A stretch of 64,000 nt of DNA from Belliella baltica DSM 15883 (GTDB taxonomy: Bacteria > Bacteroidota > Bacteroidia > Cytophagales > Cyclobacteriaceae). Position numbers and translations under genes: made by a program. A model generated the notes under the pieces. The model saw only the letters and a program-made list of their open reading frames with translations, searched no databases and was not told where the DNA came from. Location: assembly GCF_000265405.1 (NCBI RefSeq), contig NC_018010.1, forward strand, positions 3,679,501 to 3,743,500, in the 5' to 3' direction. Of this stretch, positions 1 through 64,000 are shown one piece after another (position 1 is the stretch's first letter; every line of letters begins with the position of its first letter).

Positions 1-673
1 TTTGAAAAACATCCCCTCTGAAGCAATGTTCTTGTCCTTTTTTCAAGATATCAAGAAAAGCTTCATCGGTATAATTTGACGCTTCTTCACCCACAAGTTG
101 GAATGAATAGGATGGAATATTTTTATTATTAAGAAGGGACTCCAATTGAGAGATGTTTTCGGGCTTTTCATCTCCTTCTACTTGATGTTCGAGTAGGTGC
201 ATTTCATTTTTGAAATGATCCACAACTATCACATTTTGATACACTGCGTAGTGCATCATTGGGATTTTAGATTCTTCAGTGTTTTTTAACTTAATATCTT
301 CAAATCGAGAAACCGTATCATACTGCATGTATCCAAAAAGGCCATTAGTGATAAACTTTAGATCCAATGACTTTTCTTCAAATTGAGAAGAAAAAAATCT
401 CAAAGCGTCTATTAATTTATTTTCTTTACCTAATGAGTAGCTTTTACTTTTGCCTAAAGGAAGTTCTTCTTTTACAACATTTCCGTCAAATGAAAAAGAA
501 GCCAGGGGATTGAAACAAATGTAGGAATAGCTATTTTCCTGTCCATGATAATCTGAGCTTTCTAAAAGAATAGGATTGGCAAACCTATCCCTAATTTGAA
601 GATATATACTCACAGGAGTAATGGTATCTGCCAGCAACTTCTTATATTTTGTAACGAGTCTAATTTTATTCAT
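1..673 (-). CDS. trpE: Anthranilate synthase component I (N-terminal part, cut by window edge)
   Basis: Reading from ATG at 673 the frame stays open to base 2, giving about 224 residues. The protein begins MNKIRLVTKYKKLLADT, followed by a TPVSIYL segment, LLESSDYHG and YICFNPLAS, the N-terminal signature of TrpE, including the region that binds feedback tryptophan. It reaches ECFRGDVFQ-like residues (here HCFRGDVFQ) at the very edge, the start of the chorismate-binding domain. TrpE with a TrpG partner makes anthranilate from chorismate and glutamine, the first step of tryptophan synthesis. No gene lies between it and the leader module at 704-883, so it is expected to be the first gene of a trp operon continuing to the left. 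Identity is secure; completeness cannot be judged. Confidence 0.93.
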   Translation of the reverse strand, partial: MNKIRLVTKYKKLLADTITPVSIYLQIRDRFANPILLESSDYHGQENSYSYICFNPLASFSFDGNVVKEELPLGKSKSYSLGKENKLIDALRFFSSQFEEKSLDLKFITNGLFGYMQYDTVSRFEDIKLKNTEESKIPMMHYAVYQNVIVVDHFKNEMHLLEHQVEGDEKPENISQLESLLNNKNIPSYSFQLVGEEASNYTDEAFLDILKKGQEHCFRGDVFQ

Positions 674-703
674 TTTCAATGTTATTGTGGTTATTTTTAG
701 CAC

Positions 704-737
704 AAAAAAAGGCTTACTGGGGAAACCAGCAAGCCTA
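704..737 (-). terminator. trp attenuator terminator
   Basis: On the minus strand an imperfect hairpin (GGCTTGCTGG pairing with CCAGTAAGCC around a TTTCC-type loop, one A-C mismatch) is followed by seven T residues. It lies between the Trp-rich leader ORF and trpE, the position of a transcription attenuator. I did not find a convincing alternative antiterminator fold by eye. Confidence 0.88.
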
Positions 738-761
738 AATATCTTTTACAAGCGTTATATT

Positions 762-839
762 TTAGACAATAGCGTTTGGTTCTTCCCCTTGAATAGAAGT
801 CAAATGCCACCACCAATATTTTGCCTGAATGTTTTTCAT
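762..839 (-). CDS. trpL: Tryptophan operon leader peptide (25 aa)
   Basis: ATG at 839 opens a 25-codon ORF ending in TAA at 764-762. Residues 9-11 are three consecutive tryptophans encoded TGG TGG TGG (807-815), preceded by MKNIQAKY and followed by HLTSIQGEEPNAIV. The stop lies 25 bases upstream of the terminator stem, and trpE begins 31 bases after the T-run. This is the classical arrangement in which ribosome stalling at Trp codons decides between termination and read-through. The ORF is in a different frame from the longer spurious ORF over this stretch. Function is inferred from position and the Trp run. Confidence 0.9.
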   Translation of the reverse strand: MKNIQAKYWWWHLTSIQGEEPNAIV

Positions 840-853
840 AATTTTTAATTGAA

Positions 854-883
854 CAAATATAGATAAGCATCTTTTGGAACAAA
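854..883 (-). promoter_or_regulatory. Promoter of the trp leader/trpE transcript
   Basis: Read on the minus strand: TTTG (883-880), an 18-base spacer, then TATATTTG (861-854), an exact match to the Bacteroidota -7 box TAnnTTTG. Transcription should begin near 848-850, leaving about 10 bases before the leader ATG at 839. Confidence 0.75.
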
Positions 884-1056
884 AAATATATCAATAAAAA
901 TTACCAATATTTTTTTTAGAAAGGTGTATTTTAATGCTTAAGGGTAAGAAGAAATTATATTATTTGGCACTTCCATTTTTCCAGCCAAGGAAATTCATTT
1001 AGAAAAATAATATTTACCTTCGTGAAAAAATAAAGTTTTTAAGTCAAAACACGCTT

Positions 1057-1284
1057 ATGCCTACCCTACCCAAATATTTCAAAAGAACTTTTGAAGATTA
1101 CAAAGTCTTGGTAAAAGTAAATCCTGCTGATTGGACAGGTACAGAGTTAATCGTTCATCCTGATGGGAAAATTGAAAAAACTGAGATGGAGTTTGATGAT
1201 GAAGTTTTGGAAGACCTTGCAGTAGATGAGTTTGAAGAAACTGGTGCTATGGAATTTAATCTTTATCTCAAAGGTGTGAAGTAA
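1057..1284 (+). CDS. Small conserved acidic hypothetical protein (75 aa)
   Basis: A 75-residue, cytoplasmic-looking protein without signal peptide or membrane segment, rich in Glu and Asp in its second half (EKTEMEFDDEVLEDLAVDEFEE). I recognise no domain. It starts MPTLPKYFKR at ATG 1057. A weak promoter-like TACCTTCG box lies at 1015-1022 with no clear -33 element, and a strong hairpin terminator follows at 1333. A stand-alone gene flanked by such signals is likely real, but no function can be assigned. Confidence 0.7.
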   Translation: MPTLPKYFKRTFEDYKVLVKVNPADWTGTELIVHPDGKIEKTEMEFDDEVLEDLAVDEFEETGAMEFNLYLKGVK

Positions 1285-1332
1285 CTTCTTCTAGAAATCT
1301 GTAAGAATAAATTTATTATATCAATAAAAAAT

Positions 1333-1372
1333 AAAAAAGGACTAATAGCTCCAGGCTATTAGTCCTTTTTTT
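1333..1372. terminator. Bidirectional intrinsic terminator
   Basis: A stem of about 17 base pairs (GGACTAATAGC with GCTATTAGTCC, extended by A/T pairs) with a 5-base loop and T-runs on both strands. It serves the 75-aa gene on the plus strand and the lipoprotein ending at 1390 on the minus strand. Confidence 0.92.
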
Positions 1373-1389
1373 GAATAATGAATGATTTA

Positions 1390-1686
1390 TTATTCTTCAT
1401 TGCCATCACTATTTTCAGGCTGGACTGGCATCCAAGCTGGAACCAGTTCTCGTTCTTCCAGTTTAATAAGCTTTTCATTTTCAAATGTCGCCAAAACGTA
1501 GAAAGTTTCTCCTCTATTGACTCTATAAGTAGTAAAATCACCTTCTATATTGCTGATTACGGCATCTCTATTTTGTCTTAAAAACTGTTTTTCAGACATT
1601 CCTTTTGAAAATTCGGCTCTCGGTCCAAAAACAGTACATGAACCTAATAATAAAACGGTTAAGATAAAAACAAATGACTTTTTCAT
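1390..1686 (-). CDS. Small lipoprotein of unknown function
   Basis: 98 residues beginning with a charged MKK, a hydrophobic run and a lipobox ending in Cys17 (LLLGSC), so it should be exported and lipid-anchored. The mature part has the sequence MSEKQFLRQNRDAVISNIEG, resembling small outer-membrane lipoproteins of the SmpA/BamE type in general plan, but I would not assign that name. Convergent with the 75-aa gene across a shared terminator and divergent from the SRP RNA. Start chosen because it gives the signal peptide directly. Confidence 0.75.
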   Translation of the reverse strand: MKKSFVFILTVLLLGSCTVFGPRAEFSKGMSEKQFLRQNRDAVISNIEGDFTTYRVNRGETFYVLATFENEKLIKLEERELVPAWMPVQPENSDGNEE

Positions 1687-1795
1687 AATGAATATGTTTA
1701 ATTAATAATTAATTAGGAGCAAATACACTGCCATAAACTTTCATTCTGAGAATAAGGAAATTAGCTTTTTCTATGATTAAATCACAAAGAAGCGC

Positions 1796-1825
1796 TTGGA
1801 GTAGAGAATTTTTGACTTACCTTTG
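1796..1825 (+). promoter_or_regulatory. Promoter of the SRP RNA gene
   Basis: TTG at 1796-1798, 19-base spacer, then TACCTTTG at 1818-1825, an exact TAnnTTTG box. The RNA begins about 5 bases further on. Confidence 0.85.
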
Positions 1826-1829
1826 TGTC

Positions 1830-1918
1830 GGCGGTACGACCAGCTCCTGCTGAATCCCCCAGGTCCGGAAGGAAGCAAGGGTAGGCGGTCGTAGCGGTGC
1901 GATACCGCCTCTTTTTTT
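1830..1918 (+). ncRNA. ffs: Signal recognition particle RNA (small bacterial 4.5S type)
   Basis: The core carries the diagnostic apical loop AGGTCCGGAAGGAAGCA (1861-1877), the Ffh-binding part of SRP RNA. The flanking arms pair: GGCGGTACGACC at the 5' side with GGTCGTAGCGG and ATACCGCC at the 3' side. The gene is short, as in most Gram-negative bacteria, and ends in a GC-rich stem followed by a run of T (1912-1919) that acts as terminator. A consensus promoter lies directly upstream. The RNA works with Ffh and FtsY to target inner-membrane proteins. Confidence 0.96.
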
Positions 1919-1980
1919 TAATAAATAATTAGTAATTCTTATGCTTTAAATATTTATTATCTACTCTTATTATATCTCTT

Positions 1981-2721
1981 TCATCCAACCTTATCTCTCA
2001 CATAGATTAACTTAAATCTACCCTTTTGGTTTTCTCTTTGCTCTACTTCGAATCTTTCGATAGCTGAGATCAATGGTGTCAACTTTTGATATCCATAGTT
2101 TCTTGAATCAAAATTTGGTTGCTTCTTTTGGAGCAAATTACCAACATCTCCCATAAATGCCCATCCTTCATCGTCGGCCAAATCTCCGACTGTAGCGGCA
2201 ATTAAATTGATTAATTTTGGATTGATCTTATCAACTTGAGGTCTATTGTGCTTCTCCCCTCTTTGTTCTTCTTGATTATCTGGCTCCTTGCGCAAAATTT
2301 CCAAATAGATGAATTTATCACAGGCAACAATAAAAGGTTCTGGTGTCTTTTTCTCCCCTAACCCAATCACTGTCATACCTGCTTCACGAAGCCTAGTTGC
2401 CAATTTTGTAAAATCACTATCACTAGATACAAGACAAAATCCATTGACTTTTTCAGAATATAATATATCCATTGCATCAATAATCATGGCAGAGTCTGTA
2501 GCATTTTTTCCAGTCGTATAGCCATATTGCTGAATAGGATTGATGGCATTTTCCAATAAAACATTCTTCCATTTGCTCAACTGTGGTTTTGTCCAGTCAC
2601 CATAAATCCTTTTTATAGTTGGATTTCCATATTTGGCAATTTCCTCCATCATTTCTTTGACTTGACCTGATGGTACATTATCGGCATCAATCAATACGGC
2701 TAGTTTTATGTCAGTATTCAT
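1981..2721 (-). CDS. NYN-domain (LabA/DUF88-like) putative ribonuclease with C-terminal OST-HTH/LOTUS domain
   Basis: 246 residues. The first ~140 form a NYN/PIN-like nuclease domain: VLIDADNVP (residues 9-17), TDSAMIIDAMDIL and LVSSDSDFTKLATRLRE supply the acidic residues expected for the metal site. The C-terminal ~80 residues (INPKLINLIAATVGDLADDEGWAFMGDVGNLLQ) match the winged-helix OST-HTH/LOTUS domain that often follows NYN in bacteria and is thought to bind RNA. The family is widespread but its bacterial substrates are poorly known. No signal peptide. Stands alone and divergent from ybjQ. Confident in the domains, not in the target. Confidence 0.88.
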   Translation of the reverse strand: MNTDIKLAVLIDADNVPSGQVKEMMEEIAKYGNPTIKRIYGDWTKPQLSKWKNVLLENAINPIQQYGYTTGKNATDSAMIIDAMDILYSEKVNGFCLVSSDSDFTKLATRLREAGMTVIGLGEKKTPEPFIVACDKFIYLEILRKEPDNQEEQRGEKHNRPQVDKINPKLINLIAATVGDLADDEGWAFMGDVGNLLQKKQPNFDSRNYGYQKLTPLISAIERFEVEQRENQKGRFKLIYVRDKVG

Positions 2722-2906
2722 TTTTTTCTGGTTTCGATGATTTTATGCTAAATATCAAATATACGCAATACAAAATACCTATCCCGAAAAATTCACAGTC
2801 CAAGCTATCAGGTTAGACATTTACAACAAATTATTCGCTAAAAATGTCTGTAAACTCTTTCTAATTTGTACTTTAGTTTCTTTATCAACACTAACAGTAA
2901 TAGACA

Positions 2907-3233
2907 ATGATTGTATCTACAACAAACTCCTTAGAAGGATATGAAATCACAGCTTATTTGGGAATAGTTTCTGGAGAAACGATAATCGGAGCCAATATTT
3001 TCAAGGATTTTTTCGCCAGCATTACCGATATTGTCGGTGGTCGCTCTTCTGCTTATGAAAAAGTCTTGAGAGAAGCAAAAGCAACTGCTATGGCAGAGAT
3101 GGAAATGCAAGCTAGAGCTTTTGGAGGCAATGCTATCGTAGGCGTTGACCTCGATTATGAAACTATCAGGGAAGGAATGCTGATGGTGACAGCCAGTGGC
3201 ACAGCAGTGAAAATAGTAAAAAAGGAAGCTTAG
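2907..3233 (+). CDS. YbjQ/UPF0145 family protein
   Basis: 108 residues, the usual length of the YbjQ family: [14 protein letters not shown] at the start, [16 protein letters not shown], then [17 protein letters not shown] and the C-terminal [13 protein letters not shown] followed by VTASGTAV. The fold is a small homopentameric alpha/beta barrel in solved members; the proposed heavy-metal binding role is weakly supported. Cytoplasmic. Convergent with the DUF819 gene, with a perfect 14-bp hairpin between them. Confidence 0.9.
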
Positions 3234-3268
3234 TGTTTTTTCACTTAAGTATTACTTAAAGGCAATAA

Positions 3269-3299
3269 TGGATTCACAATTTTACAAATTGTGAATCCA
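3269..3299. terminator. Perfect 14-bp inverted repeat at a convergent gene end
   Basis: TGGATTCACAATTT (3269-3282) pairs perfectly with AAATTGTGAATCCA (3286-3299) around a 3-base loop. The stop codon of the DUF819 gene is in the loop, so its last codons are part of the hairpin. There is no strong T-run on either side, so termination may be factor-assisted. Confidence 0.7.
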
Positions 3300-4535
3300 T
3301 TGAAGTAAGTAACCGCATAGTAATGCCCCGTAAGTCCCTACAGCATAGCCCAAAACTGCCATCAATACCCCAACTGGAGCAAGTGCTGGATTAAATGCTG
3401 AAGCTACAATAGGTGCGGAAGCAGCGCCGCCAACATTTGCTTGAGAACCAACAGCTACAAAGAAGAATGGTGCTTTAATGAAATAAGCAACAATAAGCAT
3501 GATGATCACATGGAAGAACATCCAGATAATTCCGATCAAAAATAAAATTGGATTATCAAAAATAGCCATCAAATCCATCTGCATGCCAATAGTTGCCACA
3601 AGTACATAGAGCATTACTGATCCTAATCGAGAAGCTCCTGCCCCCTCCATCTCCCGTGCTCGTGTAAATGATAGTATCAAACCACCTGTAGTTGCAATTA
3701 CTACAATCCAAAAGAAAGTTGAATCCAATGAATATTGACTTAGCTGAGGATAATTTTCTCCAATGAACGGCGCAATATTATCTGCTATAAAATGAGCTAA
3801 TGCAGTTACTCCAAACCCAACTCCTAAAATTCTCATCGTATCAGAAGTTGATGGAATTTTCAAAATACCTTCTCTGTATTTCTCTACTTTGTCTTGTAGT
3901 TCGTGTATTGCTGAACTATCTGCTTTAAATAACTTATCTATTACTCCAGGTTTTGCTGCCCAATAAAGTAAAACAGCCATCCAAACGTTAGCCACCAATA
4001 CATCTACTGCAATCATTTGTGAAAATAAGGAAGGACTAGCACCAAAAATCTCTAACATAGCAGTTTGATTCGCACCACCACCAATCCAGCTCCCTGCAAT
4101 AGTGGAAAGACCTCTCCAGACTTCATCTGGACCTACTCCACCAAGAATCTCTGGATAAACCCATGAAATAACAAACAAAGCCATAGGGCCGCCCAAAATG
4201 ATCCCTAGAGACCCTGCTAAAAACATTATTAAAGCTTTTGGCCCAAGCTTAATGATTCCTTTGAAGTCAATACTCAATGTCAAAAGTACCAAAGAAGCTG
4301 GAAGCAAATATCTGGATGCCATAAAATACAAATTTGAAAACTCACCGGAAATCAATCCGAAGGAATTCAAAACTGCTGGGATAAAATAGCAAAGTAAAAT
4401 AGAGGGGACTACACGATAGAACTTTTGCCAAGAAGGGTTTTTACTATTGGATGTAGCGAAAACCAAGGCTAGAATTAACATTAAAATGCCAAAAACTACA
4501 GCATCATTGGTCAGTAAAGGAGCTTGCTCTTCCAT
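3282..4535 (-). CDS. DUF819 family integral membrane protein
   Basis: 417 residues, almost entirely transmembrane (about 10-12 helices), with family-typical segments: APLLTNDAVVFGILMLILAL at the start, a conserved GSWIGGGANQTAM loop around residue 150, and SQANVGGAASAPIVASAF near the C terminus. The family (YjcL-like) is a predicted transporter with internal symmetry and no assigned substrate. A soluble loop near residues 200-230 is charged. Followed on the same strand, 62 bases upstream of its start, by the Nudix gene. Confidence 0.88.
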   Translation of the reverse strand: MEEQAPLLTNDAVVFGILMLILALVFATSNSKNPSWQKFYRVVPSILLCYFIPAVLNSFGLISGEFSNLYFMASRYLLPASLVLLTLSIDFKGIIKLGPKALIMFLAGSLGIILGGPMALFVISWVYPEILGGVGPDEVWRGLSTIAGSWIGGGANQTAMLEIFGASPSLFSQMIAVDVLVANVWMAVLLYWAAKPGVIDKLFKADSSAIHELQDKVEKYREGILKIPSTSDTMRILGVGFGVTALAHFIADNIAPFIGENYPQLSQYSLDSTFFWIVVIATTGGLILSFTRAREMEGAGASRLGSVMLYVLVATIGMQMDLMAIFDNPILFLIGIIWMFFHVIIMLIVAYFIKAPFFFVAVGSQANVGGAASAPIVASAFNPALAPVGVLMAVLGYAVGTYGALLCGYLLQWIHNL

Positions 4536-4597
4536 TATATTTGGGTTAATGAATTACATAAATACACCAAATGACCCAATTCCACAAAAAAACAACA

Positions 4598-5230
4598 CTA
4601 GTTATTTTCCCATAGGTACATAAATTCTCCTAACATCATAGCAGTAGCACCCCAAACCATTTGTTCCTCAATATCAAAATAAGGAGCTCGTAATTTATGC
4701 TTTTTTCTCACCAAAATTTCTCCTTCCTTTCTGATATTCTTATCCATTAACTTTTCGATAGGACAGGAAATAATCCGCTCTACTTCAAAAGGGTCAGGAA
4801 TAAAAGTTGGTTTTTCTTCTACAAAACCTATAAAAGGAGACACCAAAAAGTTGCTTGGAGGAATAAATAAATCTGAAAGTTTACCTAATAAATTAATCTT
4901 ACTCTGATCTAAACCAATTTCTTCTTCAGTCTCTCTCAGGGCTGTTTGACTCAAATCTTTATCCGAGGCTTCCCATTTCCCTCCTGGAAAAGCAATCTGT
5001 CCTCCGTGAGTACCGTCATAATCTGGTCTTTTGATAAAAGGAACAAGTGTTCCACTCTCATCTGGATAAAAAAGCATAAGAACTGCCCCCTTTCTGGGAT
5101 TAAGTGGTTTCAACTCAGCAAAACGAGCTTCATCAATAGGCTTTGGAGCCATAATGACCTGCCCTAATTTCCCCGGAAGCGGTAAACTGAGTATTTTTTC
5201 TAATTTTTTTATGATTTCGTCAAACTCCAT
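4598..5230 (-). CDS. CoA-type Nudix pyrophosphohydrolase
   Basis: 210 residues. The UPF0035 signature that marks CoA pyrophosphatases is present (PFIKRPDYDGTHGGQIAFPGGK, residues about 67-88) and runs directly into the Nudix box, GGKWEASD followed by ALRETEEEIGL, whose glutamates bind the divalent metal. Members cleave CoA to 4'-phosphopantetheine and 3',5'-ADP, probably cleaning up oxidised CoA. Soluble and cytoplasmic. Its ATG overlaps the end of the upstream lipoprotein gene by 11 bases, so the two are co-transcribed. Substrate is inferred from the signature only. Confidence 0.88.
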   Translation of the reverse strand: MEFDEIIKKLEKILSLPLPGKLGQVIMAPKPIDEARFAELKPLNPRKGAVLMLFYPDESGTLVPFIKRPDYDGTHGGQIAFPGGKWEASDKDLSQTALRETEEEIGLDQSKINLLGKLSDLFIPPSNFLVSPFIGFVEEKPTFIPDPFEVERIISCPIEKLMDKNIRKEGEILVRKKHKLRAPYFDIEEQMVWGATAMMLGEFMYLWENN

Positions 5231-5897
5231 CTGTTGTCTCCAAGCTGCTAAATCTCTTTATTAAAAAACTCTCTCTGATATACGATTTGGTGTGAAGTGG
5301 GTTATCATACTGGCTTACAACCCCGCTTTTTGGATAGATGATCCACACTTTTGGAGAAACTCCATTTTCGCTTTCAAAATGGCCTACTACCAACAAAGCC
5401 TCTGAAGATAACCATACAGCATCTTCAAAAACTCCTGATGGTCCCATAAACAACAAGCGTTCTCGCATACCATCGGATTTATAGTAAGTAACTTCTGCAT
5501 CAGGATTGAAATAAGGCTCTCCAGTCTCTGGAAAAACCACCTTGTAGCTATAAATGTCAACTACTCCATCACCTTCAGGGTGTTTTTTCAAAAATGGAAA
5601 AAATGGACTTTCACTACCAATATGAATTTCCTCAGGTCTTTGAATTTGTTCTAAAGAGTCTGTTCTTGAATAAACAAAACCTTGTAAATTAAAATCAGGT
5701 GCGTTACTTTTCCAATGAGATGACCAAGATGAGAGTTGCTGAATTCCGATTTCTAAAAGTTGCTTTTCCTCTTCAGCAGCTGAGATCGAATTGGTTTCGG
5801 AAATATTTTCCTCGCTTGATTTTTCGGAGGTACATGCTCCAAAATAAACAAGTATAAAAACAAGAAGAAATAACTTGAAAATATTGTTGGAACCCAT
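5220..5897 (-). CDS. Lipoprotein of unknown function (225 aa)
   Basis: The N terminus MGSNNIFKLFLLVFILVYFGAC has a hydrophobic core and lipobox Cys22, followed by a Ser/Glu-rich linker to about residue 45. The rest (to residue 225) is a soluble domain with many beta-prone stretches that I do not recognise. It overlaps the Nudix gene by 11 bases and is the first gene of that pair. Its 5' region holds the promoter/mini-ORF/terminator module at 5947-6071, so expression may be controlled by premature termination. Confidence 0.7.
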   Translation of the reverse strand: MGSNNIFKLFLLVFILVYFGACTSEKSSEENISETNSISAAEEEKQLLEIGIQQLSSWSSHWKSNAPDFNLQGFVYSRTDSLEQIQRPEEIHIGSESPFFPFLKKHPEGDGVVDIYSYKVVFPETGEPYFNPDAEVTYYKSDGMRERLLFMGPSGVFEDAVWLSSEALLVVGHFESENGVSPKVWIIYPKSGVVSQYDNPLHTKSYIRESFLIKRFSSLETTDGV

Positions 5898-5946
5898 GTG
5901 ATGAAGAAGGTTTTAAATGAAGGCTAAAGAAACAGAAAATCTCTTA

Positions 5947-5982
5947 AATTAAAAAAAGGTTCGAACATTGCCCGAACCTTTT
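5947..5982 (-). terminator. Intrinsic terminator upstream of the 225-aa lipoprotein gene (attenuator candidate)
   Basis: AAAAGGTTCG (minus strand 5982-5973) pairs with CGAACCTTTT (5963-5954) over 10 bp with a 9-base loop, followed by a T-run to about 5951. No minus-strand gene ends just upstream except the later-inserted transposase, 198 bases away, so it does not end an ordinary coding gene. Confidence 0.85.
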
Positions 5983-6021
5983 CTATCTCTCAAACCTATT
6001 AAACCTATTGTAGATATTCAT
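5983..6021 (-). CDS. Candidate 12-aa leader ORF (MNIYNRFNRFER)
   Basis: ATG at 6021 opens a 13-codon frame whose TAG (5985-5983) abuts the terminator stem. The peptide repeats Asn-Arg-Phe twice, encoded by a direct DNA repeat AAACCTATT (plus strand 5992-6000 and 6001-6009). It is preceded by a near-consensus promoter at 6040-6071. The layout copies the trp leader at 762-883. There is no proof of translation, and the repeated residues do not point to one obvious regulating amino acid. Confidence 0.4.
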   Translation of the reverse strand: MNIYNRFNRFER

Positions 6022-6039
6022 TGTATGAATAACATGCGG

Positions 6040-6071
6040 GAAAGGTAGAAAATGTTTTTTTATTGTCCAAA
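6040..6071 (-). promoter_or_regulatory. Promoter for the 5947-6035 transcript / lipoprotein operon
   Basis: Minus strand: TTTG (6071-6068), 20-base spacer, TACCTTTC (6047-6040), 7 of 8 in the TAnnTTTG box. Expected start near 6035. Just inside the transcript a perfect 7-bp hairpin, TATTCAT-ACA-ATGAATA on the minus strand, covers 6015-6031. Confidence 0.6.
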
Positions 6072-6166
6072 CAATCGATTGCGAAAATTTTATTCGGTTT
6101 ATAAAAAAAGATTTTTGACCCTCAATTCTATTTCTATATAGAAGTGTTAAAAAAATAAAACCCAAA

Positions 6167-6174
6167 TAGAATTA
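6167..6174. repeat. Left target-site duplication of the IS element
   Basis: TAGAATTA, identical to 7212-7219, directly abutting the left end of the element. Confidence 0.85.
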
Positions 6175-7211
6175 TATGATTATCCGCTACTTTGCCAGTA
6201 GGGTTGGATAGAAGCAATAATAAGTCGGTCAAAGAGTCTTTCTCCAAAGTATCTTCGGTTTAGTTTGTAGCAAAACTCGTCGATGTAGTTCTGAAGCCTT
6301 CTTTCTGATATCATTTTATACTTTCTAAGATCACTTTTGAGGTTACTGATTGCTGTATGAGCCCATTTAAGGTTGAATCTACCCTCTTTTGTTGAAGATA
6401 ATTCGGTGACATGGACATCCACGAAGTCCTCAAATTTAGCGTAAGTGGTACTATCATCGGTTTGAAGAACAGCATCTTTATTGATGAAGTCTTTAATCAG
6501 TTTCTCTGCCGTTTTAGCCTTTAAGTCCTCAATCTTCTTCATCTTGAAGTAGCGGCAGCTTTTGGTTAACTTCTTTGTCTTAGGATCCTCAAGAATGGTT
6601 GATTCAGCCATCACAGCCACTGTGGACTTCTGCTGAGTTCCTCGGCCCCGATTGAGATTCTTCTTTTTCTGGGCTGAGGTTGACTTGGTGATGTAAGCTT
6701 CATCATATTCTACCATGTCTTCGAGCTTATATTGATCATCCCGCTTACCCATTATGACACGAATCTTATGGCATAAATCAAAGACGGTTTGGTAGCGAGT
6801 AAACCCCATTTGTCGCTGGAGTTCAAGAGCGGTAAACCCCTGCTTAGTGGCACTAAAGAAGGTCATGGCCATCAACCACTTACGAAGTGACAGATTGCTA
6901 TTTTCCATCACAGTTCCACTTTTCAAACTGGTACGGAATCCACAACTTTTGCATTGAAACATACTTTTACTGTGAAGCCAATAGTGCTCTTTTTCCTCGC
7001 ACTTTTTGCAAACCACGCCTTCCTGCTCTCGTTTAGCTTTGAAAAAGCTAATACAGGATTCTTCATCTGGAAAGCGCTCTTCAAACTTCAAAATATTCAT
7101 GGTCAGAACCTTTGTTTTGACCAAGTAACCTCTCTTTAGCTTGATTACCAATCGATTGTCACCAACTGTCAGTATATAATTTGGCTACTGGCAGAATTCC
7201 GTATATTCATA
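6175..7211 (-). mobile_element. IS1595 family (ISXO2-like) insertion sequence, complete, ~1037 bp
   Basis: The ends form imperfect inverted repeats: the left begins TATGATTATCCG and the reverse complement of the right begins TATGAATATACG, and both reach a perfectly shared TGCCAGTAG about 20 bases in. An 8-bp direct repeat, TAGAATTA, flanks both ends, the duplication length known for IS1595 elements. One intact transposase is encoded; its stop codon is within the left repeat. The matching duplication and intact ORF suggest fairly recent insertion. It lies between the lipoprotein leader region and aceK, interrupting no recognisable gene but separating aceK from any earlier upstream promoter. 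Confidence 0.9.
6180..7100 (-). CDS. IS1595 family (ISXO2-like) transposase
   Basis: About 306 residues from ATG 7100 (MNILKFEERFPDEESC); an upstream ATG at 7151 would add 17 residues lacking family similarity. The N-terminal zinc ribbon has CKKC (about residues 32-35) and CKSC (about 51-54), followed by FRTSLKSGTVMENS, typical of ISXO2-like proteins. A helix-turn-helix-like stretch (FTALELQRQMGFTRYQTVF) follows. The catalytic domain shows VEYDEAYI (first Asp), LQTDDSTTYAKF (second Asp) and HTAISNLKSDLRKY, the C-terminal catalytic region. It cuts and joins DNA at the element ends. The frame is unbroken. Confidence 0.93.
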   Translation of the reverse strand: MNILKFEERFPDEESCISFFKAKREQEGVVCKKCEEKEHYWLHSKSMFQCKSCGFRTSLKSGTVMENSNLSLRKWLMAMTFFSATKQGFTALELQRQMGFTRYQTVFDLCHKIRVIMGKRDDQYKLEDMVEYDEAYITKSTSAQKKKNLNRGRGTQQKSTVAVMAESTILEDPKTKKLTKSCRYFKMKKIEDLKAKTAEKLIKDFINKDAVLQTDDSTTYAKFEDFVDVHVTELSSTKEGRFNLKWAHTAISNLKSDLRKYKMISERRLQNYIDEFCYKLNRRYFGERLFDRLIIASIQPYWQSSG

Positions 7212-7219
7212 TAGAATTA
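7212..7219. repeat. Right target-site duplication of the IS element
   Basis: TAGAATTA, identical to 6167-6174, directly after the right inverted repeat. Confidence 0.85.
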
Positions 7220-7295
7220 TGCCTTCATTGGATTCTAATGCAGAACTTTAGTTAAATTTAATTTTAATTCAAATATCAACTAATTACATCAAAAA

Positions 7296-9026
7296 ATGAG
7301 GCATTCAAAAGCCATTGACTATACAGTTCAAACTATTACTCTAGGCTTTGAAAATTATATTGATGAATTCAATAAGCTTACCCAACTAGCCGCTGTGTAT
7401 TTTGCTCAAAGAAATTGGAAATTGATGCACGAAAATCATAGAAATAGGCTGAGATTGTATAAAGATTTTGTTCAGCAATGTAGAAATGCACTTGAAGAAC
7501 AACTTCAAACAAAGGTCTCCGATTTAGAGTTTTGGCACAAGTCCAAACAACAATACTCAGATCAAATTTCTAAAAGAAAAGATAAAGAATTAGCTGAGAC
7601 ATTTTTCAATTCCGTAATCCGAAAAACAAAACCTAACCTTGCTATTGATGAAAAACTGATGTTTGTACATGAAGGATATGATTCATGTGACATTCACTCA
7701 ACAGAAAACCTATATCATACCTATCCTTCAGCATGGGGACTTCAAAAAATCATCAAAAGGCTATTAGCGGATTTTGATTTTGGGGTAAAATATATGAATC
7801 AAGAAGAAGACATAATATTTCTAGAAAATACAATAAAAAAGGTCATTCTGAGCAGATATAAAGTAGATGATTCCACTGTTACACAAGTATTAAAAAAAGT
7901 CTTTTATCGCAACAAAGCTGCTTACCTTATTGGTCGGACTTATGTGGGAGAAAAATGGATGCCGTTTATCATCCCTATCTTGAATGGGCCAAAAGGAATT
8001 TTCATAGACACCATGATTTTCGACCCCAAAGTGATGGCTCATATGTTTAGCTTTAGCAGATCATATTTCATGGTAGAAGCTGAGATTCCTTCGCAAATGG
8101 TTTCTTTCCTCAATGCTGTCATCAGTCACAAGCAAATACATGAACTCTATAATGCCATAGGATTTAACAAGCATGGAAAGACCGAATTCTATCGGGACTT
8201 TCTCAACCACCTCAATCAGAGTAAGGATCAATTTGTAGTGGCCGAAGGTATCTTGGGAATGGTGATGACGGTGTTCACATTGCCTAGTTACAACATTGTG
8301 TTTAAGATGATCAAAGATCATTTTGAGCCACCTAAAAATATGACTCGCCAAGAAGTCCGAGAGAAATACAAATTGGTCTCTTTACACGACCGTGTTGGAA
8401 GAATGGCAGATACACATGAATTTGAATTTTTCCGATTACCATTGGAAAGAATTCATCCCGCAATGTTACAAGAGTTAAAAAACACCTCTAATTCACTTTT
8501 GTTAACTACAGAAAAAGAATTGATTATCAAACATCTATATACCGAAAGGAAGATGATTCCTTTAAACCTTTATTTGGATGAATGTTCCCATGAAGATGCT
8601 AAGCAAGCGGTAGAAGATTATGGAAATTGTATCATTCAATTGGCACAAGCTAATATTTTCCCTGGAGATATGATGATCAAAAACTTTGGAGTGACGAGAC
8701 AAAAAAGGGTGATTTTTTATGATTATGATGAAATAGAATTTTTGACTGATATGAATTTCAGATGGAAACCAAAAGCTGAAACTTACGAACAAATCTACGC
8801 TTCAAGCCCTTGGTATGATATTGCTAAAAATGATGTATTTCCCGAAGACTTCAAAAGTTTTATGATTGGAAGAGCAGATGTCAAACAGCACTTTCTAGAT
8901 TATCACAAAGAGTTATTCAATCCGGATTATTGGGTGTCAATTCAAAGTCAAATCAAAGCCGGTGAGTTGCTCCATGCTTTTCCTTATTCCAAATCTATCC
9001 GATTCAGACCAGAAGAAAGTATCTAA
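7296..9026 (+). CDS. aceK: Isocitrate dehydrogenase kinase/phosphatase
   Basis: 576 residues, full length for AceK. The N-terminal regulatory half contains NWKLMHENHRNRLRLYKDFV. The kinase/phosphatase half has VAEGILGMVMTVFTLPSYN, where the ATP-binding loop lies, then FKMIKDHFEPPKNMTRQEVREKY, HDRVGRMADTHEFEF, and FYDYDEIEFL with catalytic acidic residues. AceK phosphorylates isocitrate dehydrogenase and removes the phosphate, sending isocitrate to the glyoxylate shunt or the TCA cycle. aceA and aceB are not in this window. The gene begins 85 bases after the IS right end and overlaps the convergent tamL stop by 4 bases. Confidence 0.95.
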   Translation: MRHSKAIDYTVQTITLGFENYIDEFNKLTQLAAVYFAQRNWKLMHENHRNRLRLYKDFVQQCRNALEEQLQTKVSDLEFWHKSKQQYSDQISKRKDKELAETFFNSVIRKTKPNLAIDEKLMFVHEGYDSCDIHSTENLYHTYPSAWGLQKIIKRLLADFDFGVKYMNQEEDIIFLENTIKKVILSRYKVDDSTVTQVLKKVFYRNKAAYLIGRTYVGEKWMPFIIPILNGPKGIFIDTMIFDPKVMAHMFSFSRSYFMVEAEIPSQMVSFLNAVISHKQIHELYNAIGFNKHGKTEFYRDFLNHLNQSKDQFVVAEGILGMVMTVFTLPSYNIVFKMIKDHFEPPKNMTRQEVREKYKLVSLHDRVGRMADTHEFEFFRLPLERIHPAMLQELKNTSNSLLLTTEKELIIKHLYTERKMIPLNLYLDECSHEDAKQAVEDYGNCIIQLAQANIFPGDMMIKNFGVTRQKRVIFYDYDEIEFLTDMNFRWKPKAETYEQIYASSPWYDIAKNDVFPEDFKSFMIGRADVKQHFLDYHKELFNPDYWVSIQSQIKAGELLHAFPYSKSIRFRPEESI

Positions 9027-11311
9027 AAAGGATAGCCAATTGCAAAGTTGAAAATGAGATTTTCTCTTCTCCATGTTCTGCTTTTGATATCAAAAGTATT
9101 TCCCCATCGCTCGTTTTCGGGAAGGTAGGGAACTCGAAGAGGTGTTGCTAAATCAAATCTAATCACAAAGAATTCAATGTCTATTCTGGCACCAAACCCT
9201 GCTCCAACAGCCATTTCATTCCACCAGTTTGAGGTAAATTTGCCGCCAGGAAGAGCTTCATTTTCATTTACCAACCATACATTTCCTGCATCTACAAACA
9301 ACGCTCCTTTTAACACTGAAACTAGTGGAAACCTATACTCAATGTTTCCTTCAAGTCGAACATCTCCCGCTTGATCGAAAAAAGATCCCAAACTCACTTG
9401 CTCTGGCCTATATGTACCTGGTCCCAGACCTCTAATTCTAAATGCACGGACACTATTCGGTCCTCCCGCAAAAAACTGCTTTACAAATGGTAAAGATTCT
9501 GAATTTCCATAAGGCAAACCCAATCCACCAAAAATTCTCGTAGCTATCGTATGTTTCTGATTTGGTCTCCAATAATATCTCAAATCCAAATCCCCTCTCG
9601 CATATTGTGCATAATTCAATCCCAAGAAAGTTCCCTGTTCTGTTCCCAAAAATGTGTTAGCTAGATTGAATCCGTTGCCTGCCAAATCAAGCCCTGCGCC
9701 AAAGAAGATTCCATGCGTTCGAAACCTGTCGGACAACTTGTTATAATTAAATGTATAATTGATCCCAGCAATAAACTGTTGCTCAAAACTTCTTCTTAGA
9801 AAAGGATTGTTATCCAAAATCTGCTCGAATTCAGGTGAAGTTCTAGTGAGATTGACCAAGTTTAAACTGATTGGATTGATTTCGTGATAGACAAATCTAT
9901 TGGCATTCCAATAATAGCCATAGTTTGCTGAAAAGGTATTTAGACGATATAGTCCACCCCTACTCTGATATTCTGTTCCCAAACTCATTTTCGTTTTCGG
10001 AACTGAATAGCTAAACCGCTCTTTTATAGGAATGAAAAAAACTACTCTAGGGAAAATCAAATCGGCTTTCAAACCTAATTCGATTGAATTCAAACCTGAA
10101 AGCTGTCCGCCTGCAAGTTGGTTTTCGTAAGCAAATTTGGCTGTAAGATTGAGTGTCTCACCTCCATGAAACAAATTCCTATTTCTGTAAATAACATTCA
10201 ATGCTGGCCCAGCAAAATTGTTTGATTTTGATACACCTTGGAGCTCGACTCTAATTGATCGCTTGTTCAGCGGAGACAGGTAGATATTGGCATCTAAATT
10301 CCCTTTAGTAACACTATCCTCCAATTCATCATATCGCAAATTGACAAACCTGTAGTTGCCTATTGAGCTCAATCTATTACTTGTCAATCTTGATTTTTTG
10401 GGGGAATATAGAGCACCTTTTTCCAATAAAACATATTGCTCCAAAAGCTCAGGCTTAAAAACTTCCACCCCTTGAATAAAGTCCTTCCCATCTATGGTAA
10501 CTGTATCGATTTTTCCTTCCTCGTCCATCACAGAGTAATTAGGGAAAATTCTAATGTTATTCACCACATAAGGAATTACACCATTGCTTGGAGTGTTTGA
10601 TTTTAATCTTAAAAATAAGTCAAACTCTCTTTTATCACTAACATTTGTATCTGCTTCAAAAATGAGATAATTCGCATTGAAGTTATAATATCCAAGATCT
10701 TTTAATGCCTCGTCGAGTCTTTCTCTTTCGTTTTTCAATAAAGAAAGGTCAAATCGATTTCCTTCTTTCAATTCAGTTTCCTCCATTAAGGTCTTTATCT
10801 CCTTGTCTATTTCTAAGGAATCCCGATCAATCTTGAAGTTTCTAAGTGTATAGGGTTTGGTTACATTTACTTGATAATTAATAGAAGCAAACTTTTCGCC
10901 TCGATTCACTTCTGAAGTTGCCGAAGAATAAAAAAACCCTTTGTTTTCTAATCTATTGATTATTAACTCTTCCGTCTTACCTGGGTCTACTTTGCTAAAA
11001 TAAACAGGTTCTTCTCCTAACTTCTTTTTCAAAAACCTATTGATAAAGCCAGGCTTTTCTTTACTTCCTTTATAATGTGCCCAAAGTCCAAAATACATTC
11101 CCAAAATCTTGGTGTTTGGTTCTGGCCTCACCAATCCTTCCAGCTCAGTTTTGACTTCTTTAAAATCTTTCAAAGATTCTTCTGATTTTAAACTCAATTC
11201 CGCCCCTATATATAATCGCTCGTCTTCAGGTATGAATTTCTTCACACTACAAGCCTCACTAAAAGCTAGTAAAAAACCAAAACTCAATATGTAAACGGAT
11301 TTAATCTTCAT
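9023..11311 (-). CDS. tamL: TamL-type lipid-anchored BamA/TamA-family outer membrane protein
   Basis: 762 residues. Signal peptide with a lipobox-like Cys at residue 21 (AFSEAC) marks the Bacteroidota TamL variant, a TamA homologue with lipid anchor. POTRA-like repeats fill roughly residues 30-380, followed by a C-terminal 16-strand barrel of the surface-antigen D15 class, with FFAGGPNSVRAFRIRGLGPG matching the conserved VRG(F/Y) loop motif and a final aromatic residue (NFAIGYPF). It should act with TamB in inserting or stabilising outer-membrane proteins. Its ATG overlaps the tamB stop by 11 bases, so the order is tamB then tamL in one operon. Confidence 0.92.
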   Translation of the reverse strand: MKIKSVYILSFGFLLAFSEACSVKKFIPEDERLYIGAELSLKSEESLKDFKEVKTELEGLVRPEPNTKILGMYFGLWAHYKGSKEKPGFINRFLKKKLGEEPVYFSKVDPGKTEELIINRLENKGFFYSSATSEVNRGEKFASINYQVNVTKPYTLRNFKIDRDSLEIDKEIKTLMEETELKEGNRFDLSLLKNERERLDEALKDLGYYNFNANYLIFEADTNVSDKREFDLFLRLKSNTPSNGVIPYVVNNIRIFPNYSVMDEEGKIDTVTIDGKDFIQGVEVFKPELLEQYVLLEKGALYSPKKSRLTSNRLSSIGNYRFVNLRYDELEDSVTKGNLDANIYLSPLNKRSIRVELQGVSKSNNFAGPALNVIYRNRNLFHGGETLNLTAKFAYENQLAGGQLSGLNSIELGLKADLIFPRVVFFIPIKERFSYSVPKTKMSLGTEYQSRGGLYRLNTFSANYGYYWNANRFVYHEINPISLNLVNLTRTSPEFEQILDNNPFLRRSFEQQFIAGINYTFNYNKLSDRFRTHGIFFGAGLDLAGNGFNLANTFLGTEQGTFLGLNYAQYARGDLDLRYYWRPNQKHTIATRIFGGLGLPYGNSESLPFVKQFFAGGPNSVRAFRIRGLGPGTYRPEQVSLGSFFDQAGDVRLEGNIEYRFPLVSVLKGALFVDAGNVWLVNENEALPGGKFTSNWWNEMAVGAGFGARIDIEFFVIRFDLATPLRVPYLPENERWGNTFDIKSRTWRRENLIFNFAIGYPF

Positions 11312-14300
11312 TTTCCTCCTCTTTTACTCCTTCTGACTTTCCTTCTGACATTCCTTCTGAAGACTTTTTTTCTTCCTCAGATTCCTTTTCGCCATTTCTC
11401 TGTTGTAACTTATCTATTGGGTTTTCCTCTTTTTTGTTCAAATCTATTCCCTTCCAAAGCTCTGTGAACTGATTAAATTCCCTATTGAAAATGACTCCAA
11501 TACCAGTAATGATCAATTGACCATCAATAATACTTTCAAATTGGTTTTTTCTGAAAGCTCTCAATCTATAGCGACCATTCTCAGTAAGTATGTATTCCAA
11601 ACTCACATTTCCTAAAATGGCATTCGTTTGATCTGGGTTTTGGGAACTTCCTTCAATATCAACTTGACTTCCTACCTGTACGACTAATCTATCATCGAAT
11701 AAGCGTTTTCTTGCACTTACATTGAGTTGGGTTCGATCTTGGGCACTTCCACCTTGATAATCCGTAAAACTATCCAAATCAAAATCTAGCTCCAATCCAG
11801 AATTCCCAAACACACTGCTTGAAAGCGCATTAAGCTGCCCCGAGAGTACTTGACTCACACTATTCCTTGCAATCGCAGAAGTGCCACCACCTGAGCCATC
11901 ACTTCCTGTTGAAGGGAAAAATCTATTCAAGACCAACAGCGAAAACACCTGCTTATTGAGTTCGTCTTCTTGTTCATTCACTTGCAAAACTCTGCTGTAA
12001 ACATTGCCACCCAAAGCTCCTCTTTGATCCTCCGGCATATCTAATCTGAAGGAAATTGCTGGTTTCAGTAATTCCCCATCAACATTCAAATAAACTGAGA
12101 ATGGCAACTCCTGTAAATATTGTGTTCTGTTTTCGGTATTGGAACTTGAAAGCTGAGAAGCCATCAGTTCAGATGAAGCAGTCCTAACTGTATAAATTGC
12201 TGAAATATTCAAATCAGCATCCATAGGGTCACCGTTCCAAGTTATCCGGCTTCCTGATGCGATTTCAAACCTTCTGCTGACCAAATTATACAAAGACATT
12301 TCATAATGCCCTTTGCTGATTTCATAGTTTCCACTTAAAGTAACTCTACCGTTAGGATTGATTTCCATATTCAAATCCGCATTCCCAGATACTTGAAGGT
12401 TATCTCCAGATCTTTCATCTACAATAACTTTAAAAATTGCAGCAGGATCAATTTTAAGAATGGATCGAATATCATATCCTGAAAATGCATTAGGAGTTTC
12501 TTCCCCTTGTCTGGTCAAAATGTCGTAAGGATCTTGTCTATTTACAAAAACAACAACTCCTTCTCTTTCAACAATATCTAATTGTGTTTCTGGAATAAGA
12601 ACAGTAAAATCTGTCCCTTCTTTTACGGTGACACTAGCATTGATCCTTGGTAAATTTAAGTCACCCTTGACAGTGACATCTGCATCTAGAATTGCACTTC
12701 CAAAAAACAATTCATTGTCATCACGGGTAGAATTGACTGCTCTAAAACTATTCGCCTTTAGTGTCAGATCAAAACTCGGATTGATGTAGCTTTCTGTCAA
12801 AACTGACCCATCGATAATAAATTTTTGGCCTTCAGTATCCTGGAATGTGAAATTATTTAAATAAATCCCATCATTATCAATACTAATTTTCTCCTCTGGC
12901 AAAAGGTATTTTGAGTTCAATTGAGCGACAGTAAAAGATGCATTATTGAAGGCAATTTCTCCATTGTAAATTGGCTCTGTTGTAAAGCCTGATGCATTGA
13001 CCTTACCAGAAAGAAACCCTGAAGCATCTCTCAATTCAGATCCTGACAAGGCTGCTAAAAGTTGCATCTCAATTTTATTCAAATCTAAATCCAGATCAAA
13101 TTCCCCACCAGCTTCATCAGCAACAAAACTACCGCCCATGTCGAGATCTACGCCACCATCTTTCAGAGCAAGTTTCAATTTATAATTCCCTAAATTCTCA
13201 GACACTGCATCTAAAGAGAGATTTCCCAATGGCACATCCAAAGCTTTGAGTTCATTGATTTTTAGGTTTGCCAAGAGTCCAATCGCTCCAAAAGGATTTT
13301 CAACAACTAATCTTCCATTGAGCGTACCTCCTGCCAGCAATTCGTCAGGGTTGAATAATGTGGTGAAAGTTTCTAATCTGAAATCTTTGAATTGCATCGC
13401 TAAATGTTCCTCAGCCACATCATCCAAATCATCTCGGATCAATAATTCCTGATTGTTTCTATTGAATCTAAATTCTTCGAAGTGAATGTAATTTTCGGCA
13501 ATTAGAATCTCATTACTTTCAGGAATATTCCATTCTCTTTTATTTAATAACAGATCATCTGGCGAAAAATGAATACTTAATGTATCTCCTTTCATTCCTA
13601 TATCTGAGGCTACATGAACCATTTGTTCATTCCCATCAAAGGAATTAAAATCAAAATAAAGTCTTCTATTCTCTAATTCACCCGTAAAATAAGTCCTATC
13701 CATAGCCAATGGCCCTGATTCTAATCGTAAAAAACCAAAGGCAAGATCTAAGTCTTTCTGATCTGAACTTACTCGTACACCCAAGCTATCAATTTCAATT
13801 CCTGAATATTTCAAATAAGGAAAATCTATATCAGCATCTAGCTTACTTATGTTTTGATCAAAATCTACTTCGATTCTGGCTGTATCGAGTTTTTCCAATC
13901 CTTGTAGAAAAACCTGATTCAAAATTGGAGCTTGATTTAGAGTCAAATTCAAATTCATCATCACTTCTCCTTGAGCAATTGAAGTGGAGTCTTGATCCTC
14001 GTCTAAATAATTGACTAGATGCTGATACAGCGCATCACTCAAGAGTTGTGGCGAAGTATTTGACCTTAGATTTCCGTTGACAAGTAGACTTTTGATATCT
14101 AAACTGGTGGAATCTTCTCGAACCCGAGCCTTTAAATCTAAACTTCCAACTGGATAGTTTCTATCTTCAAACACCATAATGGCATCTTTCAGATTAGTCT
14201 GTAAATCAAAACTGCTTGGATTCCCTTCAAAAGTTGCAGTAAACAAAAATTTCCCTCGAAGATCTTGAGGAAAGAATCCTAAATTGAAAAAATCAGCACC

Positions 14301-16391
14301 TTTCAAATCTAAATTCAAATCAATTTTAGAATTAATTGAATCTAAGTCAAGTTTGGTCAATAAATCAAAATCCAAATATTCATCTTCCAAAGCAAGATGA
14401 ACATCACCTACACCATTGTCTAATTGCCCTTCTAAAACTAGCCCAGAATAATCATTGCCATAAATCTTCAATCTTTCAAAATTAGATGACAATTCTGCTG
14501 TTAGGTTATCTATTGAAGTTCCTCTTCCATTACTTTGAATATCAAAAGTCAAAGTATCCAGGCCTGAGTTTCCAAGTAAATTACCTATTTGTAGTTCAAT
14601 TACTTCTATGTTAGCCAAATACGTAATTTCCCCATTGTTTTTGAATGCACCATCAAACTTGATTTTGCCCATCTCTGTGTCGAGTGCAAGGTCAGCTGTT
14701 AAATCATCGAGTTTACCTTTTGCTTTTGCTTGAAGAGAGATGTCTTCAGGCAGGTTTATTCCTCCAAGATTTTGTTCATCGACAAATTTTAAGATCGTTT
14801 TTTTATCCGTATTGAGGTTGATTTTAGGAAAGTCAAAGGCAAGCAATTCCATGTCAATAACATTATATAACCTTCCTGAACCTGCTAAAGAAGATTGATC
14901 CCATTTCAAATCGATATTGGGAATTACAAGGGAATTGACGTTTCCATTGGCTCGCATTTTCAACCTCAATGGAGCAGAAGCGAGGTTTCTAATCATTTCG
15001 TCTTGGCTCAAACTTGGTTCAAAAAAGTATGCATCACGAATGTCTCCCAAAAATTCATTTATTGTTAACTCGAAATTGCTTTTATCTGGATTTTCCATCA
15101 ATGCTTGCATTGAATCAAAACCAAGATTTACATCTGCCAAAAGCCTACTTCTATTCGTTTCAATTTCTAAATTAGCAAGAGCAATGAATTCGTTCTCTAC
15201 CTTCACACCTGTTGAAAAAGTCTTCAACTCAAATCCTCCCGATTCTTGAAATTCGAATTGATTGAGGTTGAATCCAGCTTTTTCATTTTTGAGATAAATA
15301 TTATCCAGACTCGCAGTCAAATTCTCAAAAATCATAGCTTCCGGATTAAAAAAACCTTGTTGAATATCAGTATCCCGTGTTTTGAATTCTAACCTATTTT
15401 CAGCTAACTCAATACTTCCCACATCAACTTTCCATTCAGGCCAAGAAAACGAAATATTTTCAACTTGCTCTTCTTCTTGATTTACAACTTGAGGTACAGA
15501 AAAATCATGATATAAAATTTGAGATTTTTCCAAAGTCAATGATTTGACAAGTACTTTTTGATCAGCTAAATCAAATTCAGGCATTTGAAGATTCAGTTCT
15601 CCAATATGAACATCTGAAAATTGGGAATCTACTTCATTGTCATAAGTCAATGATACGTTTTGGATTAAAAAATTCTCTAAAGAAAGCAAAGTTGATATTT
15701 CCGAATCGGGATCAGAATCCTCAGTTTCTTCAAATGGCTTTGTTTGTCGATAACTGACCTTACTATTTTTCAGCGCCACATTTTTAATATCAAAGGCCAA
15801 ATCCTCCAAGTTCATTGAAGCAATATTCAGATCAAATTCTCCCAGTTTTAATTTTGCATCCATACCCATTTTTTCATCTTGATAAGACAAATCAAAATTT
15901 CTAAATGAAATTGGATCTAATGAAATTTTTAATGGTTCGGAGTCAGATTCAGGAATCTCTTCGTTTTGTAGATCAGGTTCAGTAGGTTCAGAAACGAAAG
16001 CATTTATTAAAAAATCATAATTGAATTCCTCAGAATTTTCTTGCCTACTGATATTTGCTTTCAAGCCGTCCCATTCAAGTTTAGAGATATGAATATCTCC
16101 TGTTCGAATAAAATTAATTAACCCAAACCCCAATTCAAGATCTTTGGAGTATAACAAGGTGTCTTTTTTTAAATCCTCAATGTATAATCCTTGAAGTGAA
16201 AAATTGCCTGCAAAAGTTATAAATAGGTGGTCAATTTCGACTTGAGTACTTGTTTTATCGGAAAGGTATGCTGTAGCTTTATTTACGATTATCTGCTGTC
16301 CATAAGGACTTCTGACGAATAATATCAGAACTATTAGAACTAGGAAAATGACAGAGAGTACAATTCCTGATATTTTTAAAAATTTCTTCAA
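11301..16391 (-). CDS. tamB: Translocation/assembly module protein TamB
   Basis: 1696 residues. One N-terminal membrane anchor (residues about 7-26: ISGIVLSVIFLVLIVLILFV), a very long periplasmic beta-helical region made of repeating short strands (AsmA/TamB type), and a C-terminal DUF490/TamB domain with ILKIDPAAIFKVIVDERSGDNL and LNMEINPNGRVTLSGNYEISKGHY. The last ~35 residues are a low-complexity Lys/Glu/Ser/Gly tail with SEG repeats. TamB bridges inner and outer membranes and is linked to lipid transport and outer-membrane protein assembly. It is followed by the overlapping tamL and preceded by a consensus-like promoter. Confidence 0.93.
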   Translation of the reverse strand: MKKFLKISGIVLSVIFLVLIVLILFVRSPYGQQIIVNKATAYLSDKTSTQVEIDHLFITFAGNFSLQGLYIEDLKKDTLLYSKDLELGFGLINFIRTGDIHISKLEWDGLKANISRQENSEEFNYDFLINAFVSEPTEPDLQNEEIPESDSEPLKISLDPISFRNFDLSYQDEKMGMDAKLKLGEFDLNIASMNLEDLAFDIKNVALKNSKVSYRQTKPFEETEDSDPDSEISTLLSLENFLIQNVSLTYDNEVDSQFSDVHIGELNLQMPEFDLADQKVLVKSLTLEKSQILYHDFSVPQVVNQEEEQVENISFSWPEWKVDVGSIELAENRLEFKTRDTDIQQGFFNPEAMIFENLTASLDNIYLKNEKAGFNLNQFEFQESGGFELKTFSTGVKVENEFIALANLEIETNRSRLLADVNLGFDSMQALMENPDKSNFELTINEFLGDIRDAYFFEPSLSQDEMIRNLASAPLRLKMRANGNVNSLVIPNIDLKWDQSSLAGSGRLYNVIDMELLAFDFPKINLNTDKKTILKFVDEQNLGGINLPEDISLQAKAKGKLDDLTADLALDTEMGKIKFDGAFKNNGEITYLANIEVIELQIGNLLGNSGLDTLTFDIQSNGRGTSIDNLTAELSSNFERLKIYGNDYSGLVLEGQLDNGVGDVHLALEDEYLDFDLLTKLDLDSINSKIDLNLDLKGADFFNLGFFPQDLRGKFLFTATFEGNPSSFDLQTNLKDAIMVFEDRNYPVGSLDLKARVREDSTSLDIKSLLVNGNLRSNTSPQLLSDALYQHLVNYLDEDQDSTSIAQGEVMMNLNLTLNQAPILNQVFLQGLEKLDTARIEVDFDQNISKLDADIDFPYLKYSGIEIDSLGVRVSSDQKDLDLAFGFLRLESGPLAMDRTYFTGELENRRLYFDFNSFDGNEQMVHVASDIGMKGDTLSIHFSPDDLLLNKREWNIPESNEILIAENYIHFEEFRFNRNNQELLIRDDLDDVAEEHLAMQFKDFRLETFTTLFNPDELLAGGTLNGRLVVENPFGAIGLLANLKINELKALDVPLGNLSLDAVSENLGNYKLKLALKDGGVDLDMGGSFVADEAGGEFDLDLDLNKIEMQLLAALSGSELRDASGFLSGKVNASGFTTEPIYNGEIAFNNASFTVAQLNSKYLLPEEKISIDNDGIYLNNFTFQDTEGQKFIIDGSVLTESYINPSFDLTLKANSFRAVNSTRDDNELFFGSAILDADVTVKGDLNLPRINASVTVKEGTDFTVLIPETQLDIVEREGVVVFVNRQDPYDILTRQGEETPNAFSGYDIRSILKIDPAAIFKVIVDERSGDNLQVSGNADLNMEINPNGRVTLSGNYEISKGHYEMSLYNLVSRRFEIASGSRITWNGDPMDADLNISAIYTVRTASSELMASQLSSSNTENRTQYLQELPFSVYLNVDGELLKPAISFRLDMPEDQRGALGGNVYSRVLQVNEQEDELNKQVFSLLVLNRFFPSTGSDGSGGGTSAIARNSVSQVLSGQLNALSSSVFGNSGLELDFDLDSFTDYQGGSAQDRTQLNVSARKRLFDDRLVVQVGSQVDIEGSSQNPDQTNAILGNVSLEYILTENGRYRLRAFRKNQFESIIDGQLIITGIGVIFNREFNQFTELWKGIDLNKKEENPIDKLQQRNGEKESEEEKKSSEGMSEGKSEGVKEEENED

Positions 16392-16435
16392 AAGCTTTTT
16401 GATAATAAAGACTCTGTTTGGAGTGATATAAGTTT

Positions 16436-16469
16436 CAAATGTAACATTATCGTGAATTTATAGGGCAAA
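16436..16469 (-). promoter_or_regulatory. Promoter of tamB-tamL
   Basis: Minus strand: TTTG (16469-16466), 22-base spacer, TACATTTG (16443-16436), an exact -7 box. Start expected near 16430, about 40 bases before the ATG. Spacer is at the long end of the known range. Confidence 0.5.
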
Positions 16470-16569
16470 AATAAAGCCATAATAATTTAAATTCTTTTAA
16501 ATAAAACACTCAAAAGACCTGTCATTTTGTCGGTATTTCCTTAATTTCGCAGATTGAAATTGAAATTAC

Positions 16570-18027
16570 ATGGAAAACATTATTAAAGACATAGATATCA
16601 TCTCAGCAGAAGAAGCACAAGCCTGTGATTATAAGACAACTGAAGATGAAAATACGGGTAAAGCCAAAAAATTGTATATTGAATCTTATGGATGTCAGAT
16701 GAATTTTTCTGATTCAGAAATCGTCGCTTCCATTATGAAGGACAATGGTTTTGATACAACATCAGATTTCCAACAAGCAGATGTGATTTTCTTAAACACT
16801 TGCTCTATAAGAGAAAAAGCTGAACTTACAGTAAGGAAGAGGCTTTCTCAATTTAATAATATAAAGAAAAATAAACCTGAATTGACCATCGGAGTATTGG
16901 GCTGTATGGCTGAGCGCTTGAAAGAAAAACTCCTTGAGGAAGAGAAATTGGTTGATGTGGTCGTTGGTCCAGATGCCTACCGAGATCTTCCGAACTTGGT
17001 GTCAGAAGCAGAGGATGGCAATAAAGGTGTCAATACTTTTCTATCTAGAGAAGAGACCTATGCTGATATCTCACCTGTGAGATTGAATTCAAATGGAGTA
17101 AGTGCATTCATATCTATCATGCGTGGATGTGACAATATGTGTTCGTTTTGTGTTGTCCCTTTCACCAGAGGGCGAGAAAGAAGTAGAGACCCCCACTCTG
17201 TCGTCCGAGAAGCTCAGGAATTATTCGATAAAGGCTTCAAAGAAGTGACACTCTTGGGACAAAATGTAGATAGCTACAAGTGGTCTCCTGAAGAAAACAA
17301 CAAAGCAAGATTAAACAAAAAAGATGATGTCAGCACGATAATTAATTTTGCTCATCTTTTGGAAATGGTTGCCCAAGTTAGCCCAAAACTTCGAGTAAGA
17401 TTTTCCACTTCCCATCCCAAAGACATTACAGATGAGGTTTTGCATACCATGAAAAAGTATGACAATATCTGTAATTACATTCACCTTCCTGTTCAGAGTG
17501 GTAATTCCAGAGTCCTGGAGATGATGAATAGAACCTATGACAGAGCATGGTATCTAGAGCGTGTTTCAAAAATCAGAGAAATCTTGGGAGAAGAATGTGG
17601 AATCTCTTCAGATATGATTACAGGTTTTTGCTCAGAAACAGAAGAAGAGCACCAAGATACTTTGACTTTGATGGACATTGTAAAATATGATTTCTCCTAC
17701 ATGTTCTACTATTCTGAAAGGCCAGGAACTTTAGCTGCGAAAAAATATGTGGATGATATACCATTGGAGGTAAAAAAGAGAAGACTGAATGACATCATTC
17801 AAAAACAAAGTCAACTTTCTGAAGAAAGAAATAAACTTGATGTAGGGAAAATCCAAGAAATCTTGATTGAAGGTGCATCTAAAAGATCTGAAGAGCAATT
17901 AAGAGGAAGAAACTCAGCCAATAAAATGGTAATTGTAAATAAGGGAAATCTAAAAAAAGGAGATTATGCTCTTGTGAAAATTACTGACTGTACTCCTGCT
18001 ACATTATTTGGGGAAGTAATTTCCTGA
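16570..18027 (+). CDS. miaB: tRNA-2-methylthio-N6-dimethylallyladenosine synthase
   Basis: 485 residues. The N-terminal UPF0004 domain supplies three cluster cysteines (Cys42, Cys78, Cys112), the radical SAM motif CDNMCSFC is at 187-194, and a C-terminal TRAM domain covers roughly 415-485. The [13 protein letters not shown] segment and [18 protein letters not shown] separate MiaB from RimO. It adds a methylthio group to i6A37 in tRNAs reading codons that start with U. An N-terminal extension of about 30 residues precedes the usual start. It heads the run miaB, sigma-54 activator, lptE-like, hypothetical, secG, all with short spacing. Confidence 0.96.
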
Positions 18028-18041
18028 TTAAAACTATCAAT

Positions 18042-19349
18042 ATGATCACAGCATCAGAAATCCAAAGTGTCAAGCAAAGATTTGGTATCATAGGAAATAG
18101 TCCATTACTTAATCACGCCATTCAAGTGGCGATGCAAGCTTCTCCTACCGATATGACAGTCTTGATCACTGGAGAGAGTGGAAGTGGTAAAGAATCCTTC
18201 TCAAAAATCATTCACTCTCTAAGTGTTCGAAAGCATGGGAAGTTTATCGCTATTAATTGTGGCGCCATCCCAGAAGGAACAATTGATTCAGAACTTTTTG
18301 GTCACGAAAAAGGATCTTTTACAGGCGCACATGAAGCAAGAAAAGGTTATTTTGAAGTAACTGATGGAGGTTCTATATTTTTAGACGAGATTGGGGAAAT
18401 GCCATTGGGGACACAAGCCAGATTACTACGAGTTTTGGAAAATGGTGAATTTATAAAAGTAGGTTCATCCAAAGTTCAAAAAACGAATGTAAGAGTGATC
18501 GCCGCCACAAACGTGAATTTGATAAAGGCCGTTGAAAAAGGAAAATTCAGAGAAGATCTATACTATCGCCTAAATACTGTTCCGATTTTTGTACCACCAC
18601 TTCGAGAGCGTGGTGAAGATATCGTTTTGTTATTCAGGAAATTCACGACTGATTTTTCGGAAAAATACAAGGTTAAACCGGTGTCTTTGGATGAAGATGC
18701 TAAAACACTGTTGATGAAATTCCCATTTCCTGGAAATATTAGACAATTAAAAAATCTGGCAGAACAAATATCATTATTAGAGCAAGAGAGAGAAATCGAT
18801 GCCGCTACACTAGGTAGATATTTACCAACAGAACAAACTAGACTCCCCGCAGCATATACTGGTTCGGGTTCTGGAAATGAAAGCAGCACTGACTTTTCAG
18901 AAAGAGATATTCTTTACAAAGTCCTTTTTGATATGAAAAAGGACATGCATGAACTGAAAAAACTTGTTTTAGAAAGCTACCAATCTGGTGGACTTAATTC
19001 CACAATAATTAATAAACATCAAAATCTTTTTGAAGATTTAGAATCGCCTGTTTCATTTGATGAATCAAAATCTAATGTGCCTGCTGTAAACATACCTTTG
19101 GTAATTGACTCAAAAAATAAAAGCAAGGATGATAATTTGGGAGATTACGAAGATGATTATGAAAATGAATCTATAGAAGACATCATTCATGAGGAAGATG
19201 ATAATTCGCTGTCGTTAGAGAAAAAAGAAAAAGAAATGATTATCAAAGCATTGAGAAAGCATAATAATAAAAGAAAATATGCCGCAGATGATCTTGGAAT
19301 CTCAGAAAGGACGTTATATAGAAAAATCAAACAGTATGACATCGATTAA
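18042..19349 (+). CDS. Sigma-54-dependent transcriptional activator without receiver domain
   Basis: 435 residues. The AAA+ domain starts almost at the N terminus: Walker A GESGSGKE (44-51), sigma-54 contact loop GSFTGA (91-96, a Ser variant of GAFTGA), Walker B GGSIFLDEIG (109-118), and the arginine-finger region FREDLYYRLN. Residues about 280-385 are a low-complexity acidic linker. The last ~45 residues are a Fis-type helix-turn-helix (KYAADDLGISERTLYRKIKQY). With no N-terminal sensor, its activity may depend on level or partner proteins. Starts 14 bases after miaB and overlaps the next gene. rpoN itself is not in the window. Confidence 0.93.
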   Translation: MITASEIQSVKQRFGIIGNSPLLNHAIQVAMQASPTDMTVLITGESGSGKESFSKIIHSLSVRKHGKFIAINCGAIPEGTIDSELFGHEKGSFTGAHEARKGYFEVTDGGSIFLDEIGEMPLGTQARLLRVLENGEFIKVGSSKVQKTNVRVIAATNVNLIKAVEKGKFREDLYYRLNTVPIFVPPLRERGEDIVLLFRKFTTDFSEKYKVKPVSLDEDAKTLLMKFPFPGNIRQLKNLAEQISLLEQEREIDAATLGRYLPTEQTRLPAAYTGSGSGNESSTDFSERDILYKVLFDMKKDMHELKKLVLESYQSGGLNSTIINKHQNLFEDLESPVSFDESKSNVPAVNIPLVIDSKNKSKDDNLGDYEDDYENESIEDIIHEEDDNSLSLEKKEKEMIIKALRKHNNKRKYAADDLGISERTLYRKIKQYDID

Positions 19350-19881
19350 AATACGAGAAAATGTCTTTTTGATGGTGATTCTTTTTATGCTTGGCATATC
19401 AGGATGCAGTGTCAGCTATAGTTTCACTGGTACCAATATCAATTATGATCTTACCAAAACTTTTTCCGTAGAAAATTTCTTTAACGATTCTGGAGGCGGC
19501 CCTGCCAATATGGAGCAGCAGTTTACTGAGTCTTTAAAAGATTTTTACCAAAGAAATACGCAACTAGAACTGGTAAGAAGCAATGGAGATATTCAATTGT
19601 CAGGTTCAATAACGAGGTATAACTTAACCCCACAAGCCACTGTCACGAGTACCGATCCCAATTCACCTGATCGAGCAGGACAGATGCGCTTGACCATTGT
19701 GGTTGAAGTAGAATATATAAATATGGCAGTAGAAGAAGAGAACTTGAAGAGAAGTTTTTCATTCTTTAGAGATTATGATCCGCGAACCACCTCGGTTTTA
19801 CAAGTTGAGAGTGTTTTAATTGAAGAGATTTTTGAAAACATCATTCAGGATGTTTTTACCGCAACAGTTGCCAATTGGTAA
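19336..19881 (+). CDS. lptE: LptE-like lipopolysaccharide-assembly lipoprotein
   Basis: Starting at ATG 19336 (MTSIKIRENVFLMVILFMLG) gives a signal peptide ending in lipobox GISGC; an earlier in-frame start at 19279 would lie inside the upstream gene. The mature ~155 residues begin SVSYSFTGTNI and carry FTESLKDFYQRNTQLELVRSNGDIQLSGSI, the LptE-like pattern of the Bacteroidota family in which a small alpha/beta domain plugs the LptD barrel. It overlaps the sigma-54 activator by 14 bases. The family call rests on pattern and synteny with secG, so the symbol is probable rather than certain. Confidence 0.8.
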   Translation: MTSIKIRENVFLMVILFMLGISGCSVSYSFTGTNINYDLTKTFSVENFFNDSGGGPANMEQQFTESLKDFYQRNTQLELVRSNGDIQLSGSITRYNLTPQATVTSTDPNSPDRAGQMRLTIVVEVEYINMAVEEENLKRSFSFFRDYDPRTTSVLQVESVLIEEIFENIIQDVFTATVANW

Positions 19882-19917
19882 AAATGCTTATATTCGGACA
19901 TCAGAATTATTAAAAAC

Positions 19918-20739
19918 GTGAACGCAGAACAATTTTTGAAAATAGTCAATCAGGGCGACAACCTGAATAGAGAGCAAGTAAATCAGCTTTTTAAGCTGCA
20001 TGAAAACTTCCCGTATTTTCAAATTCCAAATGTTTTGCTTGCGAAATATGAAAACAAAAAAAATAAAGATGCTGGTAGCGAATTTTTAGCTTGGTCCGCA
20101 ATCAATAGTCCAAATAGATCATGGCTCAAAAGATTGATTGAAGATCCAAATAGCATATCTGAATTATTTCAAGAAAATCAATCTCTTAGAATTGATCAAA
20201 CTACTGAGCAATCCCCAGATATAGAAGAGGAGGATACTGAAAGTGAACTAATTCCTAAACCCATACCAGAGCAAAATCCAACCCAGAGGGCAGGTTTATT
20301 GAAAAAACTTGGTGAAAACCTCACTACAAACTCAAATTCTGGAGAAAAGGAAAGCCAAGAGAAAAAGAAGGAAGTAAAAAAACCGAGAAAAAAACGACCA
20401 GGTTCGGATGACTTAATAGAGACGATTAAGAAAAAAGAAAAGAAAGAGATCGTAGATGAAAAGAAAAAAGAACAAATTGATATCATCAAATCCTTTAGTA
20501 AAAAAGAAATTAAATTAGCTACTATTAAAGAAATAGAAAACTTTCAAAAGCAAAGCGACCTTTCCGAAAACAGCACACAACTTAACCCAAATTTACTTTC
20601 TGAATCCTACGCAAAACTACTTTCTAAACAAGGGAAAAATAAAAAAGCCAAAGAAATTTATCAAAAATTAATGGTGAAATTTCCAAATAAAAGCACTTAC
20701 TTTGCGGACTTGATAAAAGAATTAGAAGAAAAAAGTTAA
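19918..20739 (+). CDS. Hypothetical protein with Lys/Glu-rich centre and C-terminal TPR-like repeat
   Basis: 273 residues from a GTG start at 19918; no better ATG nearby preserves the conserved-looking N terminus (NAEQFLKIVNQGDNLNREQVNQLFKLHENFPYFQIPNVLLAKYE). The middle (about 85-190) is highly charged and probably disordered. The end (SYAKLLSKQGKNKKAKEIYQKLMVKFPNKSTYFADLIKEL) looks like one TPR unit. No signal peptide. It lies between the lptE-like gene and secG with 4 bases to secG, so it belongs to the same transcript. Function unknown. Confidence 0.75.
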   Translation: MNAEQFLKIVNQGDNLNREQVNQLFKLHENFPYFQIPNVLLAKYENKKNKDAGSEFLAWSAINSPNRSWLKRLIEDPNSISELFQENQSLRIDQTTEQSPDIEEEDTESELIPKPIPEQNPTQRAGLLKKLGENLTTNSNSGEKESQEKKKEVKKPRKKRPGSDDLIETIKKKEKKEIVDEKKKEQIDIIKSFSKKEIKLATIKEIENFQKQSDLSENSTQLNPNLLSESYAKLLSKQGKNKKAKEIYQKLMVKFPNKSTYFADLIKELEEKS

Positions 20740-20743
20740 AAAT

Positions 20744-21139
20744 ATGTTTACCGTACTTATCAGCATTATAATCGTATTAGCAGTATTATTGGTTTTGGTG
20801 ATACTTTCACAGAATTCTAAAGGTGGAGTAGGTTCTGCTTTTGGTGGTGGTGCATCTCAAATTATGGGAGTAACTAAAACTGGAAATATCCTTGAAAAAT
20901 CAACATGGATTTTAGCACTTGCTATACTTGTGCTTTCATTAGGTTCTTCTGCTTTTTATACTTCTTCCAGTGTTGATTCTTTCAGTTCTCCAAATATCGA
21001 AAGTGCAAAACAACAAGTTGTAATGCCTCAATTCGATAACAGTGGAGAAGGAGAAAGTTTATTACCTTCTACTCCTTCAGAGGAGACCACAACCGAAGAA
21101 GGAAACCCTACAGAAGAAGAAACAACTGAAGAAAACTAA
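20744..21139 (+). CDS. secG: Preprotein translocase subunit SecG
   Basis: 131 residues. Two membrane helices (about 2-20 and 54-72) flank the conserved loop SQNSKGGVGSAFGGGASQIMG, the SecG hallmark, here followed by GVTKTGNILEKSTWILA. After residue ~75 an acidic Thr/Glu-rich tail of about 55 residues (EETTTEEGNPTEEE) extends the usual ~75-110-residue protein, as seen in other Bacteroidota. SecG assists SecYEG-driven export. A strong terminator follows at 21158. Confidence 0.95.
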   Translation: MFTVLISIIIVLAVLLVLVILSQNSKGGVGSAFGGGASQIMGVTKTGNILEKSTWILALAILVLSLGSSAFYTSSSVDSFSSPNIESAKQQVVMPQFDNSGEGESLLPSTPSEETTTEEGNPTEEETTEEN

Positions 21140-21157
21140 ACCGAATCAAATTATATC

Positions 21158-21188
21158 AAAAGCCCTGCTGAAAAGTAGGGCTTTTTTT
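21158..21188. terminator. Intrinsic terminator after secG
   Basis: AAAAGCCCTGCT pairs with AGTAGGGCTTTT (one G-T wobble) around GAAA, with T-runs on both strands; it also sits at the end of the convergent gene at 21187. Confidence 0.92.
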
Positions 21189-21894
21189 ATTCTACATTTT
21201 TCAATAGAAGCCTTTTACTAATAGGAATCAAACTTTCTTGAAGTGGAATTTCACAGTTGGAATGAATTCGATATGTAGCAGGATTTGGAAGTTCTCTAAA
21301 CTCTTTGACCAAACTCATTTTGATCTGCTCAAAAGTATTTGAAATAGACAAATGAACATTTTTTATGAATTGAAGCATCACGCTTTTAAATCGATCTTTG
21401 CTATTTTGAAAAAGACTAACTTTGTATTTATAAATAAACACCTCTTTAGACTTTTCTTGAGAAAGCATCACATAGCCTTCATTTTGATATAAAGGAGAAA
21501 TCCCAATAGGTTCAATCAGCATTTCACTTTCAAGAAAATCATAAATATCCTTTCCCTCTTCGATATGATTTTTCAATAGAGGCAAAGCATACTGTACGAT
21601 TTCCTCCAGCTGCTTCATCGTTTCATCAGGTATGAAGATAGGCTTATATTCAAGTTTCATCGTTTTTAAATCTGGACCTTCTAAGAGTTTTGGGAAAGCA
21701 GCTTTCAATTTTTCTCTGTCCTCTTCGAAAGATTTCAATTTACTATAATGATGAATTAAGTCTGCGAGTGGAGGGTATAATTTGACTTGCTTGAAATTCT
21801 CTCCGACTTCTTTAAGATAAGCGAGAAGAAGGTACTTTTTGTATTCGAAATCAATCCAACCTTCCGTGATCCAGTTTTCTGACAAATTTTTCAT
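21187..21894 (-). CDS. Conserved hypothetical protein (235 aa)
   Basis: A soluble 235-residue protein beginning MKNLSENWITEGWIDFEYKK, with regular helical segments (LKEVGENFKQVKLYPPLADLIHHYSKL, then MKQLEEIVQYALPLLKNHIEEGKDIYDFLE) and a beta-prone centre (GYVMLSQEKSKEVFIYKYKVSLF). No signal peptide or membrane helix, and no motif I can name. Divergent from groES and convergent with secG. It reads as a genuine coding gene with clean start, stop and shared terminator, but no function can be offered. Confidence 0.75.
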   Translation of the reverse strand: MKNLSENWITEGWIDFEYKKYLLLAYLKEVGENFKQVKLYPPLADLIHHYSKLKSFEEDREKLKAAFPKLLEGPDLKTMKLEYKPIFIPDETMKQLEEIVQYALPLLKNHIEEGKDIYDFLESEMLIEPIGISPLYQNEGYVMLSQEKSKEVFIYKYKVSLFQNSKDRFKSVMLQFIKNVHLSISNTFEQIKMSLVKEFRELPNPATYRIHSNCEIPLQESLIPISKRLLLKNVE

Positions 21895-22115
21895 AGACTA
21901 CAGATTTGTAGAAAATTTAAGAAAAAAAACTGACATCAATAAAAATGTATTCCGAAAAATTGACAGCCAAATTTTAAAAAAATACTTCCCTGACAGCCGG
22001 ACAAAAAAGAATCCCGACTTTATGTCAGGAAAAATACATCTATCTCATTTGGCATAAAAAGTGAAACAGGGAGTTACAGTAAATTTTAGAACTAACTTTA
22101 ATAAAAATTATAACT

Positions 22116-22394
22116 ATGTCAAACGTGAACATCAAACCTCTTGCAGATAGAGTTCTGGTAGAACCTGCTGCAGCAGAAGAAAAAACCGCTTCTGGTCTTT
22201 ACATCCCAGATACTGCTAAAGAAAAGCCTCAAAAAGGTACAGTTGTAGCCGTAGGTGGTGGCAAAAAAGATGAACCCTTGACTGTAAAAGTGGGTGATAC
22301 TGTATTGTATGGCAAGTATGCTGGCACAGAACTTTCCGTGGAAGGAAAAGATTTTCTTATCATGAGAGAAGCAGACATCTTTGCAATCCTATAA
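22116..22394 (+). CDS. groES: Co-chaperonin GroES
   Basis: 92 residues with the complete GroES pattern: [12 protein letters not shown] at the start, the mobile loop [21 protein letters not shown] (about 21-41) that docks on Gro[17 protein letters not shown], and [10 protein letters not shown] at the end. It caps GroEL and closes the folding chamber. groEL follows after 113 bases. The 220-base upstream region has no CIRCE repeat that I can find, so heat control, if any, must use another signal. Confidence 0.97.
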
Positions 22395-22504
22395 TCTATT
22401 TTTGTTTTAGATTTTTTCATCAAGCTATGTTAGCCAAAAAGAATCTATAACAAATCAGATTAATAATCATCTAATTCAATACAATCAAAAACTTAAAGAA
22501 TTAA

Positions 22505-24136
<1,632 letters not shown>

Positions 24137-24158
24137 TTCAAGCCTAAACAAATAATAG

Positions 24159-24188
24159 AAAGGGAAATCATAATGGTTTCCCTTTTTT
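24159..24188 (+). terminator. Intrinsic terminator after groEL
   Basis: AAAGGGAAA (24159-24167) pairs with TTTCCCTTT (24177-24185), 9-base loop, followed by further T. Confidence 0.85.
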
Positions 24189-24330
24189 CATTTATAAAAT
24201 TGCCCTTCTCTAACAATTACTTAAATAATTGAAGGGAAAATACAAACATTCTATTTTTATCGTAAGATTATAATTGTAATTTAGTCCGCGTATTAAAATC
24301 AAAAAATAACTTTTCTTACCGTTAGACTTA

Positions 24331-24705
24331 ATGCATTCATATTACTCAATTATTTTAATTGATGATGACCCAATCAATAACTTGATCAACAAGCGATTGA
24401 TATCCAAATTGGATATTGCAGATCAAGTTGAAGAGTTTTTGGAAGCAGAAAAAGCCCTAGCTCGGATTCAAAGCCTCACTGAATCAGAAAATACTCTAAT
24501 TCTTTTGGATATCAATATGCCCGTTATGAATGGATGGGATTTTTTGAATGCTTATCTAAAGAAATTTAATGGCCGAAATGATAGAATAATTATGCTTTCG
24601 AGTTCCATAGATTTTCAAGATCGACAAAAAGCTAAGCAATTTACATGTGTGGAAGGATTTATTGAAAAGCCATTGACTCCAGAAAAATTCAAAAATCTTC
24701 TTTAA
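24331..24705 (+). CDS. Single-domain response regulator
   Basis: 124 residues, one receiver domain and no output domain. Acidic pocket DDD at 11-13, phospho-acceptor Asp60 (LILLDINMPVMNGW), conserved Ser near 90 (MLSSS), and Lys113 (EKPLTPEKF). Its sequence group (IDDDPINNLINKRL) is the Bacteroidota CheY-like set that usually works in phosphorelays with hybrid kinases encoded elsewhere. It ends one base before corA begins, so the two are probably co-transcribed; a functional link is not implied by that alone. Confidence 0.92.
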   Translation: MHSYYSIILIDDDPINNLINKRLISKLDIADQVEEFLEAEKALARIQSLTESENTLILLDINMPVMNGWDFLNAYLKKFNGRNDRIIMLSSSIDFQDRQKAKQFTCVEGFIEKPLTPEKFKNLL

Positions 24706-24706
24706 C

Positions 24707-25714
24707 ATGAGCCTGGAACCAACATCATATTCTGATAGAAGTTTAGAATTATATGTTTTCGGAGAGAATCATTTTGAGAAATATCATCTCAAAACCATTG
24801 CTGAATTAGAGGAAAAAATTCACCCCGAAAAAAAATGTTGGCTCAATATTTATAAAAAGAATGATAATACTATTTTTCAAGAGATATGTCAGCATTTTGA
24901 TATTCACCCAGTAGCGTTTGATGACATAGACAATCTTCAACAAAGACCAAAACTAGAGGACTTTGATAATTTTATTTTGATTGTGAGCAAAATGCTCTAC
25001 ACTAGAAGTGATATCGATCACTTGGAAGTCGAACAGGTCAGCATAGCATTCAATAAGCACCTAATCATTACCTTTCAGGAAAATGAATATGATATTTTTG
25101 ATCCAATTCGAATCAGGCTAGAAAATCCAAATGGTAAAATGCGAAAATTAGCCTCTGATTACTTTGTATATACCCTACTCGATACAATCATAGATCAATA
25201 TTATATCATTTTAGAATTGATCAGTGATCAAATTGAAAAGCTTGAAGACGAGATCATTAGTCAAGATAAGAAAATCGAATTAGTCGATATTTATAGACAA
25301 AGAAAAACACTCCAAGAAATCAAAAAAAACATCTGGCCTACTCGGGAATTGGTATCTGCTTGGAGAAAATCAGATAGCTCATTTGTAACAAAAAAGACAA
25401 CACCATTTGTCAATGATCTTTACGAAAACACAGTAGAAATTATAGAAAACCTTGAAATGCAGAGGGAATCAATCACAACTTTGGTTGAAATCTTTATGAC
25501 AAATATCAGCTTGAAGCAAAACGAGGTCATGAAAACGTTAACTATAATTGCAACAATTTTTATCCCTTTAACTTTTATAGCAGGCGTATATGGAATGAAT
25601 TTCGAATACATGCCAGAGCTAGGTTGGAAATATGGCTATTTCACTAGTTGGATATTTTTTATAATAGTTTCTATCGTAATGGCAATATATTTCAAAAGAA
25701 AAAAGTGGTTTTAG
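24707..25714 (+). CDS. corA: CorA family magnesium/cobalt transporter
   Basis: 335 residues: a long cytoplasmic N-terminal domain ending in the helical funnel (DQIEKLEDEIISQDKKIELVDIYRQRKTL), then two C-terminal membrane helices joined by the selectivity motif GMNFEYMPEL (GMN at 296-298). The second helix ends with a basic KRKKWF tail. Forms a pentameric Mg2+ channel in the inner membrane. Starts directly after the response-regulator stop. Confidence 0.95.
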   Translation: MSLEPTSYSDRSLELYVFGENHFEKYHLKTIAELEEKIHPEKKCWLNIYKKNDNTIFQEICQHFDIHPVAFDDIDNLQQRPKLEDFDNFILIVSKMLYTRSDIDHLEVEQVSIAFNKHLIITFQENEYDIFDPIRIRLENPNGKMRKLASDYFVYTLLDTIIDQYYIILELISDQIEKLEDEIISQDKKIELVDIYRQRKTLQEIKKNIWPTRELVSAWRKSDSSFVTKKTTPFVNDLYENTVEIIENLEMQRESITTLVEIFMTNISLKQNEVMKTLTIIATIFIPLTFIAGVYGMNFEYMPELGWKYGYFTSWIFFIIVSIVMAIYFKRKKWF

Positions 25715-25794
25715 CATTATCCTCAATTAAAAACCTATTTCATTAGCACTCTTTAATAATAAAGCTAATTTTGTAATGATATTTCAAAACAAAC

Positions 25795-26877
25795 ATGAAT
25801 TCATTGCAATATTGTGTAATAAAGATAGGCTCTAATGTACTAACTCAAGAGGATGGAAATCCAGATTTATCTAGAATTCAGCATCTCGTTTTCCAAATTA
25901 CTTTTCTTCGTCAACAACAAATCAAAGTTATTTTAGTCAGTTCCGGTGCTGTTGCATTTGGAAAAAAAGAAATTCAGCTTCCTGAAAAGTTAAATCCAAT
26001 TCTAAAAAAGCAAATTTGGTCATCAACTGGACAAATTGAGCTTATTCAAACTTATAAAATGTTGTTTAAAGAGCATGGAATTCAAGTTTCACAAATCTTG
26101 GTGACTAAAGAAGATTTTAGGGATCGGAAGCATTTTCTCAATATGAAAAACTGTATTCAAGGTCTAGTTTCACAAGATATCCTACCAATTATAAACGAAA
26201 ATGATTCAGTCGCCATCACGGAATTGATGTTTACCGACAATGATGAATTAGCTAGTTTAACAGCCGCTATGGTCAACGCCGACTCCCTCGTCCTACTCAC
26301 CAACGTAAATGGAATCTACACAGGAGTACCAGAAGAAAAAGGCTCTAAACTGATCAAGTATGTTGGGCGAGAAACAAATGATTTATCATCTTTCATTTCT
26401 GCCTCAAAATCCTCATTTGGCAGAGGCGGAATGTTGACAAAGCTCAACATGGCTAAAAAATCAGCAGATTTAGGTATTCAGGTTTTCATTGCAAATGGCA
26501 AAAAAACAAATATCCTAGAAGATATTTTTTTAAAAAAGGGAGAGTACACCTTTTTTGAACCAAACAGGTCAAAACAAAGTACCAAAAAATGGCTCGCACA
26601 TGGTGAGCGATATTTTGTTGCAGAAATCATCATCAATGAAGGTGCGAAAACAACGCTATTTAATCAAAAAATAGCCAGCCTTCTTCCAGTTGGAATTATA
26701 ATGATATCTGGAGAATTTAAAAAAGGTGACATCCTTTGCATAAAAGACAATTCAGGAAATTTGATTGGACTGGGTCGTGCTGAATACAATTCAATCGTAG
26801 CAAAAGAAAAAATAGGACTGAAAAACCAAAAGCCAATCATCCATTACGACTACCTTTATTTAATTCATCATGACTGA
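25795..26877 (+). CDS. proB: Glutamate 5-kinase
   Basis: 360 residues. N-terminal amino-acid-kinase domain: VIKIGSNVLT, ILVSSGAVAFGKKEI, NENDSVAITELMFTDNDELASLTAAMVNADSLVLLTNVNGIY, and GRGGMLTKLNMAKKSADLGI. A C-terminal PUA domain covers about 270-360. Phosphorylates glutamate in the first step of proline synthesis. A TAATTTTG box at 25766-25773 is a possible promoter but lacks a good -33 partner. proA overlaps its end by 8 bases. Confidence 0.96.
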   Translation: MNSLQYCVIKIGSNVLTQEDGNPDLSRIQHLVFQITFLRQQQIKVILVSSGAVAFGKKEIQLPEKLNPILKKQIWSSTGQIELIQTYKMLFKEHGIQVSQILVTKEDFRDRKHFLNMKNCIQGLVSQDILPIINENDSVAITELMFTDNDELASLTAAMVNADSLVLLTNVNGIYTGVPEEKGSKLIKYVGRETNDLSSFISASKSSFGRGGMLTKLNMAKKSADLGIQVFIANGKKTNILEDIFLKKGEYTFFEPNRSKQSTKKWLAHGERYFVAEIIINEGAKTTLFNQKIASLLPVGIIMISGEFKKGDILCIKDNSGNLIGLGRAEYNSIVAKEKIGLKNQKPIIHYDYLYLIHHD

Positions 26878-28108
26878 TCTTCAAAAACAATTTTACACTG
26901 TTCAAAAATCAGCCAAAAAGTTAAACCAGCTCAGCGAACAACAAATCAAAGGAACCTTAGATTCTTTGGTAGAATTGACCTTAGAGCATATTGATACTAT
27001 TATTGAAGCCAATCAAAAAGACTTGGCTAAATTACACGTAAACGATCCAAAATATGATCGGCTAAAACTCACAAAAGAAAGAATTCAGGGAATCATTGAA
27101 GAGATTAAACAAGTAAAAAGTTTGGAGAATCCTTTGGGTAGAATTCTCGAAGAAAAAATTCTAGAAAACGATTTACATTTAAAAAAGGTAGCAGTTCCCC
27201 TTGGTGTCATTGGAATCATATATGAAGCTCGTCCAAATGTAACATTTGATGTATTTTGTATTGCTTTGAAGTCTGGAAATGGATTGATTTTGAAAGGAAG
27301 TACTGATGCTGAATATTCAAATCAAGCCATCATGAAATTGATCCATCAAGCGCTTCTGTCAAATGATATTCCTGAAAACGCATTCTTATTACTTCCTTCT
27401 GATCGCAGTGCCACTTTTTCGCTCCTACAAGCTGTTGGATTTGTAGACCTTATCATCCCAAGAGGCAGTCAAAAACTCATAGAATATGTACGATCAAATT
27501 CAAAAGTTCCTGTGATCGAAACAGGAGCAGGAATAGTCCATATCTATTTTGATAAATCAGGTGATTTAGAAAAAGGAAAATTAATATTATTCAATTCAAA
27601 AACAAGAAGACCGAGTGTCTGTAATAGCTTGGACTGTTTGATCATTCATGAAAAACGCTTATCCGATATCAATGAATTAGTCAAAAATCTATTAAATAAC
27701 GAGGTGCGAATATTTGCTGATGAAAAATCTTATAAAGCTTTAGATCAACATCCTTTAATTCAGGCAGCTAATGAAAGTCATTTTGGAACGGAATTTTTAT
27801 CCTTAAAAATGGCCATTAAAACAGTAGCAAGTCTTGATGAAGCTCTTGAGCATATCGATCTATACAGTTCTAAACACAGTGAAGCAATTATTTCAGAGGA
27901 TTCTCAAAGTACAGAAAAGTTTTTGAACCTAGTAGATGCAGCAGCAGTTTATTCAAACGCTTCAACAGCGTTTACAGATGGAAATCAATTCGGAATGGGT
28001 GCTGAAATTGGTATCAGCACACAGAAGCTTCATGCTAGAGGACCAATGTCTCTACGAGAATTGACCAGTTACAAATGGATCATCGAAGGAAATGGTCAAA
28101 TCAGGTAG
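26870..28108 (+). CDS. proA: Gamma-glutamyl phosphate reductase
   Basis: 412 residues of the aldehyde-dehydrogenase superfamily: VPLGVIGIIYEARPNVTFDVFCIALKSGNG, the RPSVCNSLDCLIIH segment with the catalytic Cys (SVCNSLD), and DAAAVYSNASTAFTDGNQFGMGAEIGISTQKLHARGPM near the C terminus. Reduces glutamyl-5-phosphate to the semialdehyde that cyclises to P5C. The 8-base overlap with proB means translational coupling. proC is not nearby. Confidence 0.97.
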   Translation: MTDLQKQFYTVQKSAKKLNQLSEQQIKGTLDSLVELTLEHIDTIIEANQKDLAKLHVNDPKYDRLKLTKERIQGIIEEIKQVKSLENPLGRILEEKILENDLHLKKVAVPLGVIGIIYEARPNVTFDVFCIALKSGNGLILKGSTDAEYSNQAIMKLIHQALLSNDIPENAFLLLPSDRSATFSLLQAVGFVDLIIPRGSQKLIEYVRSNSKVPVIETGAGIVHIYFDKSGDLEKGKLILFNSKTRRPSVCNSLDCLIIHEKRLSDINELVKNLLNNEVRIFADEKSYKALDQHPLIQAANESHFGTEFLSLKMAIKTVASLDEALEHIDLYSSKHSEAIISEDSQSTEKFLNLVDAAAVYSNASTAFTDGNQFGMGAEIGISTQKLHARGPMSLRELTSYKWIIEGNGQIR

Positions 28109-28114
28109 AAGTAT

Positions 28115-28570
28115 CTATTTTTGATCCCAATTGGGATTATAAGATAATTTCCCTAGTCCATATAAGTAAAGAACTTTTGAATATCGTAAAAATGCTGGAA
28201 GTAGAAGTAAGTTAGCCATTAGGACTGTAGCAACATATACCCACACATCAGGATCATCAAAAAGGTAATTGAGAATAATTAGGACGTTAACGACCAAAGC
28301 AACTGAAAAGGCATAGCTAATATACATCGCTCCATAAAAAAAATCTGGTTCCGGAACTAAAGTGGCATTACATACAGGGCAGTTAGAATGAACATCAGAC
28401 AACTTTCTATAACTCAACATTGAAGTTGGAAATAGCTTTCCTTCTCTGCACCTTGGACAGCAACCTTTAAGCATTGCTGCTCCCAAACTCTTGTTTTTCA
28501 TCTCTTTTAATCTTTGCTCAAAGATACTAAAAATAGCCGATTTGGATGTAATTTTAGCTACTTTCACCAC
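28115..28570 (-). CDS. DUF983 family membrane protein
   Basis: 151 residues. A zinc-ribbon-like N-terminal part (MLKGCCPRCREGKLFPTS, then NCPVCNATLVPEPDFFYGAMYISYAFS) precedes two membrane helices (about 85-106 and 112-130). DUF983 proteins are common in Bacteroidota and Alphaproteobacteria, with no proven function. The first ~25 residues before MKNKSLGAAML may be extra: an ATG at about 28501 is a plausible alternative start. Convergent with proA and divergent from the next gene. Confidence 0.85.
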   Translation of the reverse strand: MVKVAKITSKSAIFSIFEQRLKEMKNKSLGAAMLKGCCPRCREGKLFPTSMLSYRKLSDVHSNCPVCNATLVPEPDFFYGAMYISYAFSVALVVNVLIILNYLFDDPDVWVYVATVLMANLLLLPAFLRYSKVLYLYGLGKLSYNPNWDQK

Positions 28571-28622
28571 TCAAACGAAGACTTAAATTCTATTTATTTA
28601 TTAAAAAAAGTATATTTGTAGC

Positions 28623-29015
28623 ATGATTAAAGTGTTTAGGAAAAGTAAAATTATTAATCTCATCACTTTGGTGTTGATAATAAATTTTATCAACCTTACT
28701 GCTAACTTTTATCATCCACTTCATCTAAATTCAGTCGAGCAAAATCTTATTGACCCTATTGATACATTAGCTGAAATTGTCGTTGAATTTATTTTTGAAA
28801 TGGATAATCAAATCATACCTGATACTGAAGTCCCAAATGAAAAAAGAAAAATCCCAGATATCAAATTAGTATTTACTAAGACAGAAGTTAAACTCGTTAG
28901 TTTTTTCACTTTAAAATCAAACAAATGGGAAGTTTTTAATGACTTTACACTAACTACCGGTATAAAAAAAGTCTCCACTCCTCCACCGGAACTTTTCATG
29001 AAATATTTTATTTAA
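28623..29015 (+). CDS. Hypothetical protein (130 aa) with N-terminal hydrophobic segment
   Basis: 130 residues with a hydrophobic segment at about 11-29 (INLITLVLIINFINLTANF), either a signal peptide or anchor, then a soluble part rich in Glu/Ile/Val and a PPPELFMKYFI end. I recognise no family. An exact -7 box, TATATTTG (28611-28618), ends only 4 bases before the ATG, so its transcript would be leaderless or the true start is downstream; no -33 element is evident. The barrel protein at 29108 follows on the same strand. Confidence 0.6.
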   Translation: MIKVFRKSKIINLITLVLIINFINLTANFYHPLHLNSVEQNLIDPIDTLAEIVVEFIFEMDNQIIPDTEVPNEKRKIPDIKLVFTKTEVKLVSFFTLKSNKWEVFNDFTLTTGIKKVSTPPPELFMKYFI

Positions 29016-29048
29016 AATTCATCCAGTTCCAAATAGGTTGAATTTCAT

Positions 29049-29070
29049 CAATCAGAACCTTTTCTGATTG
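29049..29070. other. Perfect 9-bp hairpin between 28623 and 29108 genes
   Basis: CAATCAGAA (29049-29057) pairs with TTCTGATTG (29062-29070) around a 4-base loop. No T-run follows on either strand, so it may be a weak terminator, an RNA-processing site or nothing. It lies 38 bases upstream of the barrel gene ATG. Confidence 0.4.
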
Positions 29071-29107
29071 AAAATACTATTTCATCATTTCAAATACTAA
29101 AAATTTA

Positions 29108-30010
29108 ATGTTACAACATATTATAAAATATAGCTTGTTATGCCTTTGCATAACAGGAAGTTTCACTGTGTATTCACAAGTAGTTGAAAGTGACAGTACT
29201 AAAAATGAAAAATTACAACTTGATAGCATCTTTTTAGCAGAGTTTGAAGAGGTGAAGTCAAAGCAAAGAACAAAAATACTTCATGCAGAACCTTTATACA
29301 TTGATTTAATACGTGATCTTGGAGCTCGGAAAGGAGAAAAAGAATGGAATCTAGGTGCAGGAATGACCGACAAAAGTGGTTTTGATGAATATGAAATTTT
29401 AGTCGAGTACGAATGGGCTCCAATAGATCGATTGGGATTTGAAATAGAGCTTCCCATCACCTTGTTCTCAACTAGAGGAGAGCTATCACCAAATTTAGAG
29501 CGACCATCAAATCGCATTGAGTCGTTAAAGTTAGCTACTCAATGGTCATTTCTTGTTTCCGAAAAGATAAAAACCACCCTAGCACTAGGATATATTCATG
29601 AATTTGAATTTGTAGATCTTAATAGATTAGGAGGTGCAGATTTATTCAAAGGAAATATTTATAACCCATTTCTCATAGCTGCCAAAAGATGGGGAAGCAA
29701 TTATCACACTTTGATCTATACAGGTCCAAGAATCGTGAAAGAGTTTAATCAAAGAAGAGAGTTGGCTTACGAATTACATAGTAATTTTCACTATATGATT
29801 CCTGGAACTCGAAATTTTATAGGTTTAGAATTCAATAAGGAATTTCATCATAATGAATTCATTGGTGTTTTACGTCCTCAAATGAGAGTTGGATTAGCAG
29901 AAAATCTTATGGTGGGAATCGTTACTGGAATTCCCATAAGCGGGCAGGATAGAAGTATGAGTTCATTTGTTAGAATAATTTATGAACCTGGATTTAAAAC
30001 ATTTCACTAA
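29108..30010 (+). CDS. Predicted outer-membrane beta-barrel protein
   Basis: 300 residues. N-terminal signal peptide (MLQHIIKYSLLCLCITGSFTVYSQ), then a conserved-looking start of the mature region, HAEPLYIDLIRDLGARKGEKEWNLG, followed by alternating strands (FEIELPITLFS, WSFLVSEKIKTTLALGYIHEFEF, YHTLIYTGPRI, MRVGLAENLMVGIVTGIPI) ending in IIYEPGFKTFH. The pattern suits a 10-14-strand barrel. I have seen this HAEPL..DLIRDLGARKGEKEWN type in Bacteroidota but know no function. A bidirectional terminator follows. Confidence 0.72.
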   Translation: MLQHIIKYSLLCLCITGSFTVYSQVVESDSTKNEKLQLDSIFLAEFEEVKSKQRTKILHAEPLYIDLIRDLGARKGEKEWNLGAGMTDKSGFDEYEILVEYEWAPIDRLGFEIELPITLFSTRGELSPNLERPSNRIESLKLATQWSFLVSEKIKTTLALGYIHEFEFVDLNRLGGADLFKGNIYNPFLIAAKRWGSNYHTLIYTGPRIVKEFNQRRELAYELHSNFHYMIPGTRNFIGLEFNKEFHHNEFIGVLRPQMRVGLAENLMVGIVTGIPISGQDRSMSSFVRIIYEPGFKTFH

Positions 30011-30012
30011 AA

Positions 30013-30043
30013 AAAATGGCTCTGTTTTGATCAGAGCCATTTT
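30013..30043. terminator. Bidirectional intrinsic terminator
   Basis: AAAATGGCTCTG (30013-30024) pairs perfectly with CAGAGCCATTTT (30032-30043), 7-base loop, T-runs both ways; it ends the barrel gene and the convergent small gene at 30048. Confidence 0.93.
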
Positions 30044-30047
30044 TATT

Positions 30048-30284
30048 TCAAAATCTTTTCGGAACCAAACCATTCCCTTGATCTATGCATTCATCAAGTT
30101 CATAGTCTTTTCCTATTCCCCAACGGAGAAGCTCCTCCATGGTATATATTTCTGTGGTATCTAAGTCTTTAACTTTAAAATTTGATCCGGATAGTCTAGC
30201 TATTATTTCCAGTTTTCTTTCCTCACCCATATTTCTAAATTCATAAACTCTTCCTACACGAAGGTTGTCCAATGCAATTGCCAT
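30048..30284 (-). CDS. Small conserved hypothetical protein (78 aa)
   Basis: From ATG 30284 (MAIALDNLRVGRVYEFRNMGEERKLEII) the protein has 78 residues; a TTG at 30290 would overlap the previous gene. It is soluble and looks like a small beta barrel (RVYEFRNMGEERKLEIIARLSGSNFKVKDLDTTEIYTMEELLRWG), perhaps an SH3- or KOW-like fold, which is only a guess. It starts 2 bases after the stop of the cytochrome-like gene, so it shares that transcript. Confidence 0.7.
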   Translation of the reverse strand: MAIALDNLRVGRVYEFRNMGEERKLEIIARLSGSNFKVKDLDTTEIYTMEELLRWGIGKDYELDECIDQGNGLVPKRF

Positions 30285-30286
30285 AA

Positions 30287-30712
30287 TCAATCTAACTTCA
30301 ATAAATTAATTCTTTTAACAGGTCCAGGGCAGAAATTGTTGTGACAAGCCAAACAAGAATTCACTAGAGATTTGTAATTTTCAGAGAGTAATTCTTCATT
30401 GCTAGTCTCAAGTTGCTTTAAGCTAGCCAAATAAGCTATCCCCATTGTTTGGAAAGTTTCTGTTTTGACTCCAATATCTGTGGGCTTTGCAGTCAGCAGT
30501 TTTTTATGTTTTTCGATATAAGTGCTAATAGCCTTGCCTTCTTCAACAGAAATTCTAATTTCTTCCATGTCAAGAAACATTTCTCTCATCAATAATGCTA
30601 AAGGAGCATCTTGATTAGGGTATTTTATAGCCTCATTTTCTTTGACCTGAACTTGATCATTTCCGCAAGAAAAAAGCAGAAAGACTACTGAGGAAAATAA
30701 GAATTTATGCAT
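30287..30712 (-). CDS. Lipoprotein with a single c-type heme motif
   Basis: From ATG 30712 (MHKFLFSSVVFLLFSC) there is a signal peptide with lipobox Cys16, then ~125 residues ending in SCLACHNNFCPGPVKRINLLKLD. CLACH is a CxxCH heme-attachment motif; the only other late Cys is in NNFCPGP. The helical body (MFLDMEEIRISVEEGKAISTYIEKH, KTETFQTMGIAYLASLKQLETSNEELLSENYKSLVNSCLACH) resembles four-helix cytochrome c' proteins with a C-terminal heme site. Exported, possibly electron carrier or sensor. The ATG overlaps the upstream DUF4920 gene by 8 bases. Confidence 0.78.
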   Translation of the reverse strand: MHKFLFSSVVFLLFSCGNDQVQVKENEAIKYPNQDAPLALLMREMFLDMEEIRISVEEGKAISTYIEKHKKLLTAKPTDIGVKTETFQTMGIAYLASLKQLETSNEELLSENYKSLVNSCLACHNNFCPGPVKRINLLKLD

Positions 30713-31208
30713 TTTCCTTAATAATAACTCCAACCGCTTCAAAAGCATATTCTAATTTAGGAGCGGTAATGGCATCTATTTCTTCTTTAGATTTGCCAGC
30801 ATCCTCAGCATAATGTTTCAATGTCGCTACATCAGTTTCTGATTTTGTAGCTATCCCTTCAATGATAACTGGATAGCCTTGAGAAGTCAAAGGAACAAAG
30901 AATCCGTAATCTTTGAAAGTCACTCTCATTGTTTCACCATTAGGAAGGTCTAAGGTCATCCAGCAGCCCTTTTTGGAACAAACTTCTTTGATTTGACCTA
31001 TTACTTTTCCTTCAAATTCACCTTTAGATGCTAACTCATCATACATTTGAGAGATTGACAGCACTTCCACTTCTTCCACTACAGCTCCATAATTTCCAGG
31101 AACTTGAGCTGTAACCGATCCTTCTATAGGTTCAGACTCTACTTTAGTAGAATTGTTACAGGCAAAAAAAATTGGAAGCATCAAAATTAATAAGAACTTA
31201 CTTTTCAT
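30705..31208 (-). CDS. DUF4920 domain lipoprotein
   Basis: 167 residues: signal peptide with lipobox Cys16 (LPIFFAC), then the DUF4920 domain. Key segments are GKVIGQIKEVCSKKGCWMTLDLPNG (about 69-93, with conserved C-x4-CW) and MRVTFKDYGFFVPLTSQGYPVIIEG. The Cys-Trp pair is typical and may bind metal or take part in redox chemistry, which is unproven. The gene precedes the heme lipoprotein (8-base overlap), and msrA lies upstream on the same strand, so an envelope redox theme is possible. Confidence 0.88.
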   Translation of the reverse strand: MKSKFLLILMLPIFFACNNSTKVESEPIEGSVTAQVPGNYGAVVEEVEVLSISQMYDELASKGEFEGKVIGQIKEVCSKKGCWMTLDLPNGETMRVTFKDYGFFVPLTSQGYPVIIEGIATKSETDVATLKHYAEDAGKSKEEIDAITAPKLEYAFEAVGVIIKENA

Positions 31209-31276
31209 TATCTTAAGGGTTAAATTTTACGATGCATAAAAGTAATCACAATTTGAAATATACGTATTACTGAAAA

Positions 31277-31936
31277 TCAATTATTTAATTTATCAGCAAA
31301 AACTTTTCTGAATTTCTCGACTTTAGGTCTAATCACAATTTGACAATAAAGCTGCATTCCATTATCATTAAAGTAATTTTGATGATAATCTTCAGCCACA
31401 TAGAAATTAGCAAATGGTGTGATTTCAGTTACTATTTTCTTATCAAAAGCTCCTGACGCATCCAATTTCTCTTTATAAAATTCTGCAACTTCCTTCTGCT
31501 TTTCATTGTGAAAGAATACGGCAGATCTGTATTGAGGGCCCACATCTGCTCCCTGTCTATTTAAGGTAGTTGGGTCATGTGTAGACCAGAAAATCTCAAG
31601 AATCTCTTCAAAAGAAATGATATTTGGGTCAAAACTAAACTGAATCACTTCAGCATGTCCAGTCGTACCTGAGGTCACTTGTCTGTAACTTGGATTATCT
31701 ATATGACCTCCACTATACCCAGACTTTACCCCTTCTACTCCTTTCAAGTCTTGATAGATCGCTTCTATGCACCAAAAGCATCCAGAACCTAATGTCGCCA
31801 ATTCCATGCCTTCTGGAGCAATAGCTTGAGTTTGTGGGATTTCTTTCATAGATCTATTCTTTTGTTGTGAATGTGCTTGATTTAGGGAAAATACAAATAG
31901 GATTGTGATTAGAAAAAGATTTTTTATGATATACAA
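31277..31936 (-). CDS. msrA: Exported peptide-methionine (S)-S-oxide reductase MsrA
   Basis: 219 residues. Signal peptide of about 24 residues (ending HSQ), then the MsrA fold with catalytic GSGCFWC (about 50-56) and EAIYQDLKGVEGVKSGYSGG. HAEVIQFSFDP, FWSTHDPTTLNRQGADVGPQYRS and the late AEDYHQNYF complete the family pattern. It repairs oxidised methionine in periplasmic proteins. No msrB is fused or adjacent. The recycling partner is unknown. Confidence 0.95.
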   Translation of the reverse strand: MYIIKNLFLITILFVFSLNQAHSQQKNRSMKEIPQTQAIAPEGMELATLGSGCFWCIEAIYQDLKGVEGVKSGYSGGHIDNPSYRQVTSGTTGHAEVIQFSFDPNIISFEEILEIFWSTHDPTTLNRQGADVGPQYRSAVFFHNEKQKEVAEFYKEKLDASGAFDKKIVTEITPFANFYVAEDYHQNYFNDNGMQLYCQIVIRPKVEKFRKVFADKLNN

Positions 31937-31969
31937 TTTTCTTTCTAACCAAAAAAACGTAGAGGTAGT

Positions 31970-32227
31970 TTAGACTTTTAAAGAAATTATAATTTCTTCT
32001 ATGCTTTTCAGAGGGAAATTAGGAGAAAGCCCATTTTGCTTTACTACAATTTTTCCCTCTAGATGCAATCGTTCAATTTCTATCAAAACATCCGGAATGA
32101 AATATTCCCATGCTTCAGGAAAAATCCATTGAAGAACTTCTGAGGGGTTAAAATCATGCCCCTTCTTTAGTCTTGCCATTTCCAAAAAAGCTACTTCTAA
32201 AATGGATATATTTTGATACCTATTCAA
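31970..32227 (-). CDS. DUF3253-like small protein
   Basis: 85 residues, soluble and mostly helical: FNPSEVLQWIFPEAWEYFIPDVLIEIERLHLEGKIVVKQNG resembles the DUF3253 pattern (FSPSEVAR, then W..LMPDV, then a small winged part ending in a G-x-I-x-x-x-x-x-G turn). That fold suggests a tiny winged helix, but function is unknown. It lies 4 bases downstream of the methyltransferase stop on the same strand, so the two are probably co-expressed. Confidence 0.65.
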   Translation of the reverse strand: MNRYQNISILEVAFLEMARLKKGHDFNPSEVLQWIFPEAWEYFIPDVLIEIERLHLEGKIVVKQNGLSPNFPLKSIEEIIISLKV

Positions 32228-32231
32228 ATTG

Positions 32232-32774
32232 TCAATTACAGATCATAATAAATGCTGGGGGGAAATTCTTAAGCGTAAAGCTTGTCTTTATCTCAGAAAA
32301 ATAATCCGCAAATTGATATTTCAACAGATATGAATAGCAAATCTGAATAAATTTACCCTCTTCCGTTACCGAATCTTTACTTTTCCGATAAATTTGTGCC
32401 CTAATTGGCTTAGGAATCAAACTAAATGGTAAAGATGAAAGAATAAAATCTGCTTTAACTTGATCAAGATATTTGTCAATATTCTCAGCAGAATCACAGA
32501 TGATAATCACATTTTCTTGAGGAAACATCTTTTCTAAGTTGTCGCAAAAATTCCTGGAGATTTCAAACACCAATAACTTGGCATCGCTATCCATTCTCTC
32601 AACAATTCCTTTGGTAATACTTCCATCACCGCCACCCAATTCAACTAATAATTTTGCGCCTTTGAAATCTGCAAAAGATAACATTTTATCTACCAGGGGT
32701 TTTGAACTAAAAGTAATCGCACCTGTAGTACCAATATTCGTAAAAAGCTCTTTGAAGAGTTTATTTCTTGACAT
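32232..32774 (-). CDS. Class I SAM-dependent methyltransferase (rRNA dimethylase / phospholipid methyltransferase-like)
   Basis: 180 residues with motif I VELGGGDGSITKGIVER (about 40-56), acidic motif LVFEISRNFCDNLEKMF, and motif IV-like KADFILSSLPFSLIPK. The SSLPFSLI (rather than NLPY) and small size match the phosphatidylethanolamine N-methyltransferase / RrnaAD-like branch better than KsgA. No membrane helix. Starts 5 bases after the receiver gene at 32780, so it is the tail of the exopolysaccharide-like operon or its neighbour. Substrate unknown. Confidence 0.82.
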   Translation of the reverse strand: MSRNKLFKELFTNIGTTGAITFSSKPLVDKMLSFADFKGAKLLVELGGGDGSITKGIVERMDSDAKLLVFEISRNFCDNLEKMFPQENVIIICDSAENIDKYLDQVKADFILSSLPFSLIPKPIRAQIYRKSKDSVTEEGKFIQICYSYLLKYQFADYFSEIKTSFTLKNFPPAFIMICN

Positions 32775-32779
32775 TCTAT

Positions 32780-33154
32780 TTAAGTTAAAAAGCGTTTTAT
32801 TCTTAAGACCAGTTCTGATGGATTAAATGGCTTAGAAATAAAGTCATCAGCACCTAAACTAAAAGCTTTATCCACAGCATTCTCTTCATCACCAAGCGAA
32901 GATAAGATTAAAATAGGCATATTTGGAAATTCCTTTTTGGCTAAGTGAGTAACTTCGAGGCCTGATTTGTATGGCAACATAATGTCCGTCAGTACAAGAT
33001 CTGGCTTATATTGTCTTATTGCTTTGATTCCACTATCTCCATCTTTAGCAATATAAACTTTATATCCTTCTTGTTTAAGTTTATATTCAGTCATTTTAAG
33101 GATTAGCTCGTCGTCTTCAATCAATACTATTTTATATACCGAAGTATTAGTCAT
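32780..33154 (-). CDS. Single-domain response regulator (exopolysaccharide locus, downstream)
   Basis: 124 residues, receiver only. Acidic pair at 14-15 (IEDDE), phospho-acceptor Asp57 (LVLTDIMLPYKSG), Ser85 (LILSS), Lys108 (ISKPFNPSEL). Closely related to the receiver at 37052-37423, sharing the EDD, DIMLP/DVLIP, SSLG-E and KPF-P-EL blocks, so the two look like paralogs that bracket the locus. Six bases separate it from the YaiO gene. With no kinase in sight, a hybrid kinase elsewhere must supply phosphate. Confidence 0.92.
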   Translation of the reverse strand: MTNTSVYKIVLIEDDELILKMTEYKLKQEGYKVYIAKDGDSGIKAIRQYKPDLVLTDIMLPYKSGLEVTHLAKKEFPNMPILILSSLGDEENAVDKAFSLGADDFISKPFNPSELVLRIKRFLT

Positions 33155-33160
33155 AATTTT

Positions 33161-34423
33161 CTAAAATCTATATTGCAGATTCAAGAATCCTTCGTATTCA
33201 CTTTGGGTTAACCCAGGAAAGTATTCTTGATAATTGTACATAAATTGGATACCAAATAGGATTTTGTCAGAAAAGGTTTTGTAAAATCCTACTCCAACCC
33301 TGTAAGAATCAAGCGCAACTCTATTGTCAAACTGACCAAGAGTCGTTCTTTCATCAGGTGATGTCCCATATCCACCTATAAATGTAACATAATCAAATCT
33401 CCCCCCAAAGAAATATCTTGTAGTAAGAGTAAAAGCTGGGTAAAAGTTATCCTCTTCATTTTGAATAAATGTTCGAAGATTAATCCATGCAGGCCCTATA
33501 TATTTCCCAATTCCAATTATTCCAGACTTAAATTCTCGGTTCCCTTCTGGGGGTGTCACCAAAGTATACCTTATACCAAGTTCTCCTTCCCAACCATTAA
33601 CAAAATTTTTGTAGTAAGAATAACCCAATCTCCAATTTGGAAATACAAAATCTGAACTATAAGCTGCCCCTAAGTAAGAATATGAATTTTTACCTGTGAA
33701 AATATACGACTCTAATTCATATTGAACACCATTGTTAATTGATTGTCCAGCACTCAATCTATCTGCATAATTTACTCTACCTATTAGACTCCCCCATTCT
33801 CTTTCTCTGATATATTGTAAGCCAAGTAAATGCCAAGGTCCAACACCCTCTCTATTGAAACCGGTCAAACTATAATTAACCCCAATCCTATCAGAGTTAA
33901 ATCTAGACTCTAAAAGATTAAAGCGTTGACGAAACTCCGATTGATCAGGATAATTCTTTAAAACCTGATTAAGAAAATCATATTCATCTCTTTGATCACC
34001 TTTTTCTAATAAAATCTCATACTCAAATCTGAGTAACTTTTGTTCATCGATTTGATTGATTCTTGCTTCGTTGATTGTCTGTTGTGCAGCATCAAACTTT
34101 TTCAATGAAAGTTCAATTGGTATCAGATATAAAAAAACCTCTTTGTATTCCTTATTTCTCTCTAATACATAATTAAAGAAGTAAGAGGCACTGTCTAAAT
34201 TTGACTCTCTTTGATGAACTCTGCCCAAAAGAACATGAAAATCCAAATAATTTGGAGCAATGGAAACACCTTTCCAAGCAAGCTTTTTTGCATATTCAGT
34301 ATTTTTATTTTCATTAAATTCCTTATACGCTTGGATTAGCAAACTATCAGAATCCACTTGTTGTGCTTGCACGACAATAATAAGAATTGTGGAAAATAAA
34401 ATTGAGAAAACTATTTTTTTCAT
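33161..34423 (-). CDS. YaiO family outer-membrane beta-barrel protein with N-terminal TPR region
   Basis: 420 residues. Signal peptide (MKKIVFSILFSTILIIVVQAQ), a TPR-like helical region of about 150 residues (LVHQRESNLDSASYFFNYVLERNKEYKE region), then a barrel of about 240 residues beginning GVNYSLTGFNREGVGPWHLLG and ending with a terminal Phe (GFLNLQYRF). The same two-part plan is found in proteins that export surface polysaccharide such as PgaA, although these are not homologous in detail. Next to a GT2 synthase it is the likely outer-membrane exit. Start is 3 bases after the GT2 stop. Confidence 0.88.
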   Translation of the reverse strand: MKKIVFSILFSTILIIVVQAQQVDSDSLLIQAYKEFNENKNTEYAKKLAWKGVSIAPNYLDFHVLLGRVHQRESNLDSASYFFNYVLERNKEYKEVFLYLIPIELSLKKFDAAQQTINEARINQIDEQKLLRFEYEILLEKGDQRDEYDFLNQVLKNYPDQSEFRQRFNLLESRFNSDRIGVNYSLTGFNREGVGPWHLLGLQYIREREWGSLIGRVNYADRLSAGQSINNGVQYELESYIFTGKNSYSYLGAAYSSDFVFPNWRLGYSYYKNFVNGWEGELGIRYTLVTPPEGNREFKSGIIGIGKYIGPAWINLRTFIQNEEDNFYPAFTLTTRYFFGGRFDYVTFIGGYGTSPDERTTLGQFDNRVALDSYRVGVGFYKTFSDKILFGIQFMYNYQEYFPGLTQSEYEGFLNLQYRF

Positions 34424-34425
34424 GA

Positions 34426-35856
34426 CTATTTCTTCTTTGTAAGAAAACCTGTTCTTTGCATATTACCCCACTTTTGTTCTTTATTTAAAAAATAATGCCA
34501 ATACCCCTTCAATGCTGCATAAACACAAAAAGGGTGATATACAAAAGGTTCAATAATACCTTTGAGAATGAGTTTAAGCAGGTCTTTTCTAGATCTATAA
34601 TATTTGTTAAACCATTCATCCAATAAAACGGAGACAATTGTAATGACTAGATAAAATATATATATCACGCCCATCAACTTTAAAACACCTAATAAATATA
34701 GATCTAAAAATATTATGCTTACTATGATTGTGATTAGTCCAAAAACCTCCAAAATAGGTACTAAGAATTCAAAGAAAAAGAAGTAGGGCATGGCAATAAA
34801 TGCCGTTTCCCCATACTTTGGATTAAAGAATATCTCTTTATGGATAGCAAGTGTTTGTATTAATCCTCTGCCCCATCTTACCCTTTGACGTAAGAGAACA
34901 TCCTTCGTAGATGGTACTTCTGTCCAACATAGCGTTTCAGGAATGTAAAGAATCTTAAAATCCTCGTCGATTTCATGCATATATTTTCTCATTCGTGTTA
35001 TAAGATCCATATCCTCTCCTAAGGATTTATGCCAGTACCCGCCTACTTTTATAACGATCTCTCTATCAAACATTCCCAAACCACCTGAAACTAAGAGTAA
35101 GGAATTTATATGCCCCCAAGCCATTCTACCAAATAAAAAAGCTCTTATGTATTCAAGTTCTTGAAAACTAGCCCACCAATTCGAGGGAAATTGAACATCA
35201 ACCAAAAATCCATCTTGCACTATACAAGAATTCGATGGTCTCAATGCCCCTCCTGTTGCGATTACCTTCTTATCCGAACCCATAAATGGTTTAGCCAATT
35301 TCATAATGGTATCATTCCTCAAAATACAATCGACATCAGTACATAGGAATAAAGGATACTGAGCAGAATTTATCCCTGCATTAGAGGCGTCTGCTTTACT
35401 TTTTCCATTTTCTTTATCTACAACTAATAACCTTGAATAAAGTGGATTTGATGATTTATAATGACCTCTAACATGCTTGGTTTCGATTTTTGCTTCATAA
35501 AAAAAATCAACCTTGACCAACTCAAATTCATCAACTAATTTCTGGAGTGTATCATCTGTGCTTCCATCATTAACTATTACTACTTCGAACTTTGGATAAT
35601 TAAGATTCATTAATGATCTAACATTATCTACTATAGTTAGTCCCTCGTTAAATGCTGGAGCCACTATAGAAACACCAATAACATGATTAGACTTTACAAA
35701 AATATCATCCTTCAAAAAATACTTATTATTATTATAATCTTTAATAGCCAAAAATGCTAAAACAGCTAAAATAAGATATAAAAACAAATATGAGGTGGAG
35801 AAGATTAAGATAAATCCTTCATAGTACTCCAAGAATATTTTAAAATAATCTAACAT
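34426..35856 (-). CDS. Membrane glycosyltransferase family 2 (processive polysaccharide synthase type)
   Basis: 476 residues. An N-terminal membrane helix (about 17-38), a GT-A domain with NDGSTDD (96-102), DVD metal motif (174-176), GED (290-292) and QRVRW (334-338), then three or four C-terminal helices. The D, DxD, (G)ED and QxxRW set is diagnostic of processive synthases such as PgaC, cellulose synthase and hyaluronan synthase. It polymerises and probably translocates a beta-linked polysaccharide. No pgaB deacetylase, bcsB or PilZ domain is present, so the polymer cannot be named. Adjacent to the YaiO barrel and HEAT protein with 1-3-base gaps. Confidence 0.92.
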   Translation of the reverse strand: MLDYFKIFLEYYEGFILIFSTSYLFLYLILAVLAFLAIKDYNNNKYFLKDDIFVKSNHVIGVSIVAPAFNEGLTIVDNVRSLMNLNYPKFEVVIVNDGSTDDTLQKLVDEFELVKVDFFYEAKIETKHVRGHYKSSNPLYSRLLVVDKENGKSKADASNAGINSAQYPLFLCTDVDCILRNDTIMKLAKPFMGSDKKVIATGGALRPSNSCIVQDGFLVDVQFPSNWWASFQELEYIRAFLFGRMAWGHINSLLLVSGGLGMFDREIVIKVGGYWHKSLGEDMDLITRMRKYMHEIDEDFKILYIPETLCWTEVPSTKDVLLRQRVRWGRGLIQTLAIHKEIFFNPKYGETAFIAMPYFFFFEFLVPILEVFGLITIIVSIIFLDLYLLGVLKLMGVIYIFYLVITIVSVLLDEWFNKYYRSRKDLLKLILKGIIEPFVYHPFCVYAALKGYWHYFLNKEQKWGNMQRTGFLTKKK

Positions 35857-36966
35857 TTATATATTTGGGTCAAGTACGTGAGATTTTAACGCCTTTAATT
35901 TAGGTTCATCTTCAAATGAATTCTCAAAAAATGCGGCACCAATGTCCCTTAAAGCACGCATTATAGATAATAATATTTCAGATCGATACGGATTCCTTAT
36001 TAATTGCATTAGGAATGTAGCGGCATCTTCGGATCCAATCAAACCAAGTACATCAATTATTTTTGCTTGTACAATTTCACTCTCTCGGAAATAAATTTCA
36101 ATCAGTTTACTCTCACTATCTGATAGCAAAAGTTTTCCTATTGTATCAATCGCACTCAACCTTATATATTCATGTGGAGAATCAAGAAGGTCGATCACCT
36201 TGGGTGTAAACTCTAACGCATTATAGTGAGCAACCAGTTTTAATACAAACCCCACATGACTCGGGATATTAAAGTCTAGCCATTCTCCTAACTGCAATGG
36301 TTTTTTGATCTTCTTCCTTTGAATTATATCAAGCAGCTTAATTTCATCGATGGGACTTATAAAATCTGCATAATCTTCAAGAATTTTGAGAGGGTCTTTA
36401 TCAGATAAAGAAATATAAGCTAGTAAAGCAGCTGTCCTAATTTGCATATTTTGATGCTTTACAAGAGGGTATATGGCTTTTGAACTAGGGGAATGACCTA
36501 GCTCTCTCCAATAATATAGTGCCTTGCTTACGTAGTACCATTTACCAGTCATAAGTAAACCATTCATATAAGTATAAAGTCCTAATTTTAAATAAATCTT
36601 GATTAAAACATCTTTTTGATCGCCTTTAAAATTCTTATCCAAGTCAATAATATTTTCGATAAGGAGTTCTTTACACCAAGTTTTATGAAATGGAATCTTT
36701 TTTTTCAATTTATCAACTTTCCTATTGAGTGCATTGTCATCAACGTCTCCTTCAAAAAGTATTGATGAGAAAAAACCATAAATTTTGTATTGTGCTAACT
36801 TTTCTTGATCTTCTCTAATTAACCTTTTTCGTTTAAGTCTCAGGAGATAAACTATAACAAAAAGAAGAAGAAAAAAAAAAGAGATTAAAACATAATCTAT
36901 CACTGATTCAAAAATCCAAAAATCATTAAATGCAAAAAGAAATTTAGTATTAACAAGTGACATCAA
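35857..36966 (-). CDS. HEAT-repeat membrane-anchored protein
   Basis: 369 residues. One N-terminal membrane helix (about 24-43, FESVIDYVLISFFFLLLFVIVYLLRLKRKR) with a basic cytosolic edge, then helical pairs that match HEAT repeats: LAYISLSDKDPLKILEDY, HEYIRLSAIDTIGKLLLSDSE, QAKIIDVLGLIGSEDAATFLMQLI, RSEILLSIMRALRDIGAAF. The repeats face the cytoplasm if the positive-inside rule holds. Such proteins act as scaffolds; here it probably links the GT2 enzyme to the receivers or to other parts. Its stop is directly followed by the GT2 start (0-base gap). Confidence 0.82.
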   Translation of the reverse strand: MMSLVNTKFLFAFNDFWIFESVIDYVLISFFFLLLFVIVYLLRLKRKRLIREDQEKLAQYKIYGFFSSILFEGDVDDNALNRKVDKLKKKIPFHKTWCKELLIENIIDLDKNFKGDQKDVLIKIYLKLGLYTYMNGLLMTGKWYYVSKALYYWRELGHSPSSKAIYPLVKHQNMQIRTAALLAYISLSDKDPLKILEDYADFISPIDEIKLLDIIQRKKIKKPLQLGEWLDFNIPSHVGFVLKLVAHYNALEFTPKVIDLLDSPHEYIRLSAIDTIGKLLLSDSESKLIEIYFRESEIVQAKIIDVLGLIGSEDAATFLMQLIRNPYRSEILLSIMRALRDIGAAFFENSFEDEPKLKALKSHVLDPNI

Positions 36967-37002
36967 CTTTAATGTATTTATTGAAAAATATTTAATTATG
37001 TA

Positions 37003-37031
37003 TCGGAGAGTATTTTTAACATACTCTCCGA
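37003..37031. terminator. Perfect 10-bp hairpin between receiver and HEAT gene
   Basis: TCGGAGAGTA (37003-37012) pairs with TACTCTCCGA (37022-37031), 9-base loop. It lies just past the receiver stop at 37052 on the minus strand. No real T-run follows, so it may act as a partial terminator letting some transcripts continue into the polysaccharide genes. Confidence 0.6.
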
Positions 37032-37051
37032 TTCAATAATAGCACAATTAT

Positions 37052-37423
37052 TTAATTATAAGAATTTTTTAACCACTTTTTGACTCTAAAAGCAAGTTCA
37101 TTCGGTTTAAACGGTTTCGGAATAAAATCAGATGCCCCTTTTGAAAACGCTTCCAAGACAGTCGCTTCTTCCTCACCGAGCGAACTCAAAACAATAATTG
37201 GAATCTTTGGATTAAATTTCTTTGAATGATATATAATTTCTATCCCACTTCTGTGAGGAATTAATACATCAGTAATGATAAGATCTGGGGAATCTTTTTC
37301 AATGGCTTCAATTCCAGCTAATCCATCTTCCACCATCGTAATGTTGTATCCTTCCTTCTTCAATCTAAAGTGAACAAGGGAAGAAATTAACTTATCGTCT
37401 TCAATAATTAGAATGTTTTTCAT
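37052..37423 (-). CDS. Single-domain response regulator (exopolysaccharide locus, upstream)
   Basis: 123 residues from ATG 37423 (MKNILIIEDDKLISSLVHFRLKK); an earlier in-frame start at 37480 would add a hydrophobic, unconserved 19 residues. Acidic pair 9-10, phospho-acceptor Asp52 (LIITDVLIPHRSG), Ser80-81 (IVLSS), Lys103 (IPKPFKPNEL). A receiver only. It precedes the HEAT gene, with a hairpin between, and resembles the receiver at 32780. Transcription of the whole cluster may begin here. Confidence 0.92.
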   Translation of the reverse strand: MKNILIIEDDKLISSLVHFRLKKEGYNITMVEDGLAGIEAIEKDSPDLIITDVLIPHRSGIEIIYHSKKFNPKIPIIVLSSLGEEEATVLEAFSKGASDFIPKPFKPNELAFRVKKWLKNSYN

Positions 37424-37664
37424 AGCTATTTTTATTTGGAAACATCGAAATATACGAGGTTTTTGGTATAAAAAAATCACAAATGATTGTCATAAATAAT
37501 GCAATTTTTCTTATTAAAATTATAAACATACCTTTTTGATTTATGACTTATGGATTTTGCCGTTCCTAACAAAAATAGACTATAAAAAAAATAAAAATTT
37601 TTCGTAAAAAAATCTTTTGCTAGCTTACAGATTAATAAAATTCAACAAAACATCAATCTATAGA

Positions 37665-39359
37665 ATGAATATCTACACAAAAATCAAGTTACAAGGTAGC
37701 TTAATCGTGGCGGTGTTTTTCCTTGCTTTCATTTCTGTAAAGGCACAAAGTGACCCAAGTGGAACCAAGCGAGTGACCAGCACTTATGCAATCAAAAACG
37801 CTACAATAACCACGGCGCCTGGCAAAACTATAACTGGTGCTACTATCCTTTTTAAAGACGGTCTAATTCAGGCAGTAGGGACAAATGTAAGTCTTCCAGC
37901 AGGTACAGATGTGATCAATGGAGATTCATTGTTTATATATCCTGGATTTATAGATGGAGGAAGCTCAGCTGGAGTTACAAGACCTTCTGAACCTGAAAGA
38001 CCTTCTAACTTTGACTCCTCAAATCCTTCAGATGAACTAGCTGGAATTACTCCTTGGAGAAATGTTATTGATCAAGTTGATATGAATAATAACGCCATTA
38101 GCGACTGGAGAAAAGTAGGCTTCACCATTGCGCACATGATTCCTGATGGAGGAATGATCGCTGGGAAATCTGCAATAGTGGTTTTTGGCAGTTCTTCATC
38201 AACAAATATTCTTGCGCAGCAAACAGCCTTAAGTGCAAGATTCCGTGGTTCCAGAGGAATGTATCCAGGCACCCCTCTTGGAGTTATGGCTAAATTTAGA
38301 GATGTCTATAAGAACGCTGAACTTTCTGCAAAGCATCAAAATATTTTTGCTTCAAATGTTGGGTTAAACAGACCTGAGATTAATAAAACACTTGAAGCAA
38401 TGTACCCGGTGTTAGACAAAAAAATCCCTGTGATATTTGAAGTATCAAATGATTTAGAAATCAGAAGGGCATTGAGACTTCAAAAAGAATTAGGCTTTAA
38501 CCTGATGCTATTAGGTGTCACTGAAGTAGACAAGGTACTTTCAGAAATCAAAGCCGCAAATGCAACTGTATTACTCTCATTAACATTACCTGAAGATAAA
38601 ACCAAAAATAAATCAGAAGATCTTAATGAAGAAGCTCAAAATCGAACAGATAGAGTAAAAGAAGCTTACGAAACAGCATTGAAACAAGCAGGAATGCTAG
38701 AAGAAGCGGGTGTTAAATTTGGATTTACCACTTCTGGCTCAAAAAGTGGTGATTTGATGAAAAACCTCAAAATCATGATTGACAATGGCTTAAGTGAAGA
38801 TGCAGCATTAGCAGCATTGACAATAAATAACGCTCAAAACCTCGGCATTCAAAAATTCGCAGGAACTTTAGAAAAAGGTAAACTTGCCAATATGGTAATT
38901 ACTACTGCTCCTATTTTTACCGAAGATGCTCAAATCAAGCATGTTGTGGCTGATGGTTATGTTTTTGACTACGAGATCAAGCCTAAAAAAGCTGCCAATG
39001 GAAATAAAAATGGAAACGGTACAAGTGGAGTGTCAGGAACTTGGGAATATATATCTGATACCCCGGCAGGAAGCTCAGGTGGTATGATGATGATTGATAA
39101 TTCTACGAATGGATATGAAGGTACTATCACTTATGATGATCCTGCAGGAAATGGAAAAGCCCAAGCAACAATGAAGAACATTTCAGTAAAAGATGGAAAA
39201 ATGAGTTTCACTTTTGATGTATCGGCAGGTGGAATGGAAATTTCAGTTTCTGTAAACGGAGATTTGACTGATGACCAATTTACAGGAAGAATGTCATTAG
39301 CTGAATTTGGGAGTTTTCCATTGACTGCGACAAAAAAACCAAATCAATCCAATCTCTAA
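37665..39359 (+). CDS. Secreted amidohydrolase-like protein, metal ligands absent, with extra C-terminal domain
   Basis: 564 residues from ATG 37665 (MNIYTKIKLQGSLIVAVFFLAFISVKAQ, signal peptide); the TTG at 37617 gives no better protein. The amidohydrolase composite domain is clear (IKNATITTAPGKTITGATILFKDGLIQAVG and the closing GTLEKGKLANMVITTAPIF). Where active enzymes have PGxIDxHxH it reads YPGFIDGGSSAG, and where the second pair is expected it reads IFEVSNDLEI. So no metal site is visible. A ~100-residue C-terminal beta domain (SGTWEYISDTPAGSSGG to FTGRMSLAEFGSFPLTATKK) follows. Next paralog begins 12 bases later. Confidence 0.85.
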   Translation: MNIYTKIKLQGSLIVAVFFLAFISVKAQSDPSGTKRVTSTYAIKNATITTAPGKTITGATILFKDGLIQAVGTNVSLPAGTDVINGDSLFIYPGFIDGGSSAGVTRPSEPERPSNFDSSNPSDELAGITPWRNVIDQVDMNNNAISDWRKVGFTIAHMIPDGGMIAGKSAIVVFGSSSSTNILAQQTALSARFRGSRGMYPGTPLGVMAKFRDVYKNAELSAKHQNIFASNVGLNRPEINKTLEAMYPVLDKKIPVIFEVSNDLEIRRALRLQKELGFNLMLLGVTEVDKVLSEIKAANATVLLSLTLPEDKTKNKSEDLNEEAQNRTDRVKEAYETALKQAGMLEEAGVKFGFTTSGSKSGDLMKNLKIMIDNGLSEDAALAALTINNAQNLGIQKFAGTLEKGKLANMVITTAPIFTEDAQIKHVVADGYVFDYEIKPKKAANGNKNGNGTSGVSGTWEYISDTPAGSSGGMMMIDNSTNGYEGTITYDDPAGNGKAQATMKNISVKDGKMSFTFDVSAGGMEISVSVNGDLTDDQFTGRMSLAEFGSFPLTATKKPNQSNL

Positions 39360-39371
39360 ACCAAAATAAAA

Positions 39372-40754
39372 ATGAAAAAGCTTAATTATATCATAGCCGC
39401 ATTTTTGGTGATGGTTTGGATGCCTTCTATGGGTCAAACCCCAAAGGGCTCTGTACTTATCAAAAATGCAACAGTTATCACCATTACTCAAGGTACTCTA
39501 GAAGATACTGATGTATTGGTAGAAAATGGAATAATCAAAAAAATAGGAAAAGGTCTTTCTGCAAACAATATAACAACGATCGATGCTAAAGGAAAATATG
39601 TGATGCCTGGAATCATCGATGCCCATTCGCATGTGGCGCTTGATGCCGTAAATGAAGCAACTGCCCCAATCACATCAGAAGTTCAGATGGCTGACGTCGT
39701 AGATCCTTATGATATTGGACTTTACAGAGCTTTGGCTGGTGGCGTGACTATCTCTCACGCCATGCACGGATCAGCAAATGCTATTGGAGGTCAAAATATC
39801 ACCTTAAAGCACAGATACGGCACATTCAATCCTGAAGATTTATTTATGAAAGAAGCTCCAAGAACCATAAAGTTTGCTCTTGGTGAAAACCCAACACGTG
39901 TTCATGGTAGAGGAAAAAATATTCAACCAAGAACAAGAATGGGTGTGGAAGCCGTTATCAGAAATGGTTTCAATGAAGCATTACAATACAAAAAGGCTTG
40001 GGAAACTTATGAAACAGCTTCTAAACAAAAAGGAGCAACACCAATTCCACCTAAATATGATGCTAGATTACAAACTCTCGTAGATATCCTTGATGGTAAA
40101 GTCATCATTCATTGTCACTCTTATAGAGCAGATGAAATATATGCCTTAATCAACACTTGTAGAGATTTTGGCATTACGAATATCGTTTTTTCTCACGTAA
40201 ACGAAGGATTTAAAGTCGCTCCTGAATTGGCAGAATACACGATGGGTGCATCTGTATTCGCAGATTGGTGGGCTTACAAGTTTGAAGTGTATTATTCTAC
40301 AGCTTATAATGCAGCTATCCTAACAGAGAATGGAGTAATCACATCAATTAACTCAGATTCAGGAGAATTGATCCGTCACTTATATCACGAAGCAGGTAAA
40401 ACTCAACGATATGGGCAATTGACTGACGATCAAGCATTGGCATTGATTACTATCAATCCGGCTAAACAACTGGGTATAGCTGATAAAGTTGGATCAATTG
40501 AAGAAGGTAAGCAAGGAGATTTAGTGATTTTCAATGATCATCCTCTTTCTGTTTATGCCATTCCTCAAATGACCTTTGTTGACGGAGTGAAATACTTCGA
40601 TTTGGAAGAAGATCAGAATGATATGAGATTAAGAGTTAGCGCAAGCGAGACAGTTGAGCCAATATTCTTAAAAGAGCATGACCACAATTGTATGCATGGT
40701 GTAGATTTCTTCTTTACCAATTTTGGTAGAAATTTGTTTGAACACTCTCACTAA
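39372..40754 (+). CDS. Secreted amidohydrolase with intact metal site
   Basis: 460 residues. Signal peptide (MKKLNYIIAAFLVMVWMPSMGQ), then the TIM-barrel amidohydrolase: PGIIDAHSHVALDAVNEAT with the HxH pair (HSH), VIIHCHSYRADEIYALI with a second His pair, FSHVNEGFK with a third His, and SINSDSGELIRHL with the catalytic Asp. The closing composite domain (GSIEEGKQGDLVIFNDHPLSVYAIP) is imidazolonepropionase/prolidase-like. The lysine-type bridge is unclear. Substrate unknown, perhaps a small peptide or cyclic amide in the periplasm. Flanked on both sides by paralogs without metal ligands. Confidence 0.9.
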   Translation: MKKLNYIIAAFLVMVWMPSMGQTPKGSVLIKNATVITITQGTLEDTDVLVENGIIKKIGKGLSANNITTIDAKGKYVMPGIIDAHSHVALDAVNEATAPITSEVQMADVVDPYDIGLYRALAGGVTISHAMHGSANAIGGQNITLKHRYGTFNPEDLFMKEAPRTIKFALGENPTRVHGRGKNIQPRTRMGVEAVIRNGFNEALQYKKAWETYETASKQKGATPIPPKYDARLQTLVDILDGKVIIHCHSYRADEIYALINTCRDFGITNIVFSHVNEGFKVAPELAEYTMGASVFADWWAYKFEVYYSTAYNAAILTENGVITSINSDSGELIRHLYHEAGKTQRYGQLTDDQALALITINPAKQLGIADKVGSIEEGKQGDLVIFNDHPLSVYAIPQMTFVDGVKYFDLEEDQNDMRLRVSASETVEPIFLKEHDHNCMHGVDFFFTNFGRNLFEHSH

Positions 40755-40788
40755 TCCTATCCCTGTACAATTCAAAATTTAAAATATC

Positions 40789-42090
40789 ATGAAGAAATTC
40801 AATTTAATAATATACATAATGGCTTTGGTTTTCCTACCAACGCTATTACAAGCTCAACAATTCGATGGTGAATTTATCAAACCTAGAAACGGTAAGTTTT
40901 TGTTAAAAAATGCAACTGTAGTCACTGTAACAAAAGGAAATATCGAAAATGGTAGCGTGCTCATCGTGAATGGTAAAATAGAAGCTGTTGGGAAAAATAT
41001 TGCTGCTGGAGATGCCGAAGTCATCGATTGTACTGGACAGTTTATTTATCCAGGATTGTTTGATGGAGGAGGTAGACTAGGATTAGTTGAAGTAAATTCA
41101 GTTCCTGAAACTCAGGATTTTTCTGAAATAGGGAATGTCACTCCAAACATGCAAGCTTTGGTTGCGATAAATCCAAATTCAGAAGCAATTCCTGTTACTA
41201 GAGTGAGTGGTGTCACTACAACTTTAGCAAATCCTTCTGGAGGGATTTTTCCTGGAACAGCGGCATTGATTAATTTAAATGGATATACTCCTGATCAGAT
41301 GTATGCAGGTTTTAAAGGAATCATCATGAATTTCCCTACTTCTGCTAGAAGAAGTACATGGGACAGAAGAAGTGAGGAAGAAGTAAAAAAGGATGCTGAA
41401 AGAGCACAGAAAAACCTTAACGATATTTGGGATCGAGCAGTGAAGTATCAAGCACTGAAAGCTGCTAATGCTGATTTGGATTACTATCCTGAGATGGATC
41501 AATTAGCGAAAGCTGTAACTGGAGAACTTCCACTTTTAGTTGAAGTAAATGCAGCATCAGATATTTTAGTTGCTCTAAAATGGATTGAAGAAAAAGGGGT
41601 CAAAGCCATCTTAACAGGCGTTGCTGAAGGTTGGAGAGTGGCAGAAAAGATTGCAGAATCTGGACTTCCCGTAATTACTGGACCAATGCTCTCTATACCA
41701 ACTAGACAGTCAGACCGATATGATGCCGCATATACCAATCCTGGAGTAATGGCCAAAGCTGGAGTGAAAGTTGTAATCAGATCAAACGATGCTGAGAACA
41801 CTAGAAACCTACCTTTCAATGCAGGTTTTGCAGCAGCTTATGGAATGGGAAAAGAAGAAGCTCTTAAAGCTGTAACCATCAATGCAGCAGAAGTATTTGG
41901 GATCGCTGATAGAAGAGGTTCTATTGAGGCCGGAAAAGATGCTACTTTATTTGTTTCTTCTGGTGATCCATTTGAGACCAGAACTCAAATTATTCATGTA
42001 TTTATTGATGGCTACAGAGTACCTATGAGCAATCGACATATCAAATTATATCAAGAGTTCTTAGAAAGATCTCCAGGTTTAGAGAAATAA
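40789..42090 (+). CDS. Secreted amidohydrolase-like protein, metal ligands absent
   Basis: 433 residues with signal peptide (MKKFNLIIYIMALVFLPTLLQAQ). Composite-domain features are kept (LLKNATVVTVTKGNIENGSVLIVNGKIEAVG; GSIEAGKDATLFVSSGDPFETRTQIIHVFIDG), but the HxH position reads YPGLFDGGGRLGL and the second His pair reads LVEVNAASDILVALKW. Thus it lacks the His ligands, like the 37665 gene. A strong terminator follows, so the three paralogs form one unit. It may be a non-catalytic partner of the 39372 enzyme. Confidence 0.87.
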   Translation: MKKFNLIIYIMALVFLPTLLQAQQFDGEFIKPRNGKFLLKNATVVTVTKGNIENGSVLIVNGKIEAVGKNIAAGDAEVIDCTGQFIYPGLFDGGGRLGLVEVNSVPETQDFSEIGNVTPNMQALVAINPNSEAIPVTRVSGVTTTLANPSGGIFPGTAALINLNGYTPDQMYAGFKGIIMNFPTSARRSTWDRRSEEEVKKDAERAQKNLNDIWDRAVKYQALKAANADLDYYPEMDQLAKAVTGELPLLVEVNAASDILVALKWIEEKGVKAILTGVAEGWRVAEKIAESGLPVITGPMLSIPTRQSDRYDAAYTNPGVMAKAGVKVVIRSNDAENTRNLPFNAGFAAAYGMGKEEALKAVTINAAEVFGIADRRGSIEAGKDATLFVSSGDPFETRTQIIHVFIDGYRVPMSNRHIKLYQEFLERSPGLEK

Positions 42091-42110
42091 TTCTCTAATT
42101 CTTTTTTAAA

Positions 42111-42149
42111 AAATGCGGACTTGATTGACAAGCCCGCATTTTTTTTTCT
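42111..42149 (+). terminator. Intrinsic terminator of the amidohydrolase operon
   Basis: AAATGCGG (42111-42118) with CCGCATTT (42134-42141), inner CTTG/CAAG pairs, and a long T-run. Confidence 0.93.
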
Positions 42150-42176
42150 TCTTTTGTATTAAAAATAACCTCAGTC

Positions 42177-43358
42177 ATGAAATCAATCTTGAAATCCACT
42201 CTTCTAATATTTTCAATTTCTTTTTATTTAGTTTCTTGTAGTCAAGAAAAGAAAACGGATGTAAATCAAGTAATTGAAAAATTCAAAATTCAATACGCAC
42301 CTGATAAAAGAGTAGCACTATGGGATATTCAATGGGATGGTAAAAACCTGACAGGTGAAACGAATTTAAAGATGCCACTTAACTCCTTTTTAACTTCACT
42401 TGATAGTGCTGGAGTAGAATATCAAAACCAAATCAAACTCTTTCCTGATGGGGAACTTGAGGGAAAAGAATATGCCATTGTCACCATTTCAGTTGGAAAT
42501 ATCCGAAGTGAACCCAAACACTCTGCAGAATTAGCCACTCAAGCAACCATGGGAACACCGCTGCAAGTTTTGAAAAAACAGGATACTTGGTATCTAATTC
42601 AAACTCCTGAGGGATACATATCATGGATCGATGCCGCAGGAATCACTTTGATGACAGAACAAGAAATTAATGCTTGGTATCAAAAAGAAAAAGCGGTTTT
42701 CATACCACTTTTCGGACATGTCTTTGCTTCCGAAAGTGAAACAGAAATTGTAAGTGATCTCGTTGCAGGAAATATCTTAATAGCACAAAATGAATTTCAA
42801 AACCATCTGGAAATATTACTTCCTGACGGCAGATCAGGGTTTGTCAGAAAAGATCAAATGATGCCCTATGAAGAATGGCTTGCTTCTAGAGAGACAAGTC
42901 CAGATAAATTAATTCAGACGGCCAAATCTATGATGGGTGTGCCCTACCTTTGGGGCGGAACTTCTGTCAAAGGAGTTGATTGTAGCGGTTTTACAAAGAC
43001 AATCTTTTTTCTTAATGGAGAAATCATTCCCCGCGATGCTTCTCAGCAAGTTCACGAAGGAGAAGAAATCGATGTAAATAGGAATTGGGAAAATCTTGAA
43101 GTAGGCGACTTGTTATTTTTTGGAAGTAAAGCCACCGCTGATTCAAAAGAGCGTGTAGTGCACGTAGGAATGTGGATTGGGAGCAATTCGTTTATCCATT
43201 CAAGAGGAAGAGTTCGCATCAGCAGTTTTGATCCTGCGAGTCCTGATTATGACGAATACGAACTCAATCGATACCTCAGAACCAAGAGAATTATTGGAAA
43301 AGAGAGTAAAAATATCAAAAATGTAGAAGGTCTTTTTGAATCCATCCCAAATAGCTGA
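42177..43358 (+). CDS. Lipoprotein cell-wall hydrolase with SH3 and NlpC/P60 domains
   Basis: 393 residues. Lipobox Cys21 (FYLVSC), a first SH3-like region near 105-150 (ISVGNIRSEPKHSAELATQATMG), a second near 180-225, and a C-terminal NlpC/P60 domain from about 245. Catalytic residues are Cys in GVDCSGFTKTIF, His in VVHVGMWIG and a third polar residue near FIHSRGRV. The PYLWGGTSVKGVDCSG block is typical. It cleaves peptidoglycan stem peptides (gamma-D-Glu-diamino acid bonds in known members). TGATG overlap with the next gene indicates coupling. Confidence 0.93.
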   Translation: MKSILKSTLLIFSISFYLVSCSQEKKTDVNQVIEKFKIQYAPDKRVALWDIQWDGKNLTGETNLKMPLNSFLTSLDSAGVEYQNQIKLFPDGELEGKEYAIVTISVGNIRSEPKHSAELATQATMGTPLQVLKKQDTWYLIQTPEGYISWIDAAGITLMTEQEINAWYQKEKAVFIPLFGHVFASESETEIVSDLVAGNILIAQNEFQNHLEILLPDGRSGFVRKDQMMPYEEWLASRETSPDKLIQTAKSMMGVPYLWGGTSVKGVDCSGFTKTIFFLNGEIIPRDASQQVHEGEEIDVNRNWENLEVGDLLFFGSKATADSKERVVHVGMWIGSNSFIHSRGRVRISSFDPASPDYDEYELNRYLRTKRIIGKESKNIKNVEGLFESIPNS

Positions 43359-43693
43359 TGAAAATAGCCTCCACACCTGATCCTCCCTATTACGCCGTTA
43401 TTTTCACAAACCTACTGAACAACGATTCGGAAGGCTACAGTGAAATGGCCGAATTAATGGAATCTCTTGTCATCAATCAAGATGGTTATCTCGGGCACGA
43501 ATCTGTAAGAGATGGGATGGGTATTACCGTGAGTTATTGGGATAGCTTGGAATCCATCAAGAAATGGAAAATGAATTCAGAACATCTCCTCGCTCAAAAA
43601 ATGGGGCGTGAAAAATGGTACAAGCAATTCAAAACAAGAATCTGTAAAGTAGAAAGAGATTATGAATTTGATTCAAATTTTGGAGTGATTTGA
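43358..43693 (+). CDS. Antibiotic biosynthesis monooxygenase (ABM) domain protein
   Basis: 111 residues, a single dimeric alpha/beta ferredoxin-like ABM domain: YYAVIFTNLLNND near the start, MESLVINQDGYLGHESVRDGMGITVSYWDSLESIKKWKMNSEHLLAQKMGREKWY and a final beta strand. The SYWDS...W pattern is typical of small YdhR/ABM proteins that may break down heme or quinones, but many have no known role. Starts inside the upstream stop codon (one-base shared TGATG). Confidence 0.88.
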   Translation: MKIASTPDPPYYAVIFTNLLNNDSEGYSEMAELMESLVINQDGYLGHESVRDGMGITVSYWDSLESIKKWKMNSEHLLAQKMGREKWYKQFKTRICKVERDYEFDSNFGVI

Positions 43694-43851
43694 TTTTTTG
43701 ATTTTTAAATTCAAGCCGATTTGGTTTGTTGTAAAATCTAACTAAAACAAATTCAACTTTCTTATATTATGACAAATCTATTAATTCTTCTGATTCAGCA
43801 CATCATACTTGGTACTTTGTACAACGTACTTCGTAAATTGACATGGGTTCA

Positions 43852-44934
43852 TCAAAAATCTTCAAAATCAAACCACAACTGTTTTCCAAAATGAATTTTT
43901 TCTTCTAGCAAGTTCAAATTTGAAATCCCAATACCAAATAATCTAACAGCATCTGTGAGTCTTTCTTGATTAAGAAGTTCTAAGACTGTTTCCCATATTT
44001 TCTCTTTATCAGGATATTGATCGAAGCTCTTACTGCGCGTTTGAAGGGTAAAGTCCTTGTATTTGATTTTCAGGGTGATTGTTCTTCCCTTAATCCTTGT
44101 TTTCTCGATGCGCCTCATCAGTTCTTCAAAAACACCTTTCAAAGCTTCTTCCCATTCTACTTGTGTTGGTAGGTCTTTTTCAAATGTATTTTCAGCACTG
44201 ATAGATTTTCTTTCTCTATTGGGTTGAACTTCGCTCATGTGAATACCCCGGACGATATTGTAAAAATGAAGCCCAGATTTACCAAATTTCTTAGTAAGGA
44301 ACTGCAGGCTGTATTCTTTAAGGTCTTTGCCTTGGTGAATACCGAATTTCTTCATTTTCTCAGCCGTCACTTTCCCGATTCCAAAAAACTTTTCAATAGG
44401 CAATTTCTCTAAAAAAGCCTCTGCCTCTTTTGGTAAAATGACAGCTTGACCATTAGGCTTATTGATATCTGAAGCGATTTTGGCTAGGAATTTATTATAA
44501 GAAATGCCAGCTGAAGCATTCAAGCCTGTTTGCGACTTGATTTTCGCTCTAATTTCTTTAGCTAACAAGGTGGCTGATGGGTTTTCGAATTTATTTTCGG
44601 TGACATCCAAAAATGCTTCGTCCAAAGACAAAGGCTCAACCAAGTCTGTGTATTCGAAAAAAATTTCACGGATTTGGAGAGAGATCTCTTTGTATCTTTC
44701 AAACCTAGGTCGTACAAAAATTAAATGAGGACACTTCAAGGCTGCCATTTTACCAGACATAGCTGAGCGCACACCAAATTTTCTTGCCTCATAAGATGCC
44801 GCGGCTACTACTCCCCTTTCTCTATTCCCACCTACTGCGACAGGTTTTCCAATCAAATCAGGATTATCTAACTGCTCAACAGAAGCATAGAATGCATCCA
44901 TATCGACGTGTATGATTTTCCTGATATTCTCCAT
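43852..44934 (-). CDS. dinB: DNA polymerase IV
   Basis: 360 residues. Y-family palm motifs VDMDAFYASVEQ (about 10-21) and SLDEAFLDVTE (about 102-112) carry the catalytic Asp/Glu residues; GISYNKFLAKIASDINKPNG and FFGIGKVTAEKMKKFGI (helix-hairpin-helix) follow, with a little-finger domain at the C terminus. An error-prone bypass polymerase of the SOS type. The C terminus (LWFDFEDF) is not an obvious clamp motif. Starts 3 bases after pabB on the same strand; no LexA-type box was identified. Confidence 0.96.
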   Translation of the reverse strand: MENIRKIIHVDMDAFYASVEQLDNPDLIGKPVAVGGNRERGVVAAASYEARKFGVRSAMSGKMAALKCPHLIFVRPRFERYKEISLQIREIFFEYTDLVEPLSLDEAFLDVTENKFENPSATLLAKEIRAKIKSQTGLNASAGISYNKFLAKIASDINKPNGQAVILPKEAEAFLEKLPIEKFFGIGKVTAEKMKKFGIHQGKDLKEYSLQFLTKKFGKSGLHFYNIVRGIHMSEVQPNRERKSISAENTFEKDLPTQVEWEEALKGVFEELMRRIEKTRIKGRTITLKIKYKDFTLQTRSKSFDQYPDKEKIWETVLELLNQERLTDAVRLFGIGISNLNLLEEKIHFGKQLWFDFEDF

Positions 44935-44937
44935 CTG

Positions 44938-46200
44938 CTAACCTTCAACACTTTTACCAGATAACATTTCTATGATTGCGGACGCCTTAAGTAAGCATTC
45001 TTCATACTCATAGGAGGCATCTGCATCAAAAGTTATCGCACTACCTACTGCAAAAAAACCCTTTTGTGCTGTTTTATCGAAAAGAATACTTCTAATGATG
45101 ACATTAAAATCCAAATCTCCATTCTCAGAGATATGGCCAACTGTACCAGAAAACCAAGCTCTTTGAAAGCTTTCATAGTATTCTATCAGCTGCATACATT
45201 TGATTTTTGGAGCTCCAGTCATGCTACCCATAGGAAAAGTAGCATGAAAAAGATCTTTCAAACCCAAATCTTCTCGGCAAGTCGAACTGACAGTAGATAT
45301 CATTTGAAAAACTTTGGGAAATGCATAAACTCCGAAGAGTTCATCGACTTTCACAGAGCCTGTTTCGGAGATTTTTGAAAGGTCATTCCGCATCAGGTCC
45401 ACAATCATCAAATTCTCCGCACGCTCTTTCTCACTTTCAAATAATTTCGCTTTCAATAATTCATCTTGTTGAGCATCAGCTCCCCTTTTGATTGTTCCTT
45501 TGATGGGTTGAGCGATCATTTTCTTTCCTTCTTTTTTCAAAAAGCGCTCCGGAGAAGCGCATATGAGATATTTCTCTTCAGCTTTGAAAAGTGTGGTAAA
45601 GGGCATTGGTGATTTTTTTATCAAATCTAGATATCCAAAAATTGGATTCCACTGCATTATGTCGAAAGAAAATGACATACAATAATTCATTTCATAAATA
45701 TCGCCTTCCACAATGTGCTTTTGGATGGCATGAACCGCCTTTTCATATTCATCTTTTGAAGTCTGTGGCTGTATTTCTACAAAGGGATTCGGTTTTTGAT
45801 AAATTTCAACTTGAGTTACTTCTTCAAAAACTTTTTCTGGATTACTACTTTCAATACTTATTTTATTAACTTCAAATTGGATCTTAAGTTCAGGAATAAA
45901 AAAAACAGATTCCGGTAAGGTGATTATTGTCTGATTCTGACTGGATAACTTTTCTATTTTATTTTTATAGTCATAACTTAAAATCCCCACTAATTCATCT
46001 TTTCTATATAATTCAAAAGCTCGCTCTAAGGGAATTGATTTTTTTGCAGCATAAAATGATTTTTGAAAACCTTCTTGAGGATATTCTACTTGATGATCAT
46101 CAAAAAAAGCAAAATAAGGATAGTTTGTATCTGCCCAATACAGAAGTTTTTGCAACCAACTGCTCTTGGAATTTTCTGAAATTGGAAAAGTCTGAATCAT
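44938..46200 (-). CDS. pabB: Aminodeoxychorismate synthase component I
   Basis: 420 residues of the chorismate-binding family. Key blocks are CASPERFLKKEGKKMIAQPIKGTIKRG (PIKGT signature of PabB, about 230-255), IVDLMRNDLSKIS, and MTGAPKIKCMQLIEYYESFQRAWFSGTVGHIS. The short N-terminal region lacks the TrpE feedback pattern. It makes 4-amino-4-deoxychorismate for folate with PabA ammonia; no pabA is adjacent. A TAATTTTG box directly upstream (46212-46205) would give a nearly leaderless transcript. Alternative call anthranilate synthase is disfavoured by PIKGT and because trpE is at the left edge. Confidence 0.88.
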   Translation of the reverse strand: MIQTFPISENSKSSWLQKLLYWADTNYPYFAFFDDHQVEYPQEGFQKSFYAAKKSIPLERAFELYRKDELVGILSYDYKNKIEKLSSQNQTIITLPESVFFIPELKIQFEVNKISIESSNPEKVFEEVTQVEIYQKPNPFVEIQPQTSKDEYEKAVHAIQKHIVEGDIYEMNYCMSFSFDIMQWNPIFGYLDLIKKSPMPFTTLFKAEEKYLICASPERFLKKEGKKMIAQPIKGTIKRGADAQQDELLKAKLFESEKERAENLMIVDLMRNDLSKISETGSVKVDELFGVYAFPKVFQMISTVSSTCREDLGLKDLFHATFPMGSMTGAPKIKCMQLIEYYESFQRAWFSGTVGHISENGDLDFNVIIRSILFDKTAQKGFFAVGSAITFDADASYEYEECLLKASAIIEMLSGKSVEG

Positions 46201-46224
46201 GCTACAAAATTAACTTTTAAACAC

Positions 46225-46255
46225 AAAAAAAGAGGAAACCTTTCGATTTCCTCTT
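46225..46255 (-). terminator. Intrinsic terminator after yceI
   Basis: Minus strand AAGAGGAAA pairs with TTTCCTCTT (46255-46247 and 46238-46230), 8-base loop, then seven T. Confidence 0.9.
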
Positions 46256-46277
46256 CTAATCAATCTATATAATTGGT

Positions 46278-47000
46278 TTAGTTTGCTTTGATATCAAAGT
46301 TTACACTTACTGTGTTGTAGATAAACTGGTCTTTTGCTTTATCTACCGCTGTACTTTCGTCACCGTACATCAAGCCCCAGTTTGTTCTATCGATGTTGAA
46401 ACCTGCTTGAGCAGAAACAACACCATTATTAATAGATACTATTGCAGGGAATTTAATATTTTTTGTATTACCTCTCATTGTCAAGTTACCAGAGATCCAA
46501 TGCGTTGGAGTTCCTGAAATCAATTCAGAATCTTTCTTCGGCGTGTTGTCAGTTACAAATTCGTCATTATCTTCGATTTGATCACCTGTGCTGTAGGTTT
46601 CAATAGAAGTTACTTCGAAAGTTGCTTGAGGATGATTTGCAGCATCGAAGAAGTCCGCTGACTGAAGGTGACCCCAAAGTTTACCATAGTTTTCATCCGA
46701 TTCTTCAATATCCTGAATTTTCAATCCTGTGATATCAAAGACAAATTTACCACCAGTAATGGCTTCTCCTTCTACTACCAATTCACCTGACGTAACTGGA
46801 ATAAAACCGTAATGCTGACCAGCTGGCTTGTAACCTCTCCAATCTACTTTACTTGTAGATGCATCGATAGTTAGCGTAGAACCTGTAGCTTCACCTACTT
46901 CTTGAGCATCAGTAGTTTCTACTGTTTCGCTTGGAGACCCACAAGATACCGCGATCATTGCTGCAGCGATAAACAAACCTGTTTGTTGTAATAATTTCAT
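46278..47000 (-). CDS. YceI family lipoprotein
   Basis: 240 residues from ATG 47000 (MKLLQQTGLFIAAAMIAVSC); the upstream start at 47054 gives a poorer leader. Lipobox Cys20, then a linker and the YceI lipocalin-like barrel: STSKVDWRGYKPAGQHYGFIPVTSGELVVEGEAI, the HLQSADFFDAANHPQATFEVTSIE signature, and ISGNLTMRGNTKNIKFP. YceI proteins bind polyisoprenoid-like lipids in the periplasm. Lies upstream of pabB on the same strand but separated by a strong terminator, so it is transcribed alone. Confidence 0.93.
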   Translation of the reverse strand: MKLLQQTGLFIAAAMIAVSCGSPSETVETTDAQEVGEATGSTLTIDASTSKVDWRGYKPAGQHYGFIPVTSGELVVEGEAITGGKFVFDITGLKIQDIEESDENYGKLWGHLQSADFFDAANHPQATFEVTSIETYSTGDQIEDNDEFVTDNTPKKDSELISGTPTHWISGNLTMRGNTKNIKFPAIVSINNGVVSAQAGFNIDRTNWGLMYGDESTAVDKAKDQFIYNTVSVNFDIKAN

Positions 47001-47346
47001 AATTAATTGTTGAATTTTAGTTTCTGATTTTAAATGTATATACACGAAAACCAATGTTGGCTAAAAAAGTTCATAAGTACGTAAAAAAAATTATGCAGGT
47101 GAAGGGTTTTTGTAAATCAGTGGACTCAGAATGTTGCTAAAGCATAAAAAAATGCTCGATATTTTTAAATTTAAAAGTCTTGGGCGGTATTTAAGACCGC
47201 TAGAACATGAATGAAATCTTCAAAATAAAGTAACTTTGAGTGTAATAAGACCATTTCTCTTTGATTAAGTAAAAAATAGAAAAGAGACGAAATAAAAATT
47301 TGAATGCTATCGATATGATTTTAATATTTGAATAAATAACAATGAT
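47001..47346. other. 346-base intergenic stretch
   Basis: No ORF of interest. A short GCGGT...ACCGC hairpin lies near 47184-47201. An exact -7 box TAACTTTG is at 47231-47238 on the plus strand, 108 bases before the antitoxin start, without a recognisable -33 partner. No RNA gene recognised. Confidence 0.5.
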
Positions 47347-47586
47347 ATGAATAGTGCAGAAGAAATCAGAAATAGCATAATAGACCAGCTATTAACTATT
47401 TCAAACAAGGAATATCTAAAAGCTATATTTGAAATCATAAATAATAGCAAAAAAGAAGGTGAAAAAATTCAACTTTCAGATGCCCAAATTGCGATGCTAA
47501 ATATGAGCGAGGAAGATATCAAAAAGAACCGACTAATTTCTCAAGAAGATTTGGATGAATCAGATTTAAAATGGCTAGAAAGTTAA
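47347..47586 (+). CDS. Antitoxin-like small protein of a ParE/RelE-type pair
   Basis: 79 residues, helical and acidic: MNSAEEIRNSIIDQLLTISNKEYLKAIFEIIN, then QLSDAQIAMLNMSEEDIKKNRLISQEDLDESDLKWLE. Such two-helix plus acidic-tail proteins are common antitoxins to ParE/RelE toxins in Bacteroidota. Its last 16 bases overlap the toxin gene, which is the usual antitoxin-first layout. No DNA-binding domain of a named family is evident, so autoregulation is uncertain. Confidence 0.82.
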   Translation: MNSAEEIRNSIIDQLLTISNKEYLKAIFEIINNSKKEGEKIQLSDAQIAMLNMSEEDIKKNRLISQEDLDESDLKWLES

Positions 47587-47879
47587 TAATTTGGACCAAA
47601 ACAGCAGTTCGCCAAAGACGTGAAATTCTTAAGTATTGGGTGAATAGAAATAAATCTAACACCTATTCAAAAAAGTTGATCAAGAAGATCAAAAATAAAG
47701 TGACTTTTATATCAGAGAACCCAGAAGCGGGGAAATTGACTAATCATAAGGACAGCAGAGAATCTGCAATGGAAAACTTTAGCAGTTACTATCAAATTGT
47801 CGAAGAATCAATCATCATCACTGCATTTTGGGATAATCGACAAGACCCAGATGAGTTAATTAAAATTTTAAAGTCATAG
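47571..47879 (+). CDS. ParE/RelE superfamily toxin
   Basis: 102 residues: MARKLIIWTKTAVRQRREILKYWVNRNKSNTYSKKLIKKIKNKVTFI, then NPEAGKLTNHKDSRESAMENFSSYYQIVEESIIITAFWDNRQDPDELIKIL. The W-N-R-N-S-YS-KL block and FWDNRQDP end are typical of the ParE/RelE toxin fold. Basic (many Lys/Arg), unlike its acidic partner. Target cannot be told from sequence: ParE acts on gyrase, RelE on ribosome-bound mRNA. Shares 16 bases with the antitoxin gene. Confidence 0.87.
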   Translation: MARKLIIWTKTAVRQRREILKYWVNRNKSNTYSKKLIKKIKNKVTFISENPEAGKLTNHKDSRESAMENFSSYYQIVEESIIITAFWDNRQDPDELIKILKS

Positions 47880-47919
47880 TCTTTAATCACTGATAAATTA
47901 ATAATTAATACACTTAAAA

Positions 47920-48438
47920 ATGCCCCTAATTAAAACTATCAAAGGAAAAAGTCCCCAAATGGGCGAAAACTGCTGGTTGGCAGATAATGCAACTGTGGTT
48001 GGAGATGTCATCATGGGTAAAAACTGCACGGTATGGTTCAATGCCGTCGTCCGTGGAGATGTGCATGAAATCAGAATCGGGGACGATACCAATATTCAAG
48101 ATGGCGCAGTCATTCACTGTACATATCAAAAAGCTGGAACCTACATAGGCAATAAAGTTTCTATCGCCCACAACGCAATTGTACATGGCTGTACCATTCA
48201 TGACAATGTTCTGATCGGTATGGGAGCAATAGTGATGGATGATGCCGAGGTACATTCAGGGGCAGTGATAGCAGCAGGGGCAGTTGTTCTAGCAGGCACA
48301 ATCGTGGAAGCTAACAGCATCTACGCTGGAATGCCCGCCAAAAAAGTCAAGACTACTGGTCCTGAAATGCTAGAAGTCATCGAAAGAACCGCCAAAAACT
48401 ACCCGATGTATGCAGAGTGGTTTAAGGAAGAAGAATAG
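47920..48438 (+). CDS. Gamma carbonic anhydrase family protein
   Basis: 172 residues with left-handed beta-helix hexapeptide repeats from about residue 16 to 140 (ADNATVVGDVIMGKNCTVWFNAVVRGDVHEIRIGDDTNIQDGAVIHCT). The zinc-binding His residues of this family appear as IHCT, SIAHNAIVHGC and surrounding positions. Forms trimers; members such as YrdA/PaaY bind zinc, with or without carbonic anhydrase activity. Starts 40 bases after the toxin and is followed by a 183-base gap to the esterase. Activity not provable from sequence. Confidence 0.93.
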   Translation: MPLIKTIKGKSPQMGENCWLADNATVVGDVIMGKNCTVWFNAVVRGDVHEIRIGDDTNIQDGAVIHCTYQKAGTYIGNKVSIAHNAIVHGCTIHDNVLIGMGAIVMDDAEVHSGAVIAAGAVVLAGTIVEANSIYAGMPAKKVKTTGPEMLEVIERTAKNYPMYAEWFKEEE

Positions 48439-48570
48439 GATTTATCATTTTAGAACTAGAATTGATGTTTACTATTCTTTTCTATTCTGATTATAAAACC
48501 AATTAAAATCTAATAAATACCAAATTAAATAAAATATTTTATCGTTTTAATTTTTAATAACATCTATTTT

Positions 48571-48601
48571 TTTTGTCTTTGATCAATTACTCTTATTTTA
48601 G
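48571..48601 (+). promoter_or_regulatory. Promoter of the esterase/amide-ligase operon
   Basis: TTTTG (48571-48575), 18-base spacer, TATTTTAG (48594-48601; 7 of 8 in TAnnTTTG). Start expected near 48607, about 15 bases before the ATG at 48622. Together with the tight gene spacing it defines one operon of five genes. Confidence 0.6.
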
Positions 48602-48621
48602 ACAATATTGATTCAAAGCAT

Positions 48622-49335
48622 ATGAAAGAAGAATATTTTAAATGGCATTCTCCAAATCTAAATCGGCAAGTGGAAATGTTAGTTTTTGGCCATGCGGGTT
48701 ATCCAGTTGTTTTATTTCCTACTTCCATGGGTTCATTCCACGAAAATAAAGACATGGGTTTGATTGAAAAATCAAGATGGTATTTAGAACAAGGCTTGAT
48801 TCAAATTTTCTGCCCTGAGAGCAATGATAAAAACAGTTTTTATAACAAAGGCATTCATTCCCATGATAGGATTCAAAACCATGTTGCCTATGATAAAATG
48901 ATCAATCATGAAGTTGTCGAAAGAATTCGCCATAACACAGCAGTAGGAAAAGTTGCTATGGCGGGTTGTAGCTTTGGAGGTTATCACGCTGCAAATTATG
49001 CCTTTCGTCATCCTGGATATATAAGCCATATGTTCTCCATGTCTGGAGCTTTTGACATTCGCAGCTTTATGCATGGATACGAGTACGATGACATATTCTA
49101 TCATTCACCCTTAGAGTTTTTGAATGGGCTCAATGATCCAGAACTTTGGAACATGGATATTGTCTTAGGCACCTCGAATTGGGATATTTGTTTTGATGCG
49201 AACATCAAGCTCAGTGATATTTTGGAACAAAAAGGCATAAGACATTGGCTTGATGTAAGAAAAGATAAAAATCATGATTGGCCATTATGGAAAGAAATGT
49301 TTCCACATTATTTATCAAGAATAAAATTTAACTAA
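48622..49335 (+). CDS. Esterase-D-like alpha/beta hydrolase
   Basis: 237 residues, no signal peptide. Nucleophile elbow GCSFGGYHAANYAFRHP (about 114-130, Ser in GCSFGG), with acid and His candidates in the second half (MDIVLGTSNWDICFDANIKLS; DKNHDWPLWKEMFPHYL, His). The starting part (YFKWHSPNLNRQVEMLVFGHAGYPVVLFPTSMGSFHENKDMG) is typical of the COG4947 esterase group. First gene of the operon, 13 bases before the ATP-grasp gene, so it may release or trim the ligase products. Substrate unknown. Confidence 0.88.
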   Translation: MKEEYFKWHSPNLNRQVEMLVFGHAGYPVVLFPTSMGSFHENKDMGLIEKSRWYLEQGLIQIFCPESNDKNSFYNKGIHSHDRIQNHVAYDKMINHEVVERIRHNTAVGKVAMAGCSFGGYHAANYAFRHPGYISHMFSMSGAFDIRSFMHGYEYDDIFYHSPLEFLNGLNDPELWNMDIVLGTSNWDICFDANIKLSDILEQKGIRHWLDVRKDKNHDWPLWKEMFPHYLSRIKFN

Positions 49336-49348
49336 AGTATATCATCTT

Positions 49349-50305
49349 ATGAAAAAAATAGGAATCCTTTTTGGTATGGAAGATACTTTTCCCCATGCAT
49401 TTATCGAAAGAGTAAACGAAAAAAATGAAAAAGGCATAGTAGCAGAGGCAGTAAGCATTGATAAAGTAATACAAAACCAACTTACAGAATATGCTGTAAT
49501 TATTGACCGGATATCTCAAGATGTTCCCTTCTACAGAGCCTATTTGAAAAATGCAGCCTTGACAGGTACTGCTGTTATCAATAATCCATTTTGGTGGTCT
49601 GCTGATGACAAGTTTTTCAACAATGCCTTGGCAGATACCTTGGGCGTCCCCCTACCCAACACAGTAATCTTACCTTCTGCCGAGCATCCTACGGATACCA
49701 CTGCGAAGTCATTTAGAAATTTGGCTATGCCAATGGATTGGCAGGCGATCTTCGATTATGTGAAATTTCCTGCTTACATGAAGCCGTATGCAGGCGGAGG
49801 ATGGAAAAATGTATATAGATTGGAAAGTAAAGAAGAATTTTTCCAAAAACACCAAGAAACTGGGCAACTCGTCATGATGCTTCAGGAAGAAATTGTTTTT
49901 ACAGAGTATTTTAGAGTTTACTGTTTGGGAGGAAAAGCCGTTCGCATCATGCAATATGAACCTCGTAATCCGCATCATCTTCGCTACGTCATCGATGGGC
50001 CGCCAGTCTCTAAAAAGTTGCTTGCAAAAGTAAAAGAATATACGCTAACCCTGTGTAAGGGATTAGGCTACGATTTCAATACTGTAGAATTTGCAGTGAG
50101 AGATGGTATTCCGTATGCGATTGATTTTGGCAACCCAGCTCCAGATGCAGATATCAATTCTGTTGGTCAGGAGAATTTTGATTGGGTAGTTGAAGAAGCT
50201 GCTAAAATGGCAATTGCCTATGCAAAGAGCCAAAAACCTGGGAAAATAAATCTTACATGGGGCACATTTATGAAAAATGCCGTGAGTTCAGCAAAACGTT
50301 TTTAA
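49349..50305 (+). CDS. ATP-grasp ligase of the amide-ligase operon
   Basis: 318 residues. N-terminal pre-grasp region (MKKIGILFGMEDTFPHAFIERVNEK), then the grasp fold: DKFFNNALADTLGVPLPNTVIL, VKFPAYMKPYAGGGWKNVYRL (nucleotide-binding Lys and Gly loop), MMLQEEIVFTEYFRVYCLGGKAVRIMQYEP and VEFAVRDGIPYAIDFGNPAPDADI (metal-binding Glu/Asp/Asn region). These are the RimK/D-Ala-D-Ala-like ligase elements that activate a carboxylate as acyl phosphate and attach it to an amine. Only 2 bases separate it from the GCS2 ligase. Confidence 0.9.
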   Translation: MKKIGILFGMEDTFPHAFIERVNEKNEKGIVAEAVSIDKVIQNQLTEYAVIIDRISQDVPFYRAYLKNAALTGTAVINNPFWWSADDKFFNNALADTLGVPLPNTVILPSAEHPTDTTAKSFRNLAMPMDWQAIFDYVKFPAYMKPYAGGGWKNVYRLESKEEFFQKHQETGQLVMMLQEEIVFTEYFRVYCLGGKAVRIMQYEPRNPHHLRYVIDGPPVSKKLLAKVKEYTLTLCKGLGYDFNTVEFAVRDGIPYAIDFGNPAPDADINSVGQENFDWVVEEAAKMAIAYAKSQKPGKINLTWGTFMKNAVSSAKRF

Positions 50306-50307
50306 AG

Positions 50308-51414
50308 ATGAAAAAATTACCAATTTTTACTTTAGGAGTAGAAGAAGAGTACCAGATTATCGATCCTGACACCAGAGATTTGCGCTCTCACATGTCCAAA
50401 ATCGTGGATGGAGCAAAGATTTTCCTCAAAGAGCAAGTCAAATCTGAAATGCACCAATCGGTGGTGGAAGTAGGAACCAACATTTGTAATAATGTAGCGG
50501 ATGCCAAAAAGGAAGTAGCTTTCTTGCGTCACAAGATCGTAGAGCTTGCTGCGAAACAAGAATTGATCGTTGGAGCTGCAGGAACACATCCTTTCTCCAA
50601 ATGGCAAGAGCAAGCCATCACGGATGATCCAAGATACCATCACATCATCAATGAACTTCAAGACACTGCACGATCCAACTTAATTTTTGGTCTTCATGTT
50701 CACGTGGGAATCGAAAATCGAGATATTGCCTTGAAGATAATGAATCAGGCTTGTTACTTCTTGCCACATATCTATGCACTATCAGCAAATTCTCCATTTT
50801 GGGAAGGAAGAAACACTGGTTTCAAGGCATACAGAGCCAAAGTTTTTGCGAAATTCCCTAGAACAGGTTTGCCAGAGTATTTTGATTCTGTTCAGTCTTA
50901 TGATAACTATCTTGATACTTTAGTAAAAACCAACTGTATTGACAATCCAAAAAAAATCTGGTGGGATTTGAGAATGCATCCATTTTTCAGCACGATAGAA
51001 TTTAGAATTTGTGATATGTGCCTTACTGTACAAGAAACAATTTGTATAGTTGCTTTAATACAAGCTGTAGTCGCCAAGCTTTACAAAATGAATCTAATGA
51101 ACACAAGTTTCAATATCTACAGAATCGCTTTGATCAGAGAAAATAAGTTCAGAGCTGCACGATATGGAATTGAAGGAAAAATGATTGATTTTGGTGAAAA
51201 GAAGGAAGTCGAGTACAAAGATTTGATGGTCGAGCTCTTGGATTTTGTAGATGATGTAGTGGATGAATTGGGAAGTAGAGAAGAAATCAATTATGTTCAT
51301 CAAATCTTGGCTGAAGGAACAGGAGCAGATAAGCAGTTGAAAGTTTGGGAAGACACTCAGGATCTAAATAAAGTTGTAGATTTAATTACAGATCAATTTA
51401 CAAAAGGAATATAA
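50308..51414 (+). CDS. GCS2-type carboxylate-amine ligase (YbdK family)
   Basis: 368 residues from ATG 50308 (MKKLPIFTLGVEEEYQIIDP); the earlier start at 50257 lies inside the ATP-grasp gene. Family motifs: LGVEEEYQIIDPDTRDLR, VVEVGTNICNNVADAKKEV, IFGLHVHVGIENRDIAL, and TIEFRICDMCLTVQETI. These are related to glutamate-cysteine ligase (GCS2), which couples a gamma-carboxylate to an amine. Real substrates for the YbdK branch are mostly unknown. Second ligase of the operon, working next to an ATP-grasp enzyme and an amidotransferase. Confidence 0.93.
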   Translation: MKKLPIFTLGVEEEYQIIDPDTRDLRSHMSKIVDGAKIFLKEQVKSEMHQSVVEVGTNICNNVADAKKEVAFLRHKIVELAAKQELIVGAAGTHPFSKWQEQAITDDPRYHHIINELQDTARSNLIFGLHVHVGIENRDIALKIMNQACYFLPHIYALSANSPFWEGRNTGFKAYRAKVFAKFPRTGLPEYFDSVQSYDNYLDTLVKTNCIDNPKKIWWDLRMHPFFSTIEFRICDMCLTVQETICIVALIQAVVAKLYKMNLMNTSFNIYRIALIRENKFRAARYGIEGKMIDFGEKKEVEYKDLMVELLDFVDDVVDELGSREEINYVHQILAEGTGADKQLKVWEDTQDLNKVVDLITDQFTKGI

Positions 51415-51464
51415 AATCCTAAATGAAACCCTCCTATCTTTGAGAAATTTAAAAAAGCGTGACT

Positions 51465-52280
51465 ATGATTAATGTGGCGATTTTGGATATGAATAATGGG
51501 GAGCCCAATCAAGGGATGCGCTGCATTAAAGAAATTGTTGGGAGGTTTGAGGAGGAATTGACTTTTCAGATTTTTGATGTTCGAGTACACTCACAAATTC
51601 CAAAAATTGAAGATTTCGATCTATATGTTTCATCTGGAGGTCCAGGAAATCCTTTAGAAGGAAATGGAGACTGGGAAATAAAATATGCCCGGTTTCTAAT
51701 GGATTTGATGGAATGGAATAAAGTCAACAGCAAGAAAAAATACTTATTGCTAATTTGTCATTCCTTCCAATTGGCTGTTCACACCTTTGGCCTAGCGGCG
51801 ATTACAAAAAGGAAATCAAACTCTTTTGGAGTGATGTCCATTCACAAAACAGATTTGGGATTTGAAGATCCATTATTCGAAAACCTTGAAAACCCATTTT
51901 GGGCGGTAGATTCTAGAGACTTTCAAGTAGTCCAACCAAGGATGAAGCGGTTTAAAGAAATGGGAGCAAAAGTAATTGCCTTAGAAAAAATCCGATCACA
52001 TTTAGAATATGAAAGAGCTTTGATGGGGATTCGTTTTTCCAACGAAATCGTAGGGACACAATTTCATCCAGAAGCTGACCCAGTGAGTTTTATGAATCAC
52101 TTGAGAAAGGAAGATGTCAAACAAAAAATAATCGCCCAAAAAGGAAAAGCGAAGTACAGGACTATGCTAGAGCATTTGGTAGATGAAGATAAAATCTATA
52201 AAACTAATGAAACGCTTATTCCAAATTTCTTAAAAAATGCGATAAAACAGATAAAAGAACAGGCTTTAATTTTCCATTAA
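51465..52280 (+). CDS. Class I glutamine amidotransferase domain protein
   Basis: 271 residues from ATG 51465; GTG at 51459 is an alternative two codons earlier. A TATCTTTG box at 51435-51442 may be an internal promoter. The triad of class I amidotransferases is visible: nucleophile Cys in LLICHSFQLAVHTFG (about 102-116), and His/Glu in GTQFHPEADPVS (about 193-204), with oxyanion-loop SSGGPGNPLEG. It should release ammonia from glutamine for an amide-forming partner. No synthase domain is fused, so it probably feeds one of the ligases. Starts 50 bases after GCS2. Confidence 0.9.
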   Translation: MINVAILDMNNGEPNQGMRCIKEIVGRFEEELTFQIFDVRVHSQIPKIEDFDLYVSSGGPGNPLEGNGDWEIKYARFLMDLMEWNKVNSKKKYLLLICHSFQLAVHTFGLAAITKRKSNSFGVMSIHKTDLGFEDPLFENLENPFWAVDSRDFQVVQPRMKRFKEMGAKVIALEKIRSHLEYERALMGIRFSNEIVGTQFHPEADPVSFMNHLRKEDVKQKIIAQKGKAKYRTMLEHLVDEDKIYKTNETLIPNFLKNAIKQIKEQALIFH

Positions 52281-52287
52281 GTATATC

Positions 52288-53481
52288 ATGATTGAGCACT
52301 ACAGAAAGCACTTCAATAGCCAATTTAGTCAAGAGAAACATGGCGATTTTATTCAAGATATTGCAAATGATTTTGACTACTTGCCTACTTTCCGCATTGC
52401 AGAAACACCTTTTTTTATCTCCAATGAGTTAAAAAGTCAATTACTTGAAGGAACAAAGCAAGTTATTGACTTTATCAAAAGACCTGATTTCAAAACACTC
52501 ACGCAAAGAGCTTTGGATCTCAACACAGAAGTACCAAATGAAGATTTACATACCCAATTTCTTGCCATCGACTTTGGAATCTGTGAAGAAAATGGCCAAA
52601 TTATCCCCAAGCTCATTGAGGTACAAGGTTTCCCCTCTGTATTCAATTTTCAGCAAAATCTATTTGATAAATTTTTAAATCATTACCCATTTTTAAAAGA
52701 ATTCAGTCCATATTTTGAAGGATTGGATAAAGCAAGTTTTTTAGCCAAACTTAAGGAATCAATCCTAAATGGTCATGATGAAAAAAATGTCGTTTTATTA
52801 GAAATTGAACCAGAAAAACAAAATACTAAAATTGATTTTTATTATTGTAGAAGGGATTTAAAAATCCCAATAGTCTGTGTCACAGAAATAATCAAGAGAG
52901 AAAAAAAACTCTTCTACAAAAATGACCAAGGGAATGAAATCCAAATTCATAGAATCTACAATCGGGTTATTTTTGATGAATTGAATTTGAGAAAAGATCT
53001 AAAATTAGAATTTGATTTTAGGGAAGAATTAGATGTGGAGTGGGCAGGTCATCCTAACTGGTTTTTTAGAATCAGTAAATATATACTCCCTTACTTGCAC
53101 GGGCCATATTTCATAGACTCTACTCTTCTAAGTGAACTTAAAGAGATTCCTGATGATTTGGAAAATTATGTATTGAAGCCTCTTTTTTCATTTTCAGGGA
53201 GCGGAGTGATTTTCCATGTCAAAAAATCAGATTTAGAGGCGATTAAAGAGCGAGACTTATACATCTTACAAAAAAAAGTTAACTACTCGCCTATACTTCA
53301 AGCTCCTGACGGAATGGTAAAAGCTGAGGTTAGAATCTTATTGGTTTGGCCTGAAAAAGATCAAGAACCTACTTTGATGTCCAACTTGGTTCGTCTGAGT
53401 AGGGGCGAGATGATTGGGGTAAAATTCAATAAAGACAAAGATTGGGTTGGTGGAACCATAGGTCTTTTCGAATCCAAATGA
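52288..53481 (+). CDS. Second ATP-grasp-like ligase (glutathionylspermidine-synthase-like plan)
   Basis: 397 residues, soluble. The central and C-terminal blocks look like an ATP-grasp fold: FIDSTLLSEL, NYVLKPLFSFSGSGVIFHVKK (Lys and Gly-rich loop, about 292-312), LYILQKKVNYSPILQAPDGMVKAEVRILLVW and LSRGEMIGVKFNKDKDWVGGT. Earlier blocks (AIDFGICEENGQIIPKLIEVQGFPSVFNFQQ) carry acidic residues that may bind metal. Sequence similarity to named families is low, so this call is tentative. Starts 7 bases after the amidotransferase and is the last gene of the operon. Confidence 0.7.
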   Translation: MIEHYRKHFNSQFSQEKHGDFIQDIANDFDYLPTFRIAETPFFISNELKSQLLEGTKQVIDFIKRPDFKTLTQRALDLNTEVPNEDLHTQFLAIDFGICEENGQIIPKLIEVQGFPSVFNFQQNLFDKFLNHYPFLKEFSPYFEGLDKASFLAKLKESILNGHDEKNVVLLEIEPEKQNTKIDFYYCRRDLKIPIVCVTEIIKREKKLFYKNDQGNEIQIHRIYNRVIFDELNLRKDLKLEFDFREELDVEWAGHPNWFFRISKYILPYLHGPYFIDSTLLSELKEIPDDLENYVLKPLFSFSGSGVIFHVKKSDLEAIKERDLYILQKKVNYSPILQAPDGMVKAEVRILLVWPEKDQEPTLMSNLVRLSRGEMIGVKFNKDKDWVGGTIGLFESK

Positions 53482-53749
53482 TTTTATTTCAGATATTTTT
53501 TTAACACTTACACAAATTAGCACTTCATATCCTGATATCAATCAGTTCATTTCTAGACAAAAGTCATTTGTACAAAACATAATTTTTTAGGATTATAAAT
53601 CTTCCATTTAATCCATCAAAAAAAGACCTTTTTACGCTCTTTTTGTATAAAATTCCCTTTCTATTCCTATTCTTTTTAATAGCTTTAAGGAATGAAACGC
53701 AAAGTTTCAGATTAAATAAAACTCTTATTCATCGCTTTACACTATTTTC
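53482..53749. other. 268-base gap before pntAA
   Basis: A short TGAAAC-GCAAA-GTTTCA hairpin near 53694-53710 is the only structure noticed. No clear -7/-33 promoter pair, RNA gene or ORF seen. It must contain the pnt promoter. Confidence 0.4.
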
Positions 53750-54874
53750 ATGACCATAGGAATTTTAAAAGAACCAAAGGAGGAGTCTAGAGTGGCATTG
53801 CTTCCTGAGGCTGTCAAAACATTGCTTTCTTGGAACGCACAAGTTATTATTGAGACAGATGCCGGTTTATTAGCATTTGCTAATAATGAATCCTACAAAG
53901 CTGTGGGTGCAACTATCAAAAGTAGAATGGAAGTTCTAGCTGAAGCAGATATGATCTGTAGCATTCAGCCAATTTCACAAGAAGAAATTTCAAAAATGAA
54001 ACCTGAAGCTATTCTTTTAGGTCAAATGGGAGCATTGTTTAATCCTGAACTGACAAAATTTCTACTAAAGGAAAAACGAACAGCCTTCAGTATGGAGCTT
54101 GTCCCAAGAACTACAAGAGCTCAAAGTATGGATGTACTTTCCTCAATGGCCACAGTAACAGGATACAAATCTGTACTTTTGGCAGCAAGTTCACTTCCTA
54201 GATTTTTTCCAATGTTTATGACTGCTGCAGGAAGTATCACACCCGCAAAAGTCTTGATTTTAGGAGCTGGAGTTGCAGGTCTTCAAGCCATCGCTACCGC
54301 CAAAAGGTTGGGAGCTTCTGTTTTTGCATTTGATGTACGACAAGCGGCTAAGGAAGAAGTACTTTCATTAGGTGCAAAATTCGTCGATGTAGAAGGAGCA
54401 AAGGAAGATAAAGGAGCTGGTGGATATGCTGTAGAGCAGTCAGCTGAATTTATTCAAAAGCAAAAAGACACCATTCACGAATATGCTGCCAAGTCAGACG
54501 TAATCATCACGACTGCTCAGATTCCAGGTAGAAAAGCACCACTTCTAGTAGAAGAGAGAACAGTATTAGCGATGAAGCCAGGTTCGGTAATTATTGATCT
54601 TGCGGCATCATCCGGAGGAAATTGCGCTTTGACTCAAGCTGATCAAACGGTGGAAATTAATGGTGTGAAAATAATTGGAGTAGGAAATATTGCATCAGAA
54701 CTACCACAAGATGCCAGTAAAATGTATGGTAAAAATTACCTCAATTTTCTCAAATTAATCATCAAAGATGGGGAGATCAATCTCAATTTCGAAGATGATA
54801 TTGTCAAAGGAACATGTGTTTGCCACAATGGTGAGGCTGTCAATTCTCGGATTTCAGAAATGTTAACTCAATAA
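53750..54874 (+). CDS. pntAA: NAD(P) transhydrogenase subunit alpha part 1
   Basis: 374 residues, the soluble NAD(H)-binding domain I. Starts MTIGILKEPKEESRVALLPEAVKTL, with Rossmann loop LILGAGVAGLQAIATAKRLGA (about 168-188) and RQAAKEEVLSLGAKFVDVEGAKEDKGAGGYAVEQSAEFIQKQ. Other parts lie in the next two genes (split form of the PntA/PntB complex). The complex uses the proton gradient to reduce NADP+ with NADH. pntAB begins 2 bases after the stop. No signal peptide. Confidence 0.96.
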   Translation: MTIGILKEPKEESRVALLPEAVKTLLSWNAQVIIETDAGLLAFANNESYKAVGATIKSRMEVLAEADMICSIQPISQEEISKMKPEAILLGQMGALFNPELTKFLLKEKRTAFSMELVPRTTRAQSMDVLSSMATVTGYKSVLLAASSLPRFFPMFMTAAGSITPAKVLILGAGVAGLQAIATAKRLGASVFAFDVRQAAKEEVLSLGAKFVDVEGAKEDKGAGGYAVEQSAEFIQKQKDTIHEYAAKSDVIITTAQIPGRKAPLLVEERTVLAMKPGSVIIDLAASSGGNCALTQADQTVEINGVKIIGVGNIASELPQDASKMYGKNYLNFLKLIIKDGEINLNFEDDIVKGTCVCHNGEAVNSRISEMLTQ

Positions 54875-54875
54875 A

Positions 54876-55193
54876 ATGGAAAATCTATTAAATTTTATAG
54901 GCGATAATATGGAAATGATTTATTTCCTAATCCTCGCAATACTTTTAGGAGTAGAAGTGATTTCTAATGTACCTGCTATCCTTCATACCCCTTTAATGTC
55001 TGGAGCCAATGCCATTCATGGAGTAGTGGTAGTAGGGGCTATCATTGTAATGCTGCATGCTTCACCTGATAATTATGCCTCCTTGATTGTAGGGTTTTTG
55101 GCTGTGGTAATGGGCACACTGAATGTAGTCGGAGGCTTTGTGGTGACCGATAGAATGTTAGAGATGTTTAAGAAAAAACCTAAAAAATCATGA
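54876..55193 (+). CDS. pntAB: NAD(P) transhydrogenase subunit alpha part 2
   Basis: 105 residues, three to four membrane helices (FLILAILLGVEVISNVPAILHTPLMSGANAIHGVVVVGAI). The NVPAILHTPLMSGANAIHG stretch is the standard PntAB/PntA domain II signature. It forms part of the proton channel together with PntB. It overlaps pntB by 4 bases (ATGA), showing tight coupling. Confidence 0.95.
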   Translation: MENLLNFIGDNMEMIYFLILAILLGVEVISNVPAILHTPLMSGANAIHGVVVVGAIIVMLHASPDNYASLIVGFLAVVMGTLNVVGGFVVTDRMLEMFKKKPKKS

Positions 55194-56590
55194 GTCTAAA
55201 TATACTAGAAATCATTTATTTGATTGCTTCTCTGACCTTTGTGATAGGTTTGAAAATGCTCAGTCACCCAGAAACTGCTCGTAAAGGTAATTTGATTGCG
55301 GCTTTTGGAATGCTGATAGCAGTAATTGCTACGATAACAATCTATCAGCCTTTCGATAGTGCAAAAGCAATCAACTATGGCTTGATCGCATTGGGTTTGA
55401 TTGTAGGTACTATCATTGGTACTATGATGGCCAAAAAAGTAAAAATGACAGCCATGCCTCAGATGGTTTCATTTTTCAACGGAATGGGTGGCGCTTGTGC
55501 TGCCCTGATTGCGATCATAGAGTATCAAAATCACGAAACTAGCGTAAGTGGTTCTTTTGATGGTGAATTTTTGGTGATGCTCTTGGGCTTAATCATCGGT
55601 TCGGTATCTTTTTCTGGTTCTATGATTGCCTACGGCAAATTAGAAGGGAAAATCAAAGACAAAGTGCTTCCGATGAATCAGTTGATCAATATGGTTATGC
55701 TATTCACCATTGTTGCACTGACAGTATATCAGATGTTGGGTTATGGTGATGCTACCGTTTTCTATGTTCTTCTAGTGATTGCCTTGATTTATGGTATCCT
55801 ATTCGTAATGCCAATTGGTGGAGCAGATATGCCTGTTGTGATTTCTTTGCTTAATTCCTTTACAGGTGTTGCAGCAGCATTTGGAGGATTCCTTTATGGT
55901 AATAAGGCCATGCTGACGGGTGGTATTTTGGTGGGTTCTGCCGGAACTATCCTGACCATTCTAATGTGTACTGCGATGAACCGTTCATTGACCAACGTAC
56001 TACTTGGAGCCTTTGGTGGTGCAAAAGCAGGTGGTGCAAAAGGAGAAGCTGGTGATCAAACAGCCAAAGAAATTAGCATTACTGATACAGCAGTATTACT
56101 TTCTTACTCTCAGAACGTGGTGATTGTACCAGGTTATGGTTTGGCAGTAGCTCAAGCACAACATATTTGCCACGAACTCGAAAAACTGCTGGAAGACAAA
56201 GGTGTCAATGTAAATTATGCCATCCATCCAGTTGCAGGACGTATGCCGGGTCATATGAATGTATTACTTGCTGAAGCTGACGTTCCATACGAGAGAATGC
56301 AAGAAATGGAAGAAATCAATCCAAGAATGGCAAATACGGATGTCGTGGTTGTGATTGGAGCCAATGACGTTGTAAATCCTGCGGCGAAAAAGGACCCTTC
56401 CTCTCCTATTTATGGCATGCCTATTTTGGAAGTAGATCAAGCGAAAAATGTAATAATTCTCAAAAGAGGAATGAGTGCAGGTTATGCCGGAATCGAAAAT
56501 GAGTTATTCTTCTACCCCAAATCAAGAATGCTTTTTGGAGACGCTAAAGACTCTCTGCAAAAACTTGCAGCAGAAGTTAAAGAGGTTTAA
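55190..56590 (+). CDS. pntB: NAD(P) transhydrogenase subunit beta
   Basis: 466 residues. About eight helices cover residues 1-270, followed by the NADP(H)-binding domain III: VVIVPGYGLAVAQAQH (about 305-320), INYAIHPVAGRMPGHMNVLLAEA and VVVVIGANDVVNPAAKKDPSSPIYGMPILEV, ending MLFGDAKDSL. Completes the three-part complex with the two preceding genes. A hairpin terminator follows at 56661. Confidence 0.97.
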   Translation: MSLNILEIIYLIASLTFVIGLKMLSHPETARKGNLIAAFGMLIAVIATITIYQPFDSAKAINYGLIALGLIVGTIIGTMMAKKVKMTAMPQMVSFFNGMGGACAALIAIIEYQNHETSVSGSFDGEFLVMLLGLIIGSVSFSGSMIAYGKLEGKIKDKVLPMNQLINMVMLFTIVALTVYQMLGYGDATVFYVLLVIALIYGILFVMPIGGADMPVVISLLNSFTGVAAAFGGFLYGNKAMLTGGILVGSAGTILTILMCTAMNRSLTNVLLGAFGGAKAGGAKGEAGDQTAKEISITDTAVLLSYSQNVVIVPGYGLAVAQAQHICHELEKLLEDKGVNVNYAIHPVAGRMPGHMNVLLAEADVPYERMQEMEEINPRMANTDVVVVIGANDVVNPAAKKDPSSPIYGMPILEVDQAKNVIILKRGMSAGYAGIENELFFYPKSRMLFGDAKDSLQKLAAEVKEV

Positions 56591-56660
56591 TTAGAACAAT
56601 ATTTAGATTTAAGAAGTGGTATATCAAGTATGAAACACTCTTAAAAATGAAAATAATTAA

Positions 56661-56690
56661 GGAAGGCTTTATATAAGTCTTCCTTTTTTT
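56661..56690 (+). terminator. Intrinsic terminator of the pnt operon
   Basis: GGAAGGCTT (56661-56669) pairs with AAGTCTTCC (56675-56683) with one G-T wobble, followed by a T-run. Confidence 0.87.
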
Positions 56691-56745
56691 TACATAATTT
56701 TACTTTTAACATTATTGTAATTCGTACAAAAGCTTAAAATCCTCT

Positions 56746-58098
56746 ATGAAAAAAAAACTTTTGATACTTTTGTTGTTGTTTGGAGCAGCACAATTAGCGA
56801 CGGCTCAAGGTACTATTATAGGTATCCAAAATAGTCCTCGAAAAAGTATGATTAGCAGCATAATGAATCCTGCAGAAATTAACAATTTAGACAAAAAGGT
56901 AGAAGTCAACTTTTTCTCTATCAATGGTTCGGTCAATAACAATACAATCTCTTATGGAGATATCCTTGAATTTGGAGAAGATGTGATAGATGTTGCATTT
57001 CAAGGTGCAAATGGCCCAGTCAACATGCGGACTGACGCCTCAATTTTAGGCCCTTCAATAGGAATAAAAAGTGGAAAATGGGCATTTGGATTTAGTACAC
57101 AGGCCTTTTTAAGGGCAGACATTATAGACTTAGACCCAACTTTAGGACAATCTATTTTAGATATTGCGTTTGAAAGTTCAAACAGCATGACGGCCATTTC
57201 CAGTGAATATAATCAAAGAGTAAATGCAGCAGGATGGGCAGAAATGGGCTTCCTTTTGGGGCGTGAAATTATAAATACAGAAAAACATAAATTTTCAATT
57301 GGAGCTACTGCCAAACTTCTATTCCCTGGATCTTATGCAAATTTTGGTCTTGACAGACTTAGCGCTGTGATCGTGCAAGATGAATTTGAAGTAAGTTTAA
57401 CAGAAGCAACTGGTACACTCAATTTATCGTATTCAGAAGCAGATTTCGATGGAAGTAGCTTTGGACTAGGTACAGATGGTTTCAATTTTGGAAAAGTAAA
57501 TGGAGTAGGATTTGATTTTGGTGGTAATTACCTGTTAAAAGATGCTGAAGGACGATCAAAATTGAATTTGGGACTTTCAGTAAGAAATCTTGGTAGTATG
57601 AGATTTGCAGAAGGTCAAGTGAATAACACCTATTCAATGAATATTCCAGAAGGAGAATTTTTTAGCTTAGATCAACTTAGTGATAATTTGGATGAAGTAG
57701 AACAACAACTCTTAGCTAGCGGGTATTTTACAAAAACAACCGAAACAGATGGAATCAAAACCAATCTACCCTCAATAGTCTCTGGGTATGCAGAATTAAA
57801 GCTTTTAAAGAAGCTTTATCTAAGTGCTTATGGTCAAGTCAGAACTGGTGATGATTTTGCAAACGAAACCATTACAGCACAAAACTTATTTGTAATTACG
57901 CCTCGACTTGTATTAGGAAAATTCGAAGTTTACTCCCCATGGACAAAAACAGAGGTGTCTGGGTATGCAGGAGGGTTAGGTCTAAGATTTGGCGGATTCT
58001 TTGTGGGAAGCAATTCTATTTTGACGGGTTTGACAGCGGACACCAAACAAGCTGATTTTCATGTAGGCCTGAGTTGGGGATTTGGTAGATATAATTAA
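56746..58098 (+). CDS. DUF5723 family envelope protein
   Basis: 450 residues. Signal peptide (MKKKLLILLLLFGAAQLATAQ), then an all-beta protein typical of DUF5723: MISSIMNPAEINNLDKKVEVNFFSINGSVNNNTISYGDI and VNMRTDASILGPSIGIKSGKWAFGFSTQAF, with many amphipathic strands (KHKFSIGATAKLLFPGSYANFGL; KLNLGLSVRNLGSMRF) and GLSWGFGRYN at the end. Probably an outer-membrane or periplasmic barrel of unknown role. A clean hairpin terminator follows; no operon partners. Confidence 0.88.
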   Translation: MKKKLLILLLLFGAAQLATAQGTIIGIQNSPRKSMISSIMNPAEINNLDKKVEVNFFSINGSVNNNTISYGDILEFGEDVIDVAFQGANGPVNMRTDASILGPSIGIKSGKWAFGFSTQAFLRADIIDLDPTLGQSILDIAFESSNSMTAISSEYNQRVNAAGWAEMGFLLGREIINTEKHKFSIGATAKLLFPGSYANFGLDRLSAVIVQDEFEVSLTEATGTLNLSYSEADFDGSSFGLGTDGFNFGKVNGVGFDFGGNYLLKDAEGRSKLNLGLSVRNLGSMRFAEGQVNNTYSMNIPEGEFFSLDQLSDNLDEVEQQLLASGYFTKTTETDGIKTNLPSIVSGYAELKLLKKLYLSAYGQVRTGDDFANETITAQNLFVITPRLVLGKFEVYSPWTKTEVSGYAGGLGLRFGGFFVGSNSILTGLTADTKQADFHVGLSWGFGRYN

Positions 58099-58104
58099 GA
58101 AATA

Positions 58105-58137
58105 AAATAAGCCTCCACAAAATGCGGAGGCTTATTT
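58105..58137. terminator. Bidirectional intrinsic terminator
   Basis: AAATAAGCCTCC (58105-58116) pairs perfectly with GGAGGCTTATTT (58126-58137); serves the DUF5723 gene and the convergent permease remnant. Confidence 0.9.
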
Positions 58138-58164
58138 GCTATCAAACCTTGTAAACCACTATTT

Positions 58165-59000
58165 TTAGTCTGTTGGACTGTCCTTTAATTTTTTATCTGG
58201 GAAAGCTACTATTCCAAAATCAGTACCTTTGATGTATTGAAATATTTTTGGAATTACTGAAACACATAGCATTAATCCTCCAAATAACAATATATGATGG
58301 GGATTAGTAAAATATGATCCAGATGTAAATACACCAAGTATAAGCAATGTACTGAAAGGCATAGAAATCGCAAGCACATTAATTCCAAGTTCGAGATCAA
58401 AAGTCGGGTTCGATTCCAAATCTTTATTTCCTATCTCCATTGATCGGACGGCAGACATGTGTGCAAAAGGCCAAAAACTTACTGCGCTTTGAGGAAAAAC
58501 TACAGCCAATAGAATTGCTGCTTCATTTGGCATCGGCACAAGCAACACGAACACCCCACTCAAAAGAAATACAAATCCCGCTCTAAATGTCAATAAAGAT
58601 GCGATCATTCTCAATTGAGCCCACTTGAAAACCACTGCTATTCCTATAAACAATAAAACAAGCGGTGTCATCATATTTTTCATCATCAATATTGCATCAC
58701 TCAGAAAAATGGGCATACTTTCTAAATTTACACCAAAACTTAGAAGCAAAATTGCGGAGATAATCACCAAATTAATAGGTTCCTTCACCATAGAAAGAAG
58801 GAGCTGCTTAATTTTCTCAGTATTTGACCTAGATGTCAATCGGTGACTTTTGTAAAACCATGACATAGCCAGCATATAAGCAATCAATAAAACGAAAACC
58901 TTATTGCCAATATCAGACAATGCAGCCCAAGCAAGAATATCGTCTCCAAGGTATTCCACCACAAAAGGAAAACAAGTCAATCCCGGAGCTAAAGAAGGAA
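58165..59000 (-). pseudogene. AEC-type permease lacking its N-terminal part, fused by deletion to an aminotransferase gene
   Basis: The frame is open from 59082 to 58165 (305 residues), but permease-like sequence only begins near 58995 with IPSLAPGLTCFPFVVEYLGDDILAWAALSDIGN, which matches the middle of AEC (auxin-efflux-carrier-like) transporters rather than their start. Seven or so hydrophobic segments follow (VFVLLIAYMLAM, LVIISAILLLSFGV, LVLLFIGIAVVF, FVFLLSGVFVLLV, VLAISMPFSTLLILGVF, HILLFGGLMLCVSVI). The first ~28 residues are the overlapping aminotransferase read in another frame. About 90-100 N-terminal residues seem missing, so it is probably not functional. Estimates come from family knowledge, not alignment. 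Confidence 0.72.
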
Positions 59001-59383
59001 TCAAAAGCAGTTTTTTCCAATAAATCAGAAGAGCCTGGGCCAAGCATGATATGCTCAGGAGAAACACCTTCTTTTTCAGCAATCATTTCCATCAAAGTAG
59101 CTGCATCTCTATGACCATATCTGTTTCCTGAACTTACAGCTTCCGAAATAGCTTGAATTACTTTTGGTGCCGGGCCGTATGGATTTTCATTGGCAGAAAG
59201 CCGAGCTGTAATTCTGGCTTCATCATAATTAAAGTTGGGTATATATTCTTTGAGGGTACTTTCTGGTTGGTAAGCGTGTAAGACCTCTCTTTTGCTCAAT
59301 GCCATAGCTGGACTAACTGTGAGCGCACCTAAACCCAAAAGAGAGGATTTAATCCAATTTCTTCTATTGATCGACTTGTTCAT
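59000..59383 (-). pseudogene. Truncated HisC-like aminotransferase with Tat-type signal
   Basis: From ATG 59383: MNKSINRRNWIKSSLLGLGALTV, a twin-arginine-type exported leader (RRNWIKSS), then a HisC-like start (ARLSANENPYGPAPKVIQAISEAVSSGNRYG, and IMLGPGSSDLLEKTA to residue 126, near 59006). After that the sequence no longer fits the family and the frame stops at 58913 (156 residues from this start). The PLP-binding Lys and all of the large domain are missing. An upstream in-frame ATG at 59509 adds an unconserved hydrophobic piece. Exported HisC-like aminotransferases exist in Bacteroidota; the function is lost here. Confidence 0.75.
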
Positions 59384-59509
59384 ATGAATTGTTATTAGTG
59401 GAATTATAAATACAAAGAGTGTCAAAAAAAGCTTTAACACAGATCTCAAAAAGGTTATTTGGGTTAGGAAAAAGAACATGTTGGTTGAATTTTCACCCCA
59501 ACTTTCCAA

Positions 59510-59801
59510 TTCTGATGTTAATCTAGTAATAATTGGTTTATTAAAAAACCATTGTTTGTATTTTTTATAATTTTTTAATAAAAAAGTGACTTATAAAAAA
59601 CCTATTTTATTTAAAAATCATATGAACCGTTAAAAATTGGTTTGAAATTTAACCACTGATTAGAATTTTTATATCTCCTACCAAAAGTTTGCTTGAAAGA
59701 TCTAGCTCAAATAAAATCTTTGGAAAAATGAATGATCAAAGAGAAGCGCTAATTTTGCAGTACGATTTGAACCGAATTGTATAAAATTGAATTTACAGAA
59801 T
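59510..59801. other. ~290-base intergenic region before the IscA/ErpA-like gene
   Basis: AT-rich, no ORF of interest. An exact -7 box TAATTTTG lies at 59750-59757, but the nearest TTTG (59719-59722) is 27 bases away, too far for a good promoter pair. A small TGGTTT...AAACCA inverted repeat is at about 59535-59552. Confidence 0.4.
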
Positions 59802-60119
59802 ATGATTATACCAGTTAGCATCACTTCCAAGGCACAAGAAGAAATCAAAAACATCATTACCAATAAGAATATCCCAAAAGATTATTCTTTGAGGATTGGG
59901 GTCAAAGGTGGTGGATGTGGAGGAATGTCTTATGCACTTGGCTTTGATAAACTTAAAGAAGGTGATCAGCAATTCATTTTAGAAGATATCCCAGTATTGA
60001 TAGAAAAAAAACACGTGATGTTCCTAATGGGGATGGAAATAGACTTTTATGAAGGAAATGATGCCAGAGGTTTTACTTTTATCAATCCAGATATTCCAAA
60101 AAGACATGATGCAGAGTAA
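59802..60119 (+). CDS. IscA/ErpA (HesB)-like Fe-S assembly protein without the C-terminal CxC
   Basis: 105 residues from ATG 59802 (MIIPVSITSKAQEEIKNIITNKNIP); TTG at 59787 is an alternative. The fold signature is clear: SLRIGVKGGGCGGMSYALGFDKLKEGDQ (with the first conserved Cys), IEKKHVMFLMGMEIDFYEGNDARGFTFINPD. Standard members then end in a CGCG-type motif; here the end is IPKRHDAE, with neither of the two C-terminal cysteines. It therefore has only one of the three usual cluster ligands. Could be an Fe-S or iron protein with other ligands or a divergent adaptor. Convergent with the DUF1080 gene. Confidence 0.88.
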   Translation: MIIPVSITSKAQEEIKNIITNKNIPKDYSLRIGVKGGGCGGMSYALGFDKLKEGDQQFILEDIPVLIEKKHVMFLMGMEIDFYEGNDARGFTFINPDIPKRHDAE

Positions 60120-60142
60120 TTTCCCACCCTGCATCATTTAGA

Positions 60143-61015
60143 TTATTCTTTTGTGATGATATCGATTACTTCTTGTAGTTTTTCTTTACTTTCTGAATAA
60201 GGATCTAAATCAAACAACTCTACTTTCCTAAAATCAATTGGATGACTTTCACTTTGGAGAGAGATATATCCTGATTTCAAAAGTTGACCATCAACTTTTA
60301 CTGCAGGATCAAATGGATTAACATTTCCACCTCCAATTTGAGGCTTATAATATGTCAATACTTTTTCTCCTTCCATAATATGATGGACTACGGAGTCTCC
60401 TAAAACTAAAAATTCAGCTATCACCCATTCTTCCCCGTGGTAGGTTTTGGCAGTTGAAGTGACACAATGAGGAGTAAATAATTCATCATCCATAACTACA
60501 TTTGTTCCTGGAGTACAAAGATTGCTCGTAGGTCTTGGATTTTCTCCATCTCCCCCAAGCATTTGTCCCTCTATAGAAATAGGAAAATCTTGATCTACCA
60601 ACATGGTTGCTGGATCTTGAGAATGAAGCATAGCTCCACTATTTCTTGTCGCCCAAGATTCTCCACCTCCTGCCTGCTCTCCGACAAATCTATATTCGAC
60701 CTTCAATAAATAATATGAGTAAGGATTTTTATAAAAAATATGTCCAAACTGATTGTCAAATTTTTCATATTGATCATACCTAACTTTCAATAACCCATCT
60801 TCAACACGAAAAGTATTTCCAAAATTTTCATTCAACTTGTGCTTTGAAATTTTTATAATCCAGTCATTCAAATCTTCACCGTTAAAGAGCTGAATCCAAT
60901 CGCTTCCAAAATCTTTTACTTCTAAAACCTCTTCTTCGTTAGAGTTTGTAGATTGACCACAAGACCATATAATGGATGCTAGCGCAAGCGTGAAAATAAA
61001 TAATCGTTTTGTCAT
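60143..61015 (-). CDS. DUF1080 (3-keto-disaccharide hydrolase / LamG-like) lipoprotein
   Basis: 290 residues. Lipobox Cys19 (SIIWSC), then the DUF1080 jelly-roll: FGSDWIQLFNGEDLNDWIIKI, then FRVEDGLLKVRY, FYKNPYSYYLLKVEYRFVGEQAGGGESWATRNSGAMLHSQDP, and GYISLQSESHPIDFRKVELFDL. Proteins of this family act on glycosidic substrates in the outer envelope of Bacteroidota; several were shown to be 3-keto-glycoside hydrolases. No transporter, SusCD or dehydrogenase nearby. Divergent from the endonuclease/exonuclease-type gene. Confidence 0.92.
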   Translation of the reverse strand: MTKRLFIFTLALASIIWSCGQSTNSNEEEVLEVKDFGSDWIQLFNGEDLNDWIIKISKHKLNENFGNTFRVEDGLLKVRYDQYEKFDNQFGHIFYKNPYSYYLLKVEYRFVGEQAGGGESWATRNSGAMLHSQDPATMLVDQDFPISIEGQMLGGDGENPRPTSNLCTPGTNVVMDDELFTPHCVTSTAKTYHGEEWVIAEFLVLGDSVVHHIMEGEKVLTYYKPQIGGGNVNPFDPAVKVDGQLLKSGYISLQSESHPIDFRKVELFDLDPYSESKEKLQEVIDIITKE

Positions 61016-61083
61016 AATAGATTTAATTTAAAATGGTTTGAATTGTGTACAATGCTTAAACTTAGCCAAAGAAAATTAAAAAC

Positions 61084-61114
61084 TTGCAAAGAAGGAGTTA
61101 AAGGTATAATTTCG
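61084..61114 (+). promoter_or_regulatory. Promoter of the EEP-family gene at 61134
   Basis: TTG (61084-61086), 20-base spacer, TAATTTCG (61107-61114; 7 of 8 in TAnnTTTG). Expected start near 61119, about 15 bases before ATG 61134. Confidence 0.5.
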
Positions 61115-61133
61115 ATTTTAAAACTTAGAATTC

Positions 61134-62210
61134 ATGCTGCGATTTCTTACGGGTACCATCTTTTTTATTTCGCTTGTACTGTTTTTCAGTGTGTATGTTT
61201 CTCCAGAATATTTTCCATATGCAGGACTTTTGACACTACTAATCCCTCTACTTTTAATAATAAATGGTATCATTTTCATTTTATTGTTATTGGCAAAAAG
61301 ACGCTTAGCCTTCCTTCCGCTCTTGGCTATTGTGATAGGGTGGAAATTCATGGGTGTTACATTTCAGCTCAATCCGATCAAAGATAATCCAAAAGGTTTA
61401 TCCGTTTTAAGTTACAACGTACATCTCTTGCGCTATGCAAAACCTGGAGGGGATAACAAAACAGTCACTCAAAATATCACAAAATGGCTTCAAGACAATC
61501 CATCTGATATCAAATGCTTTCAGGAATTTTATCAAGACTTCACTACACCCTCAAGAAATGCTATCAAAGCATTAGCAACTGATTCTGGATATGAATATTC
61601 TTATCAAATTATAGAAGGGAATCCGAGAAAACGATCTTATGGGATGGTAATTTTCAGTAGATACCCAATTATCAATGAAGGTCGCGTATTCGATACAAAG
61701 AGGAATAATGGAGTGATTTTCGCAGACATCAAAGTGGACAAAGACACTATTAGAATCTATAATGCACATTTAGAATCTATGAGTATTCCTTCCGAAGGCT
61801 TGAGTGATTTGGATGGTATCAAGGAAAATTATCGAGAAACTCTTGGCAAACTAAAAAGAGGTCAAGTCATTCGTGCGACCCAGCTAGGTGTATTGATAGA
61901 ACACATGAAAAATAGCCCATACGCCAATGTATTGGTAGGAGATTTCAATGATGTACCCTATAGCTACACTTATTTTTCTTTGAGAAAAATCATGAAAAAT
62001 GCTTTCGAAACAGCAGGTAGAGGTTTTGGATTCACTTATAATAAGGTTCTATTTTTTTTAAGGATTGATAATATTTTTTATGACGAAGTATTGCAAATAG
62101 AGCGGTTCAAAACTCACAGAGAAGTGGATTATTCAGATCATTATCCAGTTTCTGCTACATTTTCTTGGGAAAAACCCTTGAGAAAAGTAAGTCTTGAAGA
62201 GCTTGATTAA
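61134..62210 (+). CDS. Endonuclease/exonuclease/phosphatase (EEP) family membrane protein
   Basis: 358 residues. Three hydrophobic segments at the N terminus (about 5-25, 30-52, 55-75: MLRFLTGTIFFISLVLFFS, YAGLLTLLIPLLLIINGIIFILLL, RRLAFLPLLAIVIGWKF), then the EEP domain: LSVLSYNVHLLRYAKPGG, QDNPSDIKCFQEFYQD, RKRSYGMVIFSRYPI, IYNAHLES, VLVGDFNDVPYSYTY, and RIDNIFYDE, EVDYSDHYPVSATF. All catalytic blocks (N, E, H, D/N, DH) are present. Membrane-bound members are common in Bacteroidota with unknown substrates (phosphoester bonds). Confidence 0.92.
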   Translation: MLRFLTGTIFFISLVLFFSVYVSPEYFPYAGLLTLLIPLLLIINGIIFILLLLAKRRLAFLPLLAIVIGWKFMGVTFQLNPIKDNPKGLSVLSYNVHLLRYAKPGGDNKTVTQNITKWLQDNPSDIKCFQEFYQDFTTPSRNAIKALATDSGYEYSYQIIEGNPRKRSYGMVIFSRYPIINEGRVFDTKRNNGVIFADIKVDKDTIRIYNAHLESMSIPSEGLSDLDGIKENYRETLGKLKRGQVIRATQLGVLIEHMKNSPYANVLVGDFNDVPYSYTYFSLRKIMKNAFETAGRGFGFTYNKVLFFLRIDNIFYDEVLQIERFKTHREVDYSDHYPVSATFSWEKPLRKVSLEELD

Positions 62211-62330
62211 CATTTTTATAGATAATCAATCTATCTAGTAGGTTTTGCTCTCTTAAAAAATTTCATCGGTATATCAGAATAAGGTGCAAATTGAATTTGA
62301 CTATACCTAAAAATTGTTATATAATGGATT

Positions 62331-62903
62331 ATGAAGTTAAATGACAAAAAATATATACAAAACAGTATTCCAAATGAATTAAAAAATGTAATTATCAAAG
62401 CACTTGACTTTTACCCTGATTTAGTAGATGTGAGTATAGAATTCAAACTCAGCGAAAACATCCGAAAATCAGTGATGCAAGCGCAACCGAAGTTCAAAAC
62501 TATGTTGGGCTCCAGAAAAAAAAGAGCTTACATTATAAAAATCAGTAGATTTTTTTCTCTCAAAGGAAAAGTCACTCCTATTCACGAGTTGCCAGAAGAT
62601 GTTTTAGTCGGTTGGATTGGTCATGAACTCGGACATGTCATGGACTATCTTCAAAGAAGTAACTGGTCGATGTTAGTTTTTGGAATTGGATATTTAACCT
62701 CGCGAAGTTTCATTATCTCAGCAGAGCGATCCGCTGACACCTACGCTGTCAATCATGGTCTTGGTAAATATATTTTGAAAACAAAACAGTTTATCCTTCA
62801 TGAAGCAGGAATGTCGGATGCCTATATTGAGAAAATCAACAAACTCTATCTACCACCAGAAGAAATCATGCATTTAATGGAAAACATTCCAATTGAAAAT
62901 TAA
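62331..62903 (+). CDS. Zinc metalloprotease-like protein with HExxH motif
   Basis: 190 residues. The zinc motif GHELGHVMDY is at about 102-111 (HELGH), with a downstream acidic region ISAERSADTYAVNHG (about 131-145) that can supply a third ligand (Glu in AERSAD), as in M48 and related gluzincins. A short hydrophobic patch (WSMLVFGIGYLTSRSFII) lies between. No signal peptide or membrane anchor is evident, and no named family is certain. Preceded by about 120 bases with no obvious promoter. Confidence 0.82.
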   Translation: MKLNDKKYIQNSIPNELKNVIIKALDFYPDLVDVSIEFKLSENIRKSVMQAQPKFKTMLGSRKKRAYIIKISRFFSLKGKVTPIHELPEDVLVGWIGHELGHVMDYLQRSNWSMLVFGIGYLTSRSFIISAERSADTYAVNHGLGKYILKTKQFILHEAGMSDAYIEKINKLYLPPEEIMHLMENIPIEN

Positions 62904-62985
62904 GATCTTATTAGTTCCCTTCCATTCAAAAGGCTTAAATGATTGGTGATAAGTAAAAAATATTTATAGATTTTAAAATTCTGAC

Positions 62986-64000
62986 TTATCCATTTTTTGA
63001 AACATAATTTTCCCAATCTTTAAAATCTTTTCCCTTCATGACCCTTGGGATTTTAACTTGCCCACCTTTTTGTTTTGTTTCCTCGGTCCATTTTCTGAAT
63101 AATTCATCTGTAATAAGCTTCACCTCTACCCGCTTCAATGCTTTATTCCTAGCAACTTTATAGTTTTTGTTATTTTCCTTCAAAATTTTATCCAAGCGCT
63201 CTGCAATTTCCTTTTCATCGAGCTTTTTCTTAGCATCTAAACCTAAATACCATTTGTGTGAGTAATCATTTTCCTCTAATACTGCTGACACCGTAAATTC
63301 TTTGATTTGGCAATCAAACTCCTCACTTAACCTTTCCATAACTTTATTCATTTGATTGACCGACAACTGAGAACCGACCACATTAAGAAAATGCTTTGTT
63401 CTTCCAGTAATCTTAATTTCAGCTTTTTCTTTATTGGTAAAAGCAATAGTGTCCCCAATCATGTATCGCCAAGCTCCAGACACAGTGCTAATCACCAAAA
63501 CATAATCTATACCTTCTTCTACATCTTCAATTTTAATTGATTTTGCATTCTGATTGATACTTCCATCCTCTTCCATGTTTTCTGGTATGAAGGGAATAAA
63601 CTCGAAATAGATACCATTATTTGTCATCAATGCCATAGCGTCAGTTTCTTTTCTGATTTGCGTAGCTATATAACCTTCAGAAGCTAAATAAGTATCAATA
63701 ATGACGATTTCTCTTCCACATAATTTTTCAAATGATTTCCTATATGGTTCAAAAGCTACACCACCTGAAGTGTATACTTGAAAATTTGGCCAGATATCAT
63801 GAATAGTTTCTACATCATGAAACTCAATAACCTTTTTGAGCATGAGCTCAATCCATGATGGAATTCCCGAAATAGCACCAATATCCCAATTTACGGATTC
63901 TTTAGCCAGCTCTTCTACTCTTAGATCCCAATCATCAATTGATGAAATCTCTTTACCGGGCCTGTAAAACCCCTCAAACCAAAAAGGAATTTGACTTGCG
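62986..64000 (-). CDS. GH3 auxin-responsive-promoter-like family protein (5' end outside window)
   Basis: The frame runs without stop from 62986 to the right window edge, so the visible ~338 residues are the C-terminal part; an internal ATG at 63843 is not the true start. Blocks include SGIPSWIELMLKK, WPNFQVYTSGGVAFEPYRKSFE, GREIVIIDTYLASEGYIATQ, VEEGIDYVLVISTVSGAWRYMIGDTIAFT and KITGRTKHFLNVVGSQLSVNQMNKVMERL. GH3 proteins adenylate a carboxylic acid and couple it to an amino acid; bacterial members of Bacteroidota are uncharacterised. Belongs to the ANL-type adenylating superfamily. Terminal part otherwise normal. Confidence 0.92.
   Translation of the reverse strand, partial: ASQIPFWFEGFYRPGKEISSIDDWDLRVEELAKESVNWDIGAISGIPSWIELMLKKVIEFHDVETIHDIWPNFQVYTSGGVAFEPYRKSFEKLCGREIVIIDTYLASEGYIATQIRKETDAMALMTNNGIYFEFIPFIPENMEEDGSINQNAKSIKIEDVEEGIDYVLVISTVSGAWRYMIGDTIAFTNKEKAEIKITGRTKHFLNVVGSQLSVNQMNKVMERLSEEFDCQIKEFTVSAVLEENDYSHKWYLGLDAKKKLDEKEIAERLDKILKENNKNYKVARNKALKRVEVKLITDELFRKWTEETKQKGGQVKIPRVMKGKDFKDWENYVSKNG

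Follow-up and report, generated by a model that had tools for sequence, protein, structure and literature searches.

Here, we identify a conserved group of five genes (A to E) in Belliella baltica, two of whose enzymes are exchanged for different enzymes in other genomes of the phylum. Gene E, most plausibly encoding a circularly permuted ATP-grasp ligase, is exchanged for a second protein, X, and gene D, which encodes a class I GATase-fold protein, is exchanged for an M29 aminopeptidase; these two exchanges are the main new result. The evidence supports A to E as one functional unit, and whether this unit makes up a conserved route to a small metabolite of the amide or peptide type is, in our judgment, an evenly balanced question. 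An earlier note on this DNA had proposed either the stepwise synthesis of a small amide or peptide or the modification of a protein tail. Gene order, co-occurrence and the exchanges support a small peptide or amide pathway, but do not decide between metabolite and protein tail.

Within the window, i.e., the whole stretch of 64,000 nucleotides analysed, reading of the open reading frames (ORFs) confirmed the five genes, all on the + strand and preceded by a possible promoter:

48572..48601, + strand: possible Bacteroidetes-type promoter, TTTG-N18-TATTTTAG, 5' of gene A, read from the sequence
48622..49335, + strand: gene A, PF00756-type serine esterase/hydrolase, 237 aa
49349..50305, + strand: gene B, RimK/Ddl-like ATP-grasp ligase, 318 aa
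50308..51414, + strand: gene C, GCS2/YbdK-type carboxylate-amine ligase; start at 50308 assumed, ORF open from 50257
51459..52280, + strand: gene D, class I GATase-fold protein; GTG start, ATG at 51465 possible
52288..53481, + strand: gene E, circularly permuted, GspS-like ATP-grasp ligase, 397 aa

With the assigned starts, the gaps between consecutive genes are 13, 2, 44 and 7 nt, and the flanking gaps are 183 nt 5' of A and 268 nt 3' of E. The order A-B-C-D-E on a single strand is kept in 76 of 80 named loci, and the five-gene group of the earlier note stands in this respect; three of the four exceptions lie at contig ends and begin with all or part of gene B, and the fourth (L068) is without visible A or B. 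In the locus tallies, the 11 loci with all five genes include L158 and the 4 with A-B-C-E include L132 because weak, opposite-strand matches to A were counted in both. An Rfam scan of the window at the gathering threshold returned nothing but a small SRP RNA. The single promoter proposed for the operon fared less well. A match to the Bacteroidetes-type consensus is present in the window, but none of the 89 other loci has the same pattern 5' of A, where shuffled sequences give a mean of 1.9; 5' of D, it occurs in 11 of 97 loci (shuffles, mean 1.1, maximum 5). Thus, transcription of the whole group from A is plausible but unproven, and some relatives may have an internal start before D. A T-tract ending in TTTG lies at a similar position in four of five upstream stretches inspected (L013, L014, L016 and L023).

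The families of B, C and E, together with the conserved order, uphold the idea of three ligase-type enzymes in one functional unit. Gene B, the core of the system, is predicted to encode an ATP-grasp ligase, as proposed, of a RimK/Ddl-like type. It remains below the cut-off of the RimK family TIGR00768 (30.4 bits, cut-off 143.4); its profile matches the D-Ala-D-Ala ligase 3r23 (E 0.0019), and Lys145, Glu180, Glu247, Asp259 and Asn262, judged by eye to be ATP- or metal-binding, are conserved in 18 of 18 aligned proteins. Gene C clears the cut-offs of PF04107 (203.8 bits, cut-off 21) and NF010039 (523 bits, cut-off 371) and has YbdK (1r8g, 227.7 bits) as its nearest solved structure, in agreement with its predicted identity as a GCS2/YbdK-type carboxylate-amine ligase. 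Gene A, proposed to be an esterase, lies above the cut-off of PF00756 (27 bits, cut-off 22), and its putative Ser117, Asp188 and His218 (roles assigned by eye) are present in 13, 14 and 13, respectively, of 14 aligned proteins.

That the fifth gene encodes an ATP-grasp-like enzyme is supported by conserved motif residues and by its exchange with X. Gene E scores 13.6 bits against GSP_synth (PF03738), below the cut-off of 29.3; nine of 21 aligned E proteins give weak matches to this family at E values up to 1 (best 3.7e-4), and a profile comparison of E with GSP_synth gives a probability of 64.7%. Asp95, Glu111, Gln113, Lys297, Glu347 and Arg349, the last two forming a Glu-x-Arg motif, are identical in 21 of 21 proteins; their roles, including that of a presumed ATP-binding Lys, are assigned by eye. 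An Asp...Glu-x-(Asn/Gln) arrangement ahead of a conserved Lys is common to E, X and two aligned GSP_synth proteins (R87, D89, E101 and N103), and is likewise found in GspS of Escherichia coli. GspS also resembles A to E, as predicted here, in that ligation and amide hydrolysis belong to the same pathway; however, E falls below the PF03738 cut-off and the putative hydrolase here is a separate protein. X, probably another circularly permuted ATP-grasp, lies 3' of B in 15 genomes that have B and D and lack E, and occurs in only 1 of the 92 genomes with E. Two X proteins were compared with CP_ATPgrasp_2 (PF14403, cut-off 32) and scored 37.3 bits (L162) and 24.3 bits (L166), and X matches the solved putative glutathionylspermidine synthase 3n6x (E 2.4e-8). 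The direct profile comparison of E with X is weak (11.3%). Because E is exchanged with a protein that matches a permuted ATP-grasp family, the reading of E as a permuted ATP-grasp gains support. In two genomes of one genus, a sodium/solute symporter-like domain reads in frame into E.

Evidence for a functional unit also comes from a sample of 296 genomes of the phylum, searched at E-value thresholds of 1e-3 (E), 1e-20 (B), 1e-10 (D), 1e-30 (C), 1e-20 (M29) and 1e-60 (F, a partner gene described below); X was searched at 1e-20 in the 111 genomes having E or B, and gene A was outside these searches. After a 22-bit E match in G085 was dropped (93 to 92), E is found in 92 and B in 108 of the 296 genomes, with both in 89, E only in 3, B only in 19 and neither in 185, counts that are not independent events because genomes share descent; for this reason, Fisher values for co-occurrence were not counted as evidence. 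E and C occur together in 87 genomes, with E only in 5, C only in 16 and neither in 188; C is absent from 5 of the 89 genomes with E and B, and in 9 genomes C is matched although both B and E are lacking. In 41 of these 89 genomes, B and E do not lie within 8 kb on one contig: in 8 they are further apart on the same contig, in 30 they lie on separate contigs, and in at least 3 (G104, G146 and G286) the match positions point to contig breaks. Because B and E co-occur unlinked in many genomes, their association is more than a shared neighbourhood. Finally, E or X is present in 104 of the 108 genomes with B, and the four that have neither show the lowest complete B scores (231 to 381 bits).

Gene D is a class I GATase-fold protein with an intact triad, as the earlier note had stated. 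It is above the cut-off of PF00117 (41.4 bits, cut-off 22.8), and Cys100, His203 and Glu205 are present in 18 of 18 aligned proteins, that of the window included. The same note saw in D an ammonia source, and D could then act as a glutaminase passing ammonia to E or X to yield a terminal-amide peptide, e.g., a compatible solute like N-acetylglutaminylglutamine amide. Its profile, the triad and an invariant Gly-Gly-Pro-Gly loop would suit this role, as would the position of D, which adjoins E where the genes are linked and X where the operon is of the variant type. However, a distinct M29 aminopeptidase variant with intact putative metal ligands is found in six genomes, none of which has D, and in five of the six it occupies the slot of D in the order C-M29-E. 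Moreover, D is absent from 35 of the 89 genomes with E and B and is apart from the other cluster genes in several others. The usual class I glutaminase elbow is Gly-x-Cys-x-Gly, from which the elbow LICHSFQ of the window protein deviates, with Cys100, Ser102 and Gln104 in 18 of 18 proteins. Because of the M29 variant in its slot, its frequent absence and the deviant elbow, D is doubtful as an ammonia source. The NAGGN osmolyte trio also brings an ATP-grasp ligase, an amidotransferase and an aminopeptidase together in one locus, but its amidotransferase and peptidase belong to other families, and no NAGGN model of NCBIfam matched A to E at E values up to 1. We therefore regard an ammonia-supplying D as unlikely, and a hydrolase of an amide, perhaps a gamma-glutamyl amide, as the likelier assignment. 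The counts leave out 33 weaker M29 matches (86 to 132 bits, compared to 534 to 687 bits), of which some come from genomes that also have D or the strong variant. As these weaker relatives co-exist with D, the exclusivity is limited to the strong variant; a chance figure of 0.0028 for D and the variant never meeting was set aside on account of shared descent. Neither D nor the variant is found in 29 of the 89 genomes. A hydrolytic D would, with C, resemble EgtA/EgtC of ergothioneine, where a GCS-type ligase supplies a gamma-glutamyl group that a so-called glutamine amidotransferase later removes; however, EgtC is class II and C scores 11.5 bits against the EgtA model (cut-off 370.8).

The five-gene system of the earlier note holds as a unit but is incomplete, as further partners lie outside the window: gene F, an M17 aminopeptidase and a second esterase. 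F, which is L-amino-acid-ligase-like, was found in 66 genomes at E values up to 1e-60, all of which have B, and is accompanied in some loci by the esterase and the M17 aminopeptidase. F matches the L-amino acid ligases RizA 4wd3 (89.2 bits), 3vot (52.7 bits) and BacD 3wo1 (38.5 bits), and thus resembles RizA, BL00235 and BacD; F differs from them in the company it keeps, which is the B to E core and, at some loci, the M17 aminopeptidase and esterase. Other neighbours were rejected as parts of the system: a gamma-carbonic anhydrase gene is linked in Algoriphagus-, Cecembia- and Aquiflexum-type loci and in no Flavobacterium locus, a pnt gene is present in 5 of 80 loci, and a ParE-like gene in none of 80. 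Of 120 loci, 44 (one of them in the diverse set) have a gene of about 131 codons 5' of A, and 13 (two in the diverse set) have a member of an oxidoreductase-like family, assigned by eye. A histidine-ammonia-lyase-like gene is near B in six genomes of one family, and an AMP-binding enzyme (by eye) adjoins B or C in three loci from two families.

A catabolic role, in which C would gamma-glutamylate an amine or amino acid, the other enzymes would process it and D would free glutamate, has its model in the Puu pathway for putrescine. PuuD has the class I GATase fold; PuuA is glutamine-synthetase-like, in contrast to the GCS2-type C, and A to E add ATP-grasp ligases. According to PMC9397018, ATP-dependent gamma-glutamylation is followed there by the gamma-glutamyl hydrolase PuuD, a logic shared by C and D in their predicted roles. 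The symporter-like domain in frame with E would fit catabolism in those two genomes; on the other hand, two to three additional ligases would be superfluous, and the annotated neighbour proteins include no oxidase or aldehyde dehydrogenase, with many neighbours unannotated and the oxidoreductase-like family in 13 of 120 loci. Altogether, we consider catabolism rather improbable.

Modification of a protein or peptide tail, with B adding residues and D, M29 or M17 removing them, would suit the RimK-like nature of B and the Lys/Ala-rich C-terminal ends of several B homologues. The earlier note had suggested looking for a small conserved peptide gene nearby; in 118 loci, no widely conserved ORF of 22 to 95 codons lies within 700 nt of A or E, which would argue against a short target beside the cluster. 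The most frequent short-ORF family occurs in 26 of these loci, apparently (by eye) antisense to an upstream gene, and the others in at most 9. The same survey bears on a graspetide-type RiPP, for which a conserved precursor gene would be expected nearby; the gene of about 131 codons 5' of A is longer than the range covered. The association with F would also point to free small molecules, and we judge tail modification distinctly improbable. It is very unlikely that D is a MetA-related acyltransferase that acylates an amino acid for the ligases. In favour of this reading, four of the 18 D sequences give matches to MetA models (best E 3.7e-6), the second-best solved match of D is a homoserine O-succinyltransferase (E 0.0019), and several JGI names among the 120 listed agree; however, all 18 are recognised by two glutamine amidotransferase models, whose best E-values are better, the top match among solved structures is uncharacterised and not MetA, and exchange with a peptidase fits hydrolysis. 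That A to E are chance neighbours with unrelated functions is hardly credible: E occurs without any of A to D nearby in 15 of 40 selected diverse loci, but the order in 76 of 80 loci, the co-occurrence of unlinked genes and the two exchanges all speak against it.

For a biosynthetic pathway to a small amide or peptide, we infer the following activities and steps. C would join an amino acid to an amine, most likely through a gamma-glutamyl-type amide, a reading based on its family and on precedents. B and E, or X in another lineage, would perform two further ATP-dependent carboxylate-amine ligations, with E acting like glutathionylspermidine synthetase, a permuted ATP-grasp. D, or M29 in its place, would hydrolyse one amide bond, thereby removing a protecting or carrier amino acid or recycling the product. 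A and the related partner esterase may cleave an ester or thioester of an intermediate, and the partner genes would contribute F and the M17 aminopeptidase. Iyer and co-workers reportedly predicted ATP-grasp/COG2170 amidoligase neighbourhoods in 2009 that likewise combine several peptide-type ligases with peptidases and hydrolases and have no known product; the present analysis contributes the two exchanges, E/X and D/M29, and the association with F. Among the matches listed, a literature search gave no description of this cluster and no product, consistent with the earlier note. Tentatively, and with less confidence than in a pathway as such, we suggest that Bacteroidota make a small amide or peptide that has not been described before. 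It could, for instance, be a gamma-glutamyl peptide or a polyamine conjugate, or else a new thiol or osmolyte. Its synthesis would involve two obligatory ATP-grasp ligases, a GCS2 ligase and an L-amino-acid-ligase-like partner, with the permuted ATP-grasp and the amide hydrolase each replaced by a different enzyme in evolution.

About one third of the 296 genomes carry the system: 92 have E, and another 15 lack E but have X. The exchanges hint at the steps that are important, i.e., two ligations and one hydrolysis, and would thereby narrow the search for the product. As there are few genes to delete or express, the class of metabolite that these bacteria may make is directly testable.

In the window, genes A to E form five ORFs arranged head to tail at the location given in the earlier note. 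Taking 50308 as the start of C, 13, 2, 44, and 7 nt separate successive genes. Based on Pfam and NCBIfam, A is an esterase (PF00756), B a distant RimK-like ATP-grasp protein, C a GCS2/YbdK protein (NF010039, 523 bits), and D a class I GATase-like protein. In a scan anchored on E, the order A-B-C-D-E on a single strand was kept in 76 of 80 named loci; in L040, L062, and L088, the contig only begins at gene B, and no A or B was seen at L068. These loci, from Belliella, Algoriphagus, Cecembia, Flavobacterium, and similar Bacteroidota, are the best 80 of 591 confirmed E matches and, therefore, nearest relatives. Median intergenic gaps were 31, 36, 46, and 15 nt in the 85 of 120 loci with full ORF calls. 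Among 40 loci picked for diversity among E-positive genomes of the phylum sample, 11 contain all five genes, four A-B-C-E, four B-C-E, two C-D-E, one each A-B-D-E, B-C-D-E, B-D-E, and D-E, and 15 E alone; these counts include weak, opposite-strand A matches at L132 and L158.

A conserved gene of ~131 codons (fam5) lies upstream of A in 44 of the 120 loci (e.g., L058 and L154), just one of which is in the diverse set. Several B homologues (L143, L144, L146, L150, L152, and L156) have long Lys/Ala-rich C-terminal tails, which the B of the window does not. The window also contains a ParE/RelE-type toxin-like ORF (47571–47879, + strand; PF05016, 36.6 bits) upstream of a gamma-carbonic anhydrase and a small SRP RNA (1823–1913, + strand; RF04183 Bacteroidales_small_SRP, 76.8 bits).

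E is a candidate circularly permuted ATP-grasp protein. Its sole family match in Pfam and NCBIfam, to the glutathionylspermidine synthase family, is below threshold, and the nearest solved chain is YgiC (E 0.025). In profile comparisons, E matched two GSP_synth proteins with 64.7% probability, compared to 11.3% for X, another candidate permuted ATP-grasp, and 0.4% for B. Asp95, Glu111, Gln113, Lys264, Lys297, Gly304, Gly306, Glu347, and Arg349 of E are invariant in 21 of 21 aligned proteins, and Asn381 is present in 18 of the 21. The two GSP_synth proteins have Arg87, Asp89, Glu101, and Asn103 followed by a Lys downstream, and X has Arg134, Asp136, Glu148, and Asn150 followed by Lys368 (7 of 7). 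This residue order, shared by E, the GSP_synth proteins, and X, is that expected of a circularly permuted ATP-grasp; the residue roles are putative. In two genomes of one genus, the reading frame of E is continuous with that of a preceding sodium/solute symporter-like domain (L199:2137-4740, G162; L200:2984-4450, G307; TIGR00813 on L199, 160 bits, cut-off 184), which may be a hint of transport of the substrate or product.

The same 296 genomes, a sample of the phylum Bacteroidota, were searched with E, B, D, C, the M29 variant (a high-scoring M29 aminopeptidase, mostly in the slot of D), and F, an L-amino-acid-ligase-like partner; one 22-bit E match was removed before counting. Matches were found in 92 genomes for E, 108 for B, 103 for C, 70 for D, six for the strong M29 variant, and 66 for F. 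The genes co-occur: E and B were both present in 89 genomes (E only, 3; B only, 19; neither, 185), E and C in 87 (E only, 5; C only, 16; neither, 188), and B and D in 69 (B only, 39; D only, 1; neither, 187), while C was found without B or E in nine. All 66 F-positive genomes are also B-positive. In 41 of the 89 genomes with E and B, the two are >8 kb apart or on separate contigs (8 further apart on the same contig, 30 on different contigs, and 3 at apparent contig breaks in G104, G146, and G286). In the genus of the window, E is present in six of eight genomes, counting the window's own, and the E search gave no match in G003 and G007; therefore, the system can be absent and is variable within a genus.

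The first exchange is that of E for X. All 15 genomes with B and D and without E have X, a protein of about 450–480 aa, and among the 92 E-positive genomes X was found in one (G174; 373 bits vs. 675–888). Match positions place X after B and before D in all of these 15 except G325, in which X follows B and D is on another contig; the position was read directly in 11 of the genomes (12 loci). Against CP_ATPgrasp_2 (cut-off 32), two X proteins scored 37.3 and 24.3 bits, i.e., one above. Altogether, E or X is present in 104 of 108 B-positive genomes; X was not found in the remaining four, in which B scores are lower (231–381 bits).

The second exchange concerns D. The strong M29 variant (534–687 bits) is present in six genomes, none of which has D, and lies between C and E in five of them and elsewhere in G243. 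Weaker M29 relatives (86–132 bits) are more widespread, including in D-positive genomes, and we take these to be other enzymes. PF02073 matched the two variants tested with 55.8 and 63.5 bits (cut-off 27), and Glu268, Glu288, His294, His314, and Asp316, judged by eye to be putative metal ligands, are identical in four of four. That two unrelated amide hydrolases occupy the same slot favours a hydrolytic step over the provision of ammonia. Among the 89 genomes with E and B, 54 have D, six the M29 variant, none both, and 29 neither, making a third solution, or none, possible. An Amidohydro_3 amidohydrolase (family tested on L125 and L158, two of five) lies directly before E in the distant loci L125, L128, L130, and L160; in L158, it is located between C and D.

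D is separate from the other genes in several genomes. Of 97 loci, 11 have a Bacteroidetes-type promoter pattern upstream of D, more than in shuffled sequences (mean 1.1, maximum 5); D may, therefore, have its own transcription start in some relatives. Some sources name D homologues homoserine O-succinyltransferase, and PF04204 is on 2 of the 120 listed; thus, the family is not annotated consistently in public sources.

Many of the Flavobacterium loci carry, downstream of E and on the opposite strand, a unit made up of F, an M17 aminopeptidase, and an esterase. In L148, this unit lies upstream of A, its esterase truncated by the end of the stretch, and in the variant cluster of L162, D is followed by an esterase and F. 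Among 14 loci with F apart from A to E, five have esterase-M17-F, two an adjacent esterase without M17, one an esterase one gene off, and six neither. The window's genome, in which the window spans C1:3679501-3743500, has esterase-M17-F at C1:3770508-3774427, 27–31 kb past the right end of the window. F matches L-amino acid ligases of solved structure (89.2 bits, E 2.3e-24). In one family, a histidine-ammonia-lyase-type protein (PF00221, tested on L180) recurs near B (L180, L215, L216, L217, L219, and L220), which could be local synteny.

Family matches support B, C, and E as ligase-type proteins and A, the M29 variant, and M17 as hydrolase-type. The earlier note had read the cluster as three amide-bond formers with an ammonia source; the ligase-type families uphold the first part, while the M29 variant in the slot of D speaks against ammonia supply by D. 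The proposed gamma-glutamyl step, function of D, reaction order, and product are inferred. EgtC, the fold of PuuD, and the NAGGN trio provide precedents. Further precedents are the Puu pathway and glutathionylspermidine synthetase/amidase (PMC9397018). Neighbourhoods that combine several amidoligases and peptidases are already known, as predictions, and linked peptide ligases often work in succession (PMC4431377). What is new in this cluster, as followed within the phylum Bacteroidota, is the fixed order, the core of two ATP-grasps, the two enzyme exchanges, and the associated partner genes.
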